From Methanolobus vulcani (GTDB lineage: Archaea; Halobacteriota; Methanosarcinia; Methanosarcinales; Methanosarcinaceae), in the NCBI RefSeq assembly GCF_900100715.1, contig NZ_FNCA01000002.1, forward strand, positions 310,001 through 374,000: a stretch of 64,000 nucleotides of DNA, in the 5' to 3' direction. The translations under genes were made by a program, and so were the position numbers. Positions 1-64,000 of this stretch are shown piece after piece. Numbering within the stretch: position 1 is the first letter of the stretch; each line of letters begins with the position of its first letter. Below the pieces are notes generated by a model that made no database searches, was not told the origin of the DNA, and was given only the letters and a program-made list of their open reading frames with translations.

Positions 1-861
1 GATAAGATCATTCCCATCAAAGCAGAGTTTAGTCCGGTGGTATCCGATGAAGGTAAATTCATGGGCGGTGTCTGCGTTGTAGAGGACTTCACAGAGCGCA
101 AAGCAGCAGAAAGGGAGCTGAACCAATATGCTGAAGATCTTGCAAAGGCAAATGAAGAATTGAAATCCCTTGATCGCATGAAAGATGAGTTTATTTCTAA
201 TCTCAGGCACGAGTTAAAAACACCACTTATTCCTATCAAAGGGTACAGTGAACTCATGTATGAAGGAGCTATGGGGGAACTAACTCAGAAACAGAAAGAT
301 GCTGTTGAAAAAATGATGTTCAGTTCTGAAAGGCTCAGGAGATTGATCGATTCTTTACTATATGTCAGTATTACCGAAAGTGGCAATTTAGAATACACAT
401 TCTTACCTTTGAGGATAAGCGAGGTCATTGATTCTGCTTTGCATGACAGGGACCCTGAGATTAAACGTAAGAAGCATGTTGTGGAAAAGACTATTCCCAG
501 TGACATTCCTTTGATAAATGGTGATCTGGATTATCTGGAAGAAGTTTTCATTAACATAATAGATAATTCTATCAAATTCATGCATGATGACGGTAAGATC
601 ACAATAACAGGTGTACTTCAGGAAGATAACAAGATACACATCAAGATGGCTGATGAGGGAATAGGTATTTCCGAAGAGAATCTGCCTAATATCTTCAACA
701 GGTTCTATCAGGTTGACGGCTCATCAACACGTAAATATGGTGGTAACGGTCTTGGTCTGTACATCTGCAAAAAGATCATAGAAGCCCACAGTGGTTCTAT
801 ATGGGCTGAAAGCAAGGAAGGTTCAGGCACAACGATCCATATACTTCTCCCGGCTAAGTGA
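1..861 (+). CDS. sensor histidine kinase, C-terminal part (5' truncated)
   Basis: The reading frame is open from base 1, so the gene begins upstream; the GTG at 37 is not needed as a start. The visible protein opens with the end of a PAS/PAC domain (IPIKAEFSPV...VVEDFTERKAAE), then a short coiled linker. The HisKA phospho-acceptor is in NLRHELKTPL. A HATPase domain follows with the N box (INIIDNSIKF), G1 box (DEGIGI) and G2 box (GGNGLGLYICKKI). No receiver domain follows, so it should pass phosphate to a separate response regulator, which I do not see here. Its stop codon directly abuts that of the convergent next gene. Confidence 0.93.
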   Translation, partial: DKIIPIKAEFSPVVSDEGKFMGGVCVVEDFTERKAAERELNQYAEDLAKANEELKSLDRMKDEFISNLRHELKTPLIPIKGYSELMYEGAMGELTQKQKDAVEKMMFSSERLRRLIDSLLYVSITESGNLEYTFLPLRISEVIDSALHDRDPEIKRKKHVVEKTIPSDIPLINGDLDYLEEVFINIIDNSIKFMHDDGKITITGVLQEDNKIHIKMADEGIGISEENLPNIFNRFYQVDGSSTRKYGGNGLGLYICKKIIEAHSGSIWAESKEGSGTTIHILLPAK

Positions 862-1566
862 TCACTGGCTGCTCATATATTCATGCAGAGTGATAAGCGA
901 CAGGGAAGTGGTGTTGATATCTCCTCCATCTTTTCCCCATGAACCATTATCATTCATCTGGCCAAGAATCCATTCTACGGATTCGTTGACTTCATCCTTA
1001 TGATCTGCAAGTATCAGCGACTGAATAACAAGGTTACTGGTTGCAGGTGTTTTCCAGGAATTGTTCTTTTCTTTTCGTGAGATTATCCATCTGGCTTTCT
1101 CTTCAATGAACTCGTCATAATCGTTTGTATTTCCAGTTTTTCCCTGTTTAATCAGGGCTGTGATTATAAGTGATGTTGTTCCGGGATGTTCCCATTTTTC
1201 CCCGTAATTTTCAATAAGCCACCTGCATCCTCCGCAGTTAAAGGATCCCAGGTCAGCGAGTGCTGCAAGAGCGTATGTACTGTCATACACATCCTCATTC
1301 CAGGAACCATTTTTTTCTTTTTCAAGAACCCATCTACCGGTTTCAGTAAACACAGTCCCGGTTAGCGCAAGAACCGATGCAGCACGTGAAGTATCTCTCA
1401 GGTCATTATTCCATGAGTCTCCTGTACGCAGGCCGATAAGTTGTTCTATGAACTTATTTTCCTCATTCCAGAGATAACTTGCCTGTGTCACGCGTGCAAG
1501 GTCCTTTACTTTCGTAATCTCCTGTGAATAAAGCCACTTGAACGATGCTTCACTCTTAAAAATCAT
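862..1566 (-). CDS. prenyltransferase/squalene-oxidase-repeat-like protein
   Basis: This 234-residue protein has four or five copies of a repeat with a GSW or NSW motif followed by a helix pair (GSWNNDLRDTSRAAS, GSWNEDVYDSTYALA, NSWKTPATSNLVI, GSWGKDGGDINTTS). The pattern is that of the alpha-alpha toroid of terpene cyclases and protein prenyltransferases. It is far shorter than real squalene or hopene cyclases, and the aspartate-rich catalytic motif is not visible, so cyclase activity should not be assumed. No signal peptide is present, so it is probably cytoplasmic. It lies just downstream of nrdD on the same strand. The specific function is unknown. Confidence 0.75.
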   Translation of the reverse strand: MIFKSEASFKWLYSQEITKVKDLARVTQASYLWNEENKFIEQLIGLRTGDSWNNDLRDTSRAASVLALTGTVFTETGRWVLEKEKNGSWNEDVYDSTYALAALADLGSFNCGGCRWLIENYGEKWEHPGTTSLIITALIKQGKTGNTNDYDEFIEEKARWIISRKEKNNSWKTPATSNLVIQSLILADHKDEVNESVEWILGQMNDNGSWGKDGGDINTTSLSLITLHEYMSSQ

Positions 1567-1589
1567 AATGTTCCAGACGGCCTGCGGAT

Positions 1590-3404
1590 TTATTTATCTT
1601 TCTGCATGCACTGCATCCTGTACCTGCGACGTTCCCTGTATTCCATGACTTTTCCGGGATTCCAGTTGTTTACATGTCCGTAGTAACCGGTGACTCTGGA
1701 TATATGATCAACTATCTCTGCATGGCAATATGGACACTTTTCCTGTAGTCCTCTGGAGTTGTGACCATTTTCACATATGGAAAAATCCGGTGAGAAACAG
1801 AAGTATGCAAGTTCTGTCTCTGTTAGCCGGTTAATGAAATCAGAAAGCCCTTCAGGGTCAGGGAAACTTTCTCCCATCCAGATGTGGCAGATTGTACCGC
1901 CTGTAAAATATGGATGAAACTCTGCTTCCGTTGCTATGCGGTTGACAAGAGATGTCTCAGTTTTGTAAGGCACATGTGTAGAATTGGTGTAATATGGAAT
2001 GTCATTGCTTCCCTGTAAGTTTGCTCTTTCCCCGTACTGCTCTTTATCCATCAATGCAAAACGGTAGGCAGTGCTCTCAGCAGGTGTCTGTTCAAGAGTG
2101 TACTTAATGTTGTCATCAATAGAAAACTCCTGTATCCTGTCTGCAATGTAGCGAATTATTTCGATACCTTCTTTCTTTCTCTCAAGGATTCCCTCGCCTG
2201 TAAGATTCATGAGACATTCGTTCAGTCCGACAACACCAAATGTCAGGTGTCTTTTCTCAAATTCATAGTAAGGCATTCCGTCATCAGTTGATTTCAGAAG
2301 CCATGGAAGTATTTTCCATTCATGGAGGGATTTTCTGATAATCTCATTTCCTTCAACAAGTGCCTGCCTGCTTATTTCCAGGACTTTGTCCAGTTCTGTA
2401 AAGAAACCATCTGTCCCTTTAGCCTTAAGGGCGACACCGGGGAGGTTCATTGAAACAACTTTATTGGAACCATTTCCCATTCCTCCGGCACTCCATATCC
2501 CTCCGGTATGTCTGGCAAAGAGCCGGCAGCACATTGCTTGTACGGTCTCGTCGGAAAGGTAGTCCGCTCTCAGATTCAGGAAATACGGGGCTCCGGTTGA
2601 GGCAGTTGCCTGCATTGTAAGTTTCCAGAGAGGATCATCAAGATCAAGGTCTTTGGTGATCGCAGTTGTCAGCAACGGGAATGTAAATGGGAATCCCTGG
2701 CCGTCACCTTCTGCGGCAATCTCCATAAAGGCTCTGTAAATCGTCCTTGCTTCTTCCTCGAATGAGGAATATGTATCATCAAGTTCCTTTCCGTCGAAGA
2801 TTACTTTCTGGTCTGCAATGAGCGGCGGGCATGTGATCCTCAGTCCTACGTTGGTGAAAGCACTCTGGGCTCCGGGTCTGTTGGACTGGTTCATCTGGAA
2901 CATGAATCCCTGTATCATCTGTCTGAGCTGTTCATCGGTGATGTCATCGTAATGGAGATGAGGTGCAAGCATCCAGTTCAGCATGTCTATCGCCTGCGCT
3001 CCAGCGAAGAATTGCTGTGAGTGCAGCATAAAGGACATTGAATGATAGAGTGCAGACTGAAAACGCTTTGCAGGAAGGCTGGTGGTGTCCGGGAACCTCA
3101 GTCCGTTCTTCAGGAATATCCTTGCATCGATTCCATTACAATATGGCTTGAAAGGATCATGCAGGTCATGGATGTGGATTAGTCCTTCTTTGTGTGCCCG
3201 GGCAATTTCAGGAGAATAAAGTTTTTCCAGAGCATATTGTTTCTTTATCTGGGATGCAATGTGCAGGTCAACAACAGACGGACTCAGGCGCGTGTTTGAG
3301 TTTTCCTTTAGCAGCCAGCTTCTGTCCAGCAGGACATCTTCTACAAGTTCTGTTGGGTTTATGAAGTCAAGTCTGTCGATATTCCCATGGCTCCCGGTTC
3401 CCAT
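1590..3404 (-). CDS. nrdD: anaerobic ribonucleoside-triphosphate reductase (class III)
   Basis: This 604-residue glycyl-radical enzyme reduces ribonucleotides to deoxyribonucleotides in anaerobes. Diagnostic segments are the PYCNGID cysteine region, HSQQFFAGAQAID, the FTNVGLRI substrate loop and MCCRLFARHTGG with the second active-site cysteines. The C-terminus has a Cys/His zinc-type site (SICENGH...KCPYC) and the glycyl-radical loop RVTGYYG. The N-terminus starts almost directly with the catalytic fold, so the usual ATP-cone allosteric domain appears absent. The activase NrdG is not adjacent and is not seen in the window. Confidence 0.95.
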   Translation of the reverse strand: MGTGSHGNIDRLDFINPTELVEDVLLDRSWLLKENSNTRLSPSVVDLHIASQIKKQYALEKLYSPEIARAHKEGLIHIHDLHDPFKPYCNGIDARIFLKNGLRFPDTTSLPAKRFQSALYHSMSFMLHSQQFFAGAQAIDMLNWMLAPHLHYDDITDEQLRQMIQGFMFQMNQSNRPGAQSAFTNVGLRITCPPLIADQKVIFDGKELDDTYSSFEEEARTIYRAFMEIAAEGDGQGFPFTFPLLTTAITKDLDLDDPLWKLTMQATASTGAPYFLNLRADYLSDETVQAMCCRLFARHTGGIWSAGGMGNGSNKVVSMNLPGVALKAKGTDGFFTELDKVLEISRQALVEGNEIIRKSLHEWKILPWLLKSTDDGMPYYEFEKRHLTFGVVGLNECLMNLTGEGILERKKEGIEIIRYIADRIQEFSIDDNIKYTLEQTPAESTAYRFALMDKEQYGERANLQGSNDIPYYTNSTHVPYKTETSLVNRIATEAEFHPYFTGGTICHIWMGESFPDPEGLSDFINRLTETELAYFCFSPDFSICENGHNSRGLQEKCPYCHAEIVDHISRVTGYYGHVNNWNPGKVMEYRERRRYRMQCMQKDK

Positions 3405-3509
3405 AGAGAAAAGTCTGTGTTTTTAGTATAAATAGTGAATGAGATGCTAATATTATGAATATAATCAAATAAAAAAAGGATTAGAGGAAGAATAAATCTT
3501 CCTGTAGTT

Positions 3510-4343
3510 TTATTTCTTGAAGTTCTCGACAGAATCAACAATAGAAGCGAATTCCTTGCCCCATAGCATTTCTTCGTTGATGTCGCTGTAGACTTTTCCG
3601 CTGTCCTCGATCTCTGCGATCTTTGGGTCCATTGGGAGTTCACCAAGAATAGGCACATTGAAATCTGTAGCCGCTTTCTCAACTCCGCCTCTGCCGAAGA
3701 TATCTATCTTTTCGTCACAGTGTGGGCAGATGATTCCAGCCATGTTCTCAACGATTCCGATTACAGGGACTTTCAGGATCTCTGCAAATTTGATGGATTT
3801 CCTGACACTTACAAGAGCAACGTCCTGTGGTGTTGTTACAACAACTGCACCTTCCATCTTTTCGATGAGCTGTGCGATGCTCAGTGGTTCGTCACCGGTT
3901 CCTGGTGGCAGGTCAACGATAAGATAGTCAAGTTTACCCCATGAGACATCCTCAAGGAACTGTTTGATAGCTGCCATCTTTGCAGGTCCTCTCCATATGA
4001 CGGGTGCATCCTTATCTTCTAGAAGAAGTGCCACAGACATCACAACAAGATTCTCAGTGACGCTGATAGGTACGATCCCGTTCTCATCGACCTCTGGCCT
4101 TGTATCCTCGATACCGAACATCTTAGGGATGCTTGGTCCGTGGATGTCCGCATCAAGGAGCCCGACCCGGTGTCCGCGCTCAGCAAGCCTTGCAGCCAGA
4201 TTTGCAGCAACTGTACTTTTTCCAACTCCGCCTTTGCCGCTCATGACCATTATCTTCTTTTTAATGGCTCTCATGTTCCTGACAAGCTTTGGCTCCTCTG
4301 GCTTCTTTAAAAGGTCATCTGTACTCTGGATATTCTGTGTCAT
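3510..4343 (-). CDS. Mrp/NBP35-family iron-sulfur cluster carrier ATPase
   Basis: A 277-residue P-loop ATPase of the Mrp/ApbC/NBP35 family, which binds Fe-S clusters and transfers them to client proteins. The deviant Walker A motif is SGKGGVGKST; LLDADIHGPSIP and DLPPGTGDEP follow, and a CPHC motif near residue 230 is the usual cluster ligand pair. I chose the ATG at 4343 because AAGGAGATCAT precedes it; a longer frame to 4430 would add an unlikely cysteine-rich tail. It lies 58 bases downstream of a DUF134 gene on the same strand, a pairing often seen in anaerobes. Confidence 0.93.
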   Translation of the reverse strand: MTQNIQSTDDLLKKPEEPKLVRNMRAIKKKIMVMSGKGGVGKSTVAANLAARLAERGHRVGLLDADIHGPSIPKMFGIEDTRPEVDENGIVPISVTENLVVMSVALLLEDKDAPVIWRGPAKMAAIKQFLEDVSWGKLDYLIVDLPPGTGDEPLSIAQLIEKMEGAVVVTTPQDVALVSVRKSIKFAEILKVPVIGIVENMAGIICPHCDEKIDIFGRGGVEKAATDFNVPILGELPMDPKIAEIEDSGKVYSDINEEMLWGKEFASIVDSVENFKK

Positions 4344-4401
4344 ATGATCTCCTTTTTGATTTTGATATGAATTATACGGACAACAAATAACTACGTGGCA
4401 A

Positions 4402-4707
4402 TTATTCCGTGTCCTGGGAAACTTTGCCAATTATCTCAATGGCTTTGCCTTCGATAAGTGCAGAAGCCACTTTTCTCCTTGCATTCTGAAGATCCTGCCA
4501 GAAAGCTCTCCTTGAAATGCCCATGCTTATGGCTGCATCTTCCTGTTGTAATCCTTCAAGGTCTGCAAGGCGCAGGGCTTCCAGCTCTTCAATGGCAAGG
4601 GATACGGTTTCAAGTTCTTTTAATGGCACTCCACGTGGCTTGAAATACAATACATCCGGGGAGCAGCCTATCCTTCTTGGTGATTTTGGTCTTCCTCTGC
4701 AAGTCAT
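4402..4707 (-). CDS. DUF134/UPF0251 family DNA-binding protein
   Basis: A 101-residue protein matching the UPF0251 (DUF134) family. It starts with the typical basic [14 protein letters not shown], continues with [19 protein letters not shown], and then has a sigma-70-region-4-like helix-turn-helix ([20 protein letters not shown]). Family members are presumed transcription regulators and often lie beside Mrp, NifX-like and ferredoxin-MinD genes, as here. It is probably the first gene of a two-gene unit with the Mrp ATPase. The regulated target is unknown; the operon at 5780-8402 is a reasonable guess. Confidence 0.88.
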
Positions 4708-4796
4708 TGTTATGCACTCAATAATTGATTTCTTATTTATATCTTGTCAGAAAAAGATATATATTTAATCTCTTTTGTGAGATATTCTTATTCATC

Positions 4797-5597
4797 TTAT
4801 CCGATAAAATATGCCAGAATGCTGAGAAGTCCCAGGGCAATACAGAACTTTGAGAAATCGATTTTCTTTGCCGCTTTTATGAAGAGATCAATAGTAAGTA
4901 TTCCGGTAACAAACGCAAAGATCAAAGCAACTATTGAATTTGCGGTGATATCCAGCAGTCCCATGGCTTCCATTCCAACATTTGCAGCTAGGACCGCAGG
5001 TATGCTCATAAGGAAACTAAGTCTCAGTGCCTGTGCAGGTTCAATGTTTCGCAGAATCAGGGTTGAAACTGTGATTCCTGAACGGCTGACACCCGGCAGA
5101 GCTGAGAATCCCTGTGTTATACCAACAATTACTGAATCGACGATACCTGTCGTTTCCCTATGGATAGTTCTCTTTGAGGCAGACATCTGGAGCAGGCCGG
5201 TGAATATAAGCAATCCTCCAATGATCGCAGTTGCCAGCCTGCCGGAAAAATCATTGGCGTCCGTGGCAAAGAGTATTAATGGAAGTCCTATAATTCCTGT
5301 TATTGCAGTTGTTATCAATAAGAATGTGATGATGCTGCTTTTTTTCTCTTCGATATCCCTGCTTTTAACATAATGCGGGACATCTGAGATTATTTCGAGG
5401 ATATCTTTCCTGAAATACACGATTGCAGAGAGCAGTGTCCCTGTGTGCAACCATATGGCTATGGGGAGTGCATCTGCAAGGGTCTTACCAAAAAAATTTA
5501 GCATCACAAGAGTGGTCATACCTTCACTGCTGATAGGTAGCCATTCCGCTAATCCTTGTACAATTCCAAGTACAATTGCTTCTAAAAATGTTAACAT
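4797..5597 (-). CDS. uppP: UppP/BacA-type undecaprenyl-diphosphatase family membrane protein
   Basis: A 266-residue polytopic membrane protein of the UppP (BacA) family, lipid-diphosphate phosphatases that recycle polyprenyl carriers. The first motif is GLAEWLPISSEGM and the second is PGVSRSGIT, both diagnostic. In an archaeon the likely substrate is a polyprenyl or dolichyl diphosphate used in glycosylation, which is an inference. The usual histidine at the end of the first motif is replaced by Met (SSEGM), so the exact chemistry is uncertain. It separates the DUF134/Mrp pair from the ferredoxin-MinD operon and is divergent from the latter. Confidence 0.88.
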   Translation of the reverse strand: MLTFLEAIVLGIVQGLAEWLPISSEGMTTLVMLNFFGKTLADALPIAIWLHTGTLLSAIVYFRKDILEIISDVPHYVKSRDIEEKKSSIITFLLITTAITGIIGLPLILFATDANDFSGRLATAIIGGLLIFTGLLQMSASKRTIHRETTGIVDSVIVGITQGFSALPGVSRSGITVSTLILRNIEPAQALRLSFLMSIPAVLAANVGMEAMGLLDITANSIVALIFAFVTGILTIDLFIKAAKKIDFSKFCIALGLLSILAYFIG

Positions 5598-5779
5598 TCA
5601 GTGCCATTTAGCTTTATTTGTATATATAAGGGGTGGTCATATTGTGTCTGTCTTCTTCTTCTCTTTTTCTTCAACCTATCTCTCATTTGAGATTAAATAT
5701 ATAATGTTTGTCCGAAATCTATTTATATTTTATCTCTTATGTGTGTATTAGTCATTTATTTGTTTTCAGGAGTTCATCA

Positions 5780-6142
5780 ATGAAAATATGTGTTACAGCA
5801 AAAGGTTCTGATCTGGATGCCTCTGTTGATCCTCATTTTGGCAGATGCAATAACTTTCTGGTAGTAGACTCTGAGACTATGGAATTTCAGTCCATTGGAA
5901 ATGATCAGGGCTCTGCATCGGGAGGCGCAGGTGTCCAGGCAGCCCAGCAAGTTATCGGTAAAGGAATTAACGTACTGATAACCGGTAGTGTAGGTCCGAA
6001 CGCATTCTCATTGCTGGAATCCGAGAACATTGAGATGAAGATGGTTTCCGGGGGTTCTGTTCAAGAAGCAATTGAAGCTTACAGATCAGGATCTCTGGAG
6101 AGTATCAATACGCCAAATTCTGCTGGCAAATCCGGAAAATAA
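5780..6142 (+). CDS. NifX/NifB-type dinitrogenase cofactor domain protein (Mth1175-like)
   Basis: A 120-residue single-domain protein of the NifX/NafY/NifB-C fold. The opening MKICVTAKGSDLDASVDPHFGRC carries the characteristic D-HFGR motif, followed by GASGGAGVQAA-like glycine residues and GPNAFSLLE. Stand-alone members are common in methanogens that do not fix nitrogen; a metal-cluster-binding role is suggested but unproven. The ATG at 5780 has AGGAG upstream; the frame also runs up to 5708 but that part is not needed. A TATA-like element lies near 5719-5735. It is the first gene of a four-gene operon. Confidence 0.9.
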   Translation: MKICVTAKGSDLDASVDPHFGRCNNFLVVDSETMEFQSIGNDQGSASGGAGVQAAQQVIGKGINVLITGSVGPNAFSLLESENIEMKMVSGGSVQEAIEAYRSGSLESINTPNSAGKSGK

Positions 6143-6200
6143 GCAAGAGATTTTGGTTTTCAATATTTATTGATAAATTATCATATAAGAGGTGTGAATG

Positions 6201-6590
6201 ATGAAATTATGTATACCTTCAATGGGACAAAACGGAATGGAAGATACAGTCGGTCAGCATTTTGGAAAAGTACCTTTCTATACATTGTACGACACTGAGA
6301 CCAGGGAAGCCGCGGTAATATCAAATACAAGCGAGCACAATGGTGGAACAGGACTCCCTCCTGAGATTATGGCAAAGGAAAATGTTGATGCAATGCTCTG
6401 CGGCGGTCTTGGTAGAAAGGCTGTAGTGATGTTCGAACAGTATGGTATCGATGTATTTATCGGTGCAACAGGTAGCATCCAGGATGCTGTTGCTGCATGG
6501 GAAGCAAGCAAGCTTTCAAAGGCAACTCAGGATAATTCCTGTGCAGGCCACGGCCATGATCACGACCATGAGCATGGTCACTGCCATTAA
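6201..6590 (+). CDS. NifX-type domain protein with histidine-rich tail
   Basis: A second NifX/Mth1175-like domain of 129 residues, with GQHFGKVPFYTLYD as the hallmark segment and CGGLGRKAVVMFEQYGID later. It differs from its neighbour by a C-terminal histidine-rich tail (CAGHGHDHDHEHGHCH) that looks like a nickel- or zinc-binding segment. GAGGTG at 6189-6194 favours the ATG at 6201; ATG 6198 is also possible. It lies 58 bases after the first NifX-like gene and 22 before the first ferredoxin-MinD gene, so co-transcription is very likely. Metal sensing, storage or delivery is an inference. Confidence 0.9.
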   Translation: MKLCIPSMGQNGMEDTVGQHFGKVPFYTLYDTETREAAVISNTSEHNGGTGLPPEIMAKENVDAMLCGGLGRKAVVMFEQYGIDVFIGATGSIQDAVAAWEASKLSKATQDNSCAGHGHDHDHEHGHCH

Positions 6591-6612
6591 TACCATTTCG
6601 GGTGTATAGTTC

Positions 6613-7497
6613 ATGAAAATAGCTATCGCAAGTGGTAAAGGTGGTACCGGGAAGACCACAGTGGCTGTGAATTTTGCCCTTGCGATAGGCGATGCCCAGC
6701 TTTTTGACTGCGATGTTGAAGAGCCAAATTGCAATCTTTTTCTTGGTTTGGACCTTGAAAAACAGGAAGATGTCAGCATCGCTGTCCCTGAGATTAATAC
6801 TGAAAAATGCAGTCTTTGTGGAAGTTGTGTAGAATTCTGCCACTATAACGCAATAGCAAAACTTCCTCGAAGTGTCATGATCTTTCCCAAACTTTGTCAT
6901 GGTTGTGGGGGATGCCATATAGTATGTCCTGAAAATGCCATCTCAGAGATCAAACGGCCAATAGGAATGATTGAAAAAGGAGTTGATCCCGGTTCAGGAA
7001 TAAGTTTTTTCCAGGGAACACTTGGAATTGGTGAACCAATGGCAACTCCTGTTATAAGGCGGTTACAGGCACACATGGATGAAAACAAGGTTGCTGTCGT
7101 CGACTCTCCTCCGGGGACCGCATGTCCCGTAATAGCAACCGTTGGGGAAATGGATTACTGTGTGCTTGTAACCGAGCCTACTCCTTTCGGACTCAATGAC
7201 CTTATTCTTGCCGTAAATGTAGTAAGGCAACTGGAGGTTCCCCTTGGTGTTATCATTAACAGACATGGCTCTGGAGATGATAGTGTAGAGGAATATTGTT
7301 ATTCTGAGAATATTCCAATCCTGATGAAGATCCCATATGATCGGGAAATAGCAGTTCTCTATTCAGAAGGAATCCCTTTTGTGCAGCGTATGCCGCAGTG
7401 GAAAGAAAAATTCCGGTCACTTTATGAAAAGATTTGTTTCATTTCATCGGAAAACACATCGCAATACTCTTGTTCCGGAGTGAGAAATCAATGGTGA
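6613..7497 (+). CDS. MinD-superfamily ATPase with inserted ferredoxin domain (first copy)
   Basis: A 294-residue P-loop ATPase with the deviant Walker A motif SGKGGTGKTT, interrupted near residues 60-110 by two 4Fe-4S motifs (CSLCGSCVEFC and CHGCGGCHIVC). Later come DSPPGTACP and TEPTPFGLNDL. This is the COG1149 family. Members occur in tandem pairs in anaerobes and are assumed to couple ATP hydrolysis to Fe-S cluster handling or electron transfer; no precise reaction is established. The last codons overlap the start of the second copy by seven bases (ATGGTGA), which indicates translational coupling. Confidence 0.92.
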   Translation: MKIAIASGKGGTGKTTVAVNFALAIGDAQLFDCDVEEPNCNLFLGLDLEKQEDVSIAVPEINTEKCSLCGSCVEFCHYNAIAKLPRSVMIFPKLCHGCGGCHIVCPENAISEIKRPIGMIEKGVDPGSGISFFQGTLGIGEPMATPVIRRLQAHMDENKVAVVDSPPGTACPVIATVGEMDYCVLVTEPTPFGLNDLILAVNVVRQLEVPLGVIINRHGSGDDSVEEYCYSENIPILMKIPYDREIAVLYSEGIPFVQRMPQWKEKFRSLYEKICFISSENTSQYSCSGVRNQW

Positions 7498-8402
7498 AAC
7501 AGTTAACCGTGATAAGTGGAAAAGGTGGAACCGGCAAGACAACTTTTACTTCATCCTTTGCTGCCCTTGCAGAAAATGCAGTTATAGCCGACTGCGATGT
7601 TGATGCTGCTGATATGCATCTGATATTGCAACCTGAAATATCTGAGATTCATAATTTCTTTGGTCTGGATGTTGCCAGTATTAATAAGGAATTGTGTACA
7701 GCTTGCGGAATTTGTGTTTCTTCTTGCAGATTTGATGCAATAGATTCTAACCAAGTGGTAGATACATACAAATGCGAAGGCTGTGGTGTGTGCGAGCATG
7801 TCTGCCCGGAAGATGCTGTCAGTATGATTGCGAAGAAGGCAGGGGAATACTATTGTTCAAACACAAGATTTGGTCCACTTGTTCATGCAAAACTTGGAAT
7901 TGGTGAAGAAGCAAGTGGTAAGCTTGTATCTGATGTACGTCGTCGTGCTTCTGAGCTCGCAGAACAAAGTGGCAAGGATCTGATTGTAATCGATGGTCCT
8001 CCTGGGACCGGATGTGCTGTCATAGCTGCTATCACAGGTACTGATCTGGTACTTGTGGTCACAGAACCCACAAAATCCGGTGTACACGATCTTGAAAGGG
8101 TTGTGCAGGTGGCACAGCATTTCAGGATTCCTGTTGCAGTCTGCATAAACAAATATGATATAAATAAGAGACTTTCCGTTTCTATATGTGAATATTGCAA
8201 AGACAATAATATTCCTGTTCTTGGAATGCTTCCCTATGATAATATTGTTATTGAAGCAATGATAGCAGGAAGTTCTGTAGTCGAATATTCTGGTGCTAAA
8301 TTCTCAGAAGGGATCAGGTCAGTCTGGAATAGTCTTGTATCTATCCTTTTTCAGGAAGAAAAAGAAGATATCATTAGATTGATACAAAAAAGCGAAAAAT
8401 AA
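7491..8402 (+). CDS. MinD-superfamily ATPase with inserted ferredoxin domain (second copy)
   Basis: The 303-residue paralogue of the preceding gene. Walker A is SGKGGTGKTT; two 4Fe-4S motifs (CTACGICVSSC and CEGCGVCEHVC) interrupt the ATPase fold, followed by DGPPGTGCAVIA and TEPTKSGVHDL. The start is the ATG at 7491, preceded by CCGGAGTGAG; a frame opening at 7434 would overlap the upstream gene much more. The tandem arrangement suggests a heterodimeric ATPase acting with the two NifX-like proteins. It is the last gene of the operon, and the next gene runs toward it. Confidence 0.92.
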   Translation: MVKQLTVISGKGGTGKTTFTSSFAALAENAVIADCDVDAADMHLILQPEISEIHNFFGLDVASINKELCTACGICVSSCRFDAIDSNQVVDTYKCEGCGVCEHVCPEDAVSMIAKKAGEYYCSNTRFGPLVHAKLGIGEEASGKLVSDVRRRASELAEQSGKDLIVIDGPPGTGCAVIAAITGTDLVLVVTEPTKSGVHDLERVVQVAQHFRIPVAVCINKYDINKRLSVSICEYCKDNNIPVLGMLPYDNIVIEAMIAGSSVVEYSGAKFSEGIRSVWNSLVSILFQEEKEDIIRLIQKSEK

Positions 8403-8470
8403 AAAAGGCAGATCAAAAAAGAAAAGTATCCGGGAGCGGATCAATGCCCTCCGGAATAGTATGGTATATT

Positions 8471-9919
8471 TTATTCTTTCTTTCTCTTAATCAGGAATGC
8501 CAGTCCAAGCATTGGAACGAGGGCAACTGCTTCAAATCCTGGTATTCCCGAACCTTCTTCAGAAGTCGTCTCCTCTTTTTGCTCATCAGCAGTTGTTGTT
8601 GCTTCTGTGGTATCAGTCTCGACAACAGTTTCTGTGTCTGCAGCAGTGGTTGCTGTTTCTCCTGGTACGACTATGGCAAATGGAGAGAATCCCGGGGTCG
8701 ATGAAGTGAAGTAGACATAGTCGTTGTCATCATCTGTTACCGCTGTCTCAAGTTCATCCCATTGTGTGGTATACCTCATCAATCTTATATTAACAGGATC
8801 AATGCCATTCTCATTCAGCCATGATTTCTCGACTGCAAAAGAGATCTGCGGATTGGCTATAGTGCTTGAGCTTGCCCATCCGGCCTTCCCGACCCAGATG
8901 TTCATGTATCTGTAAATATTACCATTTGGTTTGCTGTCTGAATATGCTGATTTGTCGTGCAGCACCTCAATTGTAACGTCAGTATATCCTGCATTTATCA
9001 GTGGCATGAAAGAGATTTCCTTTATGGGGTTCTGTTCTTCGGTGAACTCATAAAGTGATTCCACATCTTTCTGCACATATATCTTCTTAACATCCTTCAT
9101 GGCAATGTTCTCATATTCTTCACCACTGGCTCCTCCACCGCCACCGCCTCCTCCGCTACTGCTTGATGATGTAGAAGAGGAGCTGGACTCAGGTCCGGTA
9201 ACTGACGAAGTAGTGGTAACACTACCTCCGGGGATTGTTGATGTCACTGTAAGGGTAAAGGTGTTGCTGGATGCAGGGCTGTCAGCTGTAACTGTCCATG
9301 AACCTGAACTTGATGCAGTAGGTGCAATGGTTCCTAGGGTTGCAGGGTCCGTTCCGCTGCTAAGGCTCCATCCGCTTGGCAATGTCAGGTCAACCTTCAC
9401 ATTTGTAGCATCTGCAGCGCCTACCGATGCACTATTGGATACCACATAACTAATGACAACATCGTCTCCTGCAGATACTGATGAAACATCTGTGCTGGAA
9501 TCGATTGTCAGTACAGGTCTGTCTTTTACAGTAATGGCAGTAGATGAGATCTTAGCGTTGCTGCTTCCATCATCACCAGATGCTGATATCGTAAAGGGCG
9601 ATGCACTTGTTCCCGTGGAAGCTGCAGTAACAGTCCATGATATGGATTTGGTACCATCGCTTGTGAATTGTACCTGTTGTGTAGGGCTTGGCACTGTGAA
9701 CTGCCCGGAATTGTCAGAAAGTGTCAAGTCCACTGTCAGTGTGCCTGAAACACTTGCAGCAGTTACAGTTGAAGTAATAGTTATGCTCTCATCCTTCACA
9801 ACACTACTGTCGTAGTTGATACTTCCAATACTCAGGGAAGCAGTTGCAGAAGCAGTGGAAATTGTTCCCACTGCAATTAACATGGCCAGAAAAATCAATG
9901 CTATTCCTTTACTTCTCAT
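8471..9919 (-). CDS. PGF-CTERM surface protein with PGF-pre-PGF domain
   Basis: A 482-residue secreted protein. After a signal peptide (about 1-26) come two beta-sandwich-like Ser/Thr-rich domains (about 27-245), a Ser/Gly linker with an eight-glycine run, a PGF-pre-PGF-type domain (about 270-420), a Thr/Glu-rich stalk and a C-terminal sorting signal (IPGFEAVALVPMLGLAFLI, then KRKKE). The signal fits archaeosortase A processing with lipid anchoring, and artA is encoded at 52699-53514. The ATG at 9919 shares its first base with the stop of the giant upstream gene (TGATG), and GGAGGTG precedes it. The protein probably links that partner to the membrane, which is an inference. Confidence 0.88.
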   Translation of the reverse strand: MRSKGIALIFLAMLIAVGTISTASATASLSIGSINYDSSVVKDESITITSTVTAASVSGTLTVDLTLSDNSGQFTVPSPTQQVQFTSDGTKSISWTVTAASTGTSASPFTISASGDDGSSNAKISSTAITVKDRPVLTIDSSTDVSSVSAGDDVVISYVVSNSASVGAADATNVKVDLTLPSGWSLSSGTDPATLGTIAPTASSSGSWTVTADSPASSNTFTLTVTSTIPGGSVTTTSSVTGPESSSSSTSSSSSGGGGGGGGASGEEYENIAMKDVKKIYVQKDVESLYEFTEEQNPIKEISFMPLINAGYTDVTIEVLHDKSAYSDSKPNGNIYRYMNIWVGKAGWASSSTIANPQISFAVEKSWLNENGIDPVNIRLMRYTTQWDELETAVTDDDNDYVYFTSSTPGFSPFAIVVPGETATTAADTETVVETDTTEATTTADEQKEETTSEEGSGIPGFEAVALVPMLGLAFLIKRKKE

Positions 9920-12900
9920 CAATATCCACCTCCCATGGGGTCTCCTGCCATATCTCCACTGTCATACATGTTCATCTTGTCACTATTGACTCTATAGAAA
10001 TTGATCTTAAGGATCTCTTCTCCTCCAGATTGTTTATTCACACTTACAAAAGCTGTGTATTCTCCAAAATCATAGTTTATATCTCCCATGTCTTCAGACT
10101 TAATCTCAAGGATTCCCTCACCGTCCACAAGTGTGGCATTGATCATTGCAGAGCTCATATTCCAAGTAACTGGCAGATCAGCAGCCATTCCTTCATCATA
10201 TGTTCCTCCAAATGTCATCTTCAGGGATTTGAGTTCGGCATTACCTTCAACAGGTGTACCATCAAAGTCCCTTGCGGTGACGAATATCGTGATGCTGTCA
10301 TTTACATCAAGCTCTGTTGCCGGTGCAAAAGATTTTAGCACTGCGGTATTCGTACTGTCATTGATCTTCAGAGTAGGGAAAGATATTGGCCAGCTATCCA
10401 TATTGCCTGTACCTATTTCGGATGCAGTCCTCTCAGACATGTTCACTGTTACGATACTGTCACCAATTGACTCAGGTATGGAATCTCCATATCCCATTTC
10501 GGTAGTATATAGATCATAAATTGAATTCAGGTCCATATAGTTCTGCCAGTCTCTCAGTGTAGTAAGGTCAGCATCGTCATCGTATGTAGCTTCGGTAGGC
10601 ATATTGATTCCGTTTGCAAGACAATCAATGAGTAATATGTGATATCGATCATCTGAGGTTATCTCTCCAACACCGGCCGGTGCTGAACCACTGTCAAACA
10701 TACTGCCTGCTGATGCAATATCCATTCCCAGGTCTTCATCACTGAATGTTCCTGTATAGAAGATCGGATCATCTGATACCCATTCCGGTACAGGGTATAC
10801 CTGGGTGACACTACCATTGAACAGGATGAACTTTCCTCCCCATGTGGATACTGATGCCACATAGTAGTCGTTGAATCCATTGATACTTTCTCCAATGCGA
10901 TATTTGTCTGCATCACTGAAGTCACTTGCATTCACGACAAGCACACTGTCCTTTGTGTTAATGTAGGAGTTTGTCATCAGATCATACATGGTGCCTGCTT
11001 CGTCCTCATAACCAAAGATGTAATATTCCTGGTTATTGAAGTTCACCTGTGTCACAGCTCCTGAATAGGCTTTTGTTTCACCATTTGCGGTATTTCCATC
11101 TATCAGGGTTTCAGCAGCGTCCATTGTAAGGATCATCAGCGGATACCTGAGGGTCAGTGTAACATTGGCATCGGTCACATTTGTGACTTCGAAATCAAAT
11201 CCTCCCATCCAATATGTATCACCTTCAGTAAATGACTGTGTCTCAGGCTGTGAATTCCAGCTATATCCTGGAACTGTCCACGGCCATCCTACATAGGACA
11301 TTGCTACAGTCGCTGTTCCTCCGGATGAAGCTGTCAGAGTAAAATTCCACATATCATTATAGAATAGTGTGTTCTCACTCAGGTTCAGAACCACTGTGTC
11401 TCCTGTGTTATGTATCTGTGTGACATTATAATCCAGGTTGATGGTTGCACGACTTGAGTTGACAATTGAACCAGTTCCAATATCTCCTGCTACAAAGGTT
11501 GCTCCTCCGTCTGCAGAATAATTGAATGAACCTGTAGTACTGTTATAATACCATTCATCGAAAGGCCAGTTCAGGTTATACTTATCCTCGGGTCCGTAAT
11601 TATAGGCAGAAACACCTTTTACAAACTCCACCTCATCTCCGTATGCAAGAAGCATATTATTTCCAGGTACACCATCGCCGCTATTATCATCACTCAGCTT
11701 GATGAGTCCTACCTGTCCTGGAGTTCCAAGTGCTCCTGCAACAATAAAGTTACGTAGGTCAAAGCGTGAAAGTTCCCAGAACATCTCTTCGTTTGCAACC
11801 GCATACTCGCTTCCAATGGTGACATTGTAGTGTATCATCCATGAACCGGTTGGTATGTTTACTTCTGATGAGTTAATCTCAAGAAGTGCCAGTCCGCCGG
11901 AGGTTGTGGTTGTATTAACGTTCTCCAGATTATAGACTACCTTGCTTTCATCTATCAGGTAATCTATCTTCACTTCCTTATTTGCCAGAGCTTGTCCTGA
12001 CGGTGTTGTCACAAGGAATGGTATCTTTATTACAGAACCGTTGCTGAATGTTCCAAGGTTCATTCCATTCCAGCCTTTACTATATGTGCTGAATTCCAGC
12101 TGGTATGAAGAAGACTGGTACTTGTTGCTGAGCAGATATATCGGATTACCCCCAAACTGTATCGGTTCGCCTGCACTTGCATCTACATAACCTGCTGAGA
12201 AATTATAGGAGTTACTGACAAGAACTTTATCATACGTTCCGGATGTAATGGAATCTGCCATAAGTACGATATAATTGTCCTCATAGTATTCACCGTCTCC
12301 GTCAAGATCGATATTCTGCCATTCATCATCATGGAAATTGCTCATAAGGAATTTTCCAGACTTGCTCATTGCCATGATGCTCTGGTTTAGCATCACACCA
12401 TTTTTCAGAGTGTTCTGTCCTTCAAGTTCAATAGTTCCGTCTGATCTGATCTCGGTGATGGTCCATGTCCTTCCAGTGTAGTCAGTGAATGATGAACCTA
12501 CGGATTCATTGAATACCTGGGTTGCTGTATCGTCAGAAAGATTGCCTATCATATTAGAGTTATCTGTTACATTCTCATATTCAACGTAGATCGTGTCACG
12601 GACAGAATCCACAACCACCATTGAATAATATGGTACAAAACTATGGTTCCATGAATCATCACCCATGATCTCATAGCTACTTGTAACAGGCGATATATCA
12701 TTTCCACCAATGATTCTGCCACTGATCTTTCCTGCACTGACATTACCAATACTTTGTAATTGGTTCTTTTTTGTCAGTATATCGGTTGTGGCATTGATCG
12801 ATGTAACATTGGTGTAGTACTGAGCAGAACTGATACTTATTCTCATTGGGTTAGTAATAGTGACACTGGCAAGTTTAAGCTGGAACCAGAAATCAGTATA

Positions 12901-15900
12901 TACTTCGTTGTTTTCCTCATCTGTGACCTTAAGTGTCATCATGTAGGCACCCTGCCCCCAGCCACTGGTGTTAATGGATACATTGATCTCATTTGGATCT
13001 ATGCCGGCTTCTGTAGTAGTTATACCTGCCATCTGACTCTTTGTCTTGTAGCTGGTCATCCACATGCCTTCCTGCATGACATTCTCAACGGTCACGTTTG
13101 TAATGTTATGAGAACTGCTTCCCCACATCTGATCCTCAGATGCCTTTACAGTGACATTGATGAACCCACTTGTCGGGAACTCGTTTATCCAGTTGGAATC
13201 GACCCATGTTACAAACGCTGTGGTATGTACCCATGCGCTTCCTACCTCAGTGGTGTTCCCATCGGTTGCCTCGAATATGAATTCAAAGTTTCCTCCTCTG
13301 GAAACTCCAGGGTATTCATAGTATCCTGTTCCGTTGATACTTCCGATTTCAACCTCTGTATCATTGTACATGGTTGGCGGTGTCATCATGTCCCAATCTC
13401 CCATGGAAATTACTTTCTTAAGGGTGATGTTAACTTCTTTTGCATTGAAGCTGCTATCAAAGGCATTCAGTGTGAAGTTAATGGGTTGATCGATTCCGGC
13501 TTCCCATGAGGTGGAATATGGATTGAATATGAAATTGCTGACTTCGAACCATCCATTTCCATAGTCAATGATACCATCTTGTGTTGTCATTTTTATTCTG
13601 ACACTGTAGAATCCTGACTTCAGACTATTGGATGCTGAGACAGTCAATGTGGCATCGCCATTGGAGTTAGTTGTAACCGAAGTTGCTGAATCTGTAATAG
13701 AAATACTTTCTCCTGTCATTGAATACTTCACATCTTTAACTTCCAGTGAAGCAGAAGATACATTGTTTCCACTTATGTCCTGTATATGTACTGAAAGCTC
13801 AATGGTGTCATCTGCTCCGAATACCTTGTACATATTGGAGTTGTCATCAAAGACCGGATTGGCTTTTATCTTATAGAGTTTCTCATCGAACCATCCGTCA
13901 CCTATTACTGTTTTTGGAGTTCCGTCAACAGTAGCATTGACCCAGAATTTGACGTAATGGAAGCCCAGGTATGAGTCCGTAACATTGAATTTGAGGACTT
14001 TCTTATCACCTACAAAAGGCATATTGATGGTTGTCAGTACAGGGTCTTCCATGTATTCGGTCACGACCTCTGATGCACTATCACTCCAGGCCTCGATAAG
14101 TCCTACATCATTGATGTCAGATGCCGGTATTTCCAATCCTGTAGATGGATCGAATGCGGTGATCATTATCCTTGCCGTGGAGTTTGGAGCTACCGTAGGG
14201 CTGAACCATCCCATCTTGTTTACAGGTTCACCATGGACGAACATGTCCTGCACGGTAATACTTCTGCCTGCACTATTCCATTGGGAGATATTAACTCTTA
14301 CAAGTGTGTCATATACTCCATTTTGTGATGGCGTTGTGAAGTTGATTACAGCAAATGTATTTCCAATTGTCTTTTCAACTTCATCCTGGATATCTGATGG
14401 TACACTCAAATATGTAAAGAATGTACTCGCATTCATCAGTGACCAGTCAGTGATGAATTCATCTCCATTGTTATTGGTGATGTTCAGCCTGAACTTTTCA
14501 CTGTCAAGTTCGGTCATGGCCTCAAAATCAATATTTTCACCACTGCTGAGATTTGTTCCGGCTATTACCAAAAATCCCTCTTCTCCCGGTGCAAAACCGT
14601 CACTTTCCCCGTCATTCTTCGAAATTACTTTCAGAAATATCTCATACGCTTTGATGTTATAACTGGTATATGCTTTCTGGGTCTGGCTGTTTGTAACAGC
14701 TTCATATTCTACATAATATGTGTCTATCTCTTCACCAGCCGGAATTGTATAACTCGCAGTGTATGCACCTATATCACTATCGTATTCCAATTCCAGTTCA
14801 TTGAGGTATGATGCATTGTTCTTACTCGTGATATCAGCAGTTACTGTAGCTGTAGAAAGTGGTTCTCCTGAACTGATATTTGTCAAGTAGACAACTGGTA
14901 CTATTACCTCTCCACGGGCAAATGTGTGTTTTGGTGTGTTTTCGGTTGAGAGCATGTCACCGAACATGTTCATTGTGTTAACAACATATGATATGTGTCC
15001 AATATCTTCTGCTACCAGATGGTAGGTGCCCGCAACACTGGAAACTGTCATGGTTGTTGTGTTAAGCCCCATGGAGTTTGTTACAAGTTCTTTGCTGGAT
15101 ATGGATGTACCATTGTCCCTCAGGTTTTCAAGTGTAATGGTTCCTTCTATGGGTACACCACTGGCGTTTAGTGTGAGAACAGTAACATTAACACTTTGTC
15201 CGCCTGTGAAACTGGGTGTTATGGTCTTTGCCAGTGTAATTCCATTTTGTTTGTTAATGTTTATGAATTTATAGTCCACTCCGTTCAATTTAACTTTTGA
15301 TCCTTCTATAAGGTTCCCGATCACACTTATGCCTGTACTATCCGTACCCAGACTCATATCGGGGTCATCATCTACGTAGGCAACTTCATCATCAGATACC
15401 AGAAAATAGTATGTGGTACTTCCCAAAAGGGCTGATCCACCTGTTTTACTCTGATTGAGGGAACCAGTTATTCCATGATCCGCAGATAATGATACACTGA
15501 CGATGTCCCCTTCAGTGAATCTCACTTCTATGGTCTGAGGATCATTTTCTCCTACCACTGTCATATACAGATAAGGTGAAACGACACCAGTTTCGATGTC
15601 CACTGCAACCACAGTGTAACCACCTGAATCTGCAGGTACGGTCATTGTTGTTGAGAACGCACCTCCGGAAGCGGTGATTGTTTTATTTGATAATTGGTTT
15701 GCAGGATCAGTAAATTCGTAACCTGTGGGCCATATTATTATTTTTACTTCTCCAGTTTCATTACCGTCCTGAATTTCACCGGTAACCCTCATTGAGTCTC
15801 CGGCACCGTATGTTCTTCCGTCTATACTGAACTTCTGGATAGATGTAGCTGAAGCTAAAGGATTTATCAGCAATAATATCGCAGTAGTCAAAAGTACCAG

Positions 15901-15948
15901 GATGGCAATCCTGTTGTATTTTTTCAAATATTGTTTAGCACGATTCAT
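9919..15948 (-). CDS. giant secreted protein, 2009 residues, no visible anchor
   Basis: The N-terminus has a basic region and hydrophobic signal sequence (AILVLLTTAILLLINPLASA). Most of the rest reads as many Ig-like or MG2-like beta-sandwich domains, with phrases such as GDYTAFV-type edges, VTITNPMRI and FEFIFEATDGNT. N-glycosylation sequons (NVT, NMS, NGS) are frequent throughout. The C-terminus (NMYDSGDMAGDPMGGGY) has no transmembrane segment, PGF or PEF sorting signal, or S-layer anchor. It is the upstream gene of a coupled pair with the PGF-CTERM protein. I recognise no catalytic motif; an adhesin, sheath or outer-layer role is plausible but unproven. Confidence 0.85.
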   Translation of the reverse strand: MNRAKQYLKKYNRIAILVLLTTAILLLINPLASATSIQKFSIDGRTYGAGDSMRVTGEIQDGNETGEVKIIIWPTGYEFTDPANQLSNKTITASGGAFSTTMTVPADSGGYTVVAVDIETGVVSPYLYMTVVGENDPQTIEVRFTEGDIVSVSLSADHGITGSLNQSKTGGSALLGSTTYYFLVSDDEVAYVDDDPDMSLGTDSTGISVIGNLIEGSKVKLNGVDYKFININKQNGITLAKTITPSFTGGQSVNVTVLTLNASGVPIEGTITLENLRDNGTSISSKELVTNSMGLNTTTMTVSSVAGTYHLVAEDIGHISYVVNTMNMFGDMLSTENTPKHTFARGEVIVPVVYLTNISSGEPLSTATVTADITSKNNASYLNELELEYDSDIGAYTASYTIPAGEEIDTYYVEYEAVTNSQTQKAYTSYNIKAYEIFLKVISKNDGESDGFAPGEEGFLVIAGTNLSSGENIDFEAMTELDSEKFRLNITNNNGDEFITDWSLMNASTFFTYLSVPSDIQDEVEKTIGNTFAVINFTTPSQNGVYDTLVRVNISQWNSAGRSITVQDMFVHGEPVNKMGWFSPTVAPNSTARIMITAFDPSTGLEIPASDINDVGLIEAWSDSASEVVTEYMEDPVLTTINMPFVGDKKVLKFNVTDSYLGFHYVKFWVNATVDGTPKTVIGDGWFDEKLYKIKANPVFDDNSNMYKVFGADDTIELSVHIQDISGNNVSSASLEVKDVKYSMTGESISITDSATSVTTNSNGDATLTVSASNSLKSGFYSVRIKMTTQDGIIDYGNGWFEVSNFIFNPYSTSWEAGIDQPINFTLNAFDSSFNAKEVNITLKKVISMGDWDMMTPPTMYNDTEVEIGSINGTGYYEYPGVSRGGNFEFIFEATDGNTTEVGSAWVHTTAFVTWVDSNWINEFPTSGFINVTVKASEDQMWGSSSHNITNVTVENVMQEGMWMTSYKTKSQMAGITTTEAGIDPNEINVSINTSGWGQGAYMMTLKVTDEENNEVYTDFWFQLKLASVTITNPMRISISSAQYYTNVTSINATTDILTKKNQLQSIGNVSAGKISGRIIGGNDISPVTSSYEIMGDDSWNHSFVPYYSMVVVDSVRDTIYVEYENVTDNSNMIGNLSDDTATQVFNESVGSSFTDYTGRTWTITEIRSDGTIELEGQNTLKNGVMLNQSIMAMSKSGKFLMSNFHDDEWQNIDLDGDGEYYEDNYIVLMADSITSGTYDKVLVSNSYNFSAGYVDASAGEPIQFGGNPIYLLSNKYQSSSYQLEFSTYSKGWNGMNLGTFSNGSVIKIPFLVTTPSGQALANKEVKIDYLIDESKVVYNLENVNTTTTSGGLALLEINSSEVNIPTGSWMIHYNVTIGSEYAVANEEMFWELSRFDLRNFIVAGALGTPGQVGLIKLSDDNSGDGVPGNNMLLAYGDEVEFVKGVSAYNYGPEDKYNLNWPFDEWYYNSTTGSFNYSADGGATFVAGDIGTGSIVNSSRATINLDYNVTQIHNTGDTVVLNLSENTLFYNDMWNFTLTASSGGTATVAMSYVGWPWTVPGYSWNSQPETQSFTEGDTYWMGGFDFEVTNVTDANVTLTLRYPLMILTMDAAETLIDGNTANGETKAYSGAVTQVNFNNQEYYIFGYEDEAGTMYDLMTNSYINTKDSVLVVNASDFSDADKYRIGESINGFNDYYVASVSTWGGKFILFNGSVTQVYPVPEWVSDDPIFYTGTFSDEDLGMDIASAGSMFDSGSAPAGVGEITSDDRYHILLIDCLANGINMPTEATYDDDADLTTLRDWQNYMDLNSIYDLYTTEMGYGDSIPESIGDSIVTVNMSERTASEIGTGNMDSWPISFPTLKINDSTNTAVLKSFAPATELDVNDSITIFVTARDFDGTPVEGNAELKSLKMTFGGTYDEGMAADLPVTWNMSSAMINATLVDGEGILEIKSEDMGDINYDFGEYTAFVSVNKQSGGEEILKINFYRVNSDKMNMYDSGDMAGDPMGGGY

Positions 15949-16211
15949 TCTTTTGTCACATCCAACCCGTGATTAAAGAATTAGATTCACCAGAGTTATA
16001 TCTAAATTATATTATAAAAGAGCTACGTATAATACTTTATTTAAATCTTACACTGGTTATGTTTTTGTAGTGACAATTATTTCTGACAGTATCTTCTTCT
16101 CATAATTGTACTAATGAATCTTTTCTATGAGTAAGTATCATCATAATAAATCGTGATATATAATCGGTAAACTTTTATTTGATATTGCCAGAGATATGTT
16201 TAGGTGAAATT

Positions 16212-16397
16212 ATGGCCCACTCTGCAAATGGAAACATGGGCTCCTTTGCCCATATAGTACAATCCCTTCCTGATTATTCTGAGCTTATCATAGCTCTGTT
16301 GATACTCATACTGCTACTGATATCTATGGACGAGATCATGGATTTCATCTATATGGTAAGGGATATATTCACTTACAAAAGCATGCCTTTTAGCTGA
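16212..16397 (+). CDS. small single-span membrane protein
   Basis: A 61-residue protein starting MAHSANGNMGSF, with one strongly hydrophobic helix (LIIALLILILLLI) and a short charged tail. The ATG at 16212 has TAGGTGA at good spacing; the frame also extends to 16179. I do not recognise the family. A 7-bp hairpin overlaps its stop codon and supports a real transcription unit. It stands alone between the giant surface protein gene, from which it diverges, and the convergent metallo-beta-lactamase gene. Confidence 0.55.
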   Translation: MAHSANGNMGSFAHIVQSLPDYSELIIALLILILLLISMDEIMDFIYMVRDIFTYKSMPFS

Positions 16398-16431
16398 AGC
16401 TAAAAAATAGGATATGCCTTTCAAGGAAGGC
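16388..16431 (+). terminator. two tandem hairpins in convergent gap
   Basis: The first hairpin is TTTTAGC (16388-16394), loop TGAA, GCTAAAA (16399-16405). The second is GCCTT (16416-16420) with AAGGC (16427-16431). They lie between the stops of a plus-strand gene (16397) and a minus-strand gene (16434), followed by an AT-rich tract. Archaeal termination mainly needs T-tracts, so the hairpins may also protect 3' ends. Confidence 0.5.
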
Positions 16432-16433
16432 AA

Positions 16434-17843
16434 TTATTTATTCTTAAAAGGTGCCCATGGAAGAACGCACATGGGGCATTCAGGTCCAAATCCTGCTGCT
16501 GCATATCCAGTCATACCACCTGCAGCATTCATTACTTTTTCAAAACCGTGTTGAAGGAGGAGGCTACACCCCATTCCTGACCTCTGTCCTGAACCGCATA
16601 TTAATATCGTTTCAGCTTCAGTGTCCAGTTCAATGTATCTTTCTCTTAATTCATGTACGGGAATATTCACTGCCCCTTCAATGTGGAAATCTTCATACTC
16701 GGAAACTTCCCTGACATCCACTATCGTTGTTTTCTTTCCTTTTTGTATTCTGTCATTGAGCTCTGGTGCTGATATCTGGGGGATATGTTTTGCAGCAAAT
16801 CCTTCAGTTACCCATCCGTACATTCCTTGTTCAAGGTATCCTTCAACTTTATCAAGTCCTACGCGGTGCAACTGCTGACACGCATCAAAGGCTTGTGAAT
16901 AGTTGTCCGAAACAAGAAGTATGTTCTTATCAGGTGAAAGTAGCCATCCTGCATAGGTCGGGAAATTTGAATTGATATCTATGTTGTATGAATCCGGGAT
17001 GTGTTGTCCTCCATATGACTCAAAACTGCGAACATCGAGGACTATTGCATCATTCATTCTATTCATGAAAGTATCATTGTTCAGAGCTTCAGGGATTTGC
17101 AGTTCTTTTAACAATTCGGGTCCTTTGCGGTTTACTTCTGTGCATCTGCTAAAATGATCTGGTGCCGAAGGCATGTTATTTGTAAGTGAGCCTATGAATT
17201 CCGGCATGTCATCTATGAGAAGAGCGTAGTTGTACTTTCTTTCATATCCCATTGTGCTGCTTCTTTTTGATGCCATGGACCTTCCACAAAGTGAGCCTGC
17301 ACCATGTGCTGGATATATCTCACAGAATTCAGGTAGGTTGAGTAATTTTTCATGCAGTGTGTCATATAGTTTTGCAGCAAGTTCTTCAGCTCTTCCAGGG
17401 AACAGGTCAGGTCTGCCCACATCTCCCACAAACATCGTGTCACCACAAAATACGGCTACAGGTTCTTTTCCTCTAACTGTATCGACTACTATGTAGGATA
17501 TATGTTCCGGAGTATGGCCAGGAGTTTCTATTATATTGAGTCTGATGTCTTCTATCTCAACAGAATCTCCTTCTGAAAGTGGAATATGTTCAAAATCACA
17601 TTTTGCCTTTTCAGGTGCGTATATTGGTGCGCCTGTTCTTTTTGCGAGGTCTATGTGCCCTGAAATGAAATCTGCATGCAGGTGTGTTTCAAGGATGTGT
17701 GTGATTTTCACTCCCAGTTCTCTTGTAATGTCCAGGTAAATATCAATATCTCTTCTTGGATCAATTATTGCACAAGTTCTGTCGCCCGCTAGTATGTATG
17801 AGCTATGGGCTATTTTTTCGGTAAATATCTGTTGTATTATCAC
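16434..17843 (-). CDS. metallo-beta-lactamase/rhodanese fusion (persulfide dioxygenase-like)
   Basis: A 469-residue protein. The N-terminal metallo-beta-lactamase domain has the metal motif THLHADFISGH, with further ligands in ETPGHTPEH, FCGDTMFVGDVGRPD and YPAHGAGS. Two rhodanese domains follow. The first (IVLDVRSFESY) has no cysteine in its active loop (LLVSDNYSQ), so it is probably inactive. The second has CGSGQRSG and should carry persulfide. The architecture matches ETHE1-like sulfur-transfer enzymes, but activity in a strict anaerobe is uncertain. I chose the GTG at 17843 because GAGGGGAG precedes it; an ATG frame to 17915 would add an unlikely basic leader. Confidence 0.9.
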   Translation of the reverse strand: MIIQQIFTEKIAHSSYILAGDRTCAIIDPRRDIDIYLDITRELGVKITHILETHLHADFISGHIDLAKRTGAPIYAPEKAKCDFEHIPLSEGDSVEIEDIRLNIIETPGHTPEHISYIVVDTVRGKEPVAVFCGDTMFVGDVGRPDLFPGRAEELAAKLYDTLHEKLLNLPEFCEIYPAHGAGSLCGRSMASKRSSTMGYERKYNYALLIDDMPEFIGSLTNNMPSAPDHFSRCTEVNRKGPELLKELQIPEALNNDTFMNRMNDAIVLDVRSFESYGGQHIPDSYNIDINSNFPTYAGWLLSPDKNILLVSDNYSQAFDACQQLHRVGLDKVEGYLEQGMYGWVTEGFAAKHIPQISAPELNDRIQKGKKTTIVDVREVSEYEDFHIEGAVNIPVHELRERYIELDTEAETILICGSGQRSGMGCSLLLQHGFEKVMNAAGGMTGYAAAGFGPECPMCVLPWAPFKNK

Positions 17844-17970
17844 TTCTAACTCCCCTCTACTAATCTGGCATTTTCGCTTTAGTATTTTATGCTGTTTTTT
17901 GGTTTCTTTTTCCATTCGTTCTTCAGTCTACATTCGATCTTGTTTGGAGTATCTACAAAAATATGCTTGA

Positions 17971-17991
17971 TTTTTGACTAACATTCAAAAA
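17971..17991. promoter_or_regulatory. inverted repeat upstream of DtxR-like gene
   Basis: A perfect 7-7-7 palindrome, TTTTTGA, seven bases, TCAAAAA, lies directly before the TATA-like sequence CATATATAT (about 17993-18001) of the regulator gene starting at 18024. Its position fits a repressor operator, possibly autoregulatory. A shorter similar element (TTGG, seven bases, CCAA at 18525-18539) precedes the znuA-like gene. The link to this regulator is inference. Confidence 0.4.
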
Positions 17992-18023
17992 GCATATATA
18001 TCTCTTCAATATAATGGGTTAGC

Positions 18024-18446
18024 ATGCAGGAAATTACAGGTATGGAGCTATCTCCTAAAAAAGTGGAATATCTGAAATTCCTTCTTAGGAAGGGCGATCT
18101 GGTAAAGACCACGGATATCTCTACGGAGTTGAATGTTGATCCTTCCACTTCTACAAAGACCATAAACGATCTTTCTGAATATGGATATGTGGATCATATC
18201 CCCTATAGGGGTGTGCGTCTTACTGAAAAGGGAAGGGAATTCGCCGAATTCTTTGTGAACAGGCACAATATACTGAGCTTGATGCTGAGTCATTATGGTC
18301 TTTCATCAGAAGATGCCTGCACTGAAGTCTCTCGCTTTGAAGCATTTGTTTCAAAGGATGCCATAGATACGATCTGTGGTGCAATGGGGCATCCTACTGT
18401 TAGTGTTTGTGGGAAGATAATACATTCTTCTTGTAATTTGCATTAA
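18024..18446 (+). CDS. DtxR/MntR-family metal-dependent regulator
   Basis: A 140-residue protein. Residues about 10-70 form a winged helix-turn-helix (VKTTDISTELNVDPSTSTKTI, wing in IPYRGVRLTEKG). The metal-binding dimerisation region of DtxR/MntR proteins follows (NRHNILSLMLSHYGLSSEDACTEVSR...FEAFVS...). The C-terminus is Cys/His-rich (CGAMGHPTVSVCG...HSSCNLH), as in archaeal members. There is no SH3-like third domain. It stands 135 bases upstream of a metal ABC importer on the same strand, so it probably represses that importer when metal is sufficient. Which metal, zinc or manganese, cannot be told from sequence. Confidence 0.88.
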   Translation: MQEITGMELSPKKVEYLKFLLRKGDLVKTTDISTELNVDPSTSTKTINDLSEYGYVDHIPYRGVRLTEKGREFAEFFVNRHNILSLMLSHYGLSSEDACTEVSRFEAFVSKDAIDTICGAMGHPTVSVCGKIIHSSCNLH

Positions 18447-18581
18447 TTAGCTTACTGTGGTTTTGTTTTTTTACTGCTTGAAGCTAAAAAACTCAGTCGG
18501 ATATTTGGTATGTATGCAAACATGTTGGTTATTATCCAAAAATAGTAGTGGATCAATGTTATTATTAGGTGGTGTATTGAA

Positions 18582-19562
18582 ATGAAAAAAATATCAACGC
18601 TATTAACTGCATTCATTTTGATGGGTGTCGTTCTGACAGCCGGTTGTGTTGACGAACAAAGTTCTTCTGACAATGGTTCTAACAATATTATTGTAGGTGT
18701 GACCATTCTTCCTCAACAGGAATTTGTTGAAAAGATCGCAGGTGACAATGTACAAGTAGTAGTTATGGTTCCGCCGGGGGCAGATCCGCATTCTTATGAA
18801 CCGACTCCAAGTCAGCTTACAGCTCTTAGCAAAGCAAAAATGTATGCTATGGTCGGTTCCGGGATAACGGTTGAAGATAACATGATGGGCAAGCTTACAG
18901 CCCTGAATCCTGATATGCTCGTTGTTGATTGTTCAAAAGGTATCTCTCTCATTGAAATGGAAGCTCACGATCATGGGGATGAAGTTCATGGAGCAGAAGC
19001 ACAGATAAATGGGTCTGCTGATACTAACACTTCAGAAAGTGCCGTTTACCAGACAACATCAGTATCCGATCATGCAAATCTTGATCCTCATATATGGACG
19101 TCACCGGATAATGTTGAAGTAATGGTTGAGAATATTTACCAGGGACTTATACAAATAGATCCTGATAATCAGGCAACATATCTTGAGAACAAGAATGCAT
19201 ATCTTGCAGAGCTCAATGCACTTGACAAGCAGATACAGACCTCCCTTGAAGGTAAAGAAGGCAGCAGCTTTATGGTCTATCATCCTGCATGGGGATACTT
19301 TGCTAATCATTATGGATTAAATGAGGTATCTGTAGAAATAGAAGGTAAAGAACCAAGTGTAAAGGATATGCAGTCTGTTATTGACTTGGCAAATGAGAAA
19401 GGCATCAAGGTTATTTTCGTGCAGTCAGGTTTTAGTACTGTCAGTGCAGAAGCTATAGCAAGTGAGATTGGCGGAGAGGTAGTAGAAGTCGACCCGCTGG
19501 CAAAGGATTATATAGATAATCTTGCAAAAGTAGCAAAAGCGTTTGAAAAAGGACTGGCTTAA
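18582..19562 (+). CDS. znuA: metal ABC transporter substrate-binding lipoprotein (ZnuA/TroA-like)
   Basis: A 326-residue cluster A-I solute-binding protein. It has a lipoprotein signal ending in LTAGC with the lipid cysteine at position 22. Metal ligands typical of the family are visible: the histidine in PPGADPHSYEPTP, the histidine in LDPHIWTSP, the histidine in VYHPAWGYFA and the acidic residue near the end (EVDPLAKDY). A histidine- and acid-rich loop (AHDHGDEVHGAEAQ) in mid-protein suggests zinc. AGGTGGTG precedes the ATG. The next gene starts at the base following its stop, so the three importer genes form an operon. Confidence 0.92.
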   Translation: MKKISTLLTAFILMGVVLTAGCVDEQSSSDNGSNNIIVGVTILPQQEFVEKIAGDNVQVVVMVPPGADPHSYEPTPSQLTALSKAKMYAMVGSGITVEDNMMGKLTALNPDMLVVDCSKGISLIEMEAHDHGDEVHGAEAQINGSADTNTSESAVYQTTSVSDHANLDPHIWTSPDNVEVMVENIYQGLIQIDPDNQATYLENKNAYLAELNALDKQIQTSLEGKEGSSFMVYHPAWGYFANHYGLNEVSVEIEGKEPSVKDMQSVIDLANEKGIKVIFVQSGFSTVSAEAIASEIGGEVVEVDPLAKDYIDNLAKVAKAFEKGLA

Positions 19563-20312
19563 ATGGAAAATGTGATCGATCTAAAGGATGTATGGGTAAG
19601 TTATGACAGTGTCAGGGTTCTTGAGTCAGTGAACCTGACAGTAAAGGACAAAGATTTCCTGGCTATCATCGGTCCCAACGGTGGAGGAAAAAGTACTCTG
19701 CTAAAGGTCATCCTTGGATTGATCAAACCTGATAAGGGCTCAGTTAGTTTATTGGGTGGCAGACCTGCAAAAACCAGAAGGTATGTGGGTTATGTCCCTC
19801 AATATCATTCTTCTAATCTTGATTTTCCCGTAACGGTATGGGATGTTGTTCTCATGGGACGTCTGAGCCATAAACATCCTTTGCAACGGTATAATGAAGA
19901 GGACCGCAATGCTGCCCTTGAAGCTCTTGGAACAGTCGGCATGCTTGATTTTAAGGACCGGCAGATCGGTGAACTGTCCGGTGGCCAGAAACAGAGGGTT
20001 TTCATTGCCCGTTCCCTTGTTACGAAACCGAAACTGTTAATACTGGATGAGCCGTCCACTGGTATAGATTCCAGAATGCAGAAGGAGTTCTATGAGCTTC
20101 TCAATAGGCTGAAATCAGAGATTGCCATTGTAATGGTTACTCATGATATCAGTGCGGTATCCGTTTATGTTGATAAGATCGGTTGTCTGAACAGAAAGTT
20201 CCATTATCACGATGATAAGGAAATAAGTCCGCATGATCTGGAAGTATCATATCAGTGTCCTGTAGAACTGATTGCACATGGTGTGCCACACAGGGTACTG
20301 AAAGAGCACTGA
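19563..20312 (+). CDS. znuC: metal ABC transporter ATP-binding protein
   Basis: A 249-residue ATPase that powers the metal importer. Walker A is GPNGGGKST, the signature is LSGGQKQRV, Walker B is LLILDEPSTGID and the switch histidine is in VTHD. The C-terminal tail (HYHDDKE...CPVELIAHGVPHRVL) resembles ZnuC/MntB-type ATPases. It starts directly after the stop of the binding-protein gene. The following permease starts ten bases after its stop. Confidence 0.95.
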   Translation: MENVIDLKDVWVSYDSVRVLESVNLTVKDKDFLAIIGPNGGGKSTLLKVILGLIKPDKGSVSLLGGRPAKTRRYVGYVPQYHSSNLDFPVTVWDVVLMGRLSHKHPLQRYNEEDRNAALEALGTVGMLDFKDRQIGELSGGQKQRVFIARSLVTKPKLLILDEPSTGIDSRMQKEFYELLNRLKSEIAIVMVTHDISAVSVYVDKIGCLNRKFHYHDDKEISPHDLEVSYQCPVELIAHGVPHRVLKEH

Positions 20313-20322
20313 GGTGAAAACG

Positions 20323-21138
20323 ATGCTTGAAATACTCCAGTATGACTTCATGAGGAATGCAATTCTAGCCGCTATTCTTGCAAGTATTGCATGTGGTATA
20401 ATCGGTGTTTATGTGGTCGTGAAAAAAATAGTTTTCATCAGCGGTGGCATCACACATGCATCATTTGGTGGAATAGGCATTGGATATTTCCTTGGGATCA
20501 ATCCGCTATTCGGTCTGATACCGTTCAGTCTTTTCTCTGCAATAGTAATGGGTCTTGTGAGCAAACGTACAAAAGTGGCTGAGGATACTGCAATAGGAAT
20601 TTTGTGGTCTCTTGGAATGGCCATTGGTATTATTCTTATCTACTGGACTCCGGGTTATGCTCCGGATCTGATGACATATCTTTTTGGTAATATCCTTACA
20701 GTTCCGATGTCAGATATATATCTCATGCTGGGACTGGATGCAGTGATCATATTCGTTGTATATGCTTATTACAAACATTTCATGGCACTTTGTTTTGATG
20801 AGGAATTCACAAAGGTTTCAGGACTTTCAGCAGAGAAACTTTACCTGCTTCTGCTCTGTCTTATCGCACTTACAGTAGTACTTTTGATAAAAGTGGTCGG
20901 TATCATTCTGATCATTGCACTCCTGACAATGCCGGCATCACTTAGCAGGCATTATACTAACAACCTTGGTAAAATGATGTACCTTGCAATTATTTTTGGT
21001 TCATTTTTCAGTCTGGCGGGACTCTATCTGTCATATATCTTCGATGCACCATCCGGTGCCACGATAATCCTGGCGATGTCAACCGTCTATATACTTCATT
21101 TCCTTTATGACGGCCTTAAACCAAAAATAGCATCATGA
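20323..21138 (+). CDS. znuB: metal ABC transporter permease
   Basis: A 271-residue ABC-3 family permease with about eight hydrophobic segments. The N-terminal region GVYVVVKKIVFISGGITHASFGGIG is the family signature and includes the coupling loop. The ATG at 20323 has GAGGTGA five bases upstream; a GTG at 20314 in the same frame lies inside that site and is less likely. It is the third gene of the znuACB-like operon, and the next gene runs convergently eight bases away. Confidence 0.93.
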   Translation: MLEILQYDFMRNAILAAILASIACGIIGVYVVVKKIVFISGGITHASFGGIGIGYFLGINPLFGLIPFSLFSAIVMGLVSKRTKVAEDTAIGILWSLGMAIGIILIYWTPGYAPDLMTYLFGNILTVPMSDIYLMLGLDAVIIFVVYAYYKHFMALCFDEEFTKVSGLSAEKLYLLLLCLIALTVVLLIKVVGIILIIALLTMPASLSRHYTNNLGKMMYLAIIFGSFFSLAGLYLSYIFDAPSGATIILAMSTVYILHFLYDGLKPKIAS

Positions 21139-21145
21139 AAATTGA

Positions 21146-21808
21146 TCATTCTGAAATGATCTCTTTAATCTTTTCAAGGACAAGAATGGCATCTTCTCTT
21201 TTGATGTCACGTTCATTTTCTTTGCAGAACTGAAAGAGGCTTTCAGCCTTTTCTTCTGATATTATTCCTTCTTTTTCTGCTGTCCTTGAGATTCCAAAAT
21301 AGCTTCTTTCCGTGTAGTGCGTATTTTTTGCAAGCCGGGTTATAAGTCTGCACTGCTCATCATCAATTATGCCTGCTAAGTTCGCAGCTTTCAATGTTTC
21401 ACGTATATTGACCATAGGGCTTGAAACCGGCTCGAATGTGTCCGGGTTTGTAGCAACAGCAACCTCATCATCGTCCTCGATAACTCCATCCCTGTACCAC
21501 TGGTAAATTGTTCCCACGCCTTCCATTCCATGAATATCAAGCTCAGAAGCCCTGAGAGCTCCCATACTACAGCCACCAATAACGATAACTCCCTCTTTGA
21601 TCACATTTATTATCTCTTTATGGGCTGCGGCTGCCCTGCTAAAAAAGATACCATCTATTATGCCTATAATTTTGTACCCTTCGCTGGCAGCTTTGCCGAT
21701 ATCTCCTCTGGATATCGGCGCCCAGTATGTAGCATCAAGTATTTTTGATGCGTCTTCATGGCTGATGCTAGAACCTGCAAATACGAGGACTTCAGATCTA
21801 GTACTCAT
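21146..21808 (-). CDS. tfuA: TfuA-like core domain protein, thioamidation partner of YcaO
   Basis: A 220-residue TfuA-domain protein. Diagnostic segments are VFAGSSISHEDA near the start, ISRGDIGKA, and GGCSMGALRASEL in the middle. In methanogens a TfuA protein works with YcaO to turn a glycine of the McrA subunit of methyl-coenzyme M reductase into thioglycine, probably by supplying or activating sulfide. I chose the ATG at 21808, which overlaps the ycaO stop as ATGA; an in-frame ATG at 21829 would lengthen the overlap. The four-base overlap indicates translational coupling. Confidence 0.92.
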   Translation of the reverse strand: MSTRSEVLVFAGSSISHEDASKILDATYWAPISRGDIGKAASEGYKIIGIIDGIFFSRAAAAHKEIINVIKEGVIVIGGCSMGALRASELDIHGMEGVGTIYQWYRDGVIEDDDEVAVATNPDTFEPVSSPMVNIRETLKAANLAGIIDDEQCRLITRLAKNTHYTERSYFGISRTAEKEGIISEEKAESLFQFCKENERDIKREDAILVLEKIKEIISE

Positions 21809-23103
21809 CTTCTGCGTCCTTTTCTCCATGGTCTGTCCTGTGGAGCCATTTTCTTTCTAGGGCCGGATTTCACTCTGTTACCAACTCTTTCTCTGTCAAG
21901 TGTGTACATCTCAAAGGTTGGAATTACTACTCTTACAACCGGAACAGCAACGCTTTCACGGGAAAGATCTACGACAACTGCAGAATCTGTTACCTTTTTG
22001 AGCTGTTCGATGATTACATCAATGCTTTCTGCAGGTGTGGTCTTTGACAGGTCCTTCAGTTCGGACATGGATATCTTTTCTCCATCCTCATACCAGTATT
22101 TGTTCATACGTTTGATCCTGTCGTATCCTATTTCCCTGACAAACTTCTCACGCTCAGTATCTTCTCTGGCACCGTGTATCTGTACGACCCTTGACTGTGC
22201 CGCTTCTGTGAGTGCTCTTCTTACTGCGATCTGTGGTTTGAGATGTGCTCCTGCACCCATTACAAGAAGTGCAGCATCCTTGAGCCTGGCATCATCGGTA
22301 GTTGCGACTACTGTTGTGATCTCAGTATCATGAGTTAAAGCCCAGAGCTTAACATCAACTTCGTTATCGGTGAACTTGCGGAGAATTTCATAATTCTCCC
22401 CGTCTTCTTCTGTCAGGATTATTTCTTTGCCAGGGTTCCTGTTAAATTCTGCAATGCTCAGGGCATCTCTTTCAATAACTTCTAGCAATCCGTGGAATAT
22501 AGCTTCTTCAATGGTATTGCCTGCAGCAAGTCCATTAGTATTGCTTCGGAAAAGTTTTACTGTTCTTCCGGGTGCTTCATAAGGATGATACACTGAATTA
22601 GCAGGTATAAAGGTCTCTTCATTTTTCAAAAGGTCCCATCCCTGTATCCATTCGATTAACGCTTTTGGGTCGTAACTTTCCGCTATAAGCAGGGATGACG
22701 GGTCTATTGCATGATTTTCCTTCGTAAGATCATAGTAACTTTCGATCACGTGAATTGATTGCACATCATCCTTCACATTTTCATTCACACCACTTTTTTC
22801 AGCAAGACAGCGCTCAAAACCTTCCATCATTGCTGATATCCTTGCCTGCGTCTCAGTGTTTCCTTTTCCGGAATAAACTGAGATAGCACCATCTGCAGCA
22901 CTTGGTCTGATCGAGGAAAAAACAGGTATGCCAAGTCTGTCCAGATCAGTAATACTGGCTATTCTGGTAACGCCTATACTCTTGAGATTATCCTTTGTTC
23001 TTTCAAGGGTGCTGTTTTCATCAAGAACCCGCTGGGTACCATCTATGAAGCTGAGTGATCTGTCAATGTTTATCTCTGGCATGATTAGCGAGAGTCTCTG
23101 CAT
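21805..23103 (-). CDS. ycaO: YcaO-domain thioamide synthase (McrA glycine)
   Basis: A 432-residue YcaO ATP-dependent cyclodehydratase-type enzyme. It shows the ATP-binding segments QARISAMMEGFERCLAE, GLAAGNTIEEAIFHGLLEVIERDA and RALTEAAQSR. The C-terminus is basic and proline-containing (GPRKKMAPQDRPWRKGRRR). With TfuA, methanogen YcaO phosphorylates the backbone amide of an McrA glycine, enabling sulfur insertion; this assignment rests on studies of the Methanosarcina acetivorans pair. Neither the ATG at 23103 nor that at 23082 has a clear ribosome site; the later one fits the family start (MPEINIDRSLSFIDG) better. Confidence 0.93.
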   Translation of the reverse strand: MQRLSLIMPEINIDRSLSFIDGTQRVLDENSTLERTKDNLKSIGVTRIASITDLDRLGIPVFSSIRPSAADGAISVYSGKGNTETQARISAMMEGFERCLAEKSGVNENVKDDVQSIHVIESYYDLTKENHAIDPSSLLIAESYDPKALIEWIQGWDLLKNEETFIPANSVYHPYEAPGRTVKLFRSNTNGLAAGNTIEEAIFHGLLEVIERDALSIAEFNRNPGKEIILTEEDGENYEILRKFTDNEVDVKLWALTHDTEITTVVATTDDARLKDAALLVMGAGAHLKPQIAVRRALTEAAQSRVVQIHGAREDTEREKFVREIGYDRIKRMNKYWYEDGEKISMSELKDLSKTTPAESIDVIIEQLKKVTDSAVVVDLSRESVAVPVVRVVIPTFEMYTLDRERVGNRVKSGPRKKMAPQDRPWRKGRRR

Positions 23104-23411
23104 GTATTATATCTTTTACGACAAGACTATATTGCTCCTTGAGTCATGCTGGCTGTTAACAGACATATAAAATCAATAGTGTGCAGTTCCCATTTATTAA
23201 TTATTTAGAATTGTATAGTTTTGTAGCCGATTGTCTCCTATTTTTGTATAGTGTGTTTTAAAATCTAAATGACAATGTTTTTATATCATGTGCAACAACA
23301 GGTACATTTAGCACGCAAAAAGTGTATAAATATTGTTGGGATGTGTATATAAATTCTTAGTATGCCGAGTTCCAACAAGGCAAAACTAAAATGAGAGACA
23401 GGAGGTAAAAT
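23104..23411. promoter_or_regulatory. divergent promoter region, ycaO versus small peptide gene
   Basis: A non-coding stretch of about 300 bases, AT-rich, between two divergent units. A good TATA box (TATATAAA, 23346-23353) should start the plus-strand transcript near 23376. Two further TATA-like stretches lie near 23279 and 23322. A five-codon frame (ATG AGA GAC AGG AGG TAA, 23391-23408) contains the ribosome site of the next gene and repeats its first codons. No tRNA or clear hairpin was seen otherwise. Confidence 0.6.
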
Positions 23412-23552
23412 ATGAGAGACACGAAAAAGTACAGAAAAGCTGATACTTCCAGAGACTGCCATGCAGTAGTAGATGGGATATCAAAAGACAAACTCACTGC
23501 TGAGGAAATGGAGCTTTATCGCTTCATGGTAGGCGGTGTGCAGGCAAAATAG
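23412..23552 (+). CDS. 46-residue cysteine-containing peptide
   Basis: A short gene encoding a charged peptide: MRDTKKYRKADTSRDCHAVV, then DGISKDKLTAEEMELYRFM and VGGVQAK. It has one cysteine (residue 16) followed by histidine, and no signal peptide. Gene support is strong: a TATA box at 23346, a consensus ribosome site GGAGG at 23401-23405 seven bases before the ATG, and a hairpin overlapping the stop. It sits between divergent ycaO-tfuA and a cysteine desulfurase, which suggests a sulfur-related role. I do not recognise the family. A sulfur-carrier, adaptor or modified-peptide role is speculation. Confidence 0.72.
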   Translation: MRDTKKYRKADTSRDCHAVVDGISKDKLTAEEMELYRFMVGGVQAK

Positions 23553-23557
23553 CCTGC
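23540..23557 (+). terminator. hairpin overlapping stop of 46-residue peptide gene
   Basis: A perfect 6-bp stem, GCAGGC (23540-23545), loop AAAATA, GCCTGC (23552-23557), followed by the T-rich tract ACTATTTTTATTTTC. It looks like an intrinsic terminator or attenuator that would limit read-through into the cysteine desulfurase gene. Confidence 0.6.
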
Positions 23558-23592
23558 AAAACTATTTTTATTTTCTCTGCATAGTGCTCCCT

Positions 23593-24771
23593 ATGTATGA
23601 TGTTCTCAGTGTCAGGGAAGATTTTCCCGTATTGAAAGAAGTTATCTATCTTGACAACGCAGCCACTACCCAGACTCCGGTTCAGGCTGTTTATGCAATG
23701 CAGGACTATTTTTTCAAGTATGCGGCAAACCATGGACGTGGTGCTCACAGGCTTGCAAGAGAAACTACTAATCACTATGAAGATGCTAGGGAATCAGTGG
23801 CATCTTTTCTTAATATGGATGCTGAAAGAACGATCTTCACAAAAAATGCTACAGAAAGTATCAATATCGTTTCCAGAGGTTTTCCATGGAAAAAAGGGGA
23901 CCATGTTATCGTAACTCTTGTGGAGCATCATTCCAATTTGCTTCCATGGATACGCCTGAAGGAAATAGGTGTTGAAGTAACTGTTATTGATGTTGACATA
24001 TCCGGTGTTGTTGATCCGGAAAATATTCGCGGTTCTATCAAAGACAACACCAGGCTTATAGCTGTGAACCATGTTTCAAATGTATTTGGTTCTATACAGG
24101 ACGTTGAAGGGATAGCTAAAATCGCAAAACAGGCAGGTGTGAAGATACTTGTGGATGGTTCACAATCCGCAGGAAACCTGTCAATTGATATAAAATCTTT
24201 TGACCCTGATTTCTTTGTCTGTCCGGGACATAAGGGCTTGCTTGGTCCGCAGGGAACAGGTGTCCTTTACGTAAAGGAGCCTGAAGAGATCGAACCATTA
24301 TTCCTTGGTGGCGGAATGGTTAGCTCTGTTACAAAGGAAACTTTCAAGATGGAATCAAGTCCTGCAAAATTCGAGGCAGGAACTCCTAATATTCCCGGAG
24401 TTATCGGCCTTGGGCGGTCAGTAGAATATGTTGCAGAACTGGGGGTAGATTCCATACAAAAACATGAACTTGATCTTTCAAGAAAAGCTGCATCTCTTCT
24501 TGCTGATATTGAAGGCGTTGAGGTCTATGGTCCAAAAAAGCGTGCAGGAGTTGTCCCATTCAATGTCATTGGTATGAATGCACACGATGTTGCAATGATA
24601 CTTGACCAGACCAAAGGGATATGTGTCAGAAGTGGTTATCACTGCGCAATGCCAGGAGTGTCCAGTCTTGGTGTCAATGGTACTGTGAGGGCATCATTTG
24701 GATTGTACAATACAGAAGATGAACTTGAATCCCTTGTAAAAACGGTTTCAGATATTACTGCACTTGTATGA
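23593..24771 (+). CDS. SufS/CsdA-type cysteine desulfurase
   Basis: A 392-residue PLP-dependent group II cysteine desulfurase that removes sulfur from cysteine as an enzyme-bound persulfide. The opening REDFPVLKEVIYLDNAATTQ, the EHHSNLLPW motif, the PLP lysine in CPGHKGLLGPQGTG and the catalytic cysteine in RSGYHCAMPG are all intact. The ATG at 23593 lacks a ribosome site, but a TATA-like tract (CTATTTTTATTTTC, about 23561-23574) lies about 25 bases upstream, so a leaderless transcript is plausible. No SufBC or IscU gene is adjacent. The location beside YcaO-TfuA makes sulfur supply to thioamidation a reasonable hypothesis. Confidence 0.93.
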   Translation: MYDVLSVREDFPVLKEVIYLDNAATTQTPVQAVYAMQDYFFKYAANHGRGAHRLARETTNHYEDARESVASFLNMDAERTIFTKNATESINIVSRGFPWKKGDHVIVTLVEHHSNLLPWIRLKEIGVEVTVIDVDISGVVDPENIRGSIKDNTRLIAVNHVSNVFGSIQDVEGIAKIAKQAGVKILVDGSQSAGNLSIDIKSFDPDFFVCPGHKGLLGPQGTGVLYVKEPEEIEPLFLGGGMVSSVTKETFKMESSPAKFEAGTPNIPGVIGLGRSVEYVAELGVDSIQKHELDLSRKAASLLADIEGVEVYGPKKRAGVVPFNVIGMNAHDVAMILDQTKGICVRSGYHCAMPGVSSLGVNGTVRASFGLYNTEDELESLVKTVSDITALV

Positions 24772-25030
24772 TGTGTAATATTATACATTCTAATATTGTG
24801 CTACTATCTGGTAATTCCTTGCTGTATCTTATTTATAGCGGGATAAAAGCAAAAAGTTATTATGCGGAAATAATTATATTAGTCTTGCAAACTGAATTCT
24901 GAAACACATAAAGTCATTTATTATTAAACATGGTAGTTAATAACAGGCAATCAATGTTAACAACTAATGACGGCAACTAACAATGGTTATGAGTAATGAG
25001 GGCTAATTATCTGGCAAGAGGGGAGTTCAA

Positions 25031-26143
25031 TTGAGCAAAGATATGCTTTTGTGGGATGAGACTATTTTCAGCAATGGTGAGGTACTTGAATTTGATTACC
25101 TGCCGGAGTATTTTGCACATAGAGATTCCCAGATGCAGGCGCTCCGTTTTAGCCTGAAACCTGCTCTTAGGGGTATGCGTCCGGTTAATTGTCTTGTAAA
25201 AGGTCCTCCCGGTACTGGAAAAACCACTGCTGTGATGAAGATTTTCAATGAGGTAAAAGAGCATACTGATAATGTTGCTTTTGTGAAGGTAAATTGTCAG
25301 ATGGATTCCACCAGATTTGCTGTTGTTTCTAGAATCTATGAACAACTGGTTCATATCACTCCTCCCTCATCCGGAATCTCATTCAGGAGACTTTTTGAGA
25401 AAGTTATTAAGTACTTGCTTGATTCAAACAAGACACTTGTTGTAGCTTTGGATGATATCAATTATCTTTTTCCGGAAGGACATGCAGATGAGGTCATGTA
25501 CTCACTTTTAAGAGCACATGAGCAGTATCCGGGAGCAAGGATATCCGTAATAGCAATAATCAGTGATGTCGGTATTCCTTACAGTTTTGATCCACGTGTA
25601 GGCTCAGTATTTCTCCCGGAGGAAATTGCATTTCCAAGATATGAGATATCTGAGATTGCTGACATAATCTCTAATCGTGTGAAACATGCCTTTTTCAAGG
25701 ATGTTGTTTCTGATGAAGCACTGGATATGGTTGTCACTTATGTGGAAAGGACAGGTGACTTGAGAATTGGTATTGATCTTTTGAAACGTTCAGGTCTTAA
25801 TGCAGAGAGGCGGGCAAGTAAGACTATATCTGTTGAAGATGTTGACAAGGCATATGAAGCTTCAAGGCTACTGCACCTGTGTCGTAATATCAAATCACTT
25901 TCTGATCATGAGAAAACGTTGCTTGGATTGATAGCAAAAGATAACAGTCTTCCAACCGGCGAGCTTTACAAATCATTCCATGAGATTACCGGACTTGGTT
26001 ACACTCGTTTCTACGAGATAATCGAAAAAATGCATGTTTCCAAACTTATTGATGCCGATTTTTCAGGCAAGGGTATGCGTGGAAGAACAAGGTATGTAGC
26101 ACCTGCTTACGATTCAGAAGATATACTCAAATGTCTTGAGTGA
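25031..26143 (+). CDS. Orc1/Cdc6-family replication initiator
   Basis: A 370-residue AAA+ protein of the archaeal Orc1/Cdc6 family. Walker A is KGPPGTGKTTAV, Walker B is VVALDDINYLF, and sensor and arginine-finger regions follow (FLPEEIAFPRYEISEIADII, TGDLRIGIDLLKRSG). The C-terminal winged helix (TGLGYTRFYEIIEKM) contacts origin DNA. The start is TTG at 25031 with GAGGGGAG six bases upstream. The preceding 259 bases are AT-rich with short repeats but no origin-recognition box I could recognise. Whether this is the main initiator or an accessory paralogue cannot be decided from the window. Confidence 0.94.
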   Translation: MSKDMLLWDETIFSNGEVLEFDYLPEYFAHRDSQMQALRFSLKPALRGMRPVNCLVKGPPGTGKTTAVMKIFNEVKEHTDNVAFVKVNCQMDSTRFAVVSRIYEQLVHITPPSSGISFRRLFEKVIKYLLDSNKTLVVALDDINYLFPEGHADEVMYSLLRAHEQYPGARISVIAIISDVGIPYSFDPRVGSVFLPEEIAFPRYEISEIADIISNRVKHAFFKDVVSDEALDMVVTYVERTGDLRIGIDLLKRSGLNAERRASKTISVEDVDKAYEASRLLHLCRNIKSLSDHEKTLLGLIAKDNSLPTGELYKSFHEITGLGYTRFYEIIEKMHVSKLIDADFSGKGMRGRTRYVAPAYDSEDILKCLE

Positions 26144-26149
26144 TTTCTT

Positions 26150-26686
26150 CTATTCTATGTCGTTATCTCCGAAATATTCAATCCAGATTTCTGATAGCAC
26201 ATCGCCGTATCCCCAGCCGATATTCCGAGCACCTAGTCTGACCCGATACAGTTCATCTTTCAGGCGGGAAATGTCGTGTCCCTGCTTTTCAACAATGAGA
26301 GTCCATTTTATAGCATTTTCATAGAAATGTTCCATTGAGATATAGTCTCGTTCTTCAAGATCTCCAATTGTTTCGGTGATTTTCTGTCCTTCCATTATTG
26401 TATGCACATAAACATCCGCAAGAACCATTGCATCATCTGTAGCTTTTTCAAGATACCTGAGAATTCTCTTTGTTTCTTTAAAGTCCCAATATCTCATTGT
26501 TCTGATATTGAAACTCAGGGCATGGGTTATTTTCTTCTTGTATTTCTCAACATCAATCTCTTGGCTATCTGCAAGTACTGACCTGACAAAGAGCTTATTG
26601 TCATCAGATAGTTCCATCATGTCCTTCACCAGAGCTATTAGCTCTGCTTTTTCCAGAGAATTAAGTCTTCTCTTTGCCATAATCAT
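26150..26686 (-). CDS. uncharacterised protein, helical, 178 residues
   Basis: A soluble protein of mostly helical character with a charged N-terminus (AKRRLNSLEKAELIALVKDM, MELSDDNKLFVRSVLAD). A basic middle (KKKITHALSFNIRTMRYWDF) and a C-terminal region ending NIGWGYGDVLSEIWIEYF follow. It resembles a conserved hypothetical family (perhaps DUF6155, not certain). No catalytic motif is visible. It is convergent with the orc1/cdc6 gene, with only six bases between the stops. The start may be ATG 26686 or 26680. Confidence 0.75.
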   Translation of the reverse strand: MIMAKRRLNSLEKAELIALVKDMMELSDDNKLFVRSVLADSQEIDVEKYKKKITHALSFNIRTMRYWDFKETKRILRYLEKATDDAMVLADVYVHTIMEGQKITETIGDLEERDYISMEHFYENAIKWTLIVEKQGHDISRLKDELYRVRLGARNIGWGYGDVLSEIWIEYFGDNDIE

Positions 26687-26909
26687 GTCTCAGGATCCTA
26701 TTATCATGTTCCAAACTATTACTTGAAACTAGCAATATGATTCTATCAATCTGCTATGTAAATAAGATAGACTATGCAAAAACAATCAGTTAAAATTAAT
26801 ATTACTACAAAATAAGCAGTTGTCTAGTAACTTAAAAAAGCAGTTTTGCGCAGAATTCAAAAGAACCTGCGCAAATGAGTTTGTTTGTTTATTCCTGTTC
26901 TCAGGGTAT

Positions 26910-28553
26910 TTACATGTCCATTCCGCCCATTCCTGGTGGGAGGTTTGGAACCATGTCTTCTGCACCAGGGCCTGCTGGTCCCTGCTTGGATGCAATGATA
27001 TCGTCAATCCTGAGGATCATGACCGCGGATTCTGCTGCTGAGTTGATAGCCTGTGTCTTTATTCTGAGTGGCTCTACTACACCAGCTTCCCACATGTCGA
27101 TTACCTGTCCTTCGTAGACGTTGAGACCTGCTGTCTTTACGCCCTTCTCGTGGTGTGCACGGAGCTCCATGAGCATGTCTATTGGGTCAAGACCTGCATT
27201 CTCTGCAAGGGTTCTTGGAATAACTTCAAGTGCCTCTGCGAATGCTTTGACTGCAAGCTGCTCTCTTCCGCTGAGTGTTGCTGCGTATTCCTGGAGTCTG
27301 AGTGCGACCTCTACTTCAGGTGATCCGCCGCCAGCTACGAGCTTCTCATCTTCAATTGCTACACCGACTACTCTGAGGGAGTCGTTGAGTGCTCTCTCGA
27401 TGTTGTCGATTACGTGCTCTGTTCCGCCACGGAGGAGGATTGAAACTGCCTTTGGATTGTCACAGCCTGTTACGAAGGTCATTGGGTCGCCGCCGATCTT
27501 CTTCTCTTCTACAAGGTCTGCCTTACCCATGTCATCTTCTGTTATTTCGTCAACGTTTGTGATGAGCTTTGCACCGGTTGCTCTTGCGAGTTTCTGCATG
27601 TCACTCTTCTTTACACGTCTGATTGCGAATACGCCTGCCTTTGCAAGGTAGTGCTGTGCCATGTCATCGATTCCTTTCTGACAGAATACGACATTTGCAC
27701 CACTGCTGGTTACCTTGTCAACAAGTTCCTTGATCATCTTTTCTTCCTGGTCAAGGAATGACTGGAGCATCTCAGGGGATGTGATTGAGATCTCAGCATC
27801 GACTTCTGTGTCTTTGAGTTCGATTGCTGTGTTGATGAGTGCGATCTTTGCGTTTGCTACCTTCTTTGGCATGTTGGTGTGTACACGTTCCTTGTCAATG
27901 ATCATGCCTTTGATGAGCTCAGTGTCCTCAATACGTGCACCGACCTTCTTCTCTACCTTAATGTTGTCCATGTCGACCTTGTTGTCTTCATCGGCAATGC
28001 TTATGATAGCGTCAACTGTGACGTTTGTAAGGACTTCCTTTGTTGCTTCTGCACCCTTTCCGGTCATTGCTGTTCCGGAGATGTTGATGAGAATGTCCCT
28101 GTTCTCTCTGGTGACTGATTTTGCGAGTGTCTTGATGATCTCGCCTGCTTTCTCTGAAGCCATTCTGTAACCGGATGCGATGATTGTTGGGTGTACATCC
28201 TGCTCGATAAGTTCTTCTGCCTTCTTGAGGAGTTCACCGGCAATTACAGCAGCTGTTGTTGTTCCGTCTCCGACTTCATCGTCCTGGGTCTTGGAAACTT
28301 CAACGATCATCTTTGCTGCAGGGTGCTCAATGTCCATCTCTTTAAGGATGGTTGCACCATCGTTTGTGATTACTACATCTCCGAGACTGTCTACAAGCAT
28401 CTTGTCCATACCTTTTGGACCAAGTGTTGTTCTGACAGCTTCAGCGACTGCTTTAGCAGCCATGATGTTGTTGCTCTGTGCTTCTCTGCCTCTGGTTCTC
28501 TGGCTTCCTTCTCTTAATATGAAAATTGGCTGTCCAGCCATCTGTCCTGCCAT
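26910..28553 (-). CDS. thermosome subunit (group II chaperonin)
   Basis: A 547-residue group II chaperonin subunit that folds proteins in an ATP-driven double ring. Signatures include [13 protein letters not shown] and [11 protein letters not shown], the nucleotide loop [13 protein letters not shown], the CQKGIDD apical region and [13 protein letters not shown]. The C-terminal Gly-Met tail (PPGMGGMDM) is typical. GGAGG precedes the ATG. A TATA box (reverse complement of TATATAAG, 28627-28634) predicts a leader of about 50 bases. It stands as its own unit. The subunit class (alpha, beta or gamma) was not resolved. Confidence 0.97.
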
Positions 28554-28626
28554 AATTGTCTATCCTCCTATGTTATGAAATTAGAATGACATTTATTCTC
28601 AAGTCGTTTTTTAATGTTTGTAGTTC

Positions 28627-28634
28627 TATATAAG
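28627..28634 (-). promoter_or_regulatory. TATA box of the thermosome gene
   Basis: The minus-strand sequence GCTTATATAG lies about 75 bases upstream of the thermosome ATG, placing the transcription start near 28605. It is the best TATA match between the small basic protein gene and the thermosome gene. Confidence 0.5.
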
Positions 28635-28746
28635 CATATCGGATTGGCTGAGTTCTTCACGAAGAAAGAATAAGCTACTCACAATTGAAAAAAAGATGTC
28701 AAATTAATGAAAATAAAGAAAAAAAGATTGGTGTAAGTGAGGGACC

Positions 28747-28920
28747 TCACCTTACAATTGATTTAGGAGATCTGTTAAGGAATCTTCTCTTAGCACCAGA
28801 TGATGAGTATCTCTGTGCTGGTCCTGGATGAGCTTTTCCTTCCCTGCACTTTGGTACCTTGATTGTTCTTCCTTTGCGTCCTTTTACCTTTGACCATTCA
28901 ATGCTGCCTGTTTTACCCAT
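28747..28920 (-). CDS. small basic conserved protein, 57 residues (DUF5350-like)
   Basis: A short, very basic protein: [20 protein letters not shown], then [19 protein letters not shown] and a tail [17 protein letters not shown]. The MGKTG start, HPGPAQRY centre and basic tail recall a small methanogen family that I believe is DUF5350; the family name is from memory. The ATG at 28920 has GAGG seven bases upstream. The composition suggests RNA or ribosome binding, but no function is established. It lies upstream of the thermosome gene on the same strand, with a separate promoter between them. Confidence 0.8.
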
Positions 28921-29119
28921 GATAAAATCCTCTTGAATTGTTATTTAAAATTATTTGTAAATGGATTGTTAATTTTAAGTTATTTTATGTTTAACCTAGA
29001 TATATAGTTCTAGTCGTTGAGTTTACTTCTAGACGTAATGCTTAGTATTAAAGCTTACGGGAATATGAGAGCAAAATTACTTGTAGACAGCAGAGATTAT
29101 GCATCCATATTAGCAGGAG

Positions 29120-29830
29120 TTGATCAAAATAATCCCGGCAATCGAGAAACAGCTGGAAGCAGTAAAAGACGAGCTTCAGGGCGTGCATGAATACTCCAAT
29201 GAAGAGCTCATATCTATTATACAGGAAGTTGGCTTTGAATGTGATTTCTGTGCCCGCTGCTGTACAAGGCAGTTCAATGACCATGTTTTCCTTTTAAATG
29301 AAGATGCCATCAGGATGCAACAGATAGACCCTGATTGCATGGAACCTGCACCATATTTTGAGCTATGCGATCAGCAGGGCCGTTTCTACGTATCCGGCTA
29401 TGCGCTAAAAGCAAAAGAAGATGGTTCATGCATCTTCCTTAATGAAGAAAAGCGATGCAAGATCTATGATCAGCGTCCCACGATCTGCAGTCTTTATCCT
29501 TATATGCTTCACCGCGAACCAGACGAGAACGGCAATGTAGACTGGAGGCAGATAAGCGGCCTTAACCAACACGGCTGCTATCACACAGAAATTAGTGATG
29601 AAGAAGCCAGTGAGATTGCAGACCGGATAAAATCATATGAAACCAGCTACCTCTCCCAGCTCATTGAGTTCTTCAAAAAAGCAGAGGAACATTTCACCAA
29701 AAACAAATTGAAACACGTTCAGGGTGTCTACGACAGGGAAATGAGGAAATTCAACAAAGGCGGAGAAATTACAGTATTTGTCTATTATAATGGTGAGTTC
29801 ATAAAGCACAGGTTCAAAGGCCCGGAATAA
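29120..29830 (+). CDS. YkgJ-family cysteine-cluster protein
   Basis: A 236-residue protein with the YkgJ (CxxCxxCC) cluster: FECDFCARCCTRQF near residue 35, later CIFLNEEKRCKIYDQRPTICSLYP. These cysteines probably bind a zinc ion or Fe-S cluster. The function of the family is unknown. Its C-terminus is helical and lysine-rich. The start is unsettled: the frame begins after a stop at 29111-29113, and TTG 29120 directly abuts an AGGAG sequence, too close for normal initiation; GTG 29183 is an alternative. It converges with the radical SAM gene. Confidence 0.85.
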   Translation: MIKIIPAIEKQLEAVKDELQGVHEYSNEELISIIQEVGFECDFCARCCTRQFNDHVFLLNEDAIRMQQIDPDCMEPAPYFELCDQQGRFYVSGYALKAKEDGSCIFLNEEKRCKIYDQRPTICSLYPYMLHREPDENGNVDWRQISGLNQHGCYHTEISDEEASEIADRIKSYETSYLSQLIEFFKKAEEHFTKNKLKHVQGVYDREMRKFNKGGEITVFVYYNGEFIKHRFKGPE

Positions 29831-29844
29831 AAAGTATTATAGTA

Positions 29845-30951
29845 TTATTCCCATGTACCGGTAGCTTGGCCTGTAAGTGCCAGCTTTCCCATCACTTTTT
29901 TGTAACGCTTACTTACAGGTGATGTTTTCACATCCGCAAAAGGAGTTCCTGGAAGTGGTGTCAGGTAATGTGAATGCACATTGCCGCCTTTTTTGCAGAT
30001 CCATTGGATAAGTTCCAGACTCATATCCTGCTCTTCTTCAGTCTCATCTGGAAAACCCACCATAAAATCCACAACAGGTGTAATTCCATGTTCAAAACAG
30101 AGTTCAAGACTCTGGACGACATCATCAACAGTGTGTCCTCTGAGAATCTCTCTCAGGATTCTGTTACTTCCTGACTGAGCCCCAAGGCTCACTTTTGAGT
30201 TTGTGCAATACTTTGTGATTAGTTCCAGTGACTCATTGGTAATGAATTCCGGCCTGACCTCTGAAGGAAAAGTCCCGAAAAAGATATCCTTTGGACCTGT
30301 ATCTTTAAGTGCCGAAAGAAGTTTTTCGACTTTGTCAAAACGTGGATGTATGCCATCACTTCCATATGCCATTGAGTTTGAAGAGGTGAATCTCAGGTCC
30401 CGGTAATATTTTGCATATTTCACGATAGACTCAATACTTCTATGTCTCATCTTATTCCCGAAAAGACGCGGTGTCTGGCAGTATCTGCACCTGAAAGGAC
30501 ATCCTCTGCTGATCTCAAGAGGTGACATTACAATTTTCGGGTCAAAACACGGATACTTATCAAGGTCAACAGGTTCCCTTTTTTCAGTGATTACAGTTTT
30601 TCCGGAATCATCCCTGTAGGCAATTCCTTTCACTGTGGAAACATCTCTTCCTGATTTGATTGTCTCAATAAGTTCAGGTAAAGTTTCCTCACCTTCGCCG
30701 ATAACCACATAATCAAAATAGTCAAGTGTCTCCTCCGGTGCGCCAGAAGGATGAGGACCACCTGCAATAAATATAGATTCGGTGTCTGCTTTTTTGACTT
30801 CTTTAAAAATAGAATCTTTCTGCCTGGTGGCGAAGCTGTATATCATTACTCCATCGTGAGGCTTTTTGACCTTCAAAGCCTCCGGCACAAGAGGTGCCAA
30901 TGCAGCAAGACTGTACGTGTTCTTTTTATTCCAGCGAAAGCAGACATCCAT
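29845..30951 (-). CDS. B12-binding/radical SAM protein (MJ1487-like)
   Basis: A 368-residue protein. The N-terminus is a cobalamin-binding-like Rossmann domain (FIAGGPHPSGAPEETLDYFDYVVIGEGE), without an obvious DxHxxG. The radical SAM core has the 4Fe-4S motif CPFRCRYC near residue 150, a GAQSGSNRILREILRGH segment and DFMVGFPDETEEEQ. The sequence fits a methanogen family that I recall as the MJ_1487 family (TIGR04013). The substrate is unknown. It is the last gene of an apparent four-gene operon with UbiD-type decarboxylase and both aconitase-X subunits, 20 bases after the small-subunit stop. Confidence 0.88.
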   Translation of the reverse strand: MDVCFRWNKKNTYSLAALAPLVPEALKVKKPHDGVMIYSFATRQKDSIFKEVKKADTESIFIAGGPHPSGAPEETLDYFDYVVIGEGEETLPELIETIKSGRDVSTVKGIAYRDDSGKTVITEKREPVDLDKYPCFDPKIVMSPLEISRGCPFRCRYCQTPRLFGNKMRHRSIESIVKYAKYYRDLRFTSSNSMAYGSDGIHPRFDKVEKLLSALKDTGPKDIFFGTFPSEVRPEFITNESLELITKYCTNSKVSLGAQSGSNRILREILRGHTVDDVVQSLELCFEHGITPVVDFMVGFPDETEEEQDMSLELIQWICKKGGNVHSHYLTPLPGTPFADVKTSPVSKRYKKVMGKLALTGQATGTWE

Positions 30952-30971
30952 GAATTTCTCTCAAATCTTAA

Positions 30972-31376
30972 TTATTCATTTCTTAGTTCAACAAAAGCTT
31001 CTGTGCTGTTGACAACAACCATGTCACCATTTTTCAGAATCTTGTAAGGGTCCTTCTCAAGCCTGTCAACAAGAGGTACTTCTGATATTATTGCACCCAC
31101 AGCCACAATTGGCTCAGATTCAAGGTTGATCATTGCAGCAGGAGCCACGCCATTCTTGAAAAGCTGATAGATGACATACGAGCCAACAGTGGAACCTTTC
31201 CCGTGTGGGAAAACAAGGACTTTTCCGGCAATTGACTGCCCGTAAAGTTGGTGCTGAGGTTCTACTACTTCTCCGGTCTCAGGCTCAACATTTCCAAGGA
31301 ACGAAATTGCATCATTTGTAAGAAGCACTTCGCCTTCTGCAACACCTCTGGAAATAGTTCTGCATTTAATTTTCAT
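30972..31376 (-). CDS. phosphomevalonate dehydratase small subunit (DUF126)
   Basis: A 134-residue swivel-domain protein (DUF126/AcnX small subunit). It starts MKIKCRTISRGVAEGEVLL and contains the FPHGKGSTVGSYVIYQL motif typical of aconitase-X swivel domains. With the large subunit it dehydrates mevalonate 5-phosphate to trans-anhydromevalonate 5-phosphate in the archaeal mevalonate pathway. The ATG at 31376 overlaps the end of the large-subunit gene by 11 bases; an upstream in-frame ATG at 31457 would overlap much more and is unlikely. Confidence 0.92.
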   Translation of the reverse strand: MKIKCRTISRGVAEGEVLLTNDAISFLGNVEPETGEVVEPQHQLYGQSIAGKVLVFPHGKGSTVGSYVIYQLFKNGVAPAAMINLESEPIVAVGAIISEVPLVDRLEKDPYKILKNGDMVVVNSTEAFVELRNE

Positions 31377-32550
31377 CGACAACACCTGCCTCTTTGATGC
31401 AGTCCTCAATCCTCGCATACTTTGCCGCCACTTTACACATGCTTGGAACATAGGCAAGAGCCTTTCCAGAGTTCACGGTTATGGACTCGTACTTGTTAGT
31501 GGCAGGTGAGACTACCATGCAGGTGTCGCACACAACTTTTGCCCCGCTTTTCTCGATTCTCTGCACAAGGTCGGGATGCCTTTCAGCAACTTCTCTTGCA
31601 GTGCAGACCCACATTTCCTTTTGGAGTTTCTTCCCTTCAACAAGTCCTGCTATTTCTTCCAGTTCCTCAACAGAACAGTGTGGGCATCCAACGGTGATTA
31701 TCTCACTGGATTGTATGTCCTTATTAGTTTCATAGACCTCGTCAATCTGTGTTCTCTCAACAGGAATGACTTCATCAGGTCTTGCAAATTTGTTCCTGAC
31801 AGCCTCTGGAGTTACGTCTTCTATATGATAGAGTGCCACGGCACCGGACGCTGCAAGTGCTGCACCGAGGGATTTCATCTCGTTCTTTGAAGGCTTGTTT
31901 TTCATGTAGAATATTGGAACCCTGCTTCCGATTGTCTTGCCTGCAACGTAACCAAGAGCACCAAAGTCAGAGCCTGAAAGTTCGCAATCAACTTCCACAG
32001 TCACCACCGGTTCTCTCATTTCGTCAAGGTGGTATCCGTAGTTTGCAGTCTTGCCAACAAGTGCTGCGGAGAGTGCTGAAGGACCTCCTTCACGGTTTGT
32101 CCTTGCACCGATTACTGAATTAGCATAAGATACGGCTGATGATTCACTCCATGCGATGTGGTCGTCAAGTGTGACGTTAAATCCTTCAAGATAATATGGT
32201 GTACATGTGCACTTTGTCTGGATGCCAAGTTTTGCGTAAGCCTCAATGATCTCCTGCTGCTTCTTTGCAAATACAGGGTCGATGCCCATTTCATCCCAGC
32301 GGACTATGTCCATTCCTGCAGGATTGAGGATTGAAGGGATCTTCACTTTTCCTTCAAGGTCGGATATCCACTCAAGGCCTGCGTCTCCAATTGTCTTATA
32401 TGATACTCCGGCTATCTGTGCGCTCTTTACAGGAATAAGTTTGTCAGCACCGTAGATATCTCCAAGTGCAACCAGTATCTCGATTGCTTTCTGGAGACTA
32501 CGGCCGTATTCTCCATCAAGCGTTTTTTCTTCTTCAGGTGTAAGATACAT
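31366..32550 (-). CDS. phosphomevalonate dehydratase large subunit (aconitase X)
   Basis: A 394-residue aconitase-X catalytic subunit (DUF521). Recognisable pieces are MYLTPEEEKTLDGEYG, SAQIAGVSYKTIGDAGLEW, CTCTPYYLEG and SAVSYANSVIGARTNREGGPSALS. A late CPHCS and CDTCMVVSP supply cluster cysteines. In archaea this family plus the DUF126 subunit acts as the Fe-S phosphomevalonate dehydratase for isoprenoid lipid synthesis. GGTGA precedes the ATG. It lies 30 bases after the UbiD-type gene and overlaps the small-subunit gene. Confidence 0.93.
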   Translation of the reverse strand: MYLTPEEEKTLDGEYGRSLQKAIEILVALGDIYGADKLIPVKSAQIAGVSYKTIGDAGLEWISDLEGKVKIPSILNPAGMDIVRWDEMGIDPVFAKKQQEIIEAYAKLGIQTKCTCTPYYLEGFNVTLDDHIAWSESSAVSYANSVIGARTNREGGPSALSAALVGKTANYGYHLDEMREPVVTVEVDCELSGSDFGALGYVAGKTIGSRVPIFYMKNKPSKNEMKSLGAALAASGAVALYHIEDVTPEAVRNKFARPDEVIPVERTQIDEVYETNKDIQSSEIITVGCPHCSVEELEEIAGLVEGKKLQKEMWVCTAREVAERHPDLVQRIEKSGAKVVCDTCMVVSPATNKYESITVNSGKALAYVPSMCKVAAKYARIEDCIKEAGVVDEN

Positions 32551-32580
32551 TCTTTTTCACCATGTTGTAATTTTCACTCT

Positions 32581-33840
32581 TCACTCTGGCATCTTTGCAC
32601 GTTCAAAGTTCTGTGCTTCTTTCAGAACCTTTGTAGCGTCAATTCCCATTTTGGTGGTGGTTCCATCAGGTGCACCGCGTGGGTCAAGTGAACTTCCTCT
32701 CACATTTGGTATTATCATAACGTCCATGTCACCCTTCACCCTGGTGGCAATGGCAAATTCAACATCTTGCAGGTCAAAGATGTCGATATCATCATCAACT
32801 ACAACCACATGCTTCAGGCTTGTGTGAGCTGCGAAAGCTGCCATGATGGCGTTCTTTCCGTCACCTTCTGTCTGTTTCTCAATCTGAACCACTGCATGCA
32901 GGTAACAGCACCCGCCTTCTGTGAGTACCACGTTCTTTACGGTTGTGACTTCGCTGACAGCGTTGAATATCCTTGGTTCGTATGGAACTCCCATCATGAG
33001 CAGGTGTTCAGGACCTGCCGGGAGGATTCCGTGGTAGATAGGGTCTTTGCGGTGCAGTATTCTTGTGATGTGTATGACCGGTTCCTGTCTCACAAGGTCG
33101 TAGGTTCCTGTTATGTCCACGAATGGTCCTTCATCGACTCTTTCAACCGGGTCGATGTAACCTTCAAGGACGATCTCTGCATGAGGGACTTTGATTCCGT
33201 TTGAGCATTCGAAAAGTTCTACAGGTCTGCCACGTAGGGCTGCAGCATAGTTGAATTCCTTGCCTGCCGGTACACGTGTGGTTGATGCGAAAGTAACTGT
33301 AGGGTCAGCACCAAGAACGATTGCAATAGGGAGTTTTTCACCTTTGTCAGATGCTTTCTTATGCATGACGTAGCTGTGTCTTGGAGCTACAAGACGTGCT
33401 GCAAGTCTTGTTTTATCGACTACAAGGAGCCTGTGGATAGCTGCATTCATGACGCCTTCATACTCAGTTACAACAACTCCGGCTGTAAGATATGGTCCTG
33501 CATCCTTTTCGAAGTGTGTCATTATGGGGAGTTTTGTGAGGTCAACTTCATCCTCGATGACTTCCATTGTTGGTGAGTTTTTTACGATAACGACCTCGCC
33601 ATCTGGTGATACTTCAGAGAGTTTCTTGATTATCTTATCCTTGTCCACACCGAACATTGTTGCAAGTTCATCCCTTGAACCGAGCACGTTCATGATGGCT
33701 TTGTTGCCGTCAATGTCATGGAACAGCACCGGTCCGGGTGTCTTCTTTGCAATACGCGGTGCTTCGAACACCTTTGAAACAGGCTCTGTTACCTCAACGA
33801 GTTTCCCGTTCTTCCTGAGCTGGTCGATAAATTCCCTCAT
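32581..33840 (-). CDS. UbiD-family decarboxylase, anhydromevalonate-phosphate type
   Basis: A 419-residue UbiD-family enzyme, expected to use prenylated FMN. Typical segments are REFIDQLRKNGKLVEV at the start, the ITGTYDLVRQEPVIHI and EGPFVDITG regions with conserved acidic residues, and DVMIIPNVRGSSLDPRG. In archaea this subgroup decarboxylates trans-anhydromevalonate 5-phosphate to isopentenyl phosphate. The direct linkage to both phosphomevalonate dehydratase subunits makes that assignment strong. GGATGAT precedes the ATG. The flavin prenyltransferase UbiX is not in the window. Confidence 0.93.
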   Translation of the reverse strand: MREFIDQLRKNGKLVEVTEPVSKVFEAPRIAKKTPGPVLFHDIDGNKAIMNVLGSRDELATMFGVDKDKIIKKLSEVSPDGEVVIVKNSPTMEVIEDEVDLTKLPIMTHFEKDAGPYLTAGVVVTEYEGVMNAAIHRLLVVDKTRLAARLVAPRHSYVMHKKASDKGEKLPIAIVLGADPTVTFASTTRVPAGKEFNYAAALRGRPVELFECSNGIKVPHAEIVLEGYIDPVERVDEGPFVDITGTYDLVRQEPVIHITRILHRKDPIYHGILPAGPEHLLMMGVPYEPRIFNAVSEVTTVKNVVLTEGGCCYLHAVVQIEKQTEGDGKNAIMAAFAAHTSLKHVVVVDDDIDIFDLQDVEFAIATRVKGDMDVMIIPNVRGSSLDPRGAPDGTTTKMGIDATKVLKEAQNFERAKMPE

Positions 33841-33967
33841 GGTATCATCCGTGTAAAAGTTGTAAGTAATATATTATTAGTGAGTTGTCTCATTTAGGGC
33901 TAGAATATGAGCCAATTATATTTGAATGCATATACTAAAAGAGGATTGTGTGCAGTTTTGTTTTGTT

Positions 33968-34426
33968 TCAATTGCTTTTCTCTTTGTTCTTTCGTATTTT
34001 TTCTAAAAGAATTACATGATACTCTCTAAAGCAATTATCGATTTTTTCTATTATCTCATTACGAGGAGCATTCTCATCTAATAATTGATAAAATAATTTG
34101 ATAAGCTCATTTTTGATTTCTATGTAAGGAGTTTCATGACATCTAGATTTTTCCCCATCATAACACAGATTTTTCTGAAAATTATCTCTAGCTTCAGTTA
34201 AACTAAAAGATTCGTTAGGTCCTCCAAGAACTTCATCTGCATTTATATCATCCTGTCCATCATCTTCCCATTTACATAAAATACATATGTCATAACCACC
34301 GCGTTCATTTAGAGTTGGAAAACCACAGCATGGGCATGTATAATCTAGAGTAGTTTCCGGTAACTTTATTTTTTCATTTTCGAGATATTGATTGAACTTA
34401 ATTCTTCTTTGTTTAAAATCTTCCAT
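33968..34426 (-). CDS. CPCC-type cysteine-rich protein
   Basis: A 152-residue protein with a CPCC domain: YTCPCCGFPTLNERGGYDIC, then ILCKWEDDGQDD and a conserved GGPNESFSLTEARDNFQ. The rest is helical and charged. The function of this family is unknown; most members are bacterial. Base composition is more AT-rich than that of neighbouring operons, and the flanks have no operon partners, so transfer is likely. I chose ATG 34426 on family fit, although no ribosome site is visible; the frame extends to 34492 through a hydrophobic leader that would otherwise resemble a membrane helix. Confidence 0.8.
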   Translation of the reverse strand: MEDFKQRRIKFNQYLENEKIKLPETTLDYTCPCCGFPTLNERGGYDICILCKWEDDGQDDINADEVLGGPNESFSLTEARDNFQKNLCYDGEKSRCHETPYIEIKNELIKLFYQLLDENAPRNEIIEKIDNCFREYHVILLEKIRKNKEKSN

Positions 34427-34492
34427 GAGGAAAAAATACAAGAGTATTACATAATACTTTTTGATGTATGTGCTCAGTAGGAATCCTGCCAT

Positions 34493-34823
34493 TATGATTT
34501 CTCGCAGGTTACGAATAACTCGAATAATCCCGAAGGGTCCGGCGAAGCCGGCGCTTTACCATAAGAAAAGCAAAAAAATCTGCATGTAATATTAGAATAC
34601 TTTATTTGCAGGCTTTCATAAAATTATGTATACAGATCTGAAAATCTAAGGGATATTCTTTTGTATAGCATCATTGGAATGTGCCGCCTTCGGCGGATGG
34701 TTGCTTTGTTTTTAGATTGCCAATTTTTTGTGGAAACTAAATTGGGCAAAGACTGTATCAGTCACATACACAGGATTTCTACAGAGCCGATGTATGAACT
34801 AATTAAAAAGAAATAGTCCTCTT
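34493..34823. other. non-coding stretch with two GC hairpins
   Basis: About 330 bases without a credible gene. Two short GC hairpins stand out in AT-rich surroundings: CCGGC-GAA-GCCGG (34539-34551) and CCGCC-TTC-GGCGG (34684-34696). A weaker CTGCA/TGCAG pair lies near 34591-34613. These look like extragenic repeat hairpins. I see no open frame, tRNA or inverted-repeat-bounded element. Confidence 0.5.
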
Positions 34824-35687
34824 TCAGCACCATGCATGATAATATCCCTTATCCTTTCCAACCTCAACAGGAATACCAAATAACTCCGTCAGTTTCTCAG
34901 CAGTAAGAATATCCTCAATATCTCCGTCTGCAAAAATCCTGCCGTCCTTCAGGAGAACCGCACGGTTGATTTCAGGAACAATATCCTCAAGGTCGTGGGT
35001 TACAAGGATTATGCTCTTTCCGGCAGCTGCGATCTTGCTCACAGTTTCCCTGAACACATGCTTGCTTTTCAGGTCAAGGCTGTTTGTCGGTTCATCCAGA
35101 ACAAGAATCATAGGGTCGTGGACAAGCGCCCTTCCGATGAGGACTCTTCTTGCTTCACCGGTTGAAAGGTGGGATATGTTCTTGCTGGCAAGGTGTCTTA
35201 TCTCAAGGAAATCAATGATATCTGCTGTTCTTTTCAGCATGTAAGGTTCGATTTTCATGTTAGGATAGATACCAATGCTGCTGAAAAAACCGGAAAGGAC
35301 CACTTCTACTACTGAGATGTCTCTCGTATAGTCAAGTTGCAGGTCACCAGATACAATTCCCATGAGATTTTTCAGGTCTGAGATTACCCACCTGTCCTTT
35401 TCCAAAATCCTGAAAACCATTCCTTCAGTATCTGCAATTGGGCGGTAGTCTCCGATAATAGTTTTGATGATAGATGACTTGCCGGAACCATTCGGTCCGA
35501 TGAGTGCGATATTTTCACCTTTCTTAATGTTGAAACATAAGGAATCAAGGATAAGTCTGTCATTTTTCCTGACAACTATATTTTTCATCTCAACAAGAGA
35601 TTCAGGCATACTATCGTTACTTTTCTCTGTGGTTTTTTGTTGCTCTGTCATCTGCTGGTCACATGTTTCCTTTATGCTTGGTTGCAT
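34824..35687 (-). CDS. orphan ABC transporter ATP-binding protein
   Basis: A 287-residue ABC ATPase. After a polar N-terminal extension of about 30 residues come Walker A (GPNGSGKSS), a variant signature (LSTGEARRVLIG), Walker B (ILVLDEPTNSLDL) and the switch histidine (VTHDLEDIVPE). The variant signature and the DLEDIVPEI segment resemble molybdate/ModF-like or YlmA-like soluble ATPases more than classical importers. No permease or binding protein is adjacent, so a role outside transport, or a partner elsewhere, is possible. Several in-frame ATGs (35687, 35651, 35609) leave the start uncertain. Confidence 0.88.
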   Translation of the reverse strand: MQPSIKETCDQQMTEQQKTTEKSNDSMPESLVEMKNIVVRKNDRLILDSLCFNIKKGENIALIGPNGSGKSSIIKTIIGDYRPIADTEGMVFRILEKDRWVISDLKNLMGIVSGDLQLDYTRDISVVEVVLSGFFSSIGIYPNMKIEPYMLKRTADIIDFLEIRHLASKNISHLSTGEARRVLIGRALVHDPMILVLDEPTNSLDLKSKHVFRETVSKIAAAGKSIILVTHDLEDIVPEINRAVLLKDGRIFADGDIEDILTAEKLTELFGIPVEVGKDKGYYHAWC

Positions 35688-35842
35688 CCGTTTATTTGCC
35701 TAAGAGTAATAATGTTTTTGTGGTGGTTAGGATGCATTGAAAATCACATTATATTAATCTGGAAAATGATTTATTTATATAATATATGCATGTATAAAAA
35801 CATTGTATTTACGAACTTCTATAATTTGGAGAAGAACCCATT

Positions 35843-36814
35843 ATGTTTTCAGGAAAGAGATTTGCAAATGTATCTATTTTATTTGCTGAAGCTATTCTTC
35901 TATTTCTTTCCCAAACAATAGCAGTCTCGGCCTTAGCGACTACTTCTCCTGAAAGCAACGCTTCTTTCTTTGACCAATACAGGACTGAACTTTTCATAAT
36001 TATAATCGCACTCATCATCCAGTTCATTCTTATCTCTCTTCTTCTGATCAATCGCAGAATACTCAAGAATACCCAGTCTGACCTGATAGCTGCAAAAGAA
36101 AAAGCAGAAGATGCAGACCTTTTGAAATCACAGTTCTTATCCAACATGAGTCATGAGCTAAGAACGCCACTCAATGGAATACTGGGTTTCTCAGAACTTA
36201 TCATCGTTTCTTGTCCTGATGAAAAATGCAGTCATTATGCCAGTCTTATCAAAAAAAGTGGAGAACGCTTACTCCTCATAATCGATGACATACTTGATAC
36301 TTCCAAAATAGAAGCAGACCAGCTTGTAATACATAAAGAACGATTCAGCATCAATGATATGCTTGATGAAATCTATTCACTTTTCAAAGTCCAGTTTGAA
36401 TCCAAAAAACCGTCTGTTGATCTCATTCTTGCAAAAGGCTTTGACAATGAGAACAGCATGCTTTACTGCGATGAACACCGTCTGAGGCAGATTTTTAATA
36501 ATCTCATAGGTAATGCCATGAAATTTACAGAAAAGGGCAAAGTTGAATTTGGTTATAATATTGAAGATGATTTAATGATGTTCTACGTTTCTGATACAGG
36601 TATTGGTATTCCGGAAGACCACTACGAATGTGTTTTTGGAAGATTCAGGCAGGCGCATGATGCTTCCACAAGAAAATACAAAGGTACAGGTCTTGGAATG
36701 TCAATTTCAAAATCTCTCACAGAACTTCTGGGAGGCTCCATGACATTTGAATCAGAGGTTGGTGTAGGAACAACTTTCTATTTCTCGATTCCTTATATAC
36801 AGGAAGCGGAATGA
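35843..36814 (+). CDS. membrane-bound sensor histidine kinase
   Basis: A 323-residue kinase with two membrane helices (about 11-32 and 49-70) around an extracytoplasmic loop of only about 15 residues. The HisKA domain follows (SNMSHELRTPLNGI), then HATPase N (IFNNLIGNAMKFTEKG), G1 (DTGIGIPED) and G2 (GTGLGMSISKSL) boxes. There is no PAS or HAMP domain. The minimal outer loop suggests sensing within the membrane or through a partner. No response regulator is adjacent. GGAG lies eleven bases upstream of the ATG. Confidence 0.93.
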   Translation: MFSGKRFANVSILFAEAILLFLSQTIAVSALATTSPESNASFFDQYRTELFIIIIALIIQFILISLLLINRRILKNTQSDLIAAKEKAEDADLLKSQFLSNMSHELRTPLNGILGFSELIIVSCPDEKCSHYASLIKKSGERLLLIIDDILDTSKIEADQLVIHKERFSINDMLDEIYSLFKVQFESKKPSVDLILAKGFDNENSMLYCDEHRLRQIFNNLIGNAMKFTEKGKVEFGYNIEDDLMMFYVSDTGIGIPEDHYECVFGRFRQAHDASTRKYKGTGLGMSISKSLTELLGGSMTFESEVGVGTTFYFSIPYIQEAE

Positions 36815-36958
36815 AATTACTCTGTATTTGATTTTTTAGATAAAAACAAAACAACAATCTTTATATATTTATTAATTTTTAAGTTAATTATCATCATCTA
36901 TGGTTGTAATGATGGTACAAAAGTGGTCTCAATTCAATAGATTTTAAGGAGGGTTCTT

Positions 36959-37429
36959 ATGGATGACGAAATTATCGGAATAGTTCCGAACATGAAGAAA
37001 AGTAAGATGCTGGGTATGTCCTATGATATGTTCACTTTGATTGCAACGCCTGATACTACCATCATGGCTAAAGTCACACGTGCAATGTTGAATCAGGTTA
37101 TAAAAGATTCACGTGCACAAGCCAAAGCTGAAGGAAAAGGTTTCTTCGGACAATGGGGCGCCCAGATATCAGGTGCAAATAAGTACGCTGAAAGATACGC
37201 TGGGATGAGTGCACAGATGGCTCTGGCCGAGGATAAAGCAAACTTTGCAATCCCCAATTCAACTATCAGTTCAGTAAAGGTTAACAAAAAAACACGTACT
37301 GATGACGACGGAATAAATCAAACAACCTGGGAGACCATCATCCAGGCAGATTCTGGGAAAATCAAGTATAAGACGGATTATGATCCGAAAGGCCATTTGC
37401 AGGCCATATACGGTGACAGGGTAAAATAA
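36959..37429 (+). CDS. uncharacterised protein, 156 residues, PH-like character
   Basis: A soluble protein starting MDDEIIGIVPNMKKSKMLGM, with a helix-rich middle (KDSRAQAKAEGKGFFGQWGA) and a beta-rich end (ISSVKVNKKTRTDDDGINQT, WETIIQADSGKIKYKT). The strand pattern is reminiscent of pleckstrin-homology-like domains, but this is only an impression. GGAGG precedes the ATG, and a TATA box (TTTATATATTTA, about 36861) lies upstream, so expression is likely. It is monocistronic, followed by a hairpin. The function is unknown. Confidence 0.78.
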   Translation: MDDEIIGIVPNMKKSKMLGMSYDMFTLIATPDTTIMAKVTRAMLNQVIKDSRAQAKAEGKGFFGQWGAQISGANKYAERYAGMSAQMALAEDKANFAIPNSTISSVKVNKKTRTDDDGINQTTWETIIQADSGKIKYKTDYDPKGHLQAIYGDRVK

Positions 37430-37469
37430 TCCGAATAATTCTTTTTTGAATGATTCTCTTTTTATTTTT

Positions 37470-37485
37470 CAGCCATTTCTGGCTG
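37470..37485 (+). terminator. terminator-like hairpin between convergent genes
   Basis: CAGCCA (37470-37475), loop TTTC, TGGCTG (37480-37485), followed by AATATTTTATCC. T-rich DNA also precedes it. It lies between stops at 37429 (plus) and 37492 (minus). Confidence 0.45.
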
Positions 37486-37491
37486 AATATT

Positions 37492-38277
37492 TTATCCTAT
37501 CTTAAAGCATCTCATTGAAACTGATGAATGTTGGAATCCTTCATGTGTAAACTCAAGAACTTCACCTTCTTCCTGTAATGCAATTGCATAGATCATTGGA
37601 AGGTAGTGGTCCAGCGTGGGGACGCCAATTTTGGCTACTTCGCCCATGTTAAGGTATTGAATAAGGTCTCTGTGGTTACCGGACAGAATATTTTCTTTTA
37701 CTTTCTCGTCAAGTTCAACCGCCCATTCATATGGTTCTGCATCGACATTCTGGAAATCAATAAGACTCAGATTATGAACAATATTACCACTGCCAATTAT
37801 GAGCACACCCTTATTGCGAAACTCTTTGAGTTCTGATGCCAGATCATAGTGATGCTGCAGCATTTTAGGGTGCCATTCATTGAAAGAGTAGTTAATACTC
37901 ATTTCAAAGACAGGAATGTCAGCTTCAGGATACATATGTTTGAGAACTGCCCATGAAGCGTGGTCAAGTCCCCATTGGTTGCTGCACTTTACAGGCACTT
38001 TTTTTACGGTCCTGCATGCAAGTTCAGCTTCTGTAGGTGCTCCGGGACTTGGATAACTCACTTCGTATAATTTCTGTGGAAAACCGTAGAAATCATAGAT
38101 TGTTTTAGGATTTTCATTACAGGTGACAAATGTTCCATCGGTCATCCAGTGAGCTGATATAACCATGATAGCTTCAGGTCTTGGAAGTTCTTTCCCAAGT
38201 TTCACAAGGCTTTGGGTGTAACTATTGTCAAGGATGATGTTCATTGGAGAACCATGTCCAATGAAAAGGACAGGCAT
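37492..38277 (-). CDS. DODA/YgiD-type class III extradiol dioxygenase family protein
   Basis: A 261-residue protein of the 4,5-DOPA-dioxygenase-like family. Metal ligand motifs are FIGHGSPMN, VISAHWMTD and GLDHASWAVLKHMYP, with IIGSGNIVHNL further on. The family includes YgiD of E. coli. Oxygen-dependent ring cleavage would be surprising in a strict anaerobe, so the physiological reaction is open. I chose ATG 38277 (MPVLFIGHG) because GAAGGAG directly precedes it; the frame continues to 38307. A cupredoxin gene lies upstream on the same strand. Confidence 0.88.
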   Translation of the reverse strand: MPVLFIGHGSPMNIILDNSYTQSLVKLGKELPRPEAIMVISAHWMTDGTFVTCNENPKTIYDFYGFPQKLYEVSYPSPGAPTEAELACRTVKKVPVKCSNQWGLDHASWAVLKHMYPEADIPVFEMSINYSFNEWHPKMLQHHYDLASELKEFRNKGVLIIGSGNIVHNLSLIDFQNVDAEPYEWAVELDEKVKENILSGNHRDLIQYLNMGEVAKIGVPTLDHYLPMIYAIALQEEGEVLEFTHEGFQHSSVSMRCFKIG

Positions 38278-38377
38278 TTTCTCCTTCTCAGGTAACTTTT
38301 CACTCATTTCGTACTCTTTGTATGAGGTTGATGTCTATCGTGCCTATGCCAGCTTATGCAAACTTTATCTGCTGTTC

Positions 38378-38773
38378 TTATTCTACTATGACCATTCCTG
38401 TCATTGAATGATGGATCGAGCAGTGGTAGTTGTAGGTTCCGGTCTCGGTAAAGGTATGACTGAACGAATCGCCATTTTTGAGCGCATCAGATGCAAAATC
38501 CGCTCCGGCTACAGTGTGAGATACTGAATCAAAGTTTGTCCACTTTACCGTGTCACCTGATGAGATTGTGACTGATTGTGGATTGAAAGCGAAGTTCTGG
38601 ATAGACACTTCCACAGTCATACTTTCTGTGGTCATGGCAGGTGTCCCATTAGTCGGACTTGTCGTAGTTTCGTTTGCTGGAGTCGCAGTCTGTCCACTGT
38701 TGCTATAACTGGTACATCCCATTGCCAGAGATGCAGCGACTAGAAGTATGAATATGATCAATTTTCTTTTCAT
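38378..38773 (-). CDS. cupredoxin (plastocyanin-like) lipoprotein
   Basis: A 131-residue exported blue-copper-type protein. The signal ends in a lipobox (LAMGC, lipid cysteine 20), then a Thr/Ser-rich linker, then the cupredoxin fold (VEVSIQNFAFNPQSVTI). The type 1 copper ligands are present: His in DSVSHTV and Cys-His-Met in YHCSIHHSMTG. It should carry electrons at the outer membrane face, or bind copper. GGGGG precedes the ATG at 38773; the frame upstream to 38908 is not used. Confidence 0.92.
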   Translation of the reverse strand: MKRKLIIFILLVAASLAMGCTSYSNSGQTATPANETTTSPTNGTPAMTTESMTVEVSIQNFAFNPQSVTISSGDTVKWTNFDSVSHTVAGADFASDALKNGDSFSHTFTETGTYNYHCSIHHSMTGMVIVE

Positions 38774-39027
38774 TATTAACCCCCTTTCAATTGGGTGTCT
38801 TACCTTGATATAATTTCTCACAAAGTATTCCACTTTAATTATTTTCTGGACGACTATCAAATTCATCTGGAGCAGTAATAAATAAGACTCCTGACCCAAC
38901 AGTTTCATCTGTTCTCCTTTTTATTATGTGATGTCTTTCCCACAAAAAGGATGTCGGTACTAAAAATACATAATCACATTCTTATTCAGGTTAGGTTTAA
39001 TATAAGTTTAAATCCCCTTTTGTTATT

Positions 39028-39894
39028 GTGAACGACAATTATCATTCCTGTTTGGATCTTGGAATCAAGAGTTTTCGCTCCTTGCCTATAATAGAAGGTT
39101 ATTACCTTGTGCTGGGTGGTGGAAAGATAGGAAGCGATTTTGCCAGATATGCCAAAGAGAAATCTTTTCCTTTTGTAGTGATAATTGATGTAGATGAGTC
39201 AGCTAAGGCCACTAACAGTTCAGTATCTGTTGACCGGGAAGAACTTTTCAGTCTGATTAAGGATTTCCATAAGTCAAAACCCATTTCACACAGCGTTTAT
39301 TTTCATTGTATGGATGTGCGAAATGTTCCAGACATTCTTAAAATCGGCATTCCGGAGTTCATAATTCCTGCTGTGCCAACACATGCTGTTGTGAATATGG
39401 CAATTGACATGTTTGGTTCAGTTTCATCCGGAAATCTAATTTCTGCCGTTCAGATAGATGAAAACGATGAGAAAATGATTGCATACTTCAACGACATTCT
39501 CTCACTTTTGCCGGAGAACATTGTGGTGTTTAGTTCCCTTAAAGATGGAGTTGTCATGTTCTCATACGCAAAGATGGGAGAGATTTGTCCTGATAACTGC
39601 ATGGGCCCAGCGGAATATTGCTATAATTTCAAGAGGGAAAAGCCTGAAACAATAACGGCTTATGCCAGGAAACTGATACCATCTTACAAGGGCTGGGTTT
39701 TTGAAAGCTTCCAGATGAAATCGGGAATTGGCGGAATCCGGGGAATTGATTTCAAAGAGCATATGCTCTCTTTAATGGAACATGTTAAGTCAGTTAATGA
39801 AAAAAGAGATTCATGTTCAATCGAAGATCGTGTTTTCTTTATTGCAACAACCTGTAATTGTCACGGAATAATGAATTTGCTTGAAGTACGATAA
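39028..39894 (+). CDS. uncharacterised cysteine-rich protein with Rossmann-like start
   Basis: A 288-residue protein I do not recognise. A nucleotide-binding-like glycine loop is near the start (YLVLGGGKIGSDFARYAKEK), followed by a strand ending in an acidic residue (FVVIIDVDES). Later it has paired cysteines (CPDNCMGPAEYC) and an end with CNCHG, suggesting a metal or Fe-S site. The GTG at 39028 has no ribosome site but lies about 27 bases after a TATA box (TTTAATATAA, about 38996-39005), so a leaderless mRNA is likely. It is divergent from the cupredoxin gene. Confidence 0.75.
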   Translation: MNDNYHSCLDLGIKSFRSLPIIEGYYLVLGGGKIGSDFARYAKEKSFPFVVIIDVDESAKATNSSVSVDREELFSLIKDFHKSKPISHSVYFHCMDVRNVPDILKIGIPEFIIPAVPTHAVVNMAIDMFGSVSSGNLISAVQIDENDEKMIAYFNDILSLLPENIVVFSSLKDGVVMFSYAKMGEICPDNCMGPAEYCYNFKREKPETITAYARKLIPSYKGWVFESFQMKSGIGGIRGIDFKEHMLSLMEHVKSVNEKRDSCSIEDRVFFIATTCNCHGIMNLLEVR

Positions 39895-39984
39895 ATTATT
39901 TTGTATTGGTTTTAATTGGTGGAGAGTACTCTTTAAATTGATAGCATCGGTTATTTATACCATTGAGTGATAGTAAGTATTAGT

Positions 39985-40171
39985 TCGATTGCTCAACGAT
40001 TTTATAAAGGATTACTCTATTTTTGCGTGCTTCTTTTAACAATTGCTGACAGTAAGAAGTAGTCATATCGGAATGAGCGATTTGGTTTTAACAGGTATAA
40101 ACTGTTCATGCGATAATTCTCAGTCTCGGTTCTGCTGTACGAACTATGTAAAAATTAAGGAGAAATACAAA
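39985..40171 (+). promoter_or_regulatory. probable long 5' leader of the RGG zinc-ribbon gene
   Basis: A TATA-like TTATTTATAC (about 39950-39959) predicts a start near 39985, giving a leader of about 185 bases before the ATG at 40172. The leader has a hairpin AACAG-GTATAAA-CTGTT near 40090-40110. No separate good promoter is obvious closer to the gene. Confidence 0.4.
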
Positions 40172-40369
40172 ATGGGATACAATAACAGAGGCGGAAACAG
40201 TAGAGGCGGCGGTGGCGGCTTTAGGTCAAACAATGGTCCAAGGGAAATGCACAAGGCAATATGTTCTGACTGCAAGCAGGAGACAGAAGTTCCTTTCAAG
40301 CCATCCGGTGACAGACCTGTATATTGCAGGGAATGTTTCCAGAACCACAGACCACCTAAAAGATACTAA
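40172..40369 (+). CDS. RGG-tailed small zinc-ribbon protein (CxxC-x17-CxxC)
   Basis: A 65-residue protein. The N-terminal third is rich in Gly, Arg and Asn (NNRGGNSRGGGGGFRSNNG), as in RNA-binding RGG tails. The rest is a zinc ribbon, CSDCKQETEVPFKPSGDRPV then YCREC, with exactly 17 residues between the pairs. This is the CxxC-x17-CxxC family. AAGGAG precedes the ATG at 40172. An RNA-binding or cold-response role is an inference. A long untranslated leader appears to precede it. Confidence 0.85.
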   Translation: MGYNNRGGNSRGGGGGFRSNNGPREMHKAICSDCKQETEVPFKPSGDRPVYCRECFQNHRPPKRY

Positions 40370-40512
40370 TTATTTTGTATAATTCAGTATATTTCAGACA
40401 GATACTATGTCTTCATAAATTTGATGCGATTCGTATCTGTCAACATAACTTTTTTGATCCTTGTTTTTTATACGATCACTTTCCGTAAGCAAAGCTAGGG
40501 AGGAATGCATGT

Positions 40513-40710
40513 ATGAAATTAGAAAAAGTGTTATGCCCGGTATGCGGTTCTCATATTCTTGCAGGCATACCACTGGGACAAAACATTGTGTGTGTTTCAA
40601 TTACTTCCGGCAAACCGGATGATTTTGGAGCTGCATATAAATCCAGTTCAAGGTGTACAAGCTGCAATAAAATGTTTGCATGCTATACTAAGAATGATGA
40701 TCAAGAATAA
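40513..40710 (+). CDS. small zinc-ribbon protein, 65 residues
   Basis: A short protein with two cysteine pairs (CPVCGSH near the start and CTSCNKMFAC later), typical of a zinc ribbon. The sequence between is neutral and beta-like (NIVCVSITSGKPDDFG). AGGGAGG lies about eight bases upstream of the ATG. It stands alone between another zinc-ribbon gene and a YwbE gene on the opposite strand. The function is unknown. Confidence 0.7.
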   Translation: MKLEKVLCPVCGSHILAGIPLGQNIVCVSITSGKPDDFGAAYKSSSRCTSCNKMFACYTKNDDQE

Positions 40711-40736
40711 AGATCTAAGACTAAATTAAGATTAGG

Positions 40737-40940
40737 TTACTCACTGGAGTGGATCTCTTTTACTCTTCCCACGCTGCCATCTTCCAGTTGGACTTTTATC
40801 CCGTGTGGGTGAGATGAAGACTTTGTTAGAATCCTTTTGACAACACCTCTGGTTATCTTACCGCTTTTCTGATCATTTTTCAGGACTATTCCAACGTCAA
40901 GTCCTATTTTGATATTCTTTCGTGAACTTCCGGGATTCAT
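40737..40940 (-). CDS. YwbE family protein
   Basis: A 67-residue protein of the YwbE (DUF2196) family: IKIGLDVGIVLKNDQKSGKI, TRGVVKRILTKSSSHPHGIK, VQLEDGSVGRV. The fold is a small beta-barrel. The function is unknown although it is conserved in bacteria and methanogens. The length is normal for the family, which supports the start at 40940. Confidence 0.9.
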   Translation of the reverse strand: MNPGSSRKNIKIGLDVGIVLKNDQKSGKITRGVVKRILTKSSSHPHGIKVQLEDGSVGRVKEIHSSE

Positions 40941-41024
40941 GATGGCAGGAGAGTTTGAGATTATATAAGATTGTTTGTCGATGAAAATTAAGAATGGACC
41001 AATGGTCTGGCTATAAATCCATTC

Positions 41025-41333
41025 TTATATTGGTATTATCTCGTTCAATATATCTTTACCAACTTTTTGTTTCAGGACGGGTTTGAGTACAAGTTCAACT
41101 TTAATTCCCAATGTGTCTGAAAGATAATCTTCAAGTTCAATAAAACCAAGCAATCCCGGCATTTCAATATAATCTACAAGCAAGTCGATATCACTTTTCT
41201 TGTTTTGTTCTTTTCTGACATAAGGGCCGAATACTGCAAGAGATCTAACGTTGAATTTTCTTTCCAGCTCCGGCAACAACTCATGAAGTTGCTCTATGTA
41301 CATATCAATTCCAATATCATTTGTATTTTCCAT
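41025..41333 (-). CDS. MNT-type nucleotidyltransferase domain protein
   Basis: A 102-residue minimal nucleotidyltransferase. The core motif is LAVFGPYVRKEQNKKSDIDL followed by LVDY, with the two metal-binding aspartates in SDIDL. The usual Gly-Ser of the GSxxRG motif is Gly-Pro here. Such proteins usually act with a HEPN-domain partner as a toxin-antitoxin pair, the MNT protein AMPylating the HEPN toxin. No HEPN gene is adjacent. The gene overlaps the end of the DUF3795 gene by 17 bases (ATG 41333; ATG 41339 also possible), so the two are coupled. Confidence 0.85.
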   Translation of the reverse strand: MENTNDIGIDMYIEQLHELLPELERKFNVRSLAVFGPYVRKEQNKKSDIDLLVDYIEMPGLLGFIELEDYLSDTLGIKVELVLKPVLKQKVGKDILNEIIPI

Positions 41334-41658
41334 AAGCATTCGTCCAGTTATCAGCAATCTTCAAAAACTCTTCATATCCATTTTCCCTGATAAACTCTAT
41401 TGCCTGCCGATATTTTCCATATTTGTACCCATTTTTATCGTAGAATTCATTGATCACAGAACAGATTTCGATCTCAGAACAATCGGCACAGCTATCGTAT
41501 CCTCTGCCGATACAGCAAACTTTTATTTTACATCTGGCTTTACTGAGGTCTCTTTCGCCGGTGTCATAGCCAAGCTTGCATCCCTTGCAGGTTCCGGTGT
41601 TGAAAGGTTTACAGGTTTTGCAGTATGCACCGCAGCAGCCAATTTCTTTAATGGACAT
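41317..41658 (-). CDS. DUF3795 cysteine-rich protein
   Basis: A 113-residue protein typical of DUF3795. It starts MSIKEIGCCGAYCKTCKPFN and has a dense cysteine pattern (CKGCKLGY, CKIKVCCIGRG, CADCSEIEIC), then a C-terminal helix (YRQAIEFIRENGYEEFL). Zinc or Fe-S binding is likely; the function is unknown. I used ATG 41658 because it fits family starts, but ATG 41691 is in frame and neither has a clear ribosome site. It is the upstream partner of the overlapping MNT gene. Confidence 0.85.
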   Translation of the reverse strand: MSIKEIGCCGAYCKTCKPFNTGTCKGCKLGYDTGERDLSKARCKIKVCCIGRGYDSCADCSEIEICSVINEFYDKNGYKYGKYRQAIEFIRENGYEEFLKIADNWTNAYGKYK

Positions 41659-41777
41659 GATTTTCGCTTTCAAAGCTATTGTAACATTCATTTAAAATAA
41701 CACTTACTTTAAAACTAAGAATCACAAATAATAATCTTTTTCTATTTTTGCGATTCTTCTATTTTGAGTGGTGTTTA

Positions 41778-42560
41778 ATGACTTCATACAATGATATATT
41801 TTCTAAAGCTGAGTCTAGCTTACAAGATTATTGTTTTCTTTCAGAAGAAGATTTCAAGAAGAATTTTGGTTATTACAAAACATATGAGAGTCAAGATTTA
41901 ACTGATTCTCAATATTATGAAAGGTTAGTAGAAGTTATATTTTATTCAGGATTTAAGGCTGAAACAGTTGATAATAAAATGCCTGTTATTAAATCATATT
42001 TTTCAGATTTTCAATCTGTTGCAGAATACGATGAATCTATGGTTTTTAAGATAATGCAGGATGAACAGATGATACGGAATGAAAAGAAAATTTCAGCATG
42101 CATCAAAAACGCTAAAGTATTCAGTAATATAGTTGAAAAGCATGGATCTTTCAAAAAGTACATAGATACTTTCAAAACGGAACAGTCTTTTGAGAATTTA
42201 ATGTTGTTCAAAGAGGAATTGCAGTATACTTTTTCGTTCTTGGGCGATATAACATCATATCACTTTATGACTGATATTGGCCTTCCTGTTTTGAAACCAG
42301 ATCGGGTAATTACAAGGATTTTCAAAAGAATAGGTCTGATCGAGAGCGAAGAACAATTATTGAAAACCGTAATTCATGGAAGAAAATTCAGCCAGGCAAC
42401 TGGCCATCCTATAAGATATATTGATATTGTTTTTGCGACTTATGGCCAAATGGGAAATGATGATTATTTTGGTTTGAAAGATGGCGGAATCTGTCTGGGT
42501 AAAAATCCGAAATGCAATATATGCGGAATCAGAGATTTTTGTAATTATAGTTTTAGATAA
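41778..42560 (+). CDS. Tag-like DNA glycosylase with endonuclease III-type Fe-S loop
   Basis: A 260-residue helix-hairpin-helix glycosylase. The N-terminal half is like 3-methyladenine DNA glycosylase I (YYERLVEVIFYSGFKAETVD, RNEKKISACIKNAKVFSNIV, FLGDITSYHFMTDIGLPV). The last 25 residues have C-x6-C-x2-C-x5-C (CLGKNPKCNICGIRDFC), the 4Fe-4S cluster loop of the endonuclease III/MutY group. Classical Tag binds zinc with other residues, so this combination is notable. It probably removes damaged bases. Start ATG 41778 has GGTG upstream. The gene is AT-rich compared with its neighbours, consistent with transfer. Confidence 0.85.
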   Translation: MTSYNDIFSKAESSLQDYCFLSEEDFKKNFGYYKTYESQDLTDSQYYERLVEVIFYSGFKAETVDNKMPVIKSYFSDFQSVAEYDESMVFKIMQDEQMIRNEKKISACIKNAKVFSNIVEKHGSFKKYIDTFKTEQSFENLMLFKEELQYTFSFLGDITSYHFMTDIGLPVLKPDRVITRIFKRIGLIESEEQLLKTVIHGRKFSQATGHPIRYIDIVFATYGQMGNDDYFGLKDGGICLGKNPKCNICGIRDFCNYSFR

Positions 42561-42570
42561 AGTGGATATT

Positions 42571-42753
42571 TTACTTAAACAACAACTTCACCACAGCCAC
42601 AATTCCCAAAACAACCACAGCAAACACAATAAGAAGATACACAAAACTGAATGGCAGATGGAAAAAAGCTCCCATGAAATTAAGAATAGCTCTTACTAAG
42701 GCAAAAGCAGCTAGAATGACTACAATTACCAGAACAATCTCTTTAGCATCCAA
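42571..42753 (-). CDS. small two-helix membrane protein
   Basis: A 60-residue protein with two hydrophobic segments (IVLVIVVILAAFALV and FVYLLIVFAVVVLGIVAVV) separated by LNFMGAFFHLPF. The codon pattern and AGGTG about eleven bases upstream of the ATG support a real gene. It converges with the glycosylase gene, with ten bases between the stops. I do not recognise the family. Confidence 0.55.
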   Translation of the reverse strand: MDAKEIVLVIVVILAAFALVRAILNFMGAFFHLPFSFVYLLIVFAVVVLGIVAVVKLLFK

Positions 42754-42862
42754 TGAACTGCACCTGCCATTCTATTAACACTTTTACTACTTTACGGTTT
42801 TGAAAATGTGTGTTATGAAATAGTTCCCAATAATGGGCTACAAATCAAAATCAGAGAAATGA

Positions 42863-42936
42863 AGCCTCAGGCGTGATTTGAACACGCGACCTAGTGATTA
42901 CAAATCACTCGCTCTGCCGGGCTGAGCCACTGAGGC
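42863..42936 (-). tRNA. tRNA-Thr, anticodon UGU
   Basis: The minus strand folds as a complete 74-base cloverleaf. The acceptor stem is GCCTCAG/CTGAGGC, the D stem is GCTC/GAGC, the anticodon stem is AGTGA/TCACT with loop TTTGTAA, and the T stem is GCGTG/CACGC with loop TTCAAAT. The anticodon is TGT (UGU), reading threonine ACA/ACG codons. No CCA is encoded and no intron is present. Confidence 0.97.
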
Positions 42937-43035
42937 AACATGATGCGCATTCCACATCTTTTTATGGAAAGCATTCCCTTACATATCATAATAGCAGATA
43001 AATTTTATGGTAGCAGACTACCCGGAGATATACCT

Positions 43036-43596
43036 ATGTGGCATGAAATTTCGAGGATTGGAAAAAAACTTGTGGCAAACGGGCTGGTAGAATCACATTT
43101 TGGAAACATCAGTGTAAGAATTGGTAACCGAATGCTCATCACACGCAGCGGTTGCGCGCTGGATGAGATAACAGAGGACAACGTCGTAGAGGTGCGCATT
43201 GACGCTTCATCCCCTCTGGATATGATCGCCTCATCCGAAGCCATAGTTCATCGTGCCATCTATAGCAAAACTCCTGCTCTTGCAATTGTTCATGCACATT
43301 GCCCATTTGCCGTGACACTCTCCTTACTGGCAGAGGGCAACAGTATCACCCCTGCTGACAGCGAGGGGCAATACTTCCTCGGAAAAGTGCCTATAGTCAA
43401 AGGCGGCATCGGCTCAGATGAGCTTGCAGACAACCTTGCCTCAGCACTTGCGCATAACAAAACCGCCATAATTTACAGCCATGGCACCTTTGCCACAGGA
43501 AAAGTACTGGATGAGGCCTATGTACTCACCACACAGGTTGAGCATTCATGCAAGATAAAATACTGGTACGACCTTGCCAAAAACAAAAGTGCATGA
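43036..43596 (+). CDS. class II aldolase/adducin family protein (FucA-like)
   Basis: A 186-residue class II aldolase. Metal ligands are in AIVHAHCPFA (two histidines) and YSHGTF, and the catalytic acid is in SSEAIVHRAI. The archaeal homologue MJ1418 is fuculose-1-phosphate aldolase, proposed to make lactaldehyde for coenzyme F420 lactate; the same role is possible here. ATG 43036 has GGAGATAT upstream; the frame starts at 42940 but would run back to the tRNA gene edge. It lies downstream of the oppositely oriented tRNA-Thr. Confidence 0.9.
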   Translation: MWHEISRIGKKLVANGLVESHFGNISVRIGNRMLITRSGCALDEITEDNVVEVRIDASSPLDMIASSEAIVHRAIYSKTPALAIVHAHCPFAVTLSLLAEGNSITPADSEGQYFLGKVPIVKGGIGSDELADNLASALAHNKTAIIYSHGTFATGKVLDEAYVLTTQVEHSCKIKYWYDLAKNKSA

Positions 43597-43697
43597 AATC
43601 TGGCCTTTTTGTCTTATAGTTAGCCTGAAATTATCCTTAAATATTATAAATCCCGGAAAACGTTAAATCATAAAAATACTCATTTGGTACAATATCT

Positions 43698-44309
43698 ATG
43701 ACATTCAATGCTCTAAGACCTGTAGCATCAAAAATATTGGAGCCAATGGCCGTTGCAATTGCAAAGATGGGTATTTCCCCAAACACGATTTCAATGATCT
43801 CACTTCTCTTTGCAGCTCTTGCAGGCATATTGTACTACAGGTCAGCCTTTGATCCCCTTCTGGTTCTTGTAGCAGGTTTACTGGTAGCATTGAACTCATT
43901 TTTAGATGCAATGGACGGTCTTGTGGCACGTTACATGAACGCATCAAGTGCACGCGGTGATTTTCTTGATCACGTAATTGACCGCTACTCAGACGTATTC
44001 ATCATTTGCGGCATCTTCTTCGGAGGCTATGTGGAATGGCAGATAGGTGTTATAACCATCGTTGGTGTCCTCCTCACAAGCTACCTTGGAACTCAGGCGC
44101 AGGCACTGAATCTAGGACGTTACTACGGTGGAATCATTGGCAGGGCGGACAGGCTGGTCCTTATCATGTTATCTTCAGTGATCTATTATTTCTACCAGGC
44201 TGAAGTATTTGGATTCTCTTCTCTTGGTTGGATGATCCTTATTATCGGAGTTGGAAGCCACATCACAGCTTTCCAGCGTATAGCTCACGTCTGGAAACAA
44301 CTGGAATGA
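43698..44309 (+). CDS. archaetidylinositol phosphate synthase (CDP-alcohol phosphatidyltransferase)
   Basis: A 203-residue membrane enzyme. The CDP-alcohol phosphatidyltransferase motif D-x2-D-G-x2-A-R-x8-G-x3-D-x3-D is complete (DAMDGLVARYMNASSARGDF, LDHVIDRYSD). Five to six helices surround it. The sequence resembles archaetidylinositol phosphate synthase, which joins CDP-archaeol to inositol 1-phosphate; other head groups cannot be excluded. A TATA-like TTAAATCATAAAA lies about 25 bases before the ATG, and no ribosome site is seen, so the mRNA may be leaderless. Confidence 0.9.
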   Translation: MTFNALRPVASKILEPMAVAIAKMGISPNTISMISLLFAALAGILYYRSAFDPLLVLVAGLLVALNSFLDAMDGLVARYMNASSARGDFLDHVIDRYSDVFIICGIFFGGYVEWQIGVITIVGVLLTSYLGTQAQALNLGRYYGGIIGRADRLVLIMLSSVIYYFYQAEVFGFSSLGWMILIIGVGSHITAFQRIAHVWKQLE

Positions 44310-44378
44310 TTAAATCCGATAGGCCAACATTACAAATCCAGGGGGCTACTTTAATTATCTCAAGATCAATTAAGGTTC

Positions 44379-44828
44379 ATGTCATCTGAGATGGATATCG
44401 ATTACGAGTATCTGGAACACACTGCTGATGTAAGGTTTAGGGCTTACGGAAAAACCCTTGAGCAGGCATTTGAGAATGCAGCCCTTGCCATGCTTAATGT
44501 AATGGTTGAAACCGATTCCATAAATAATACCCTGTCAATTGATATCGAACTTACATCTTTTGACCTTGACAGTCTGCTCTTTGACTGGCTTTCCGAGATA
44601 CTTTTCGTATTCGAGGTAGATGAAATGGTGTTTGGCCGTGTGGAAGTCAATAAGATTACCGTGGATGGCGATGATGAACAATGTTCACTTGAAGCAACTC
44701 TCTATGGAGAAACCATCGACCTCTCAGTTCATGTATTTGATACTGAGGTAAAGGCCGCCACTTATAACGACATGAGGATCGAGAAATCTGATGATGGCTG
44801 GACTATTCAGGCAACAGTAGATACGTGA
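44379..44828 (+). CDS. archease, activator of the RtcB tRNA ligase
   Basis: A 149-residue archease. Hallmarks are YEYLEHTADVRFRAYGKTLE, QAFENAALAMLNVMV, DSLLFDWLSEILFVFEVDEM and the C-terminal HVFDTEVKAATYNDMRI. Archease helps RtcB reload guanylate and turn over. The RtcB gene follows on the same strand 130 bases downstream, as in many archaea. The length is normal. Confidence 0.95.
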   Translation: MSSEMDIDYEYLEHTADVRFRAYGKTLEQAFENAALAMLNVMVETDSINNTLSIDIELTSFDLDSLLFDWLSEILFVFEVDEMVFGRVEVNKITVDGDDEQCSLEATLYGETIDLSVHVFDTEVKAATYNDMRIEKSDDGWTIQATVDT

Positions 44829-44957
44829 GTAAAAGAAACTTCAACTCAATGCGTGTTAACTGGGTAGATCACTTTCTTATTATCAATATATTCATACGAT
44901 TAGAGCGCATAGTCTTCATTATAGATGATTGAAGGAAGGAAGACAAGAGGAAATAAA

Positions 44958-46424
44958 ATGTCAGATGAAAATGAAACATCAATTTTAGATATTCTCACTA
45001 AAGTAAATGATAATACATGGGAGGTGCCCGGAAATTACAAACCGGGAATGAATGTTCCGGGAAGGATATTCGTATCAAAACCTCTCCTTGATATTCTGGA
45101 ACCTGAAACCATCGATCAGGTTGCAAACGTGGCATCTCTGCCAGGTATCCAGAAATATTCCATGGCAATGCCGGATGCACATCTTGGTTACGGATTTTCC
45201 ATCGGTGGTGTAGCAGCTTTTGACAAGGAAAAAGGTGTGATTAGCCCCGGTGGTGTGGGTTTTGATATTAACTGCGGAGTCCGTCTTATCCGTTCAAATC
45301 TCATGGAGGATGATGTTCGTCCAAGACTCGCTGATCTTCTTGATTCACTATTCGAAGCAATTCCTTCCGGTGTTGGTTCTAAAAGCCGTATGAGACTTAC
45401 CGATGAGGAACTGGATGATGTATTCATCCACGGAGTAAACTGGGCGGTGAAGAATGGTTATGGTATGAAGGGTGACCTAAGTCATTGCGAGAGCAATGGA
45501 ATGATGCCCGGTGCTGATCCTTCAAAAGTAAGCATAAAGGCTCGCAAAAGAGGGCGACCGCAGATAGGAACTCTTGGAAGTGGAAACCATTTCCTTGAAG
45601 TGCAGTATGTGGATAAGGTCTATGATGAGGAAGCCGCAAAGGCTTTTGGTCTTAAGGAAGGGCAGATTACTTTTATGATCCACTGCGGTTCACGTGGAGC
45701 GGGTCATCAGATATGCACTGACCATCTCCAGAAGCTTACACAGGCTTCAAAGAAGTACAAAATTCCTCTCCCTGACAAGCAACTTGCATGTGCTCCTGCC
45801 AGTTCAGAGGAAGCTCAGGATTATTTCAAGGCCATGGTATGTGCGGCAAATTATGCATGGGTAAACCGTCAGATGATAATGCACTGGGCCCGCGAGGTCT
45901 TTGATGAGTTCTTCAAGGCTCAGCATGGAGACCTTGGACTTGATCTTGTGTACGATGTTGCTCACAATGTTGCAAAGCTTGAGAAACACATGATCGACGG
46001 AGAGGAAAAGGAAGTCTACGTCCACAGGAAAGGTGCTACAAGAGCATTCCCTGCAGGTCATCCTGAGATTCCGGAAGATTACAAGAACATAGGACAACCG
46101 GTTATTATTCCGGGAAGCATGGGCACTGCATCTTATGTGCTTAAAGGATGCCCTGCTGCAATGGAGCTTACCTTCGGCAGTGCCTGCCATGGTGCAGGAA
46201 GAGTTATGAGCCGAAGCAGTGCTAAGAAAGAGCTGCGTGGTGAAGAGATTCAGAATGAATTGAAGTCACAGGGAATTATCGTAAGAGCGACCCAGCCATC
46301 ACTCATAGCCGAAGAAGCACCAGAGGTCTATAAATCCAGCAGTGATGTTGTGGACGTGGTACACAATCTTGGCATTGCCACAAAAGTTGCACGTGTACTT
46401 CCAATGGGAGTTGTCAAAGGTTGA
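44958..46424 (+). CDS. rtcB: RNA-splicing ligase RtcB
   Basis: A 488-residue RtcB that ligates tRNA exons and repairs RNA using GTP and manganese. Diagnostic motifs are [28 protein letters not shown] with the catalytic metal-binding Cys, [29 protein letters not shown] and [12 protein letters not shown], and the guanylated histidine region [10 protein letters not shown]. No intein is present. ATG 44958 has AGAGGAAA upstream; a frame opening at 44925 is not needed. It pairs with the archease gene. Confidence 0.97.
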
Positions 46425-46537
46425 TCTGGCCTTTGGCTTAATTTTCCTTTTTTCCTTTTCTAAAATAGTGTCTGATTTAATAATGATATTTTGTTGAATT
46501 AATCTACTTTAAAAATCAGAGCTCACACTGGTCAGTT

Positions 46538-46680
46538 AAACAACATAGGAAAAGTCCTGCTCTTCAATTGAGCAACGAGGAAACGGGGACATGTTTGAGG
46601 GGATGAATGGTTTTGCTTGGTTACAGTTACTATACCTTTGAATACAGTTACAAGCAGTAGTTCCCGTTTCCTCAACTTAT
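46538..46680 (+). ncRNA. candidate structured RNA or miniature inverted-repeat element
   Basis: The 389-base gap 46425-46813 has no gene but a dense set of hairpins. They are AGGA/TCCT (46547-46558), TGCTC/GAGCA (46558-46574) and a 14-bp stem 46577-46590 with 46660-46673 (GAGGAAACGGGGAC against GTTCCCGTTTCCTC). Inside it is GCTTG/CAAGC (46615-46619, 46651-46655). The one imperfect pair is G-U on the plus strand but A-C on the minus, which favours a plus-strand RNA. A TATA-like TTTAAAAAT is at 46508-46516. Flanking AAC repeats (46574-46576, 46674-46676) leave a small mobile element possible. Confidence 0.45.
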
Positions 46681-46813
46681 AATTGGTCATTATTATATAT
46701 AAATCTGTTTGACATTATTTATATAGCAAATATGTTCCACTTCTTTAAATAAGAGATAATCTGTTATCAATCTAACCGCTATCATTTTAAAACTTATACT
46801 TTATTTAGCAACT

Positions 46814-47287
46814 ATGAGCAATGCAGATAAAAATCTCATAAGGGTCAGGACAATGGCCGACATTCAGTTCGGTAAGGGTTGTGGCGAGATCCTTTTCCCC
46901 GATGGTGTTACATTCCTGCTTTCAAGGACAAAACGTGTAAGACAGGTCCAGTTCAACGGAAAGCATATGGCAACGGTCCGTGCAAAGGATGGAATGCTCA
47001 CTCTCAGTATAGACGGAGCTGTTGCACTTCACCAGGGTCTTAAAAAGCCTGCATCAAGGGTTGTAATTTGTGATGATGCAGTTCCATTTGTTTCGAAGGG
47101 GAAAACCGCTTTTGCAAAACACGTAGTTGCAGTTGACCCGGAACTTAGGGCCGGGGACGAGGTTATTCTTGTAGATGAAAAGGATGAGATCCTTGCAACA
47201 GGACAATTATTACTATCACCTGCTGAAGCAATTCGAATGGACCGTGGTCCTGCAGTTGATGTAAGGCGTGGGATAGCACAATGTTAG
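46814..47287 (+). CDS. PUA-domain protein (archaeosine transglycosylase-related)
   Basis: A 157-residue protein. The C-terminal half is a PUA RNA-binding domain (SRVVICDDAVPFVSKGKTAF, AKHVVAVDPELRAGDEVILV, ATGQLLLSPAEAIRMDRGPA). The N-terminal half matches the domain preceding PUA in archaeal tRNA-guanine transglycosylase-related proteins. It has no catalytic transglycosylase region. It may bind tRNA or rRNA alone or with a partner. No clear ribosome site is seen; an AT-rich promoter-like tract is close upstream. Confidence 0.88.
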   Translation: MSNADKNLIRVRTMADIQFGKGCGEILFPDGVTFLLSRTKRVRQVQFNGKHMATVRAKDGMLTLSIDGAVALHQGLKKPASRVVICDDAVPFVSKGKTAFAKHVVAVDPELRAGDEVILVDEKDEILATGQLLLSPAEAIRMDRGPAVDVRRGIAQC

Positions 47288-47428
47288 AATAACTATTTAT
47301 AAATCTATCTCTATTAAATACGATGAAAATAAAGTCATTAGTGCCTTTGATACAGTAATCCCTGACCGGAGAGTGAAAGCATAGAAGAGGAGATATTTAA
47401 GACATTTGTAATTCCAGACAATACCAGA

Positions 47429-48259
47429 ATGGAAGAACGTACAATAGTCGTAGATGGGGATGTTATTGCAGGCAATCACTCTGAAATAAAGTACGGTATC
47501 ATTGCACATTCAGCAATACTTGGTGAAAGGGTCAACGTCACAGGTGATCTGGTCACCACCGGAGACACAAGGATCGATATCTGGTCTGAGATTGGCGGTA
47601 ACGTCAAAACAGATGAGAATGCCTATATCGGAGAATTCGTTACCATCGATGGGAAATTGGTGGTAAAAGGTGATCTCGATATTGGTAACGATGTGAAGAT
47701 CAACGGTGGTTTTGAAGCCAAAGGCTGGATTGTTGTAAGGAATCCGGTACCGGTCATAGTTTATCTTTTCCTTTATATCAGCGAGCTTCTGAGGCTTGGA
47801 AAGGACGAGGAAGTTGAAAAGGCATTAGGGGAATTGTTTGAGGATGATGAGGAGTCCATAGGACTCAATTCCATGGTCATTCCCAACGGTTCCAAGATAT
47901 CCATGGACTCCATAAGGGTTCCTTCAAATGCTATTATCGGAAGCAAGTGCAGACTTGTAGGGAATATACGTGCAACATCCCTCGATATGGCAAATGAGAC
48001 CACACTCTATGGAAGCATACGTACCATTCAGGATGTAAAACTCGGAACAGATAATGTGATCCACGGAAATATAATTTCCAGGGGCAATGTTTACGTTGCT
48101 GCCGGAACCCATATTCTGGGGGAGATCAACTCGCAGTCAATAAAGATACATGAAAGTGCCCGTGTAGATGGTGTAATGCGTGCTCCGGGCGGTATCATCT
48201 TTGAGCGTGAGGAAGATGATGCTTTGAGTGACAACGAATTGATGCAACTGGATGTCTGA
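47429..48259 (+). CDS. bactofilin-like polymer-forming protein
   Basis: A 276-residue protein dominated by short beta-helix rungs (VVDGDVIAGNHSEIKYGIIA, GDLVTTGDTRIDIWSEIGGN, GDLDIGNDVKINGG, GNIRATSLDMANETTLYGSI). This is the pattern of bactofilins and related polymer-forming cytoskeletal proteins. A hydrophobic helix near residue 105-120 (PVPVIVYLFLYISELL) and an acidic segment (LFEDDEESIG) interrupt it. It may assemble into filaments at the membrane. It is followed by a small membrane protein gene and probably co-transcribed. Confidence 0.85.
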   Translation: MEERTIVVDGDVIAGNHSEIKYGIIAHSAILGERVNVTGDLVTTGDTRIDIWSEIGGNVKTDENAYIGEFVTIDGKLVVKGDLDIGNDVKINGGFEAKGWIVVRNPVPVIVYLFLYISELLRLGKDEEVEKALGELFEDDEESIGLNSMVIPNGSKISMDSIRVPSNAIIGSKCRLVGNIRATSLDMANETTLYGSIRTIQDVKLGTDNVIHGNIISRGNVYVAAGTHILGEINSQSIKIHESARVDGVMRAPGGIIFEREEDDALSDNELMQLDV

Positions 48260-48303
48260 GTGACTTTTGGTATAGGGTTACACAAAAATATGAGGGGATG
48301 GCT

Positions 48304-48645
48304 ATGAGTCTAAGTTCAACGTTCCATTTTCTGGACCTTGCAATACGTCTATGTATAGTGATTCTGGCGCTATTGACATCTTATCTCCTGATGAAGATCG
48401 ATCCCGATGTCATACGCTCGCGAATTTATGTATCATTTAACAATCTGAAAAAATATTTTGTCTTTTTGACAGTAGGTTTTGTACTATATCTTTTTGAGGT
48501 ACTTGTAACGATAAATTCAATACCTGGAAGCACACAGTATGATAATGTTAAAAGTTTGATGCTGCTTATTTTCCAGATATCAATGCTTGTTTTCCTTTAT
48601 CATCTCTATGTGGCGATAAAGGTGCCTGACAGACGTATTCTTTAA
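48304..48645 (+). CDS. small membrane protein with three helices
   Basis: A 113-residue protein with three transmembrane segments (LAIRLCIVILALLTSYLLM, YFVFLTVGFVLYLFEVLVTI, LMLLIFQISMLVFLYHLYVAI). The start ATG 48304 has GAGGGG six bases upstream; ATG 48298 is too close to it. It follows the bactofilin-like gene by 44 bases and is probably co-transcribed, so it could be a membrane partner. The family is not recognised. Confidence 0.75.
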   Translation: MSLSSTFHFLDLAIRLCIVILALLTSYLLMKIDPDVIRSRIYVSFNNLKKYFVFLTVGFVLYLFEVLVTINSIPGSTQYDNVKSLMLLIFQISMLVFLYHLYVAIKVPDRRIL

Positions 48646-48766
48646 GAAGTGACATTCGGCTGGCGTTAGGCTGACCAGGGTCACATTTATTTTTCGATTT
48701 GTTTTTTCTTGTAACGATAGTCAGATTTAAAAACGGTTCTAATAATTATAGTGAAAAGGTGTTAAT

Positions 48767-49942
48767 TTGCAACAGGATTATACTTCATCATCATCTGAGT
48801 CTAAATCCATATTCGATAAGGACTCCAAATATGTAATGCAGACATACGGCCGTCAGCCAGTGGTTCTTGAAAGCGGCAAAGGTTCTCTGGTCTACGATAT
48901 CGAAGGCCGGGAATATGTTGACTGTGTTGCCGGAATTGCGGTGAACAATATTGGTCACTGTCACCCACGTTTAACAGAAGCGATAAAAAAGCAGGCTGAG
49001 AAACTCATTCATGTTTCCAATCTCTATTACACAGAGCCCCAGGCAGAACTTGCCGAGCAACTGGTAAATGTCACCGGCATGGATCGTGTCTTCTTCTGCA
49101 ACTCCGGTACAGAAGCGGTTGAAGCAGCAATGAAACTTGCAAGGGCAACAACCAAAAAGACAGATTTCATAGCAGTGGAACACTCCTTCCACGGCCGTAC
49201 CATGGGTGCGCTGAGCCTGACATATAAGGACATTTACCGCGCTCCATTCAAGCCTCTTGTGCAGGAAGAAAAGTTTGTGCCTTTCAATGACGCACAGGCA
49301 ATAGCCGATGCCATCACTCCAAATACAGCCGCTGTTATCGTTGAGCCAATACAAGGAGAAGGTGGCATAAACGTTCCTTCACCGGATTATCTGAAAGAGG
49401 TTCGCAAGATATGTGATGAGAATGAAGTTCTCCTTATCTTCGACGAGGTTCAGACCGGTTTTGGAAGGACAGGTACATGGTTCTGCAAAGAGCAGTTCGG
49501 TGTTGAGCCTGACATCATGACAATGGCCAAGGCAATAGGCGGGGGTTTCCCAATGGGTGCCATCGCTGCCCGTGAAGGTGTATCATTTAACCGTGGTGAA
49601 CACGCAGCAACATTCGGAGGAAGTCCGCTTGCATGTGCCGCAGCACTTGCATCAATCGATGTGATCCGCGAAGAGAATCTCATTCAGCGCTCAAAGGAAA
49701 TGGGAGAATACTTCCGCAATGAACTGAGCAAACTTACCACAGAAAGCTTTGTCGAAGTACGTGGTAAAGGTCTTATGATCGGTGTCCAGTTCGATCGCAA
49801 ATGCGCTGACCTTGTGGATTATGGCCGCAAACATGGCGTTCTCCTTAACTGCACCTCAGAAACTGTACTGCGTATCGCTCCTCCATTGGTGATTACAAAA
49901 GAGCAGATCGACCGGGTGGTGGGCGTACTTGAGCAGGCCTGA
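48767..49942 (+). CDS. argD: acetylornithine aminotransferase
   Basis: A 391-residue class III PLP aminotransferase for arginine synthesis, transferring an amino group to N-acetylglutamate semialdehyde. It shows [65 protein letters not shown] and the PLP lysine in [13 protein letters not shown]. It starts with TTG at 48767, preceded by AAAAGGTG. Its end overlaps hisC by 14 bases. Succinyldiaminopimelate or ornithine transamination is also possible for such enzymes. Confidence 0.93.
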
Positions 49943-51032
49943 ACTAATCAAGGACGTTGTAAATTCAATTGCAGAATATGTTCCCGGAAAATCCATAGAG
50001 GAGATCGCAAAGAAATACGGCATCAACCCTAAGGAGATCATAAAACTGGGTTCCAATGAGAACGTTCTTGGTCCGTCTCCAAAGGCAGTTGAAGCTCTTG
50101 TATCGACCGCATCAAAAGTAAACATATATCCTTCAGCCGATGCTTGCGAGCTTGTGGAGGCTCTTTCAGTTTACACAGGTCTTCCGACAGGGAACATATG
50201 TGCTTCAGGTCCGGGCATGGATGGTTTGCTCGATAACCTCATGCGTGTGCTTATCGAACCAGGAGATGAGGTTGTAATTCCAACTCCAACATTCTCCTAT
50301 TATGAGATCGCAGCACGTGCAAACGGCGCAAATGCTATTCATGTGGCTCCCGAAGAAGGACTGGAATTCGATGTAGCTGCTATAAAGGAAGTCATTACTG
50401 ACAGGACAAAAGTTGTATTCCTCTGTTCCCCTAACAATCCAACAGGAATGCTCACTTCAGAAGAAGACGTTTGTTACCTTTTAGAATCTACAAATGGACT
50501 TGTGTTTGTAGATGAGGCATATGTTGAGTTTGCAGACAGTAATCTCTCAAAACTGTTACTTGAGTATGACAACCTCATAATCGGCAGGACATTTTCAAAG
50601 GCATTCGGGCTTGCAGGTCTGAGACTCGGATATGGATTGATGCCTGAATGGCTCAAATCCCAGTATATGAAGATCGCAACTCCTTTTAATGTAAGTTTTC
50701 CTGCTGTTATGGCAGGAGTGGCTGCACTCTCAGATTCAGAGTATTTGGGGAAGAGCATCTCAATGACTGTGGAAGGTCGCAAGTTCCTTTCAGATAATAT
50801 TCCGTTCAAGGTCTATGAATCCCAGGCCAATTTTATCCTTGTGGATGTCTCACCCCTGATTGCAAGGGATGTATCCGAGTCTCTTATGAAAAAGGGTATT
50901 ATTGTCAGGGATTGCAGGTCATTCAAAAACGCCGGTGAATCCCTGATACGTGTAACAGTAGGAACCAGGGAACAAAATGAAAAAGTAGTCTCAGCCTTTG
51001 AAGAAGCAACGGCCGGCTCAAATTTAATTTAA
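49929..51032 (+). CDS. hisC: histidinol-phosphate aminotransferase
   Basis: A 367-residue class I/II PLP aminotransferase of histidine synthesis. Typical segments are [19 protein letters not shown], the [10 protein letters not shown] motif, [10 protein letters not shown] and the PLP lysine in [18 protein letters not shown]. The start is TTG at 49929 within the last codons of argD (14-base overlap), with GGTGGGCG just upstream, so translation is coupled. Other aromatic substrates are possible but the length and motifs fit HisC. Confidence 0.93.
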
Positions 51033-51042
51033 TTAGCAATAA

Positions 51043-51402
51043 TTAATATATCTTTTCTATTTTCATAAGCGGATAGTCAAGTTCTGTGTCAAATGCCAGG
51101 CTGACATCCACTTTTGCACTTTTAAACACTGCAGTGATTTTGACATCCAGCATGCGTCCTTCGAGTTCACAGTAGCCGTACTTGCCGTTAAGTTTGGAAC
51201 TAATCATGTCTCTGTTGATAGAAACACTGATCTTCTCAACACAAGGTTGGACTGAAATACTTTCCTGTATTCCCTTTTCCAGACTATCAACTGTATCCAG
51301 ATTAACCGGCGATCCTGTGAACTGGTGATAAAGAGCACCGAGTTTTATACCTGCTTCAAAAAGTACGTTGTCCCTGTCAGTTATCACTTCGTTTTCCTGC
51401 AT
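51043..51402 (-). CDS. mptD: archaeal dihydroneopterin aldolase
   Basis: A 119-residue protein of the archaeal-type dihydroneopterin aldolase family (MptD, MJ1585-like). It converts dihydroneopterin to hydroxymethyl-dihydropterin on the way to methanopterin. Segments such as LFEAGIKLGALYHQFTGSPV, VEKISVSINRDMISSKLNGK and YGYCELEGRMLDVKITAVF are characteristic. AGAGG precedes the ATG, which lies inside the end of the pss gene (26-base overlap). The pathway fits a methanogen. Confidence 0.9.
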   Translation of the reverse strand: MQENEVITDRDNVLFEAGIKLGALYHQFTGSPVNLDTVDSLEKGIQESISVQPCVEKISVSINRDMISSKLNGKYGYCELEGRMLDVKITAVFKSAKVDVSLAFDTELDYPLMKIEKIY

Positions 51403-52084
51403 AGTATGCCTCTTTGTTCTTCTTGATAATAGGTGAGATTATATAAATTGCCATGAGTCCTGAAAGCATTGATGCCATTAAGTGGGTATATTCGATGTTC
51501 ACAAAGTATGAAATAATAGTCATGGCAAATATCAGTGTAAGTGGAACAAGTATGTTCTTATTTTTTGCTTTGAGGTATGTCACATTGCTGACCATGAGAA
51601 GTCCAAGTATGATGACCAGTACAGCCATTATGTAAGCATCAAAGAATCCATCGCCCATGAGCAGATATGATGATATGGCTATTCCACCGGCGGTTATCGG
51701 TAGGCCGCTGAATGAATTCATTCCCAGATGCATCGTGTTAAATCTCGCAAGTCTTAAAATGCCGCATATGAAATAGAATAACATTGCAGGAAGCAGAATA
51801 TACTGTGCCTGTGTTTGAGCGGCAGATGAATATGTGATTATAACAGGGGCAGCACCAAATGAGATAACATCTGCAAGTGAGTCTAAGTTCCCTCCTATCT
51901 CGCTGGATGAGAATCTGCGGGCAATGTGGCCATCAGCGCCGTCAGCAATTGCGGCAATCAGTATGAGTAGCGGTGCCAGATAAGTAAAACCATCAAGTAC
52001 AATTATAATGGCAATAACTCCACACAATGCATTCAGTAAAGTGACAAAATCAGGTAGTTTTAATGTATGGAGTATCTGGTTCAC
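51377..52084 (-). CDS. archaetidylserine synthase (CDP-archaeol serine transferase)
   Basis: A 235-residue CDP-alcohol phosphatidyltransferase with the complete motif (DGADGHIARRFSSSEIGGNL then DSLADVISFG). The SLADVISFGAAP extension is the hallmark of the serine phosphatidyltransferase subclass. It should make archaetidylserine from CDP-archaeol. The decarboxylase gene lies just upstream and archaeosortase A above that, the same trio linked to lipid-anchored surface proteins in haloarchaea. Confidence 0.93.
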   Translation of the reverse strand: MNQILHTLKLPDFVTLLNALCGVIAIIIVLDGFTYLAPLLILIAAIADGADGHIARRFSSSEIGGNLDSLADVISFGAAPVIITYSSAAQTQAQYILLPAMLFYFICGILRLARFNTMHLGMNSFSGLPITAGGIAISSYLLMGDGFFDAYIMAVLVIILGLLMVSNVTYLKAKNKNILVPLTLIFAMTIISYFVNIEYTHLMASMLSGLMAIYIISPIIKKNKEAYYAGKRSDN

Positions 52085-52089
52085 TTCCT

Positions 52090-52698
52090 TTATTTTATTC
52101 TGGCAATTACTGTTTCACCGGCAAACACGCGATCTCCTTTCTTTATCAGTATCTCAAAGTTTTCAGGAATTGTAACATCAACTCTTGATCCAAAGCGTAT
52201 CATTCCAAAACGCTGCCCTTGTTTCAGGTGATCTCCTTCCTGAACATAGGAGACAATTCTGCGTGTGACGGTTCCTGCTATCTGTATTACTTCAACTATG
52301 CCATGTTCTGTTTCTATAAGTGTATGGCTTCTTTCGTTGCGGTGTGAGTCTTTGCAGAATGCAGGGATATATCCACCTTTTTTGTGTTCGATAGTGTGTA
52401 TCTTTCCGGTAATTGGTAATCTGTTTACATGAACATTCTGGAAGTTCATAAAGATACAGATTTTTCTGTCCCTGATATCTACAATTCTGCCATCGGCAGG
52501 TGAGAGCATATGGCTGTCGTGTTCTTCTATTTTCCTTTCAGGGTCCCTGAAAAAGAATAAAAAGAAAATTGTTACTGAGAATGCAAGTACAGCAATCATT
52601 TCGGAATATGGTACTTTGTATAGCAGGTATGCACAGAAGCTTACCACACTTACAGTGATGGATGTTAATATCCAGGGAAAAGAACCTTTTGCAAGCAT
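52090..52698 (-). CDS. asd: archaetidylserine decarboxylase
   Basis: A 202-residue decarboxylase of the PSD-A type, cleaving itself to form a pyruvoyl group. Segments LSPADGRIVDI, FMNFQNVHVNRLPITGKIH and the cleavage motif MIRFGSRVDV (Gly-Ser) are visible, and two N-terminal hydrophobic segments anchor it. It turns archaetidylserine into archaetidylethanolamine. Its ATG follows directly on the artA stop codon, and it lies five bases upstream of the synthase gene. Confidence 0.94.
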   Translation of the reverse strand: MLAKGSFPWILTSITVSVVSFCAYLLYKVPYSEMIAVLAFSVTIFFLFFFRDPERKIEEHDSHMLSPADGRIVDIRDRKICIFMNFQNVHVNRLPITGKIHTIEHKKGGYIPAFCKDSHRNERSHTLIETEHGIVEVIQIAGTVTRRIVSYVQEGDHLKQGQRFGMIRFGSRVDVTIPENFEILIKKGDRVFAGETVIARIK

Positions 52699-53514
52699 TT
52701 ATTGGTTTCCTACTACTTTATAGAATAGCTTCTGAAAAAACCCGGTAACCAAAAACCAGATTCCTTCTATCAGGTCTACCAGTTCCGGAAGTATGCGCAT
52801 GACAATGTAAGCGATTACAAATAATGCGATTCCTGATCCTATCTTTGCAATAGTGTGATGTGCTATTTCAAAACTTTCAGGACCAAACCACTGATATCCA
52901 TAGGCTATAATTACAAAAACATCTCTTATTATATTTAAAATATATATGACGGGAACTGATACCATGAATGCTGTAGCAAGTCTTTTGATTGGCGCATTGA
53001 CCGATGAGATCAAACCCATGAAAAGTGCTATACTCTCAATTGCTGTACATGCAAGGATTATCTCTACAGTGTATCCATTAAGTGTTATCTTATTCCAAGT
53101 TACAAGTTCAGCCGGAACATGAAGATATTGCAGGACCAGAAACACAGTATCTGTTACCTGTGATATTATCCATACGTTCAGAAATTCCATTTGTGCAAAT
53201 GGGAAGTAGAACAGAGAACCAAGAGCAGTTGCACTTGTTGCCATTGTTGTGATGTCAGGTGATGGAATACTATCTTCCCTGTATTCTTTGAACATGGTGT
53301 ATGCTATGATCAGGCAAACTATTCCCACAACTATTACCAGAGCTACATTGAAGTAATCTTTGATTTCCATATAATGTGCTGGTTGGTAGAACCAGTGTAT
53401 GGAAAAGAATACCCATCCTGCCGCAGATAACATTCTGCGGGCCTTTACGTTTTTAGGAATTATTGATCCAAGCAGCATAAAAGCCACTGCAATCCATAGA
53501 ACATTCTCGATCAT
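52699..53514 (-). CDS. artA: archaeosortase A
   Basis: A 271-residue polytopic exosortase/archaeosortase protein. The catalytic cysteine is in EIILACTAIES (about residue 156), an arginine in ILNIIRDVFVI (about 197), and a conserved histidine pair in FEIAHHTIAKIG (about 219-220). Archaeosortase A cuts PGF-CTERM proteins and joins them to a lipid. The PGF-CTERM protein at 8471-9919 is a probable substrate. In haloarchaea the adjacent phospholipid enzymes are needed for ArtA processing, so this four-gene cluster makes biological sense. Confidence 0.93.
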   Translation of the reverse strand: MIENVLWIAVAFMLLGSIIPKNVKARRMLSAAGWVFFSIHWFYQPAHYMEIKDYFNVALVIVVGIVCLIIAYTMFKEYREDSIPSPDITTMATSATALGSLFYFPFAQMEFLNVWIISQVTDTVFLVLQYLHVPAELVTWNKITLNGYTVEIILACTAIESIALFMGLISSVNAPIKRLATAFMVSVPVIYILNIIRDVFVIIAYGYQWFGPESFEIAHHTIAKIGSGIALFVIAYIVMRILPELVDLIEGIWFLVTGFFQKLFYKVVGNQ

Positions 53515-53629
53515 CTAAGCACATCTTTAATAGGTATGGCTCCTATATATTGGATGTAGTCTATTAAGTTTTTGTTCCGTGCTTTTGTTTGAAACTGATC
53601 TTACAGAATTATAATTAATTTGTTTTTCT

Positions 53630-55873
53630 TCATGCAAGAGCGTTTTCTTCCCCAGAATCAAGAGCAAATAAGCACGATGAACCTGTATTTTCAACTGCTT
53701 TTCGAACAAAATCAAAGTCAATGTCTGGTTCCATGCTAAAAACATTAATCGAAGCACGTGGTGCATTGACAGTGCTGGATTCTATATCTCCAAGTAATAT
53801 TTTTGTGTGGACATTTGGAATCCTTGCAAGTTCAGAAAGGTTTTCAAGATACTGTTCCGCTTTATAATTGTTGTACTGCTCTTTAACACAACTGATCATT
53901 TTAAGGGATGCTTTCCAGTTTTTCTTAAGTTTGTAAGCAATTAGAATAGCAAGATCTTGGTTTCCCAGGTCCATACTGATATCCCAATCCGGACTGCGGT
54001 CGTTAATCCAAAGGTTTACTGAGTTCTCTCTTCCGTAAACCGTTTCTGGATGAATTGCAAGCAACAATACTCCGATGTTGCGCTTTGAAGATTTTTGGAT
54101 TATTTCCCGAAGTTTAGTTTCTCTTCCTTCAAAACTGCTCATATGTATAAAGAGCACTCTTGGCCGGAAAAATGATCCAGTGAGAGCTTCCATTCCGGCT
54201 ATGAGGCTTTTATCAAATTCTTTTGTATCGATAAGCGTCCATGAGGAAAAAACTCCTCTATTACGGAAAGAATTTGTCAGATCAACAAGTCGTGAGGTGA
54301 ATTTACTTTCTTCAACTTCTCCAGAAAGCCCAAGTATTTTGACAGAGCCTTTTGGATATGTAATGTCTTTTATGAGATTAAAAGCACCAGTCAATATGTT
54401 AGGATTTCTTACAGGTATTAGCAGGTTTGCTTTCCAGGTTCTTTCATTGGAAGGTGCTATTCGGTTACTTTGTTTTGCAGCCCATTCGGCTACAGCTACA
54501 AAAAGACCACTACGTACATCTCCAAAAGGTGCTTTAAGATGCTTTTTAAGAAGATATGCGTGGATTAACAAAACCACAATAAATGCAATTACAGTGAATG
54601 TCGGATTTACGATAACCATTACAAAGACGCATCCAATGGCACCAATTATGGATATTATCATTGGTATCTTGAACAGGGGTCTGAAACTAATCAGTTTCAG
54701 ATTTTGCTCAATAAGTACAACAATATTGATCATTGCATATGTGATTAAAAAGAACATTGTTATTAGAGGTGCAATGGCATTTAGATCACGCAGCAGTAAA
54801 GCAAGAAATACAAGTGCACCGGTAAATATCATTGCATTTCTGGGTTCTCCTGAACCAGAACGTTTTGCAAACCAGTCACTTGCAGGAAGTATCTGATGGT
54901 TTGCAAGTGCCTGAAGGATTCTCGGGGCACCTACAATGGAAGACAGGGCAGAAGAAAAAGTAGCTCCCAGCAGACCGGCGACAATTAATTGTCCCCATAC
55001 GGCTTTTTCTGCCATTATTGTATAATTGTTAAGGAGTTCATCTGTACTTGCAGAACTTGCAAGCCAGTAAGCTAGCAACAAGTATACTACAAGACTTAGG
55101 ACTATGGCGGCAAGAGTCCCTAAAGGTATGCTCTTACGGGGATCTTTAAGTTCTCCTGACATATTTGCTCCTGCCATTATTCCTGTGGCTGCCGGGAAAA
55201 ATACAGCAAAAACTCCCCAGAATCCTATTCCTGTAAATCCATTCTCAGGAGATCCTGAAAAAGATCCCCACCATGTAATTGATTCTTGCATGGATCCTGA
55301 GTAAGCAGCCCAAATTATGGAAGCGAAAGATGCGATGATAATGGCAAGTATTACATATTGTATTCTAAATGCCAGTGAAGCACTTATGTAGGCAACAATG
55401 AAAAGTATCGCAAAAGCTGCCAAATCAACAACTATGGGTGAATGATTTGGGAACATCCAGAGCCAGCCAGCGCGAAAACCAAATATGTACATTGCAACGG
55501 CAAGACTCTGGGAAATATACAGGGGAATCCCAATACTACCACCAACCTCAAGACCAAGAGATTGTGAGATTATTGAAAATGCTCCACCTGCTCCTATTCG
55601 TATATTAGTTGTAACGGATGATAGTGAAAGTGCTGTAGAGAGCGTAATCCCAAAAGCAATCAGTATTATCACCCAGGCACCTAAAAGGCCCGCATTACCA
55701 ACAACCCATCCTTCCCTGAGATACATTATCACTCCCAGGATCGTCAACAAAGTTGGAATAAATACTCCTTCTACAGTTCCAAAGAGTTTTTTGCCAGGAA
55801 CTATGCCTTTTTGCTCTTCAACTCTTTCCTGGAGATTCGCTTTCTGCCTTTCTTCATTATTTTCAGAATCCAC
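53630..55873 (-). CDS. cation-chloride cotransporter family protein (SLC12-like)
   Basis: A 747-residue APC-superfamily transporter. The opening TVEGVFIPTLLTILGVIMYL REGWVVG is the SLC12 signature; 12 helices follow to about residue 450. A soluble C-terminal domain (about 480-747) has two universal-stress-like halves, as described for the Methanosarcina acetivorans homologue. It may carry K+, Na+, Cl- or amino acids; the substrate is not certain. The start is GTG 55873, preceded by GGGGATTAG. It is independent of the artA operon downstream. Confidence 0.92.
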   Translation of the reverse strand: MDSENNEERQKANLQERVEEQKGIVPGKKLFGTVEGVFIPTLLTILGVIMYLREGWVVGNAGLLGAWVIILIAFGITLSTALSLSSVTTNIRIGAGGAFSIISQSLGLEVGGSIGIPLYISQSLAVAMYIFGFRAGWLWMFPNHSPIVVDLAAFAILFIVAYISASLAFRIQYVILAIIIASFASIIWAAYSGSMQESITWWGSFSGSPENGFTGIGFWGVFAVFFPAATGIMAGANMSGELKDPRKSIPLGTLAAIVLSLVVYLLLAYWLASSASTDELLNNYTIMAEKAVWGQLIVAGLLGATFSSALSSIVGAPRILQALANHQILPASDWFAKRSGSGEPRNAMIFTGALVFLALLLRDLNAIAPLITMFFLITYAMINIVVLIEQNLKLISFRPLFKIPMIISIIGAIGCVFVMVIVNPTFTVIAFIVVLLIHAYLLKKHLKAPFGDVRSGLFVAVAEWAAKQSNRIAPSNERTWKANLLIPVRNPNILTGAFNLIKDITYPKGSVKILGLSGEVEESKFTSRLVDLTNSFRNRGVFSSWTLIDTKEFDKSLIAGMEALTGSFFRPRVLFIHMSSFEGRETKLREIIQKSSKRNIGVLLLAIHPETVYGRENSVNLWINDRSPDWDISMDLGNQDLAILIAYKLKKNWKASLKMISCVKEQYNNYKAEQYLENLSELARIPNVHTKILLGDIESSTVNAPRASINVFSMEPDIDFDFVRKAVENTGSSCLFALDSGEENALA

Positions 55874-56032
55874 CTACTAATCCCCTTATAAAGTTTTGAC
55901 TTTCAATATTATAATATGTTGCCTGAAACATTCATGAAGCTATTGTGGATCAGCTAAGTTTTTGTGATTTAAGCGCATATTTAATATGGATTGCTTCCAT
56001 AATTTCATTTTAAGCGTTGAATTTTGTTCCTT

Positions 56033-56449
56033 ATGCCACCCAATACTCCAAAACTCACAGTTGATGCCGTAATCATCTTTAATGAAAAAATAGTTCTTAT
56101 CCAGCGAAAAAATCCTCCTTTTCAGGGTAAATTTGCTCTTCCCGGAGGTTTTGTAGACATTGGTGAGACAACAGAAGAAGCTGTTGTGCGTGAGGTTCTT
56201 GAAGAAACAGGTCTTACAATAGAAATAGTTAAGTTACTTGGAGTATATTCTGAACCTTCGCGTGATCCCCGCGGGCACACGGTGAGTGTAGTGTACCTGA
56301 CTATGGGGGATGGTGTACCAAGAGCAAATTCGGATGCCAGGGCGGTGCAATTGTTCAGCCTTTCGGATATACCGCAAATGGCATTTGACCATAACTTAAT
56401 AATAGATAATGCGAGAAGTGATATTTATGGAATTTTGTCCCGAATGTAA
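56033..56449 (+). CDS. NUDIX hydrolase (ADP-ribose pyrophosphatase type)
   Basis: A 138-residue NUDIX enzyme. The Nudix box is complete: GGFVDIGETTEEAVVREVLE then ETGL. It should cleave nucleoside diphosphate linked to another group, with ADP-ribose the likely substrate. The ATG at 56033 lacks a strong ribosome site; a TTG at 56024 in frame is possible. Its end overlaps the TFS gene by 23 bases, so it probably belongs to the same unit. Confidence 0.92.
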   Translation: MPPNTPKLTVDAVIIFNEKIVLIQRKNPPFQGKFALPGGFVDIGETTEEAVVREVLEETGLTIEIVKLLGVYSEPSRDPRGHTVSVVYLTMGDGVPRANSDARAVQLFSLSDIPQMAFDHNLIIDNARSDIYGILSRM

Positions 56450-56738
56450 AAGTATGATGTTCCCTTCAGGTGATTCATTTAAGTGCAGAAAATGTGGTTT
56501 TGTAAAGGGAAAGCAAAGTTCTGAGGCACTTGTGTCAAAAGAATCCAGGGAAAAAAGGGATGTCACTGTGCTTGAAGGCAATGTGGATCAGGGTCTTCCT
56601 ACAACCACTGTAAGATGTGAGGAATGTGGTCACAACATCGCATATTGGTGGTTGCGTCAACTTAGATCCGCTGATGAATCAGAGACACGTTTCTTCAAAT
56701 GTACAAAGTGTGGCTGTACCTGGCGTGAATACGACTAA
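56427..56738 (+). CDS. tfs: transcription factor S (TFS), RNA polymerase cleavage factor
   Basis: A 103-residue protein with two zinc ribbons, the first FCPECKSMMFP...FKCRKCGF, the second VRCEECGHNIAY...FKCTKCGC. The catalytic acidic pair sits in the RSADESETRFF loop. It stimulates RNA cleavage by stalled RNA polymerase, like TFIIS. ATG 56427 is chosen over 56409 because AAGTGAT precedes it and family proteins start MEFCPEC. It lies upstream of PCNA and PriL. Confidence 0.95.
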   Translation: MEFCPECKSMMFPSGDSFKCRKCGFVKGKQSSEALVSKESREKRDVTVLEGNVDQGLPTTTVRCEECGHNIAYWWLRQLRSADESETRFFKCTKCGCTWREYD

Positions 56739-56840
56739 AGATATCTGATACTTTTCTTAGTTTTGGATATTTAAAAGAAAACTTATATTACTTATTAGAT
56801 ATAATGACCTAAAAATTCAATATATTGGTGGCGAATCCAG

Positions 56841-57578
56841 ATGTTCAAGGCAACTATTGATGCAGATATTTTAAAGACTGCAATTGAAACTCTTTCGGTT
56901 CTTGTTGATGAAGCACGTTTCAGGATATCTCCTGAGGGCATAGTTGTAAGGGCTGTAGACCCTGCAAATGTGGCCATGGTAAGTTTTGATCTTAGCTCAA
57001 GTGCTTTTGACGAGTTCAATGCTGATGATTCCGAGATAGGTATGGACCTGTCAAAGATCAATGATATTTTCAGTGTTGCGGGCAGGGATGAAAAAGTTGT
57101 CATGGAACTTGATGAGATGTCTCAGAAGATGTCACTCCACCTTGGTGGCCTTTCATATACCCTTGCCTTGCTTGACCCTTCAACCATCAGGGCAGAACCA
57201 AGGATCCCACAGTTAGAGTTGCCTGCTGAGGTTGTCCTTAATGGAAAGGACCTCCAAAGGGCTGTAAAAGCTGCCGAGAAGATCAGTGACCATATGCTTC
57301 TGGGCATTGATGAGGATGTATTCTACATGGAAGCTGAAGGTGACACCGACCGTGTTCGTCTTGACATGGCCCGTGACAGTCTTATTGACCTTAAATCAGG
57401 TGAGGCACGTTCACTTTTCTCACTGGATTACCTGTCTGATATAGTCAAACCTGCTTCACGTTCCAATGAAGTTACCGTTGAGCTTGGAAAGGACTTCCCT
57501 GTGAAGATCAGTTTCACCATTGCAAACGGAGCAGGTAAGGTAGGTTATCTTCTGGCCCCAAGGATCGAATCTGACTGA
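56841..57578 (+). CDS. pcn: DNA polymerase sliding clamp (PCNA)
   Basis: A 245-residue PCNA homologue. Typical regions are FKATIDADILKTAIETLSVL, RISPEGIVVRAVDPANVAMV, FDEFNADDSEIGMDLSKIND and the end GKVGYLLAPRIESD. It forms the ring that holds polymerases and other replication enzymes on DNA. GGTGG lies upstream. The primase large subunit gene starts three bases after its stop. Confidence 0.97.
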   Translation: MFKATIDADILKTAIETLSVLVDEARFRISPEGIVVRAVDPANVAMVSFDLSSSAFDEFNADDSEIGMDLSKINDIFSVAGRDEKVVMELDEMSQKMSLHLGGLSYTLALLDPSTIRAEPRIPQLELPAEVVLNGKDLQRAVKAAEKISDHMLLGIDEDVFYMEAEGDTDRVRLDMARDSLIDLKSGEARSLFSLDYLSDIVKPASRSNEVTVELGKDFPVKISFTIANGAGKVGYLLAPRIESD

Positions 57579-57581
57579 TCT

Positions 57582-58646
57582 ATGGATGAAAAAGACTTTG
57601 CACTATATCCTTACATTTCCGGGGCATCAGCACACGTAAAGAGCCTCGGGATATCCCTTGACCGCCTGGTTACTTCCAGAGCCATGGAATCAGCGCGAAT
57701 CCGTGGCAAGGAACGTGTCATGCAGGCGATTGAAGGTGAGCTGTTCAAGCCTTCTCTTTCTGTATCAGATGAGCAGAAGATATTGCTGGAACTGCTTTCC
57801 TATCCTTTTTCAAGAATACTTGTTTCGTGTATCGATGATTCTTTCCTGATCCGCAGGTATTGTCTTGCAGAAGCTGTTGCCTCATACAAACTACTGAAAA
57901 CTACAGGTTTTGACTTCCTTGAGGCTTTTGCATCCGATTTTTCAGTATATCCTGACAGAAGTGATTCAGGGTTTAAGCTGCATTTCACTTCATATATCAG
58001 AATGGCAAGTTCCCTTAAGGCTATTGAATGGAAACTTGTTAACAGAAAACTTCATCGTGGAAATGTGAATGTTTCAAAAGAGGAATTCTCCCGTCTTTTA
58101 CAGGAGCTTATCAAGGAACGTGTTGAACACAATCTGCCTATGCCTGTGAATGAAGAGCTTGTACAGTCCTGTGAGCCTTATCTTGCAGACATACGGGAAT
58201 TGCTTGAAGAAAGAAAGAGCACTTTCGGTGATTCTGAATTCGAATCGGTTGAAACCGATCTTTTCCCTCCATGCATTACACAAGCCATAGCTAATACCCA
58301 GGCAGGTGTGAACCTTGCTCATTCCATGAGGTTTGCCATGACTGCTTTCTTGTTGACTATAGGCATGACCGTGGATGACATTATGAATCTTTTCACCGCA
58401 TCACCTGATTTTGATATTGAAAAGGCTCGGTATCAAATAGAGCACATTGCAGGTTCTTCAGGCACTCATTACAAACCGCCTTCATGTTCGACAATGCAGA
58501 CCTACGGTAACTGCTATGCTCCTGATGATATGTGCAAGAAAATAAGTCATCCTCTTAATTATTACAGCCGCAAGGTCTGGTTCAGGAAAAGAGATGCTCA
58601 AAAGGCAACTGGAAACGCTGGTCCTGGGAAGACTTCAGAAGAATGA
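57582..58646 (+). CDS. priL: DNA primase large subunit
   Basis: A 354-residue PriL protein, partner of the catalytic small subunit. The C-terminal half has the four Fe-S cluster cysteines (CITQAIANT; CSTMQTYGNCYAPDDMCKKI; SHPLNYY). The N-terminal region (DFALYPYISGASAHVKSLGI) fits the family. It is linked to the PCNA gene by only three bases. The small subunit is not in the window. Confidence 0.95.
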   Translation: MDEKDFALYPYISGASAHVKSLGISLDRLVTSRAMESARIRGKERVMQAIEGELFKPSLSVSDEQKILLELLSYPFSRILVSCIDDSFLIRRYCLAEAVASYKLLKTTGFDFLEAFASDFSVYPDRSDSGFKLHFTSYIRMASSLKAIEWKLVNRKLHRGNVNVSKEEFSRLLQELIKERVEHNLPMPVNEELVQSCEPYLADIRELLEERKSTFGDSEFESVETDLFPPCITQAIANTQAGVNLAHSMRFAMTAFLLTIGMTVDDIMNLFTASPDFDIEKARYQIEHIAGSSGTHYKPPSCSTMQTYGNCYAPDDMCKKISHPLNYYSRKVWFRKRDAQKATGNAGPGKTSEE

Positions 58647-58679
58647 TGTTTTATTTGATTTTATAAAAAAAGAATATGT

Positions 58680-58696
58680 GGGACATTATTTGTCCC
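58680..58696 (-). terminator. terminator hairpin after PEF-CTERM gene
   Basis: GGGACA (58680-58685), loop TTATT, TGTCCC (58691-58696). On the minus strand it is followed by the T-rich tract ATTCTTTTTTTAT, so it likely ends the PEF-CTERM transcript; it may also slow plus-strand read-through. Confidence 0.55.
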
Positions 58697-58713
58697 GGTT
58701 GATGATTTTCAAA

Positions 58714-59289
58714 TTATTCCTTTCTGCGCTGCATGAAGAATGCAAGTCCGATAATTGCTGCTACGGGTATTGCAATTGTTGGGAATTCAGGAATTTCTTC
58801 TGGGCATGGTTTGATTGTTGCTGTGAAACATCCGGTTACAGGTATTTCCATATTAACTGTGTAAACAGTGCCTGTTGCAGGTGCAGCAGGTAGGGTTATG
58901 TAATTTCCATTACTTTTAGTCAAAACCATGTTCCCTTCAAAATAATTGCCACCCATGCATGTTCCGTTTGCAAAAAGCTCTATCGTATTTTCATCAAGCA
59001 TTGTTACCATGCATGTGTCAAGCACAACACCCGGACCACTGTTGATATCCTTAAATTCTTGAACTGTGATAACAGTTCCGGATTTGCATACTTTTGCATA
59101 TACATCTAAATGAAATGATGTTGGGGCAACTTGCTGAATTGGTGCTGAAGCAACTTGTGGGACAATTTGGTATTCTCCAACTAAGTTAACACAATAACAA
59201 CCATCTTCAAGTTCTGTCTGTGCGCTTGCTGCCTGTGTCATTGAGAGTAACAACGCTACAAGAATTATCATAATACTTAATTTTCTCAT
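58714..59289 (-). CDS. PEF-CTERM surface protein, cysteine-containing
   Basis: A 191-residue exported protein with a signal peptide (MRKLSIMIILVALLLSMTQAASA), a cysteine-containing beta domain (GCYCVNL, VCKSGTVITV, LDTCMVTML, NGTCMGGNYFEG, TGCFTATIKPC) and a C-terminal sorting tail (IPEFPTIAIPVAAIIGLAFF then MQRRKE). The tail is a PEF-CTERM signal, recognised by archaeosortase C-type enzymes in Methanosarcinales; none is in the window. The following PEF-CTERM gene is similar in outline. Confidence 0.88.
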   Translation of the reverse strand: MRKLSIMIILVALLLSMTQAASAQTELEDGCYCVNLVGEYQIVPQVASAPIQQVAPTSFHLDVYAKVCKSGTVITVQEFKDINSGPGVVLDTCMVTMLDENTIELFANGTCMGGNYFEGNMVLTKSNGNYITLPAAPATGTVYTVNMEIPVTGCFTATIKPCPEEIPEFPTIAIPVAAIIGLAFFMQRRKE

Positions 59290-59462
59290 ATAGTACCACC
59301 TAAATTATTTTCTAGTTTGTATTTATTGCAACAGATACATTTGCAATAATGTTTAACTGTAGTAGTGTACTTCCTGTACATAAATATTGCTAAATATATC
59401 AGCATTTTTCAATATGGTATGCAGACTATATTTGCACACAGATTACAAAAATAAAAAACAGA

Positions 59463-59478
59463 CGCAGGAATGCCTGCG
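59463..59478 (-). terminator. terminator hairpin after second PEF-CTERM gene
   Basis: CGCAGG (59463-59468), loop AATG, CCTGCG (59473-59478). On the minus strand it is followed by TCTGTTTTTTATTTTTG, a strong intrinsic-type terminator for the gene ending at 59492. Confidence 0.65.
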
Positions 59479-59491
59479 CATGTATTTAGGC

Positions 59492-60463
59492 CTAGTTCTT
59501 TCTGCGCTGTATCACTAATGCCAATCCTATAATAGTAGCAATAGGGAGGACTATCGTTGGAAACTCTGGTACTTCATTTTGCCCACATTCACCTATGTCC
59601 AGTGTAAAATCTCCAGTGAGATCATATTGTGAGTACCCACCTGTTGGAAGTGGTATTCTTACATATCCGGAACTCGATGATATACTGAAGTCACATGCTT
59701 TTATCAGCATCTCACCGTAGAATGGGTATCCCATATTGCAAGTCCCTGTTGCGGTTACTTTTATAATTCCTGTGTCTTCGTCCAGTATCGCTACTACATT
59801 CAGACTTCCTTCGTCAATTTCAGGGTAACTTCCTGTAGTATCTACGTTTGTTATCCTTATTATTCCACTATTGAAGTCTGCCTGTATGTTTGCTTTAAGC
59901 TTGAATATGCCTTGTATATCCTGTGAACAATAGGTTCCTTCTAAGGTTCCACAGTAGGTACCATCAGGTAGTTGCTCGCAGCATTGTTCCACATTCAGAG
60001 TAAAATCCCCAATAAGGTCATATTGTGTGTATTCACTTATTGAGAGTGGTACCCTTACGTATCCTGAATTGGATTTTATACTGAAGTCACATGGATCTAT
60101 AATCATTTCTCCATAGAATGGATAGCCCATTCCACATTTTCCTGTGGCAACGACTTTAATGAATCCGTTTTTCTCAAAAGTTGCAATAACATTCAAGTTA
60201 CTTTCATCAATTGAGGGATTGCTACCACTTGTATCTATATTTGTGATAGTTATCATCTGGCTTTGAAGGTCAGCTTTAAAGTCAGCTTTTAGAACAAACG
60301 TTGCCTCGTATAATGGATGCTCTTTTTTTACGTCAGGTGTGTATGTTCCACTTAACGTTCCGCAGTATGTTCCATCATTAGGAAGGCACTGTTTCGCACT
60401 CGTATTAGCAATTGATAATAAAAGTATCAATGCAAGTACAGTTATTAAATTTAATTTCTTCAC
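59492..60463 (-). CDS. PEF-CTERM surface protein with two tandem domains
   Basis: A 323-residue exported protein with a signal peptide and the C-terminal tail VPEFPTIVLPIATIIGLALV, QRRKN. It contains two near-equal domains of about 140 residues, each with GTYCGTL, ITNIDTSGS / ITNVDTTGS, ATGKCGMGYPFYGEM / ATGTCNMGYPFYGEM and SGYVR-PL motifs. The copies clearly arose by internal duplication. The repeated cysteines suggest disulfides or metal sites. It resembles the neighbouring PEF-CTERM protein. The function is unknown; it should sit on the cell surface. Confidence 0.88.
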   Translation of the reverse strand: MKKLNLITVLALILLLSIANTSAKQCLPNDGTYCGTLSGTYTPDVKKEHPLYEATFVLKADFKADLQSQMITITNIDTSGSNPSIDESNLNVIATFEKNGFIKVVATGKCGMGYPFYGEMIIDPCDFSIKSNSGYVRVPLSISEYTQYDLIGDFTLNVEQCCEQLPDGTYCGTLEGTYCSQDIQGIFKLKANIQADFNSGIIRITNVDTTGSYPEIDEGSLNVVAILDEDTGIIKVTATGTCNMGYPFYGEMLIKACDFSISSSSGYVRIPLPTGGYSQYDLTGDFTLDIGECGQNEVPEFPTIVLPIATIIGLALVIQRRKN

Positions 60464-60734
60464 TCTACCACCATTGGCTATTATATATTAACAAATTATT
60501 TATATCTCAATATACTTCTGTCATATCTTTGCAATGATAGTATTTTCATAACTCTTGTATAAATATTTACCGAAAATGTACAGTATATTGTTACTTTTAT
60601 ATCTTCTTCCCATTGAATTTCATGTATTATGATGCTGAAAAAGTACAAGAATCATTCACTCTTCTGCTTTAGTGAGATGTGAATATCAGGAATAAAATAT
60701 AGAAAAAAAGAAATAATAAGCACTTTAGTGAAAA

Positions 60735-62051
60735 TTATCTCTTGCTATATTCCCTGCATTTTTCAACAAAACTCTTCACAGGAAATGTTGCAGGATGTGC
60801 ATGAGTATAACTTGCAAGTGAGTTGTGCTCGGTAAGTCCGTCCTTACCATTGACAATTCCTTTTCCTCTTTTCATCTCGTAAGCAAGTTTAGCATCGTTG
60901 TCACAGTAAGTTGCAGAGTAATGGAACTCATGTCCTCGAATAATTCCTTTGACAAAGTCACCGTTTGCGATTCCTTCAGTGTAGCCGAGTGCCTGGAGTT
61001 TTTTGGTCTGGACAGTTTCAGCAGGCAGCACATCAGCCATCTTGTATACTGTCCCATCTATCTCATAGGATGTGGACATATATTGCAAGCCGCCACATTC
61101 TCCATATATGGGCATACCTTCGGCTGAGAGGTCTTTGAGCACTTTTGTTGTTTTAGACTTCTCAAGCTCTGAAATGTAAAGCTCAGGGTAGCCTCCTCCA
61201 AAGTAGAATCCATCCACGTCCGGAAGCTCTCCTTTCATCGGGCTGAAAAACTCGATTTCTGCACCTGAATTTCTAAATGCATCGAACATGTCCTGATAGT
61301 AAAAACAGAATGCACTGTCGTATGCAATACCAATTTTCAGGTCAGCCTCGATTTCCTCTTCCTTTACAGGTGCTTCAAAGTCAGGTGCTGTTTTAGAAAG
61401 CTCGATTATAGCATCAAGGTCTATGTTCTCTTCAATGAAGGCAGCCAGGCTTTCAGTATCGAAATCCAGTTCATCTGCCATGTATAACCCAAGATGTCGG
61501 GAAGGCACAGTAACGTCCTTGTTACGTGGCAGTGTTCCGACAACCGGGATGTCAGGTATTGAATCTATGATCATCTGTGCATGTCTTGGACTTCCAACCT
61601 TGTTCAATATCACGCCAGCGATTTTAACATCCGGATCGAACTGGGAAAATCCCTTGACAATAGCTGCGGCACTTCTTGACATTCCATGTACATTCACGAT
61701 CAATATTACGGGAATTCCAAGTGATTTGGCGACATGTGCGGAACTTGCTATCTCAGTAGCTCCCATTCCATCAAAGAGTCCCATAACTCCTTCTACGATG
61801 TTGATATCTGCTTTTTCAGAATGCTTTGAAAAGGTGTTTCTTACGCCATCAATTTGCATCATGAATGTATCGAGGTTCCTTGATGGCTTGCCGCAAATAG
61901 CAGTGTGATATGTAGGATCGATGTAATCTGGTCCGACCTTAAAAGGCTGAACTTCCATCTCTCTTTTTTTAAGGGCAGCCATAATGCCCATGGAAACTGT
62001 CGTTTTTCCAACTCCACTGTTGGTACCTGCAAGCAACACCGCATTTGTCAT
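60735..62051 (-). CDS. cfbB: Ni-sirohydrochlorin a,c-diamide synthase (coenzyme F430)
   Basis: A 438-residue cobyrinate a,c-diamide synthase-family enzyme. The N-terminal ATPase domain has GTNSGVGKTTVSMGI and KVGPDYIDPTYH. The C-terminal glutaminase domain has FFGGGYPELY and the catalytic cysteine in PIYGECGGLQYM, with GHEFHYS later. In methanogens CfbB amidates Ni-sirohydrochlorin on the path to coenzyme F430; a role in cobalamin (CbiA) is the alternative. It stands alone, with moaA divergent. Confidence 0.92.
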   Translation of the reverse strand: MTNAVLLAGTNSGVGKTTVSMGIMAALKKREMEVQPFKVGPDYIDPTYHTAICGKPSRNLDTFMMQIDGVRNTFSKHSEKADINIVEGVMGLFDGMGATEIASSAHVAKSLGIPVILIVNVHGMSRSAAAIVKGFSQFDPDVKIAGVILNKVGSPRHAQMIIDSIPDIPVVGTLPRNKDVTVPSRHLGLYMADELDFDTESLAAFIEENIDLDAIIELSKTAPDFEAPVKEEEIEADLKIGIAYDSAFCFYYQDMFDAFRNSGAEIEFFSPMKGELPDVDGFYFGGGYPELYISELEKSKTTKVLKDLSAEGMPIYGECGGLQYMSTSYEIDGTVYKMADVLPAETVQTKKLQALGYTEGIANGDFVKGIIRGHEFHYSATYCDNDAKLAYEMKRGKGIVNGKDGLTEHNSLASYTHAHPATFPVKSFVEKCREYSKR

Positions 62052-62140
62052 GGAGTTTATTGTGTATAGTTCGGATATATGTATTATTCCCTCGGGAGAG
62101 GATTCAAAACGATTAAATAAATAACGTATATCTAAGTACT

Positions 62141-63055
62141 ATGTCTTCCCCGGAAACAACAGAACTTCTTACAGATTCTTATGGACGCACAGTCAGAAGT
62201 CTGAGGATGTCTGTAACTGACCGCTGCAATCTGAATTGCATCTACTGTCATAATGAAGGTCATATTGGTCATAACAAAGAAATGTCAGTGGATACTATTG
62301 TTAATATAGTGGAAGTAGGGTCTCGTTTTGGAATAAACAGGCTGAAGATCTCCGGTGGTGAACCACTTCTTAGAAAAGACCTTGAAGAAGCACTTATGCG
62401 TCTTCCGGAAATGCGGGATGTTTCCATGACTACCAATGCTGTTCTGCTTAAAGGCAGGGCATCGTCTCTTAAAGATGCAGGTCTTGACAGGGTCAATATA
62501 AGTCTTGACACTCTGAACCCTGATAAGTATCACACTATTACTAACTGCGGAAAGGGAATTTTTGATAAGGTTCTTGACGGGATACATGAGGCAGTGGATG
62601 TTGGCCTTACTCCGGTCAAACTCAATATGGTCCTTCTCAAAGACCTTAACGACAATGAGATCAAGGACATGCTGGAGTTTACACGCGAATATAACGGGGA
62701 TGTGATCTTGCAATTGATCGAGCTTATGGACTTCCGGGATCTTCCGCAGTACAGGATAAATGCCAACGAAGTTGAACGCTCACTAATGTCCGTATCTTCT
62801 GATGTAAAGGTGCGTGAGCTACATAAAAGGAAAAAGTATATTATCAATGGTGCAGAAGTCGAATTTGTCAGACCGGTTGATAATACTGAATTCTGTGCTA
62901 ATTGTAATCGTTTAAGAGTCACAGCAGGCGGAAAACTGAAGCCCTGTCTTCTGGTAAGTGATAATATGGTTGATGTCTCTGAAGCCAGTGTTGAAGAGTT
63001 ACCCGATCTCTTCAGGCTTGCTGTCAGCAGGCGTGTGCCGTTCTGTAAAAGTTGA
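62141..63055 (+). CDS. moaA: GTP 3',8-cyclase (molybdenum cofactor)
   Basis: A 304-residue radical SAM enzyme for the first step of molybdopterin synthesis. The N-terminal cluster motif is CNLNCIYCHNEG. The C-terminal substrate-side cluster is FCANCNRLRVTAGGKLKPC. KISGGEPLLRKDLE and NISLDTLNPDKY are family motifs. A TATA-like TTAAATAAATAA lies about 20-25 bases before the ATG at 62141, suggesting a leaderless transcript. Its frame is followed by a small gene 13 bases downstream. Confidence 0.94.
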   Translation: MSSPETTELLTDSYGRTVRSLRMSVTDRCNLNCIYCHNEGHIGHNKEMSVDTIVNIVEVGSRFGINRLKISGGEPLLRKDLEEALMRLPEMRDVSMTTNAVLLKGRASSLKDAGLDRVNISLDTLNPDKYHTITNCGKGIFDKVLDGIHEAVDVGLTPVKLNMVLLKDLNDNEIKDMLEFTREYNGDVILQLIELMDFRDLPQYRINANEVERSLMSVSSDVKVRELHKRKKYIINGAEVEFVRPVDNTEFCANCNRLRVTAGGKLKPCLLVSDNMVDVSEASVEELPDLFRLAVSRRVPFCKS

Positions 63056-63068
63056 AGGAGTAGTAAAA

Positions 63069-63218
63069 ATGGAAGTCGTACTTACAGTAGATGGAAAGGA
63101 TATTGAGATCAATCATTTCGTGCAGTCCATACTTGGCAGCACTGTCATTGGAGCAGTCACAACACTTCATGGTGTTGAAGATGATTGCAGGGAAGTCGTA
63201 ATAAAAGTAAAACAGTAG
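63069..63218 (+). CDS. small conserved protein downstream of moaA
   Basis: A 49-residue protein (MEVVLTVDGKDIEINHFVQS, then ILGSTVIGAVTTLHGVEDDC and a basic end KVKQ). AAGGAG precedes the ATG at 63069, and the gap to moaA is 13 bases, so it is co-transcribed. It looks like a conserved small domain of methanogens, beta-alpha-beta in character. Function unknown. Confidence 0.75.
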   Translation: MEVVLTVDGKDIEINHFVQSILGSTVIGAVTTLHGVEDDCREVVIKVKQ

Positions 63219-63290
63219 TTCCTGAAATAGTGTCAGGAACCATTTTGTCGTTTTTAAGTTTCTGTGTTTTTTGACCTTATCTCAATTATC

Positions 63291-64000
63291 TTATAACAGA
63301 TGCTCTATTTCTGAGAAATCGATAGGTGATGTTGCGTCAAGTGATATGGGTGTCACTGAAACATTTCCATTGTTCATTATGGCATGAACGTCGGTGCCCT
63401 GTTCTTCTTCAACCAGCAAGTCTCCTGCAATCCAGTAATATGGTCTGCCTCTGGGATCATGTCTTTCTTCAACATCGGTCTTGAAGAACTTCCTGGCCAG
63501 ACGTGTGATCTCAATGTCAGGATCATCTTCTGCATGGTGGGGTATGTTCACGTTAAGCAGGTCAACATTTTCGGGTAGTCCATGTTCCAGAACTTTCTTT
63601 GCAATCCTGTTTACAACTTTAATGGCAACATTATAGTCATGCTTGAAATTCCTGTTGTCATCAAATTTATCTCCTTCTTCCATGACCTGTATGGAAGCAG
63701 CAATTGCAGGGATCCCATAACTTGCACCTTCCAGTGCCGCACCTATCGTGCCTGATGTGGTAATAGTGTCAGTACTGATATTTTCTCCGATATTGAATCC
63801 TGAGAGGATAAGATCGGGCATTTGTTTCATGACTGCAAAAATTCCCAGTATCACAGAATCTGTAGGTGTGCCTGCAACTGCGTTGACATCTATTCCTTTG
63901 ATCGTTGTCTGTGTTATCCTGAGCGGCTCAAAGATGGAGATGGATCTTCCAACACCACTTTGCTGAGTCATGGGTGCGGATACTGTCACATCTCCAAGGT
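63291..64000 (-). CDS. surE: 5'/3'-nucleotidase SurE, 5' truncated by window end
   Basis: The C-terminal 236 or so residues of SurE. The frame is open to base 64000 on the minus strand, so the start and the first catalytic motif (NDDG) lie outside. Visible are SAPMTQQSGVGRSISIFEPL, the substrate motif LSGFNIGENI, TSGTIGAALEGASYGIPAIA and NVNIPHHAED. SurE removes phosphate from nucleoside monophosphates. It converges with the moaA unit. Confidence 0.94.
   Translation of the reverse strand, partial: LGDVTVSAPMTQQSGVGRSISIFEPLRITQTTIKGIDVNAVAGTPTDSVILGIFAVMKQMPDLILSGFNIGENISTDTITTSGTIGAALEGASYGIPAIAASIQVMEEGDKFDDNRNFKHDYNVAIKVVNRIAKKVLEHGLPENVDLLNVNIPHHAEDDPDIEITRLARKFFKTDVEERHDPRGRPYYWIAGDLLVEEEQGTDVHAIMNNGNVSVTPISLDATSPIDFSEIEHLL

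Follow-up and report, generated by a model that had tools for sequence, protein, structure and literature searches.

A giant secreted protein gene and its smaller partner gene are gained, lost and exchanged as one block in methanogens and methane oxidisers and probably encode a two-part surface system

In the two-protein S-layer of Sulfolobales, SlaA is a soluble, beta-rich and glycosylated protein of 1424 aa, and SlaB is a protein of 475 aa that has beta-sandwich domains and a C-terminal transmembrane segment (PMC10903991). We analysed a window of 64,000 nucleotides from Methanolobus vulcani (GCF_900100715.1, contig NZ_FNCA01000002.1, positions 310,001 to 374,000 of the forward strand), in which the gene of a giant secreted protein is followed by that of a smaller partner, or anchor, protein (Table 1). 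The original prediction had called the pair a system not seen described; no report of it was found in the literature searched, which includes few subscription papers, whereas the principle of a secreted protein plus an anchor was already known from Sulfolobus SlaA/SlaB.

Table 1. Features of the gene pair, its flanks and related loci (positions in the window unless a locus is named)
Feature	Position	Strand	Details
MinD-like 4Fe-4S ATPase gene, convergent downstream flank, marks the site	7485..8402	+
Partner/anchor protein gene	8471..9919	-	482 aa from ATG
PGF, hydrophobic and basic tail, presumed archaeosortase signal	8474..8542	-	by eye
PGF-pre-PGF domain, exchangeable part	8669..9121	-	TIGR04213, E 9e-52, aa 267-417
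Ser/Gly linker (SSSSSTSSSSSGGGGGGGG)	9128..9208	-	about aa 238-264
Constant adaptor module, two beta-sandwich-like domains (second = NPCBM_assoc/NEW3)	9212..9850	-
Anchor signal peptide, ends ASA	9845..9919	-
TGATG stop/start overlap	9917..9921	-	1 nt
Giant secreted protein gene	9919..15948	-	2009 aa, 56 N-glycosylation sequons, 1 Cys, without C-terminal hydrophobic segment
Shine-Dalgarno GGAGGTG of anchor gene	9927..9933	-	7 nt before ATG
MG2 macroglobulin domain in a chain of MG/Ig-like domains	15010..15207	-	PF01835, E 6.5e-10
Giant signal peptide, putative	15847..15948	-	hydrophobic aa 14-32, ASA before conserved SIQKF start; from hydropathy
Metallo-beta-lactamase/rhodanese gene, upstream flank, marks the site	16434..17915	-
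Archaeosortase A (ArtA) gene, separate locus	52699..53514	-	TIGR04125, E 4.8e-82
Subtilase genes of Methanoperedens loci	L044:184-4371, L045:12033-16571, L046:13142-17230, L047:211-4407, L053:13101-17156

At the junction of the two genes, base 9919 is common to the TGA of the giant gene (9921-9919) and the ATG of the anchor gene (9919-9917), and GGAGGTG is encoded within the last Gly codons of the giant (...MGGGY*), so that the predicted overlap with a ribosome-binding motif just upstream was confirmed on the sequence. Experiments in Haloferax showed that translation is coupled across overlaps of 1 or 4 nt, and genes for subunits of heteromeric complexes are over-represented among overlaps of these lengths (PMC10666635). 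Coupling does not prove a 1:1 ratio, and the TGATG overlap does not establish the fixed stoichiometry that had been suggested from it. The overlap by itself is ordinary and not beyond chance, because 7 of 40 same-strand neighbours overlap in this window (12 of 40 lie within 18 nt, rough gene list) and about 15% overlapping neighbours are usual in most prokaryotes (PMC6728339). The upstream gene is 485 nt away from the giant gene and the downstream gene is convergent, an arrangement from which the transcription unit would probably consist of the giant and partner genes alone.

Unlike the overlap itself, the conserved pairing is not ordinary. When strong matches of the partner module (E < 1e-50) and full giants were counted, the giant and the N-terminal module of the partner were present in the identical 20 of 186 genomes of the order, and never one alone; below the strong matches came G067 at 7e-25 (the other half of a partner split over two contigs) and the next at about 1e-12. 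In a sample of the phylum both genes were found again in four ANME-1 genomes, which made 24 pair genomes overall, and the named hosts include Methanolobus profundi, M. bombayensis, several Ca. Methanoperedens and Methanophagales. Across Methanolobus, Ca. Methanoperedens, other Methanosarcinales and ANME-1, the partner started -4 to +18 nt from the giant stop in 23/23 readable junctions, 16 of which had a 1- or 4-nt overlap (GTG/TTG starts accepted) and 22 of which had a Shine-Dalgarno motif. Thus, the pair and its tight junction were conserved among relatives and the genes did not occur independently, the two points on which the original prediction had asked to be checked. Strict coupling is not universal, since about seven of the 23 junctions had short gaps and no overlap. 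Moreover, the giant ends in a near-invariant Gly-Gly, in which GGA came first in 19/22, whereas it makes up 38% of the Gly codons elsewhere (p 5e-6, with related sequences treated as independent); on this codon bias, that part of the protein tail seems to be an imprint of the ribosome-binding site.

Some matches were set aside. The 21st giant match (G027) and several matches of about 1420 aa are alpha-2-macroglobulin lipoproteins with only the MG2 domain in common, and a giant fragment without partner in G341 stops at a contig end, so it is not a clear orphan. In one ANME-1 genome (G354, loci L115 and L122) the giant gene was broken by a TAG and frame breaks, which may reflect gene decay, a fault of the assembly or recoding. 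No relatives of the pair were found in viral contigs and plasmids, and PADLOC gave no match.

The pair was located at one site in seven Methanolobus genomes (usual neighbours, the metallo-beta-lactamase/rhodanese gene and the MinD-like gene), and the site was empty in eight others, where the flanks were 352-405 nt apart and no remnant was present. On the flank tree of Methanolobus, which does not set their direction, at least four joint changes were needed. Outside Methanolobus the flanks differed and the pair was the only unit common to all, and in M. bombayensis (G113) both pair genes were closer to those of G128 than the flanks predict. At one Methanoperedens locus, G046/G044 and G071 had 73-77% identity in the upstream subtilase and 88-96% in the next three downstream genes, whereas the identity was 31% for the giant and 37-40% for the partner and the DNA similarity ended at the edges of the pair; from this difference between flanks (73-96%) and pair genes, we conclude that the pair was swapped as a unit. 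The trees of the giant and the adaptor had 14/20 splits in common, including a fully supported deep split that does not follow species and that parts Methanoperedens, seven with Methanolobus and three with ANME-1 and others. This split could come from horizontal exchange or from ancient paralogy, with both genes together either way. The gene trees and the co-occurrence show co-inheritance, not contact. The two genes are inseparable: lineages gain, lose and exchange them as one block. They probably work as one functional unit, a two-part cell-surface system for which coupled synthesis, tethering and a coat or fibre role are proposed; the original prediction of a two-part surface system is well supported by the same 20 genomes and by the joint gain, loss and swap. 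An alternative, in which the genes overlap merely through close packing and are paired by common descent and nothing more, would be in keeping with the common overlaps of this window (7/40). We give this explanation almost no weight, as the genes remained paired in different families, where they are 31-40% identical and have other flanks, and also after at least four gain/loss changes and one swap, and the joint gain and loss already contradict it.

Three further observations were made around these sites. An ORF at 16212-16397 (forward strand) encodes a 61-aa single-helix membrane protein (MAHSANGNMGSFAHIVQSLPDYSELIIALL...), is strongly conserved at the site in both occupied and empty Methanolobus genomes, and is likely an unannotated small gene. 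In M. bombayensis (L043, G113) the first about 556 aa of the giant and the end of the lactamase/rhodanese gene were seemingly deleted and the partner was intact, which seems to be a loss in progress. At five Methanoperedens loci the giant is directly preceded upstream by the gene of a large surface subtilase, a possible third component, which carries a PGF-pre-PGF domain and, at two of these loci, a DUF1608 S-layer domain.

When characterizing the partner, we found that the signal peptide and the two N-terminal domains, the second of which matches PF10633 (Pfam, E 3.8e-8), were the sole parts present throughout; this adaptor module was conserved in 22/22 partners compared, with strong matches only alongside the giant. 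The Gly/Ser linker and the PGF-pre-PGF domain expected in the partner were borne out, the latter by TIGR04213, whereas the ArtA signal remains a motif recognised by eye, from the layout of PGF, hydrophobic and basic parts in the C-terminus GIPGFEAVALVPMLGLAFLIKRKKE, because neither the Pfam PGF-CTERM model (PF18204) nor an NCBIfam PGF-CTERM model reported the tail at E<=1. Moreover, the PGF-pre-PGF domain and the PGF/ArtA signal named in the original prediction are not the constant parts: PGF was present in 15/19 aligned partners, PGF-pre-PGF was missing or replaced in L052, L053, L055 and ANME-1, and a plain transmembrane helix stood in place of the PGF tail in L046, L047, L054 and ANME-1. 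The G071 partner (L053:5461-6978) was the one exception in which no recognisable membrane anchor was found, and it ends in a GWNLVS/GWNMVG-type region. Loss of ArtA as the reason for loss of the PGF signal was rejected, since ArtA (TIGR04125; match coordinates G000:C13:362732-363502 in this genome) was present in all 24 pair genomes. Because the N-terminal domains are constant and the anchor part is variable, we infer that the giant is held by the adaptor domains; read most simply, the remainder would be an exchangeable membrane fixture. In many other large PGF-pre-PGF ORFs of this genome (the largest of 2712 aa) the domain is present in cis; by its gene layout, the pair would have it supplied in trans.

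Among 17 giants, the number of sequons was 49-80 per protein, which suggests that the giant is probably heavily N-glycosylated, the C-terminal hydrophobic segment was absent from 17/17, and the Pfam domains were MG2, MG4 (in 11/17) and Big_1. AlphaFold2 models of the giant as two halves were of middling confidence (mean pLDDT 71 and 70), and both halves were nearly all-beta. The N-half matched complement C3/C5 and alpha-2-macroglobulins over their consecutive domains MG1-MG4 (Foldseek E 1.8e-24), a match that holds domain by domain (VIA: Z 12.7 over 375 residues, rmsd 16 A), and in the C-half MG-type domains were split by long insertions (C-terminal inserted region about aa 1434-1854). A conserved DLDGDGxYxxD at window 12283-12315 (giant aa ~1212-1222) resembles an EF-hand/dockerin calcium loop.

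Such matches, namely MG2/MG4 and the alignment with consecutive MG1-4 of C3/C5, together with the subtilase directly upstream in five Methanoperedens loci, would suit a complement- or alpha-2-macroglobulin-like defence in which the giant traps proteases or tags intruders and the partner displays it. We regard this as very unlikely: with one Cys in this giant, none in 8/17 relatives and so no conserved CxEQ, the giant is not a thioester protein, and surface proteins of archaea often have MG/Ig folds, a domain of SlaA also resembling C5 (PMC10903991).

The giant might also be held by its own uncleaved N-terminal hydrophobic segment, which would count against tethering by the partner. A self-anchored giant (by this segment or by S-layer binding) next to a separate co-expressed operon protein that does not bind it agrees with the strength of the segment and with the fact that operon neighbours need not be in contact, and is in our opinion unlikely, since a small-x-Ala end follows the segment in nearly all relatives and the perfect co-occurrence, joint swap and congruent trees exceed usual operon membership.

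We prefer the two-part system, in which the pair probably forms an extra surface coat or fibre that the small partner holds to the membrane. In the proposed mechanism, the giant, mostly a chain of macroglobulin/Ig-like beta domains, would be made first and exported by the Sec route without an anchor of its own, and ribosomes ending it would re-initiate at the overlapping, Shine-Dalgarno-preceded partner start, resulting in joint synthesis. The two N-terminal beta domains of the partner would then bind the giant, and its C-terminal part, a linker, usually PGF-pre-PGF and then either the PGF signal for archaeosortase or just a transmembrane helix, would fix the complex to the membrane. Cells would then bear an accessory outer coat or fibre in addition to their usual DUF1608 S-layer. 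Lineages would gain, lose or swap the cassette, which is the behaviour expected when variation of a surface structure is favoured.

Could the pair be the cell wall itself, a two-protein S-layer of the SlaA/SlaB kind with the giant as the chief protein of the lattice and the partner as its stalk? The same division of labour, a partner of similar size (PMC10903991) and the finding of no DUF1608 S-layer gene in the pair-bearing ANME-1 genomes speak for this. However, DUF1608 S-layer genes were present in all 20 Methanosarcinales pair genomes and the pair was missing from most Methanolobus genomes, cleanly at the eight empty sites, so it is not the sole wall in Methanosarcinales; the pair may have a wall role in ANME-1, and overall we consider this explanation improbable. 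Further, we tentatively propose, at somewhat less than even confidence, that the pair is an allele-like exchangeable surface cassette. It would encode a second coat or fibre next to the S-layer, and methanogens and anaerobic methanotrophs would acquire, discard or swap it precisely as a block of two genes. Ancient alleles (clades A and B) would alternate at one locus, as in surface structures on which viruses, partners or self-recognition exert selection.

These results define a probable two-protein surface system, with no earlier description in the literature searched, that methanogens have in common with methane oxidisers of both ANME-1 and Methanoperedens. It is through the outer surface that these organisms meet partners, electron acceptors and viruses. 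Hosts such as Methanolobus profundi are in culture, and removal of either gene is feasible in principle. The pair would also be a second case of an outer protein split from its anchor, apparently unrelated to SlaA/SlaB by sequence, here with evidence that the outer protein and the adaptor domains stay paired and the membrane-anchoring end is freely exchanged.

Compared with alpha-2-macroglobulin and complement proteins, including the archaeal members (PMC8416519), the giant has MG domains in common but is without the thioester CxEQ, is about 2000 aa long and has a constant partner gene. In the VARTIG modules of Thermococcales (PMC8416519), smaller membrane proteins likewise come after a large secreted Ig protein at a variable locus; these modules have variable partner sets and a hypervariable C-terminal domain, whereas our pair has one constant partner and is replaced as a whole. 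The single-chain PGF-CTERM S-layer proteins (Haloferax csg and Methanospirillum Mhun_2263; PMC11641113) also have an Ig-like chain, a spacer and PGF-CTERM anchoring, but canopy and anchor are in one chain, and the anchor of the pair is a second, overlapping gene. With regard to SlaA/SlaB, profiles of the giant and partner against all PDB chain sequences gave nothing useful and no match to SlaA/SlaB, proteins of a kind that diverge fast, and no SlaA/SlaB entries were among the fold matches listed. Nevertheless, we propose by analogy that the pair works like SlaA/SlaB of Sulfolobus without detectable sequence similarity: as in Sulfolobales (PMC10903991, PMC6911244), a large secreted beta-rich protein without membrane anchor stands next to a smaller partner that has beta-sandwich domains between a signal peptide and a C-terminal anchor (exception L053), while the coiled-coil stalk of SlaB is replaced by the Gly/Ser linker and TIGR04213 (or other domains), and the pair is presumed to be lipid-anchored by archaeosortase and is accessory, patchy and found beside a DUF1608 S-layer.
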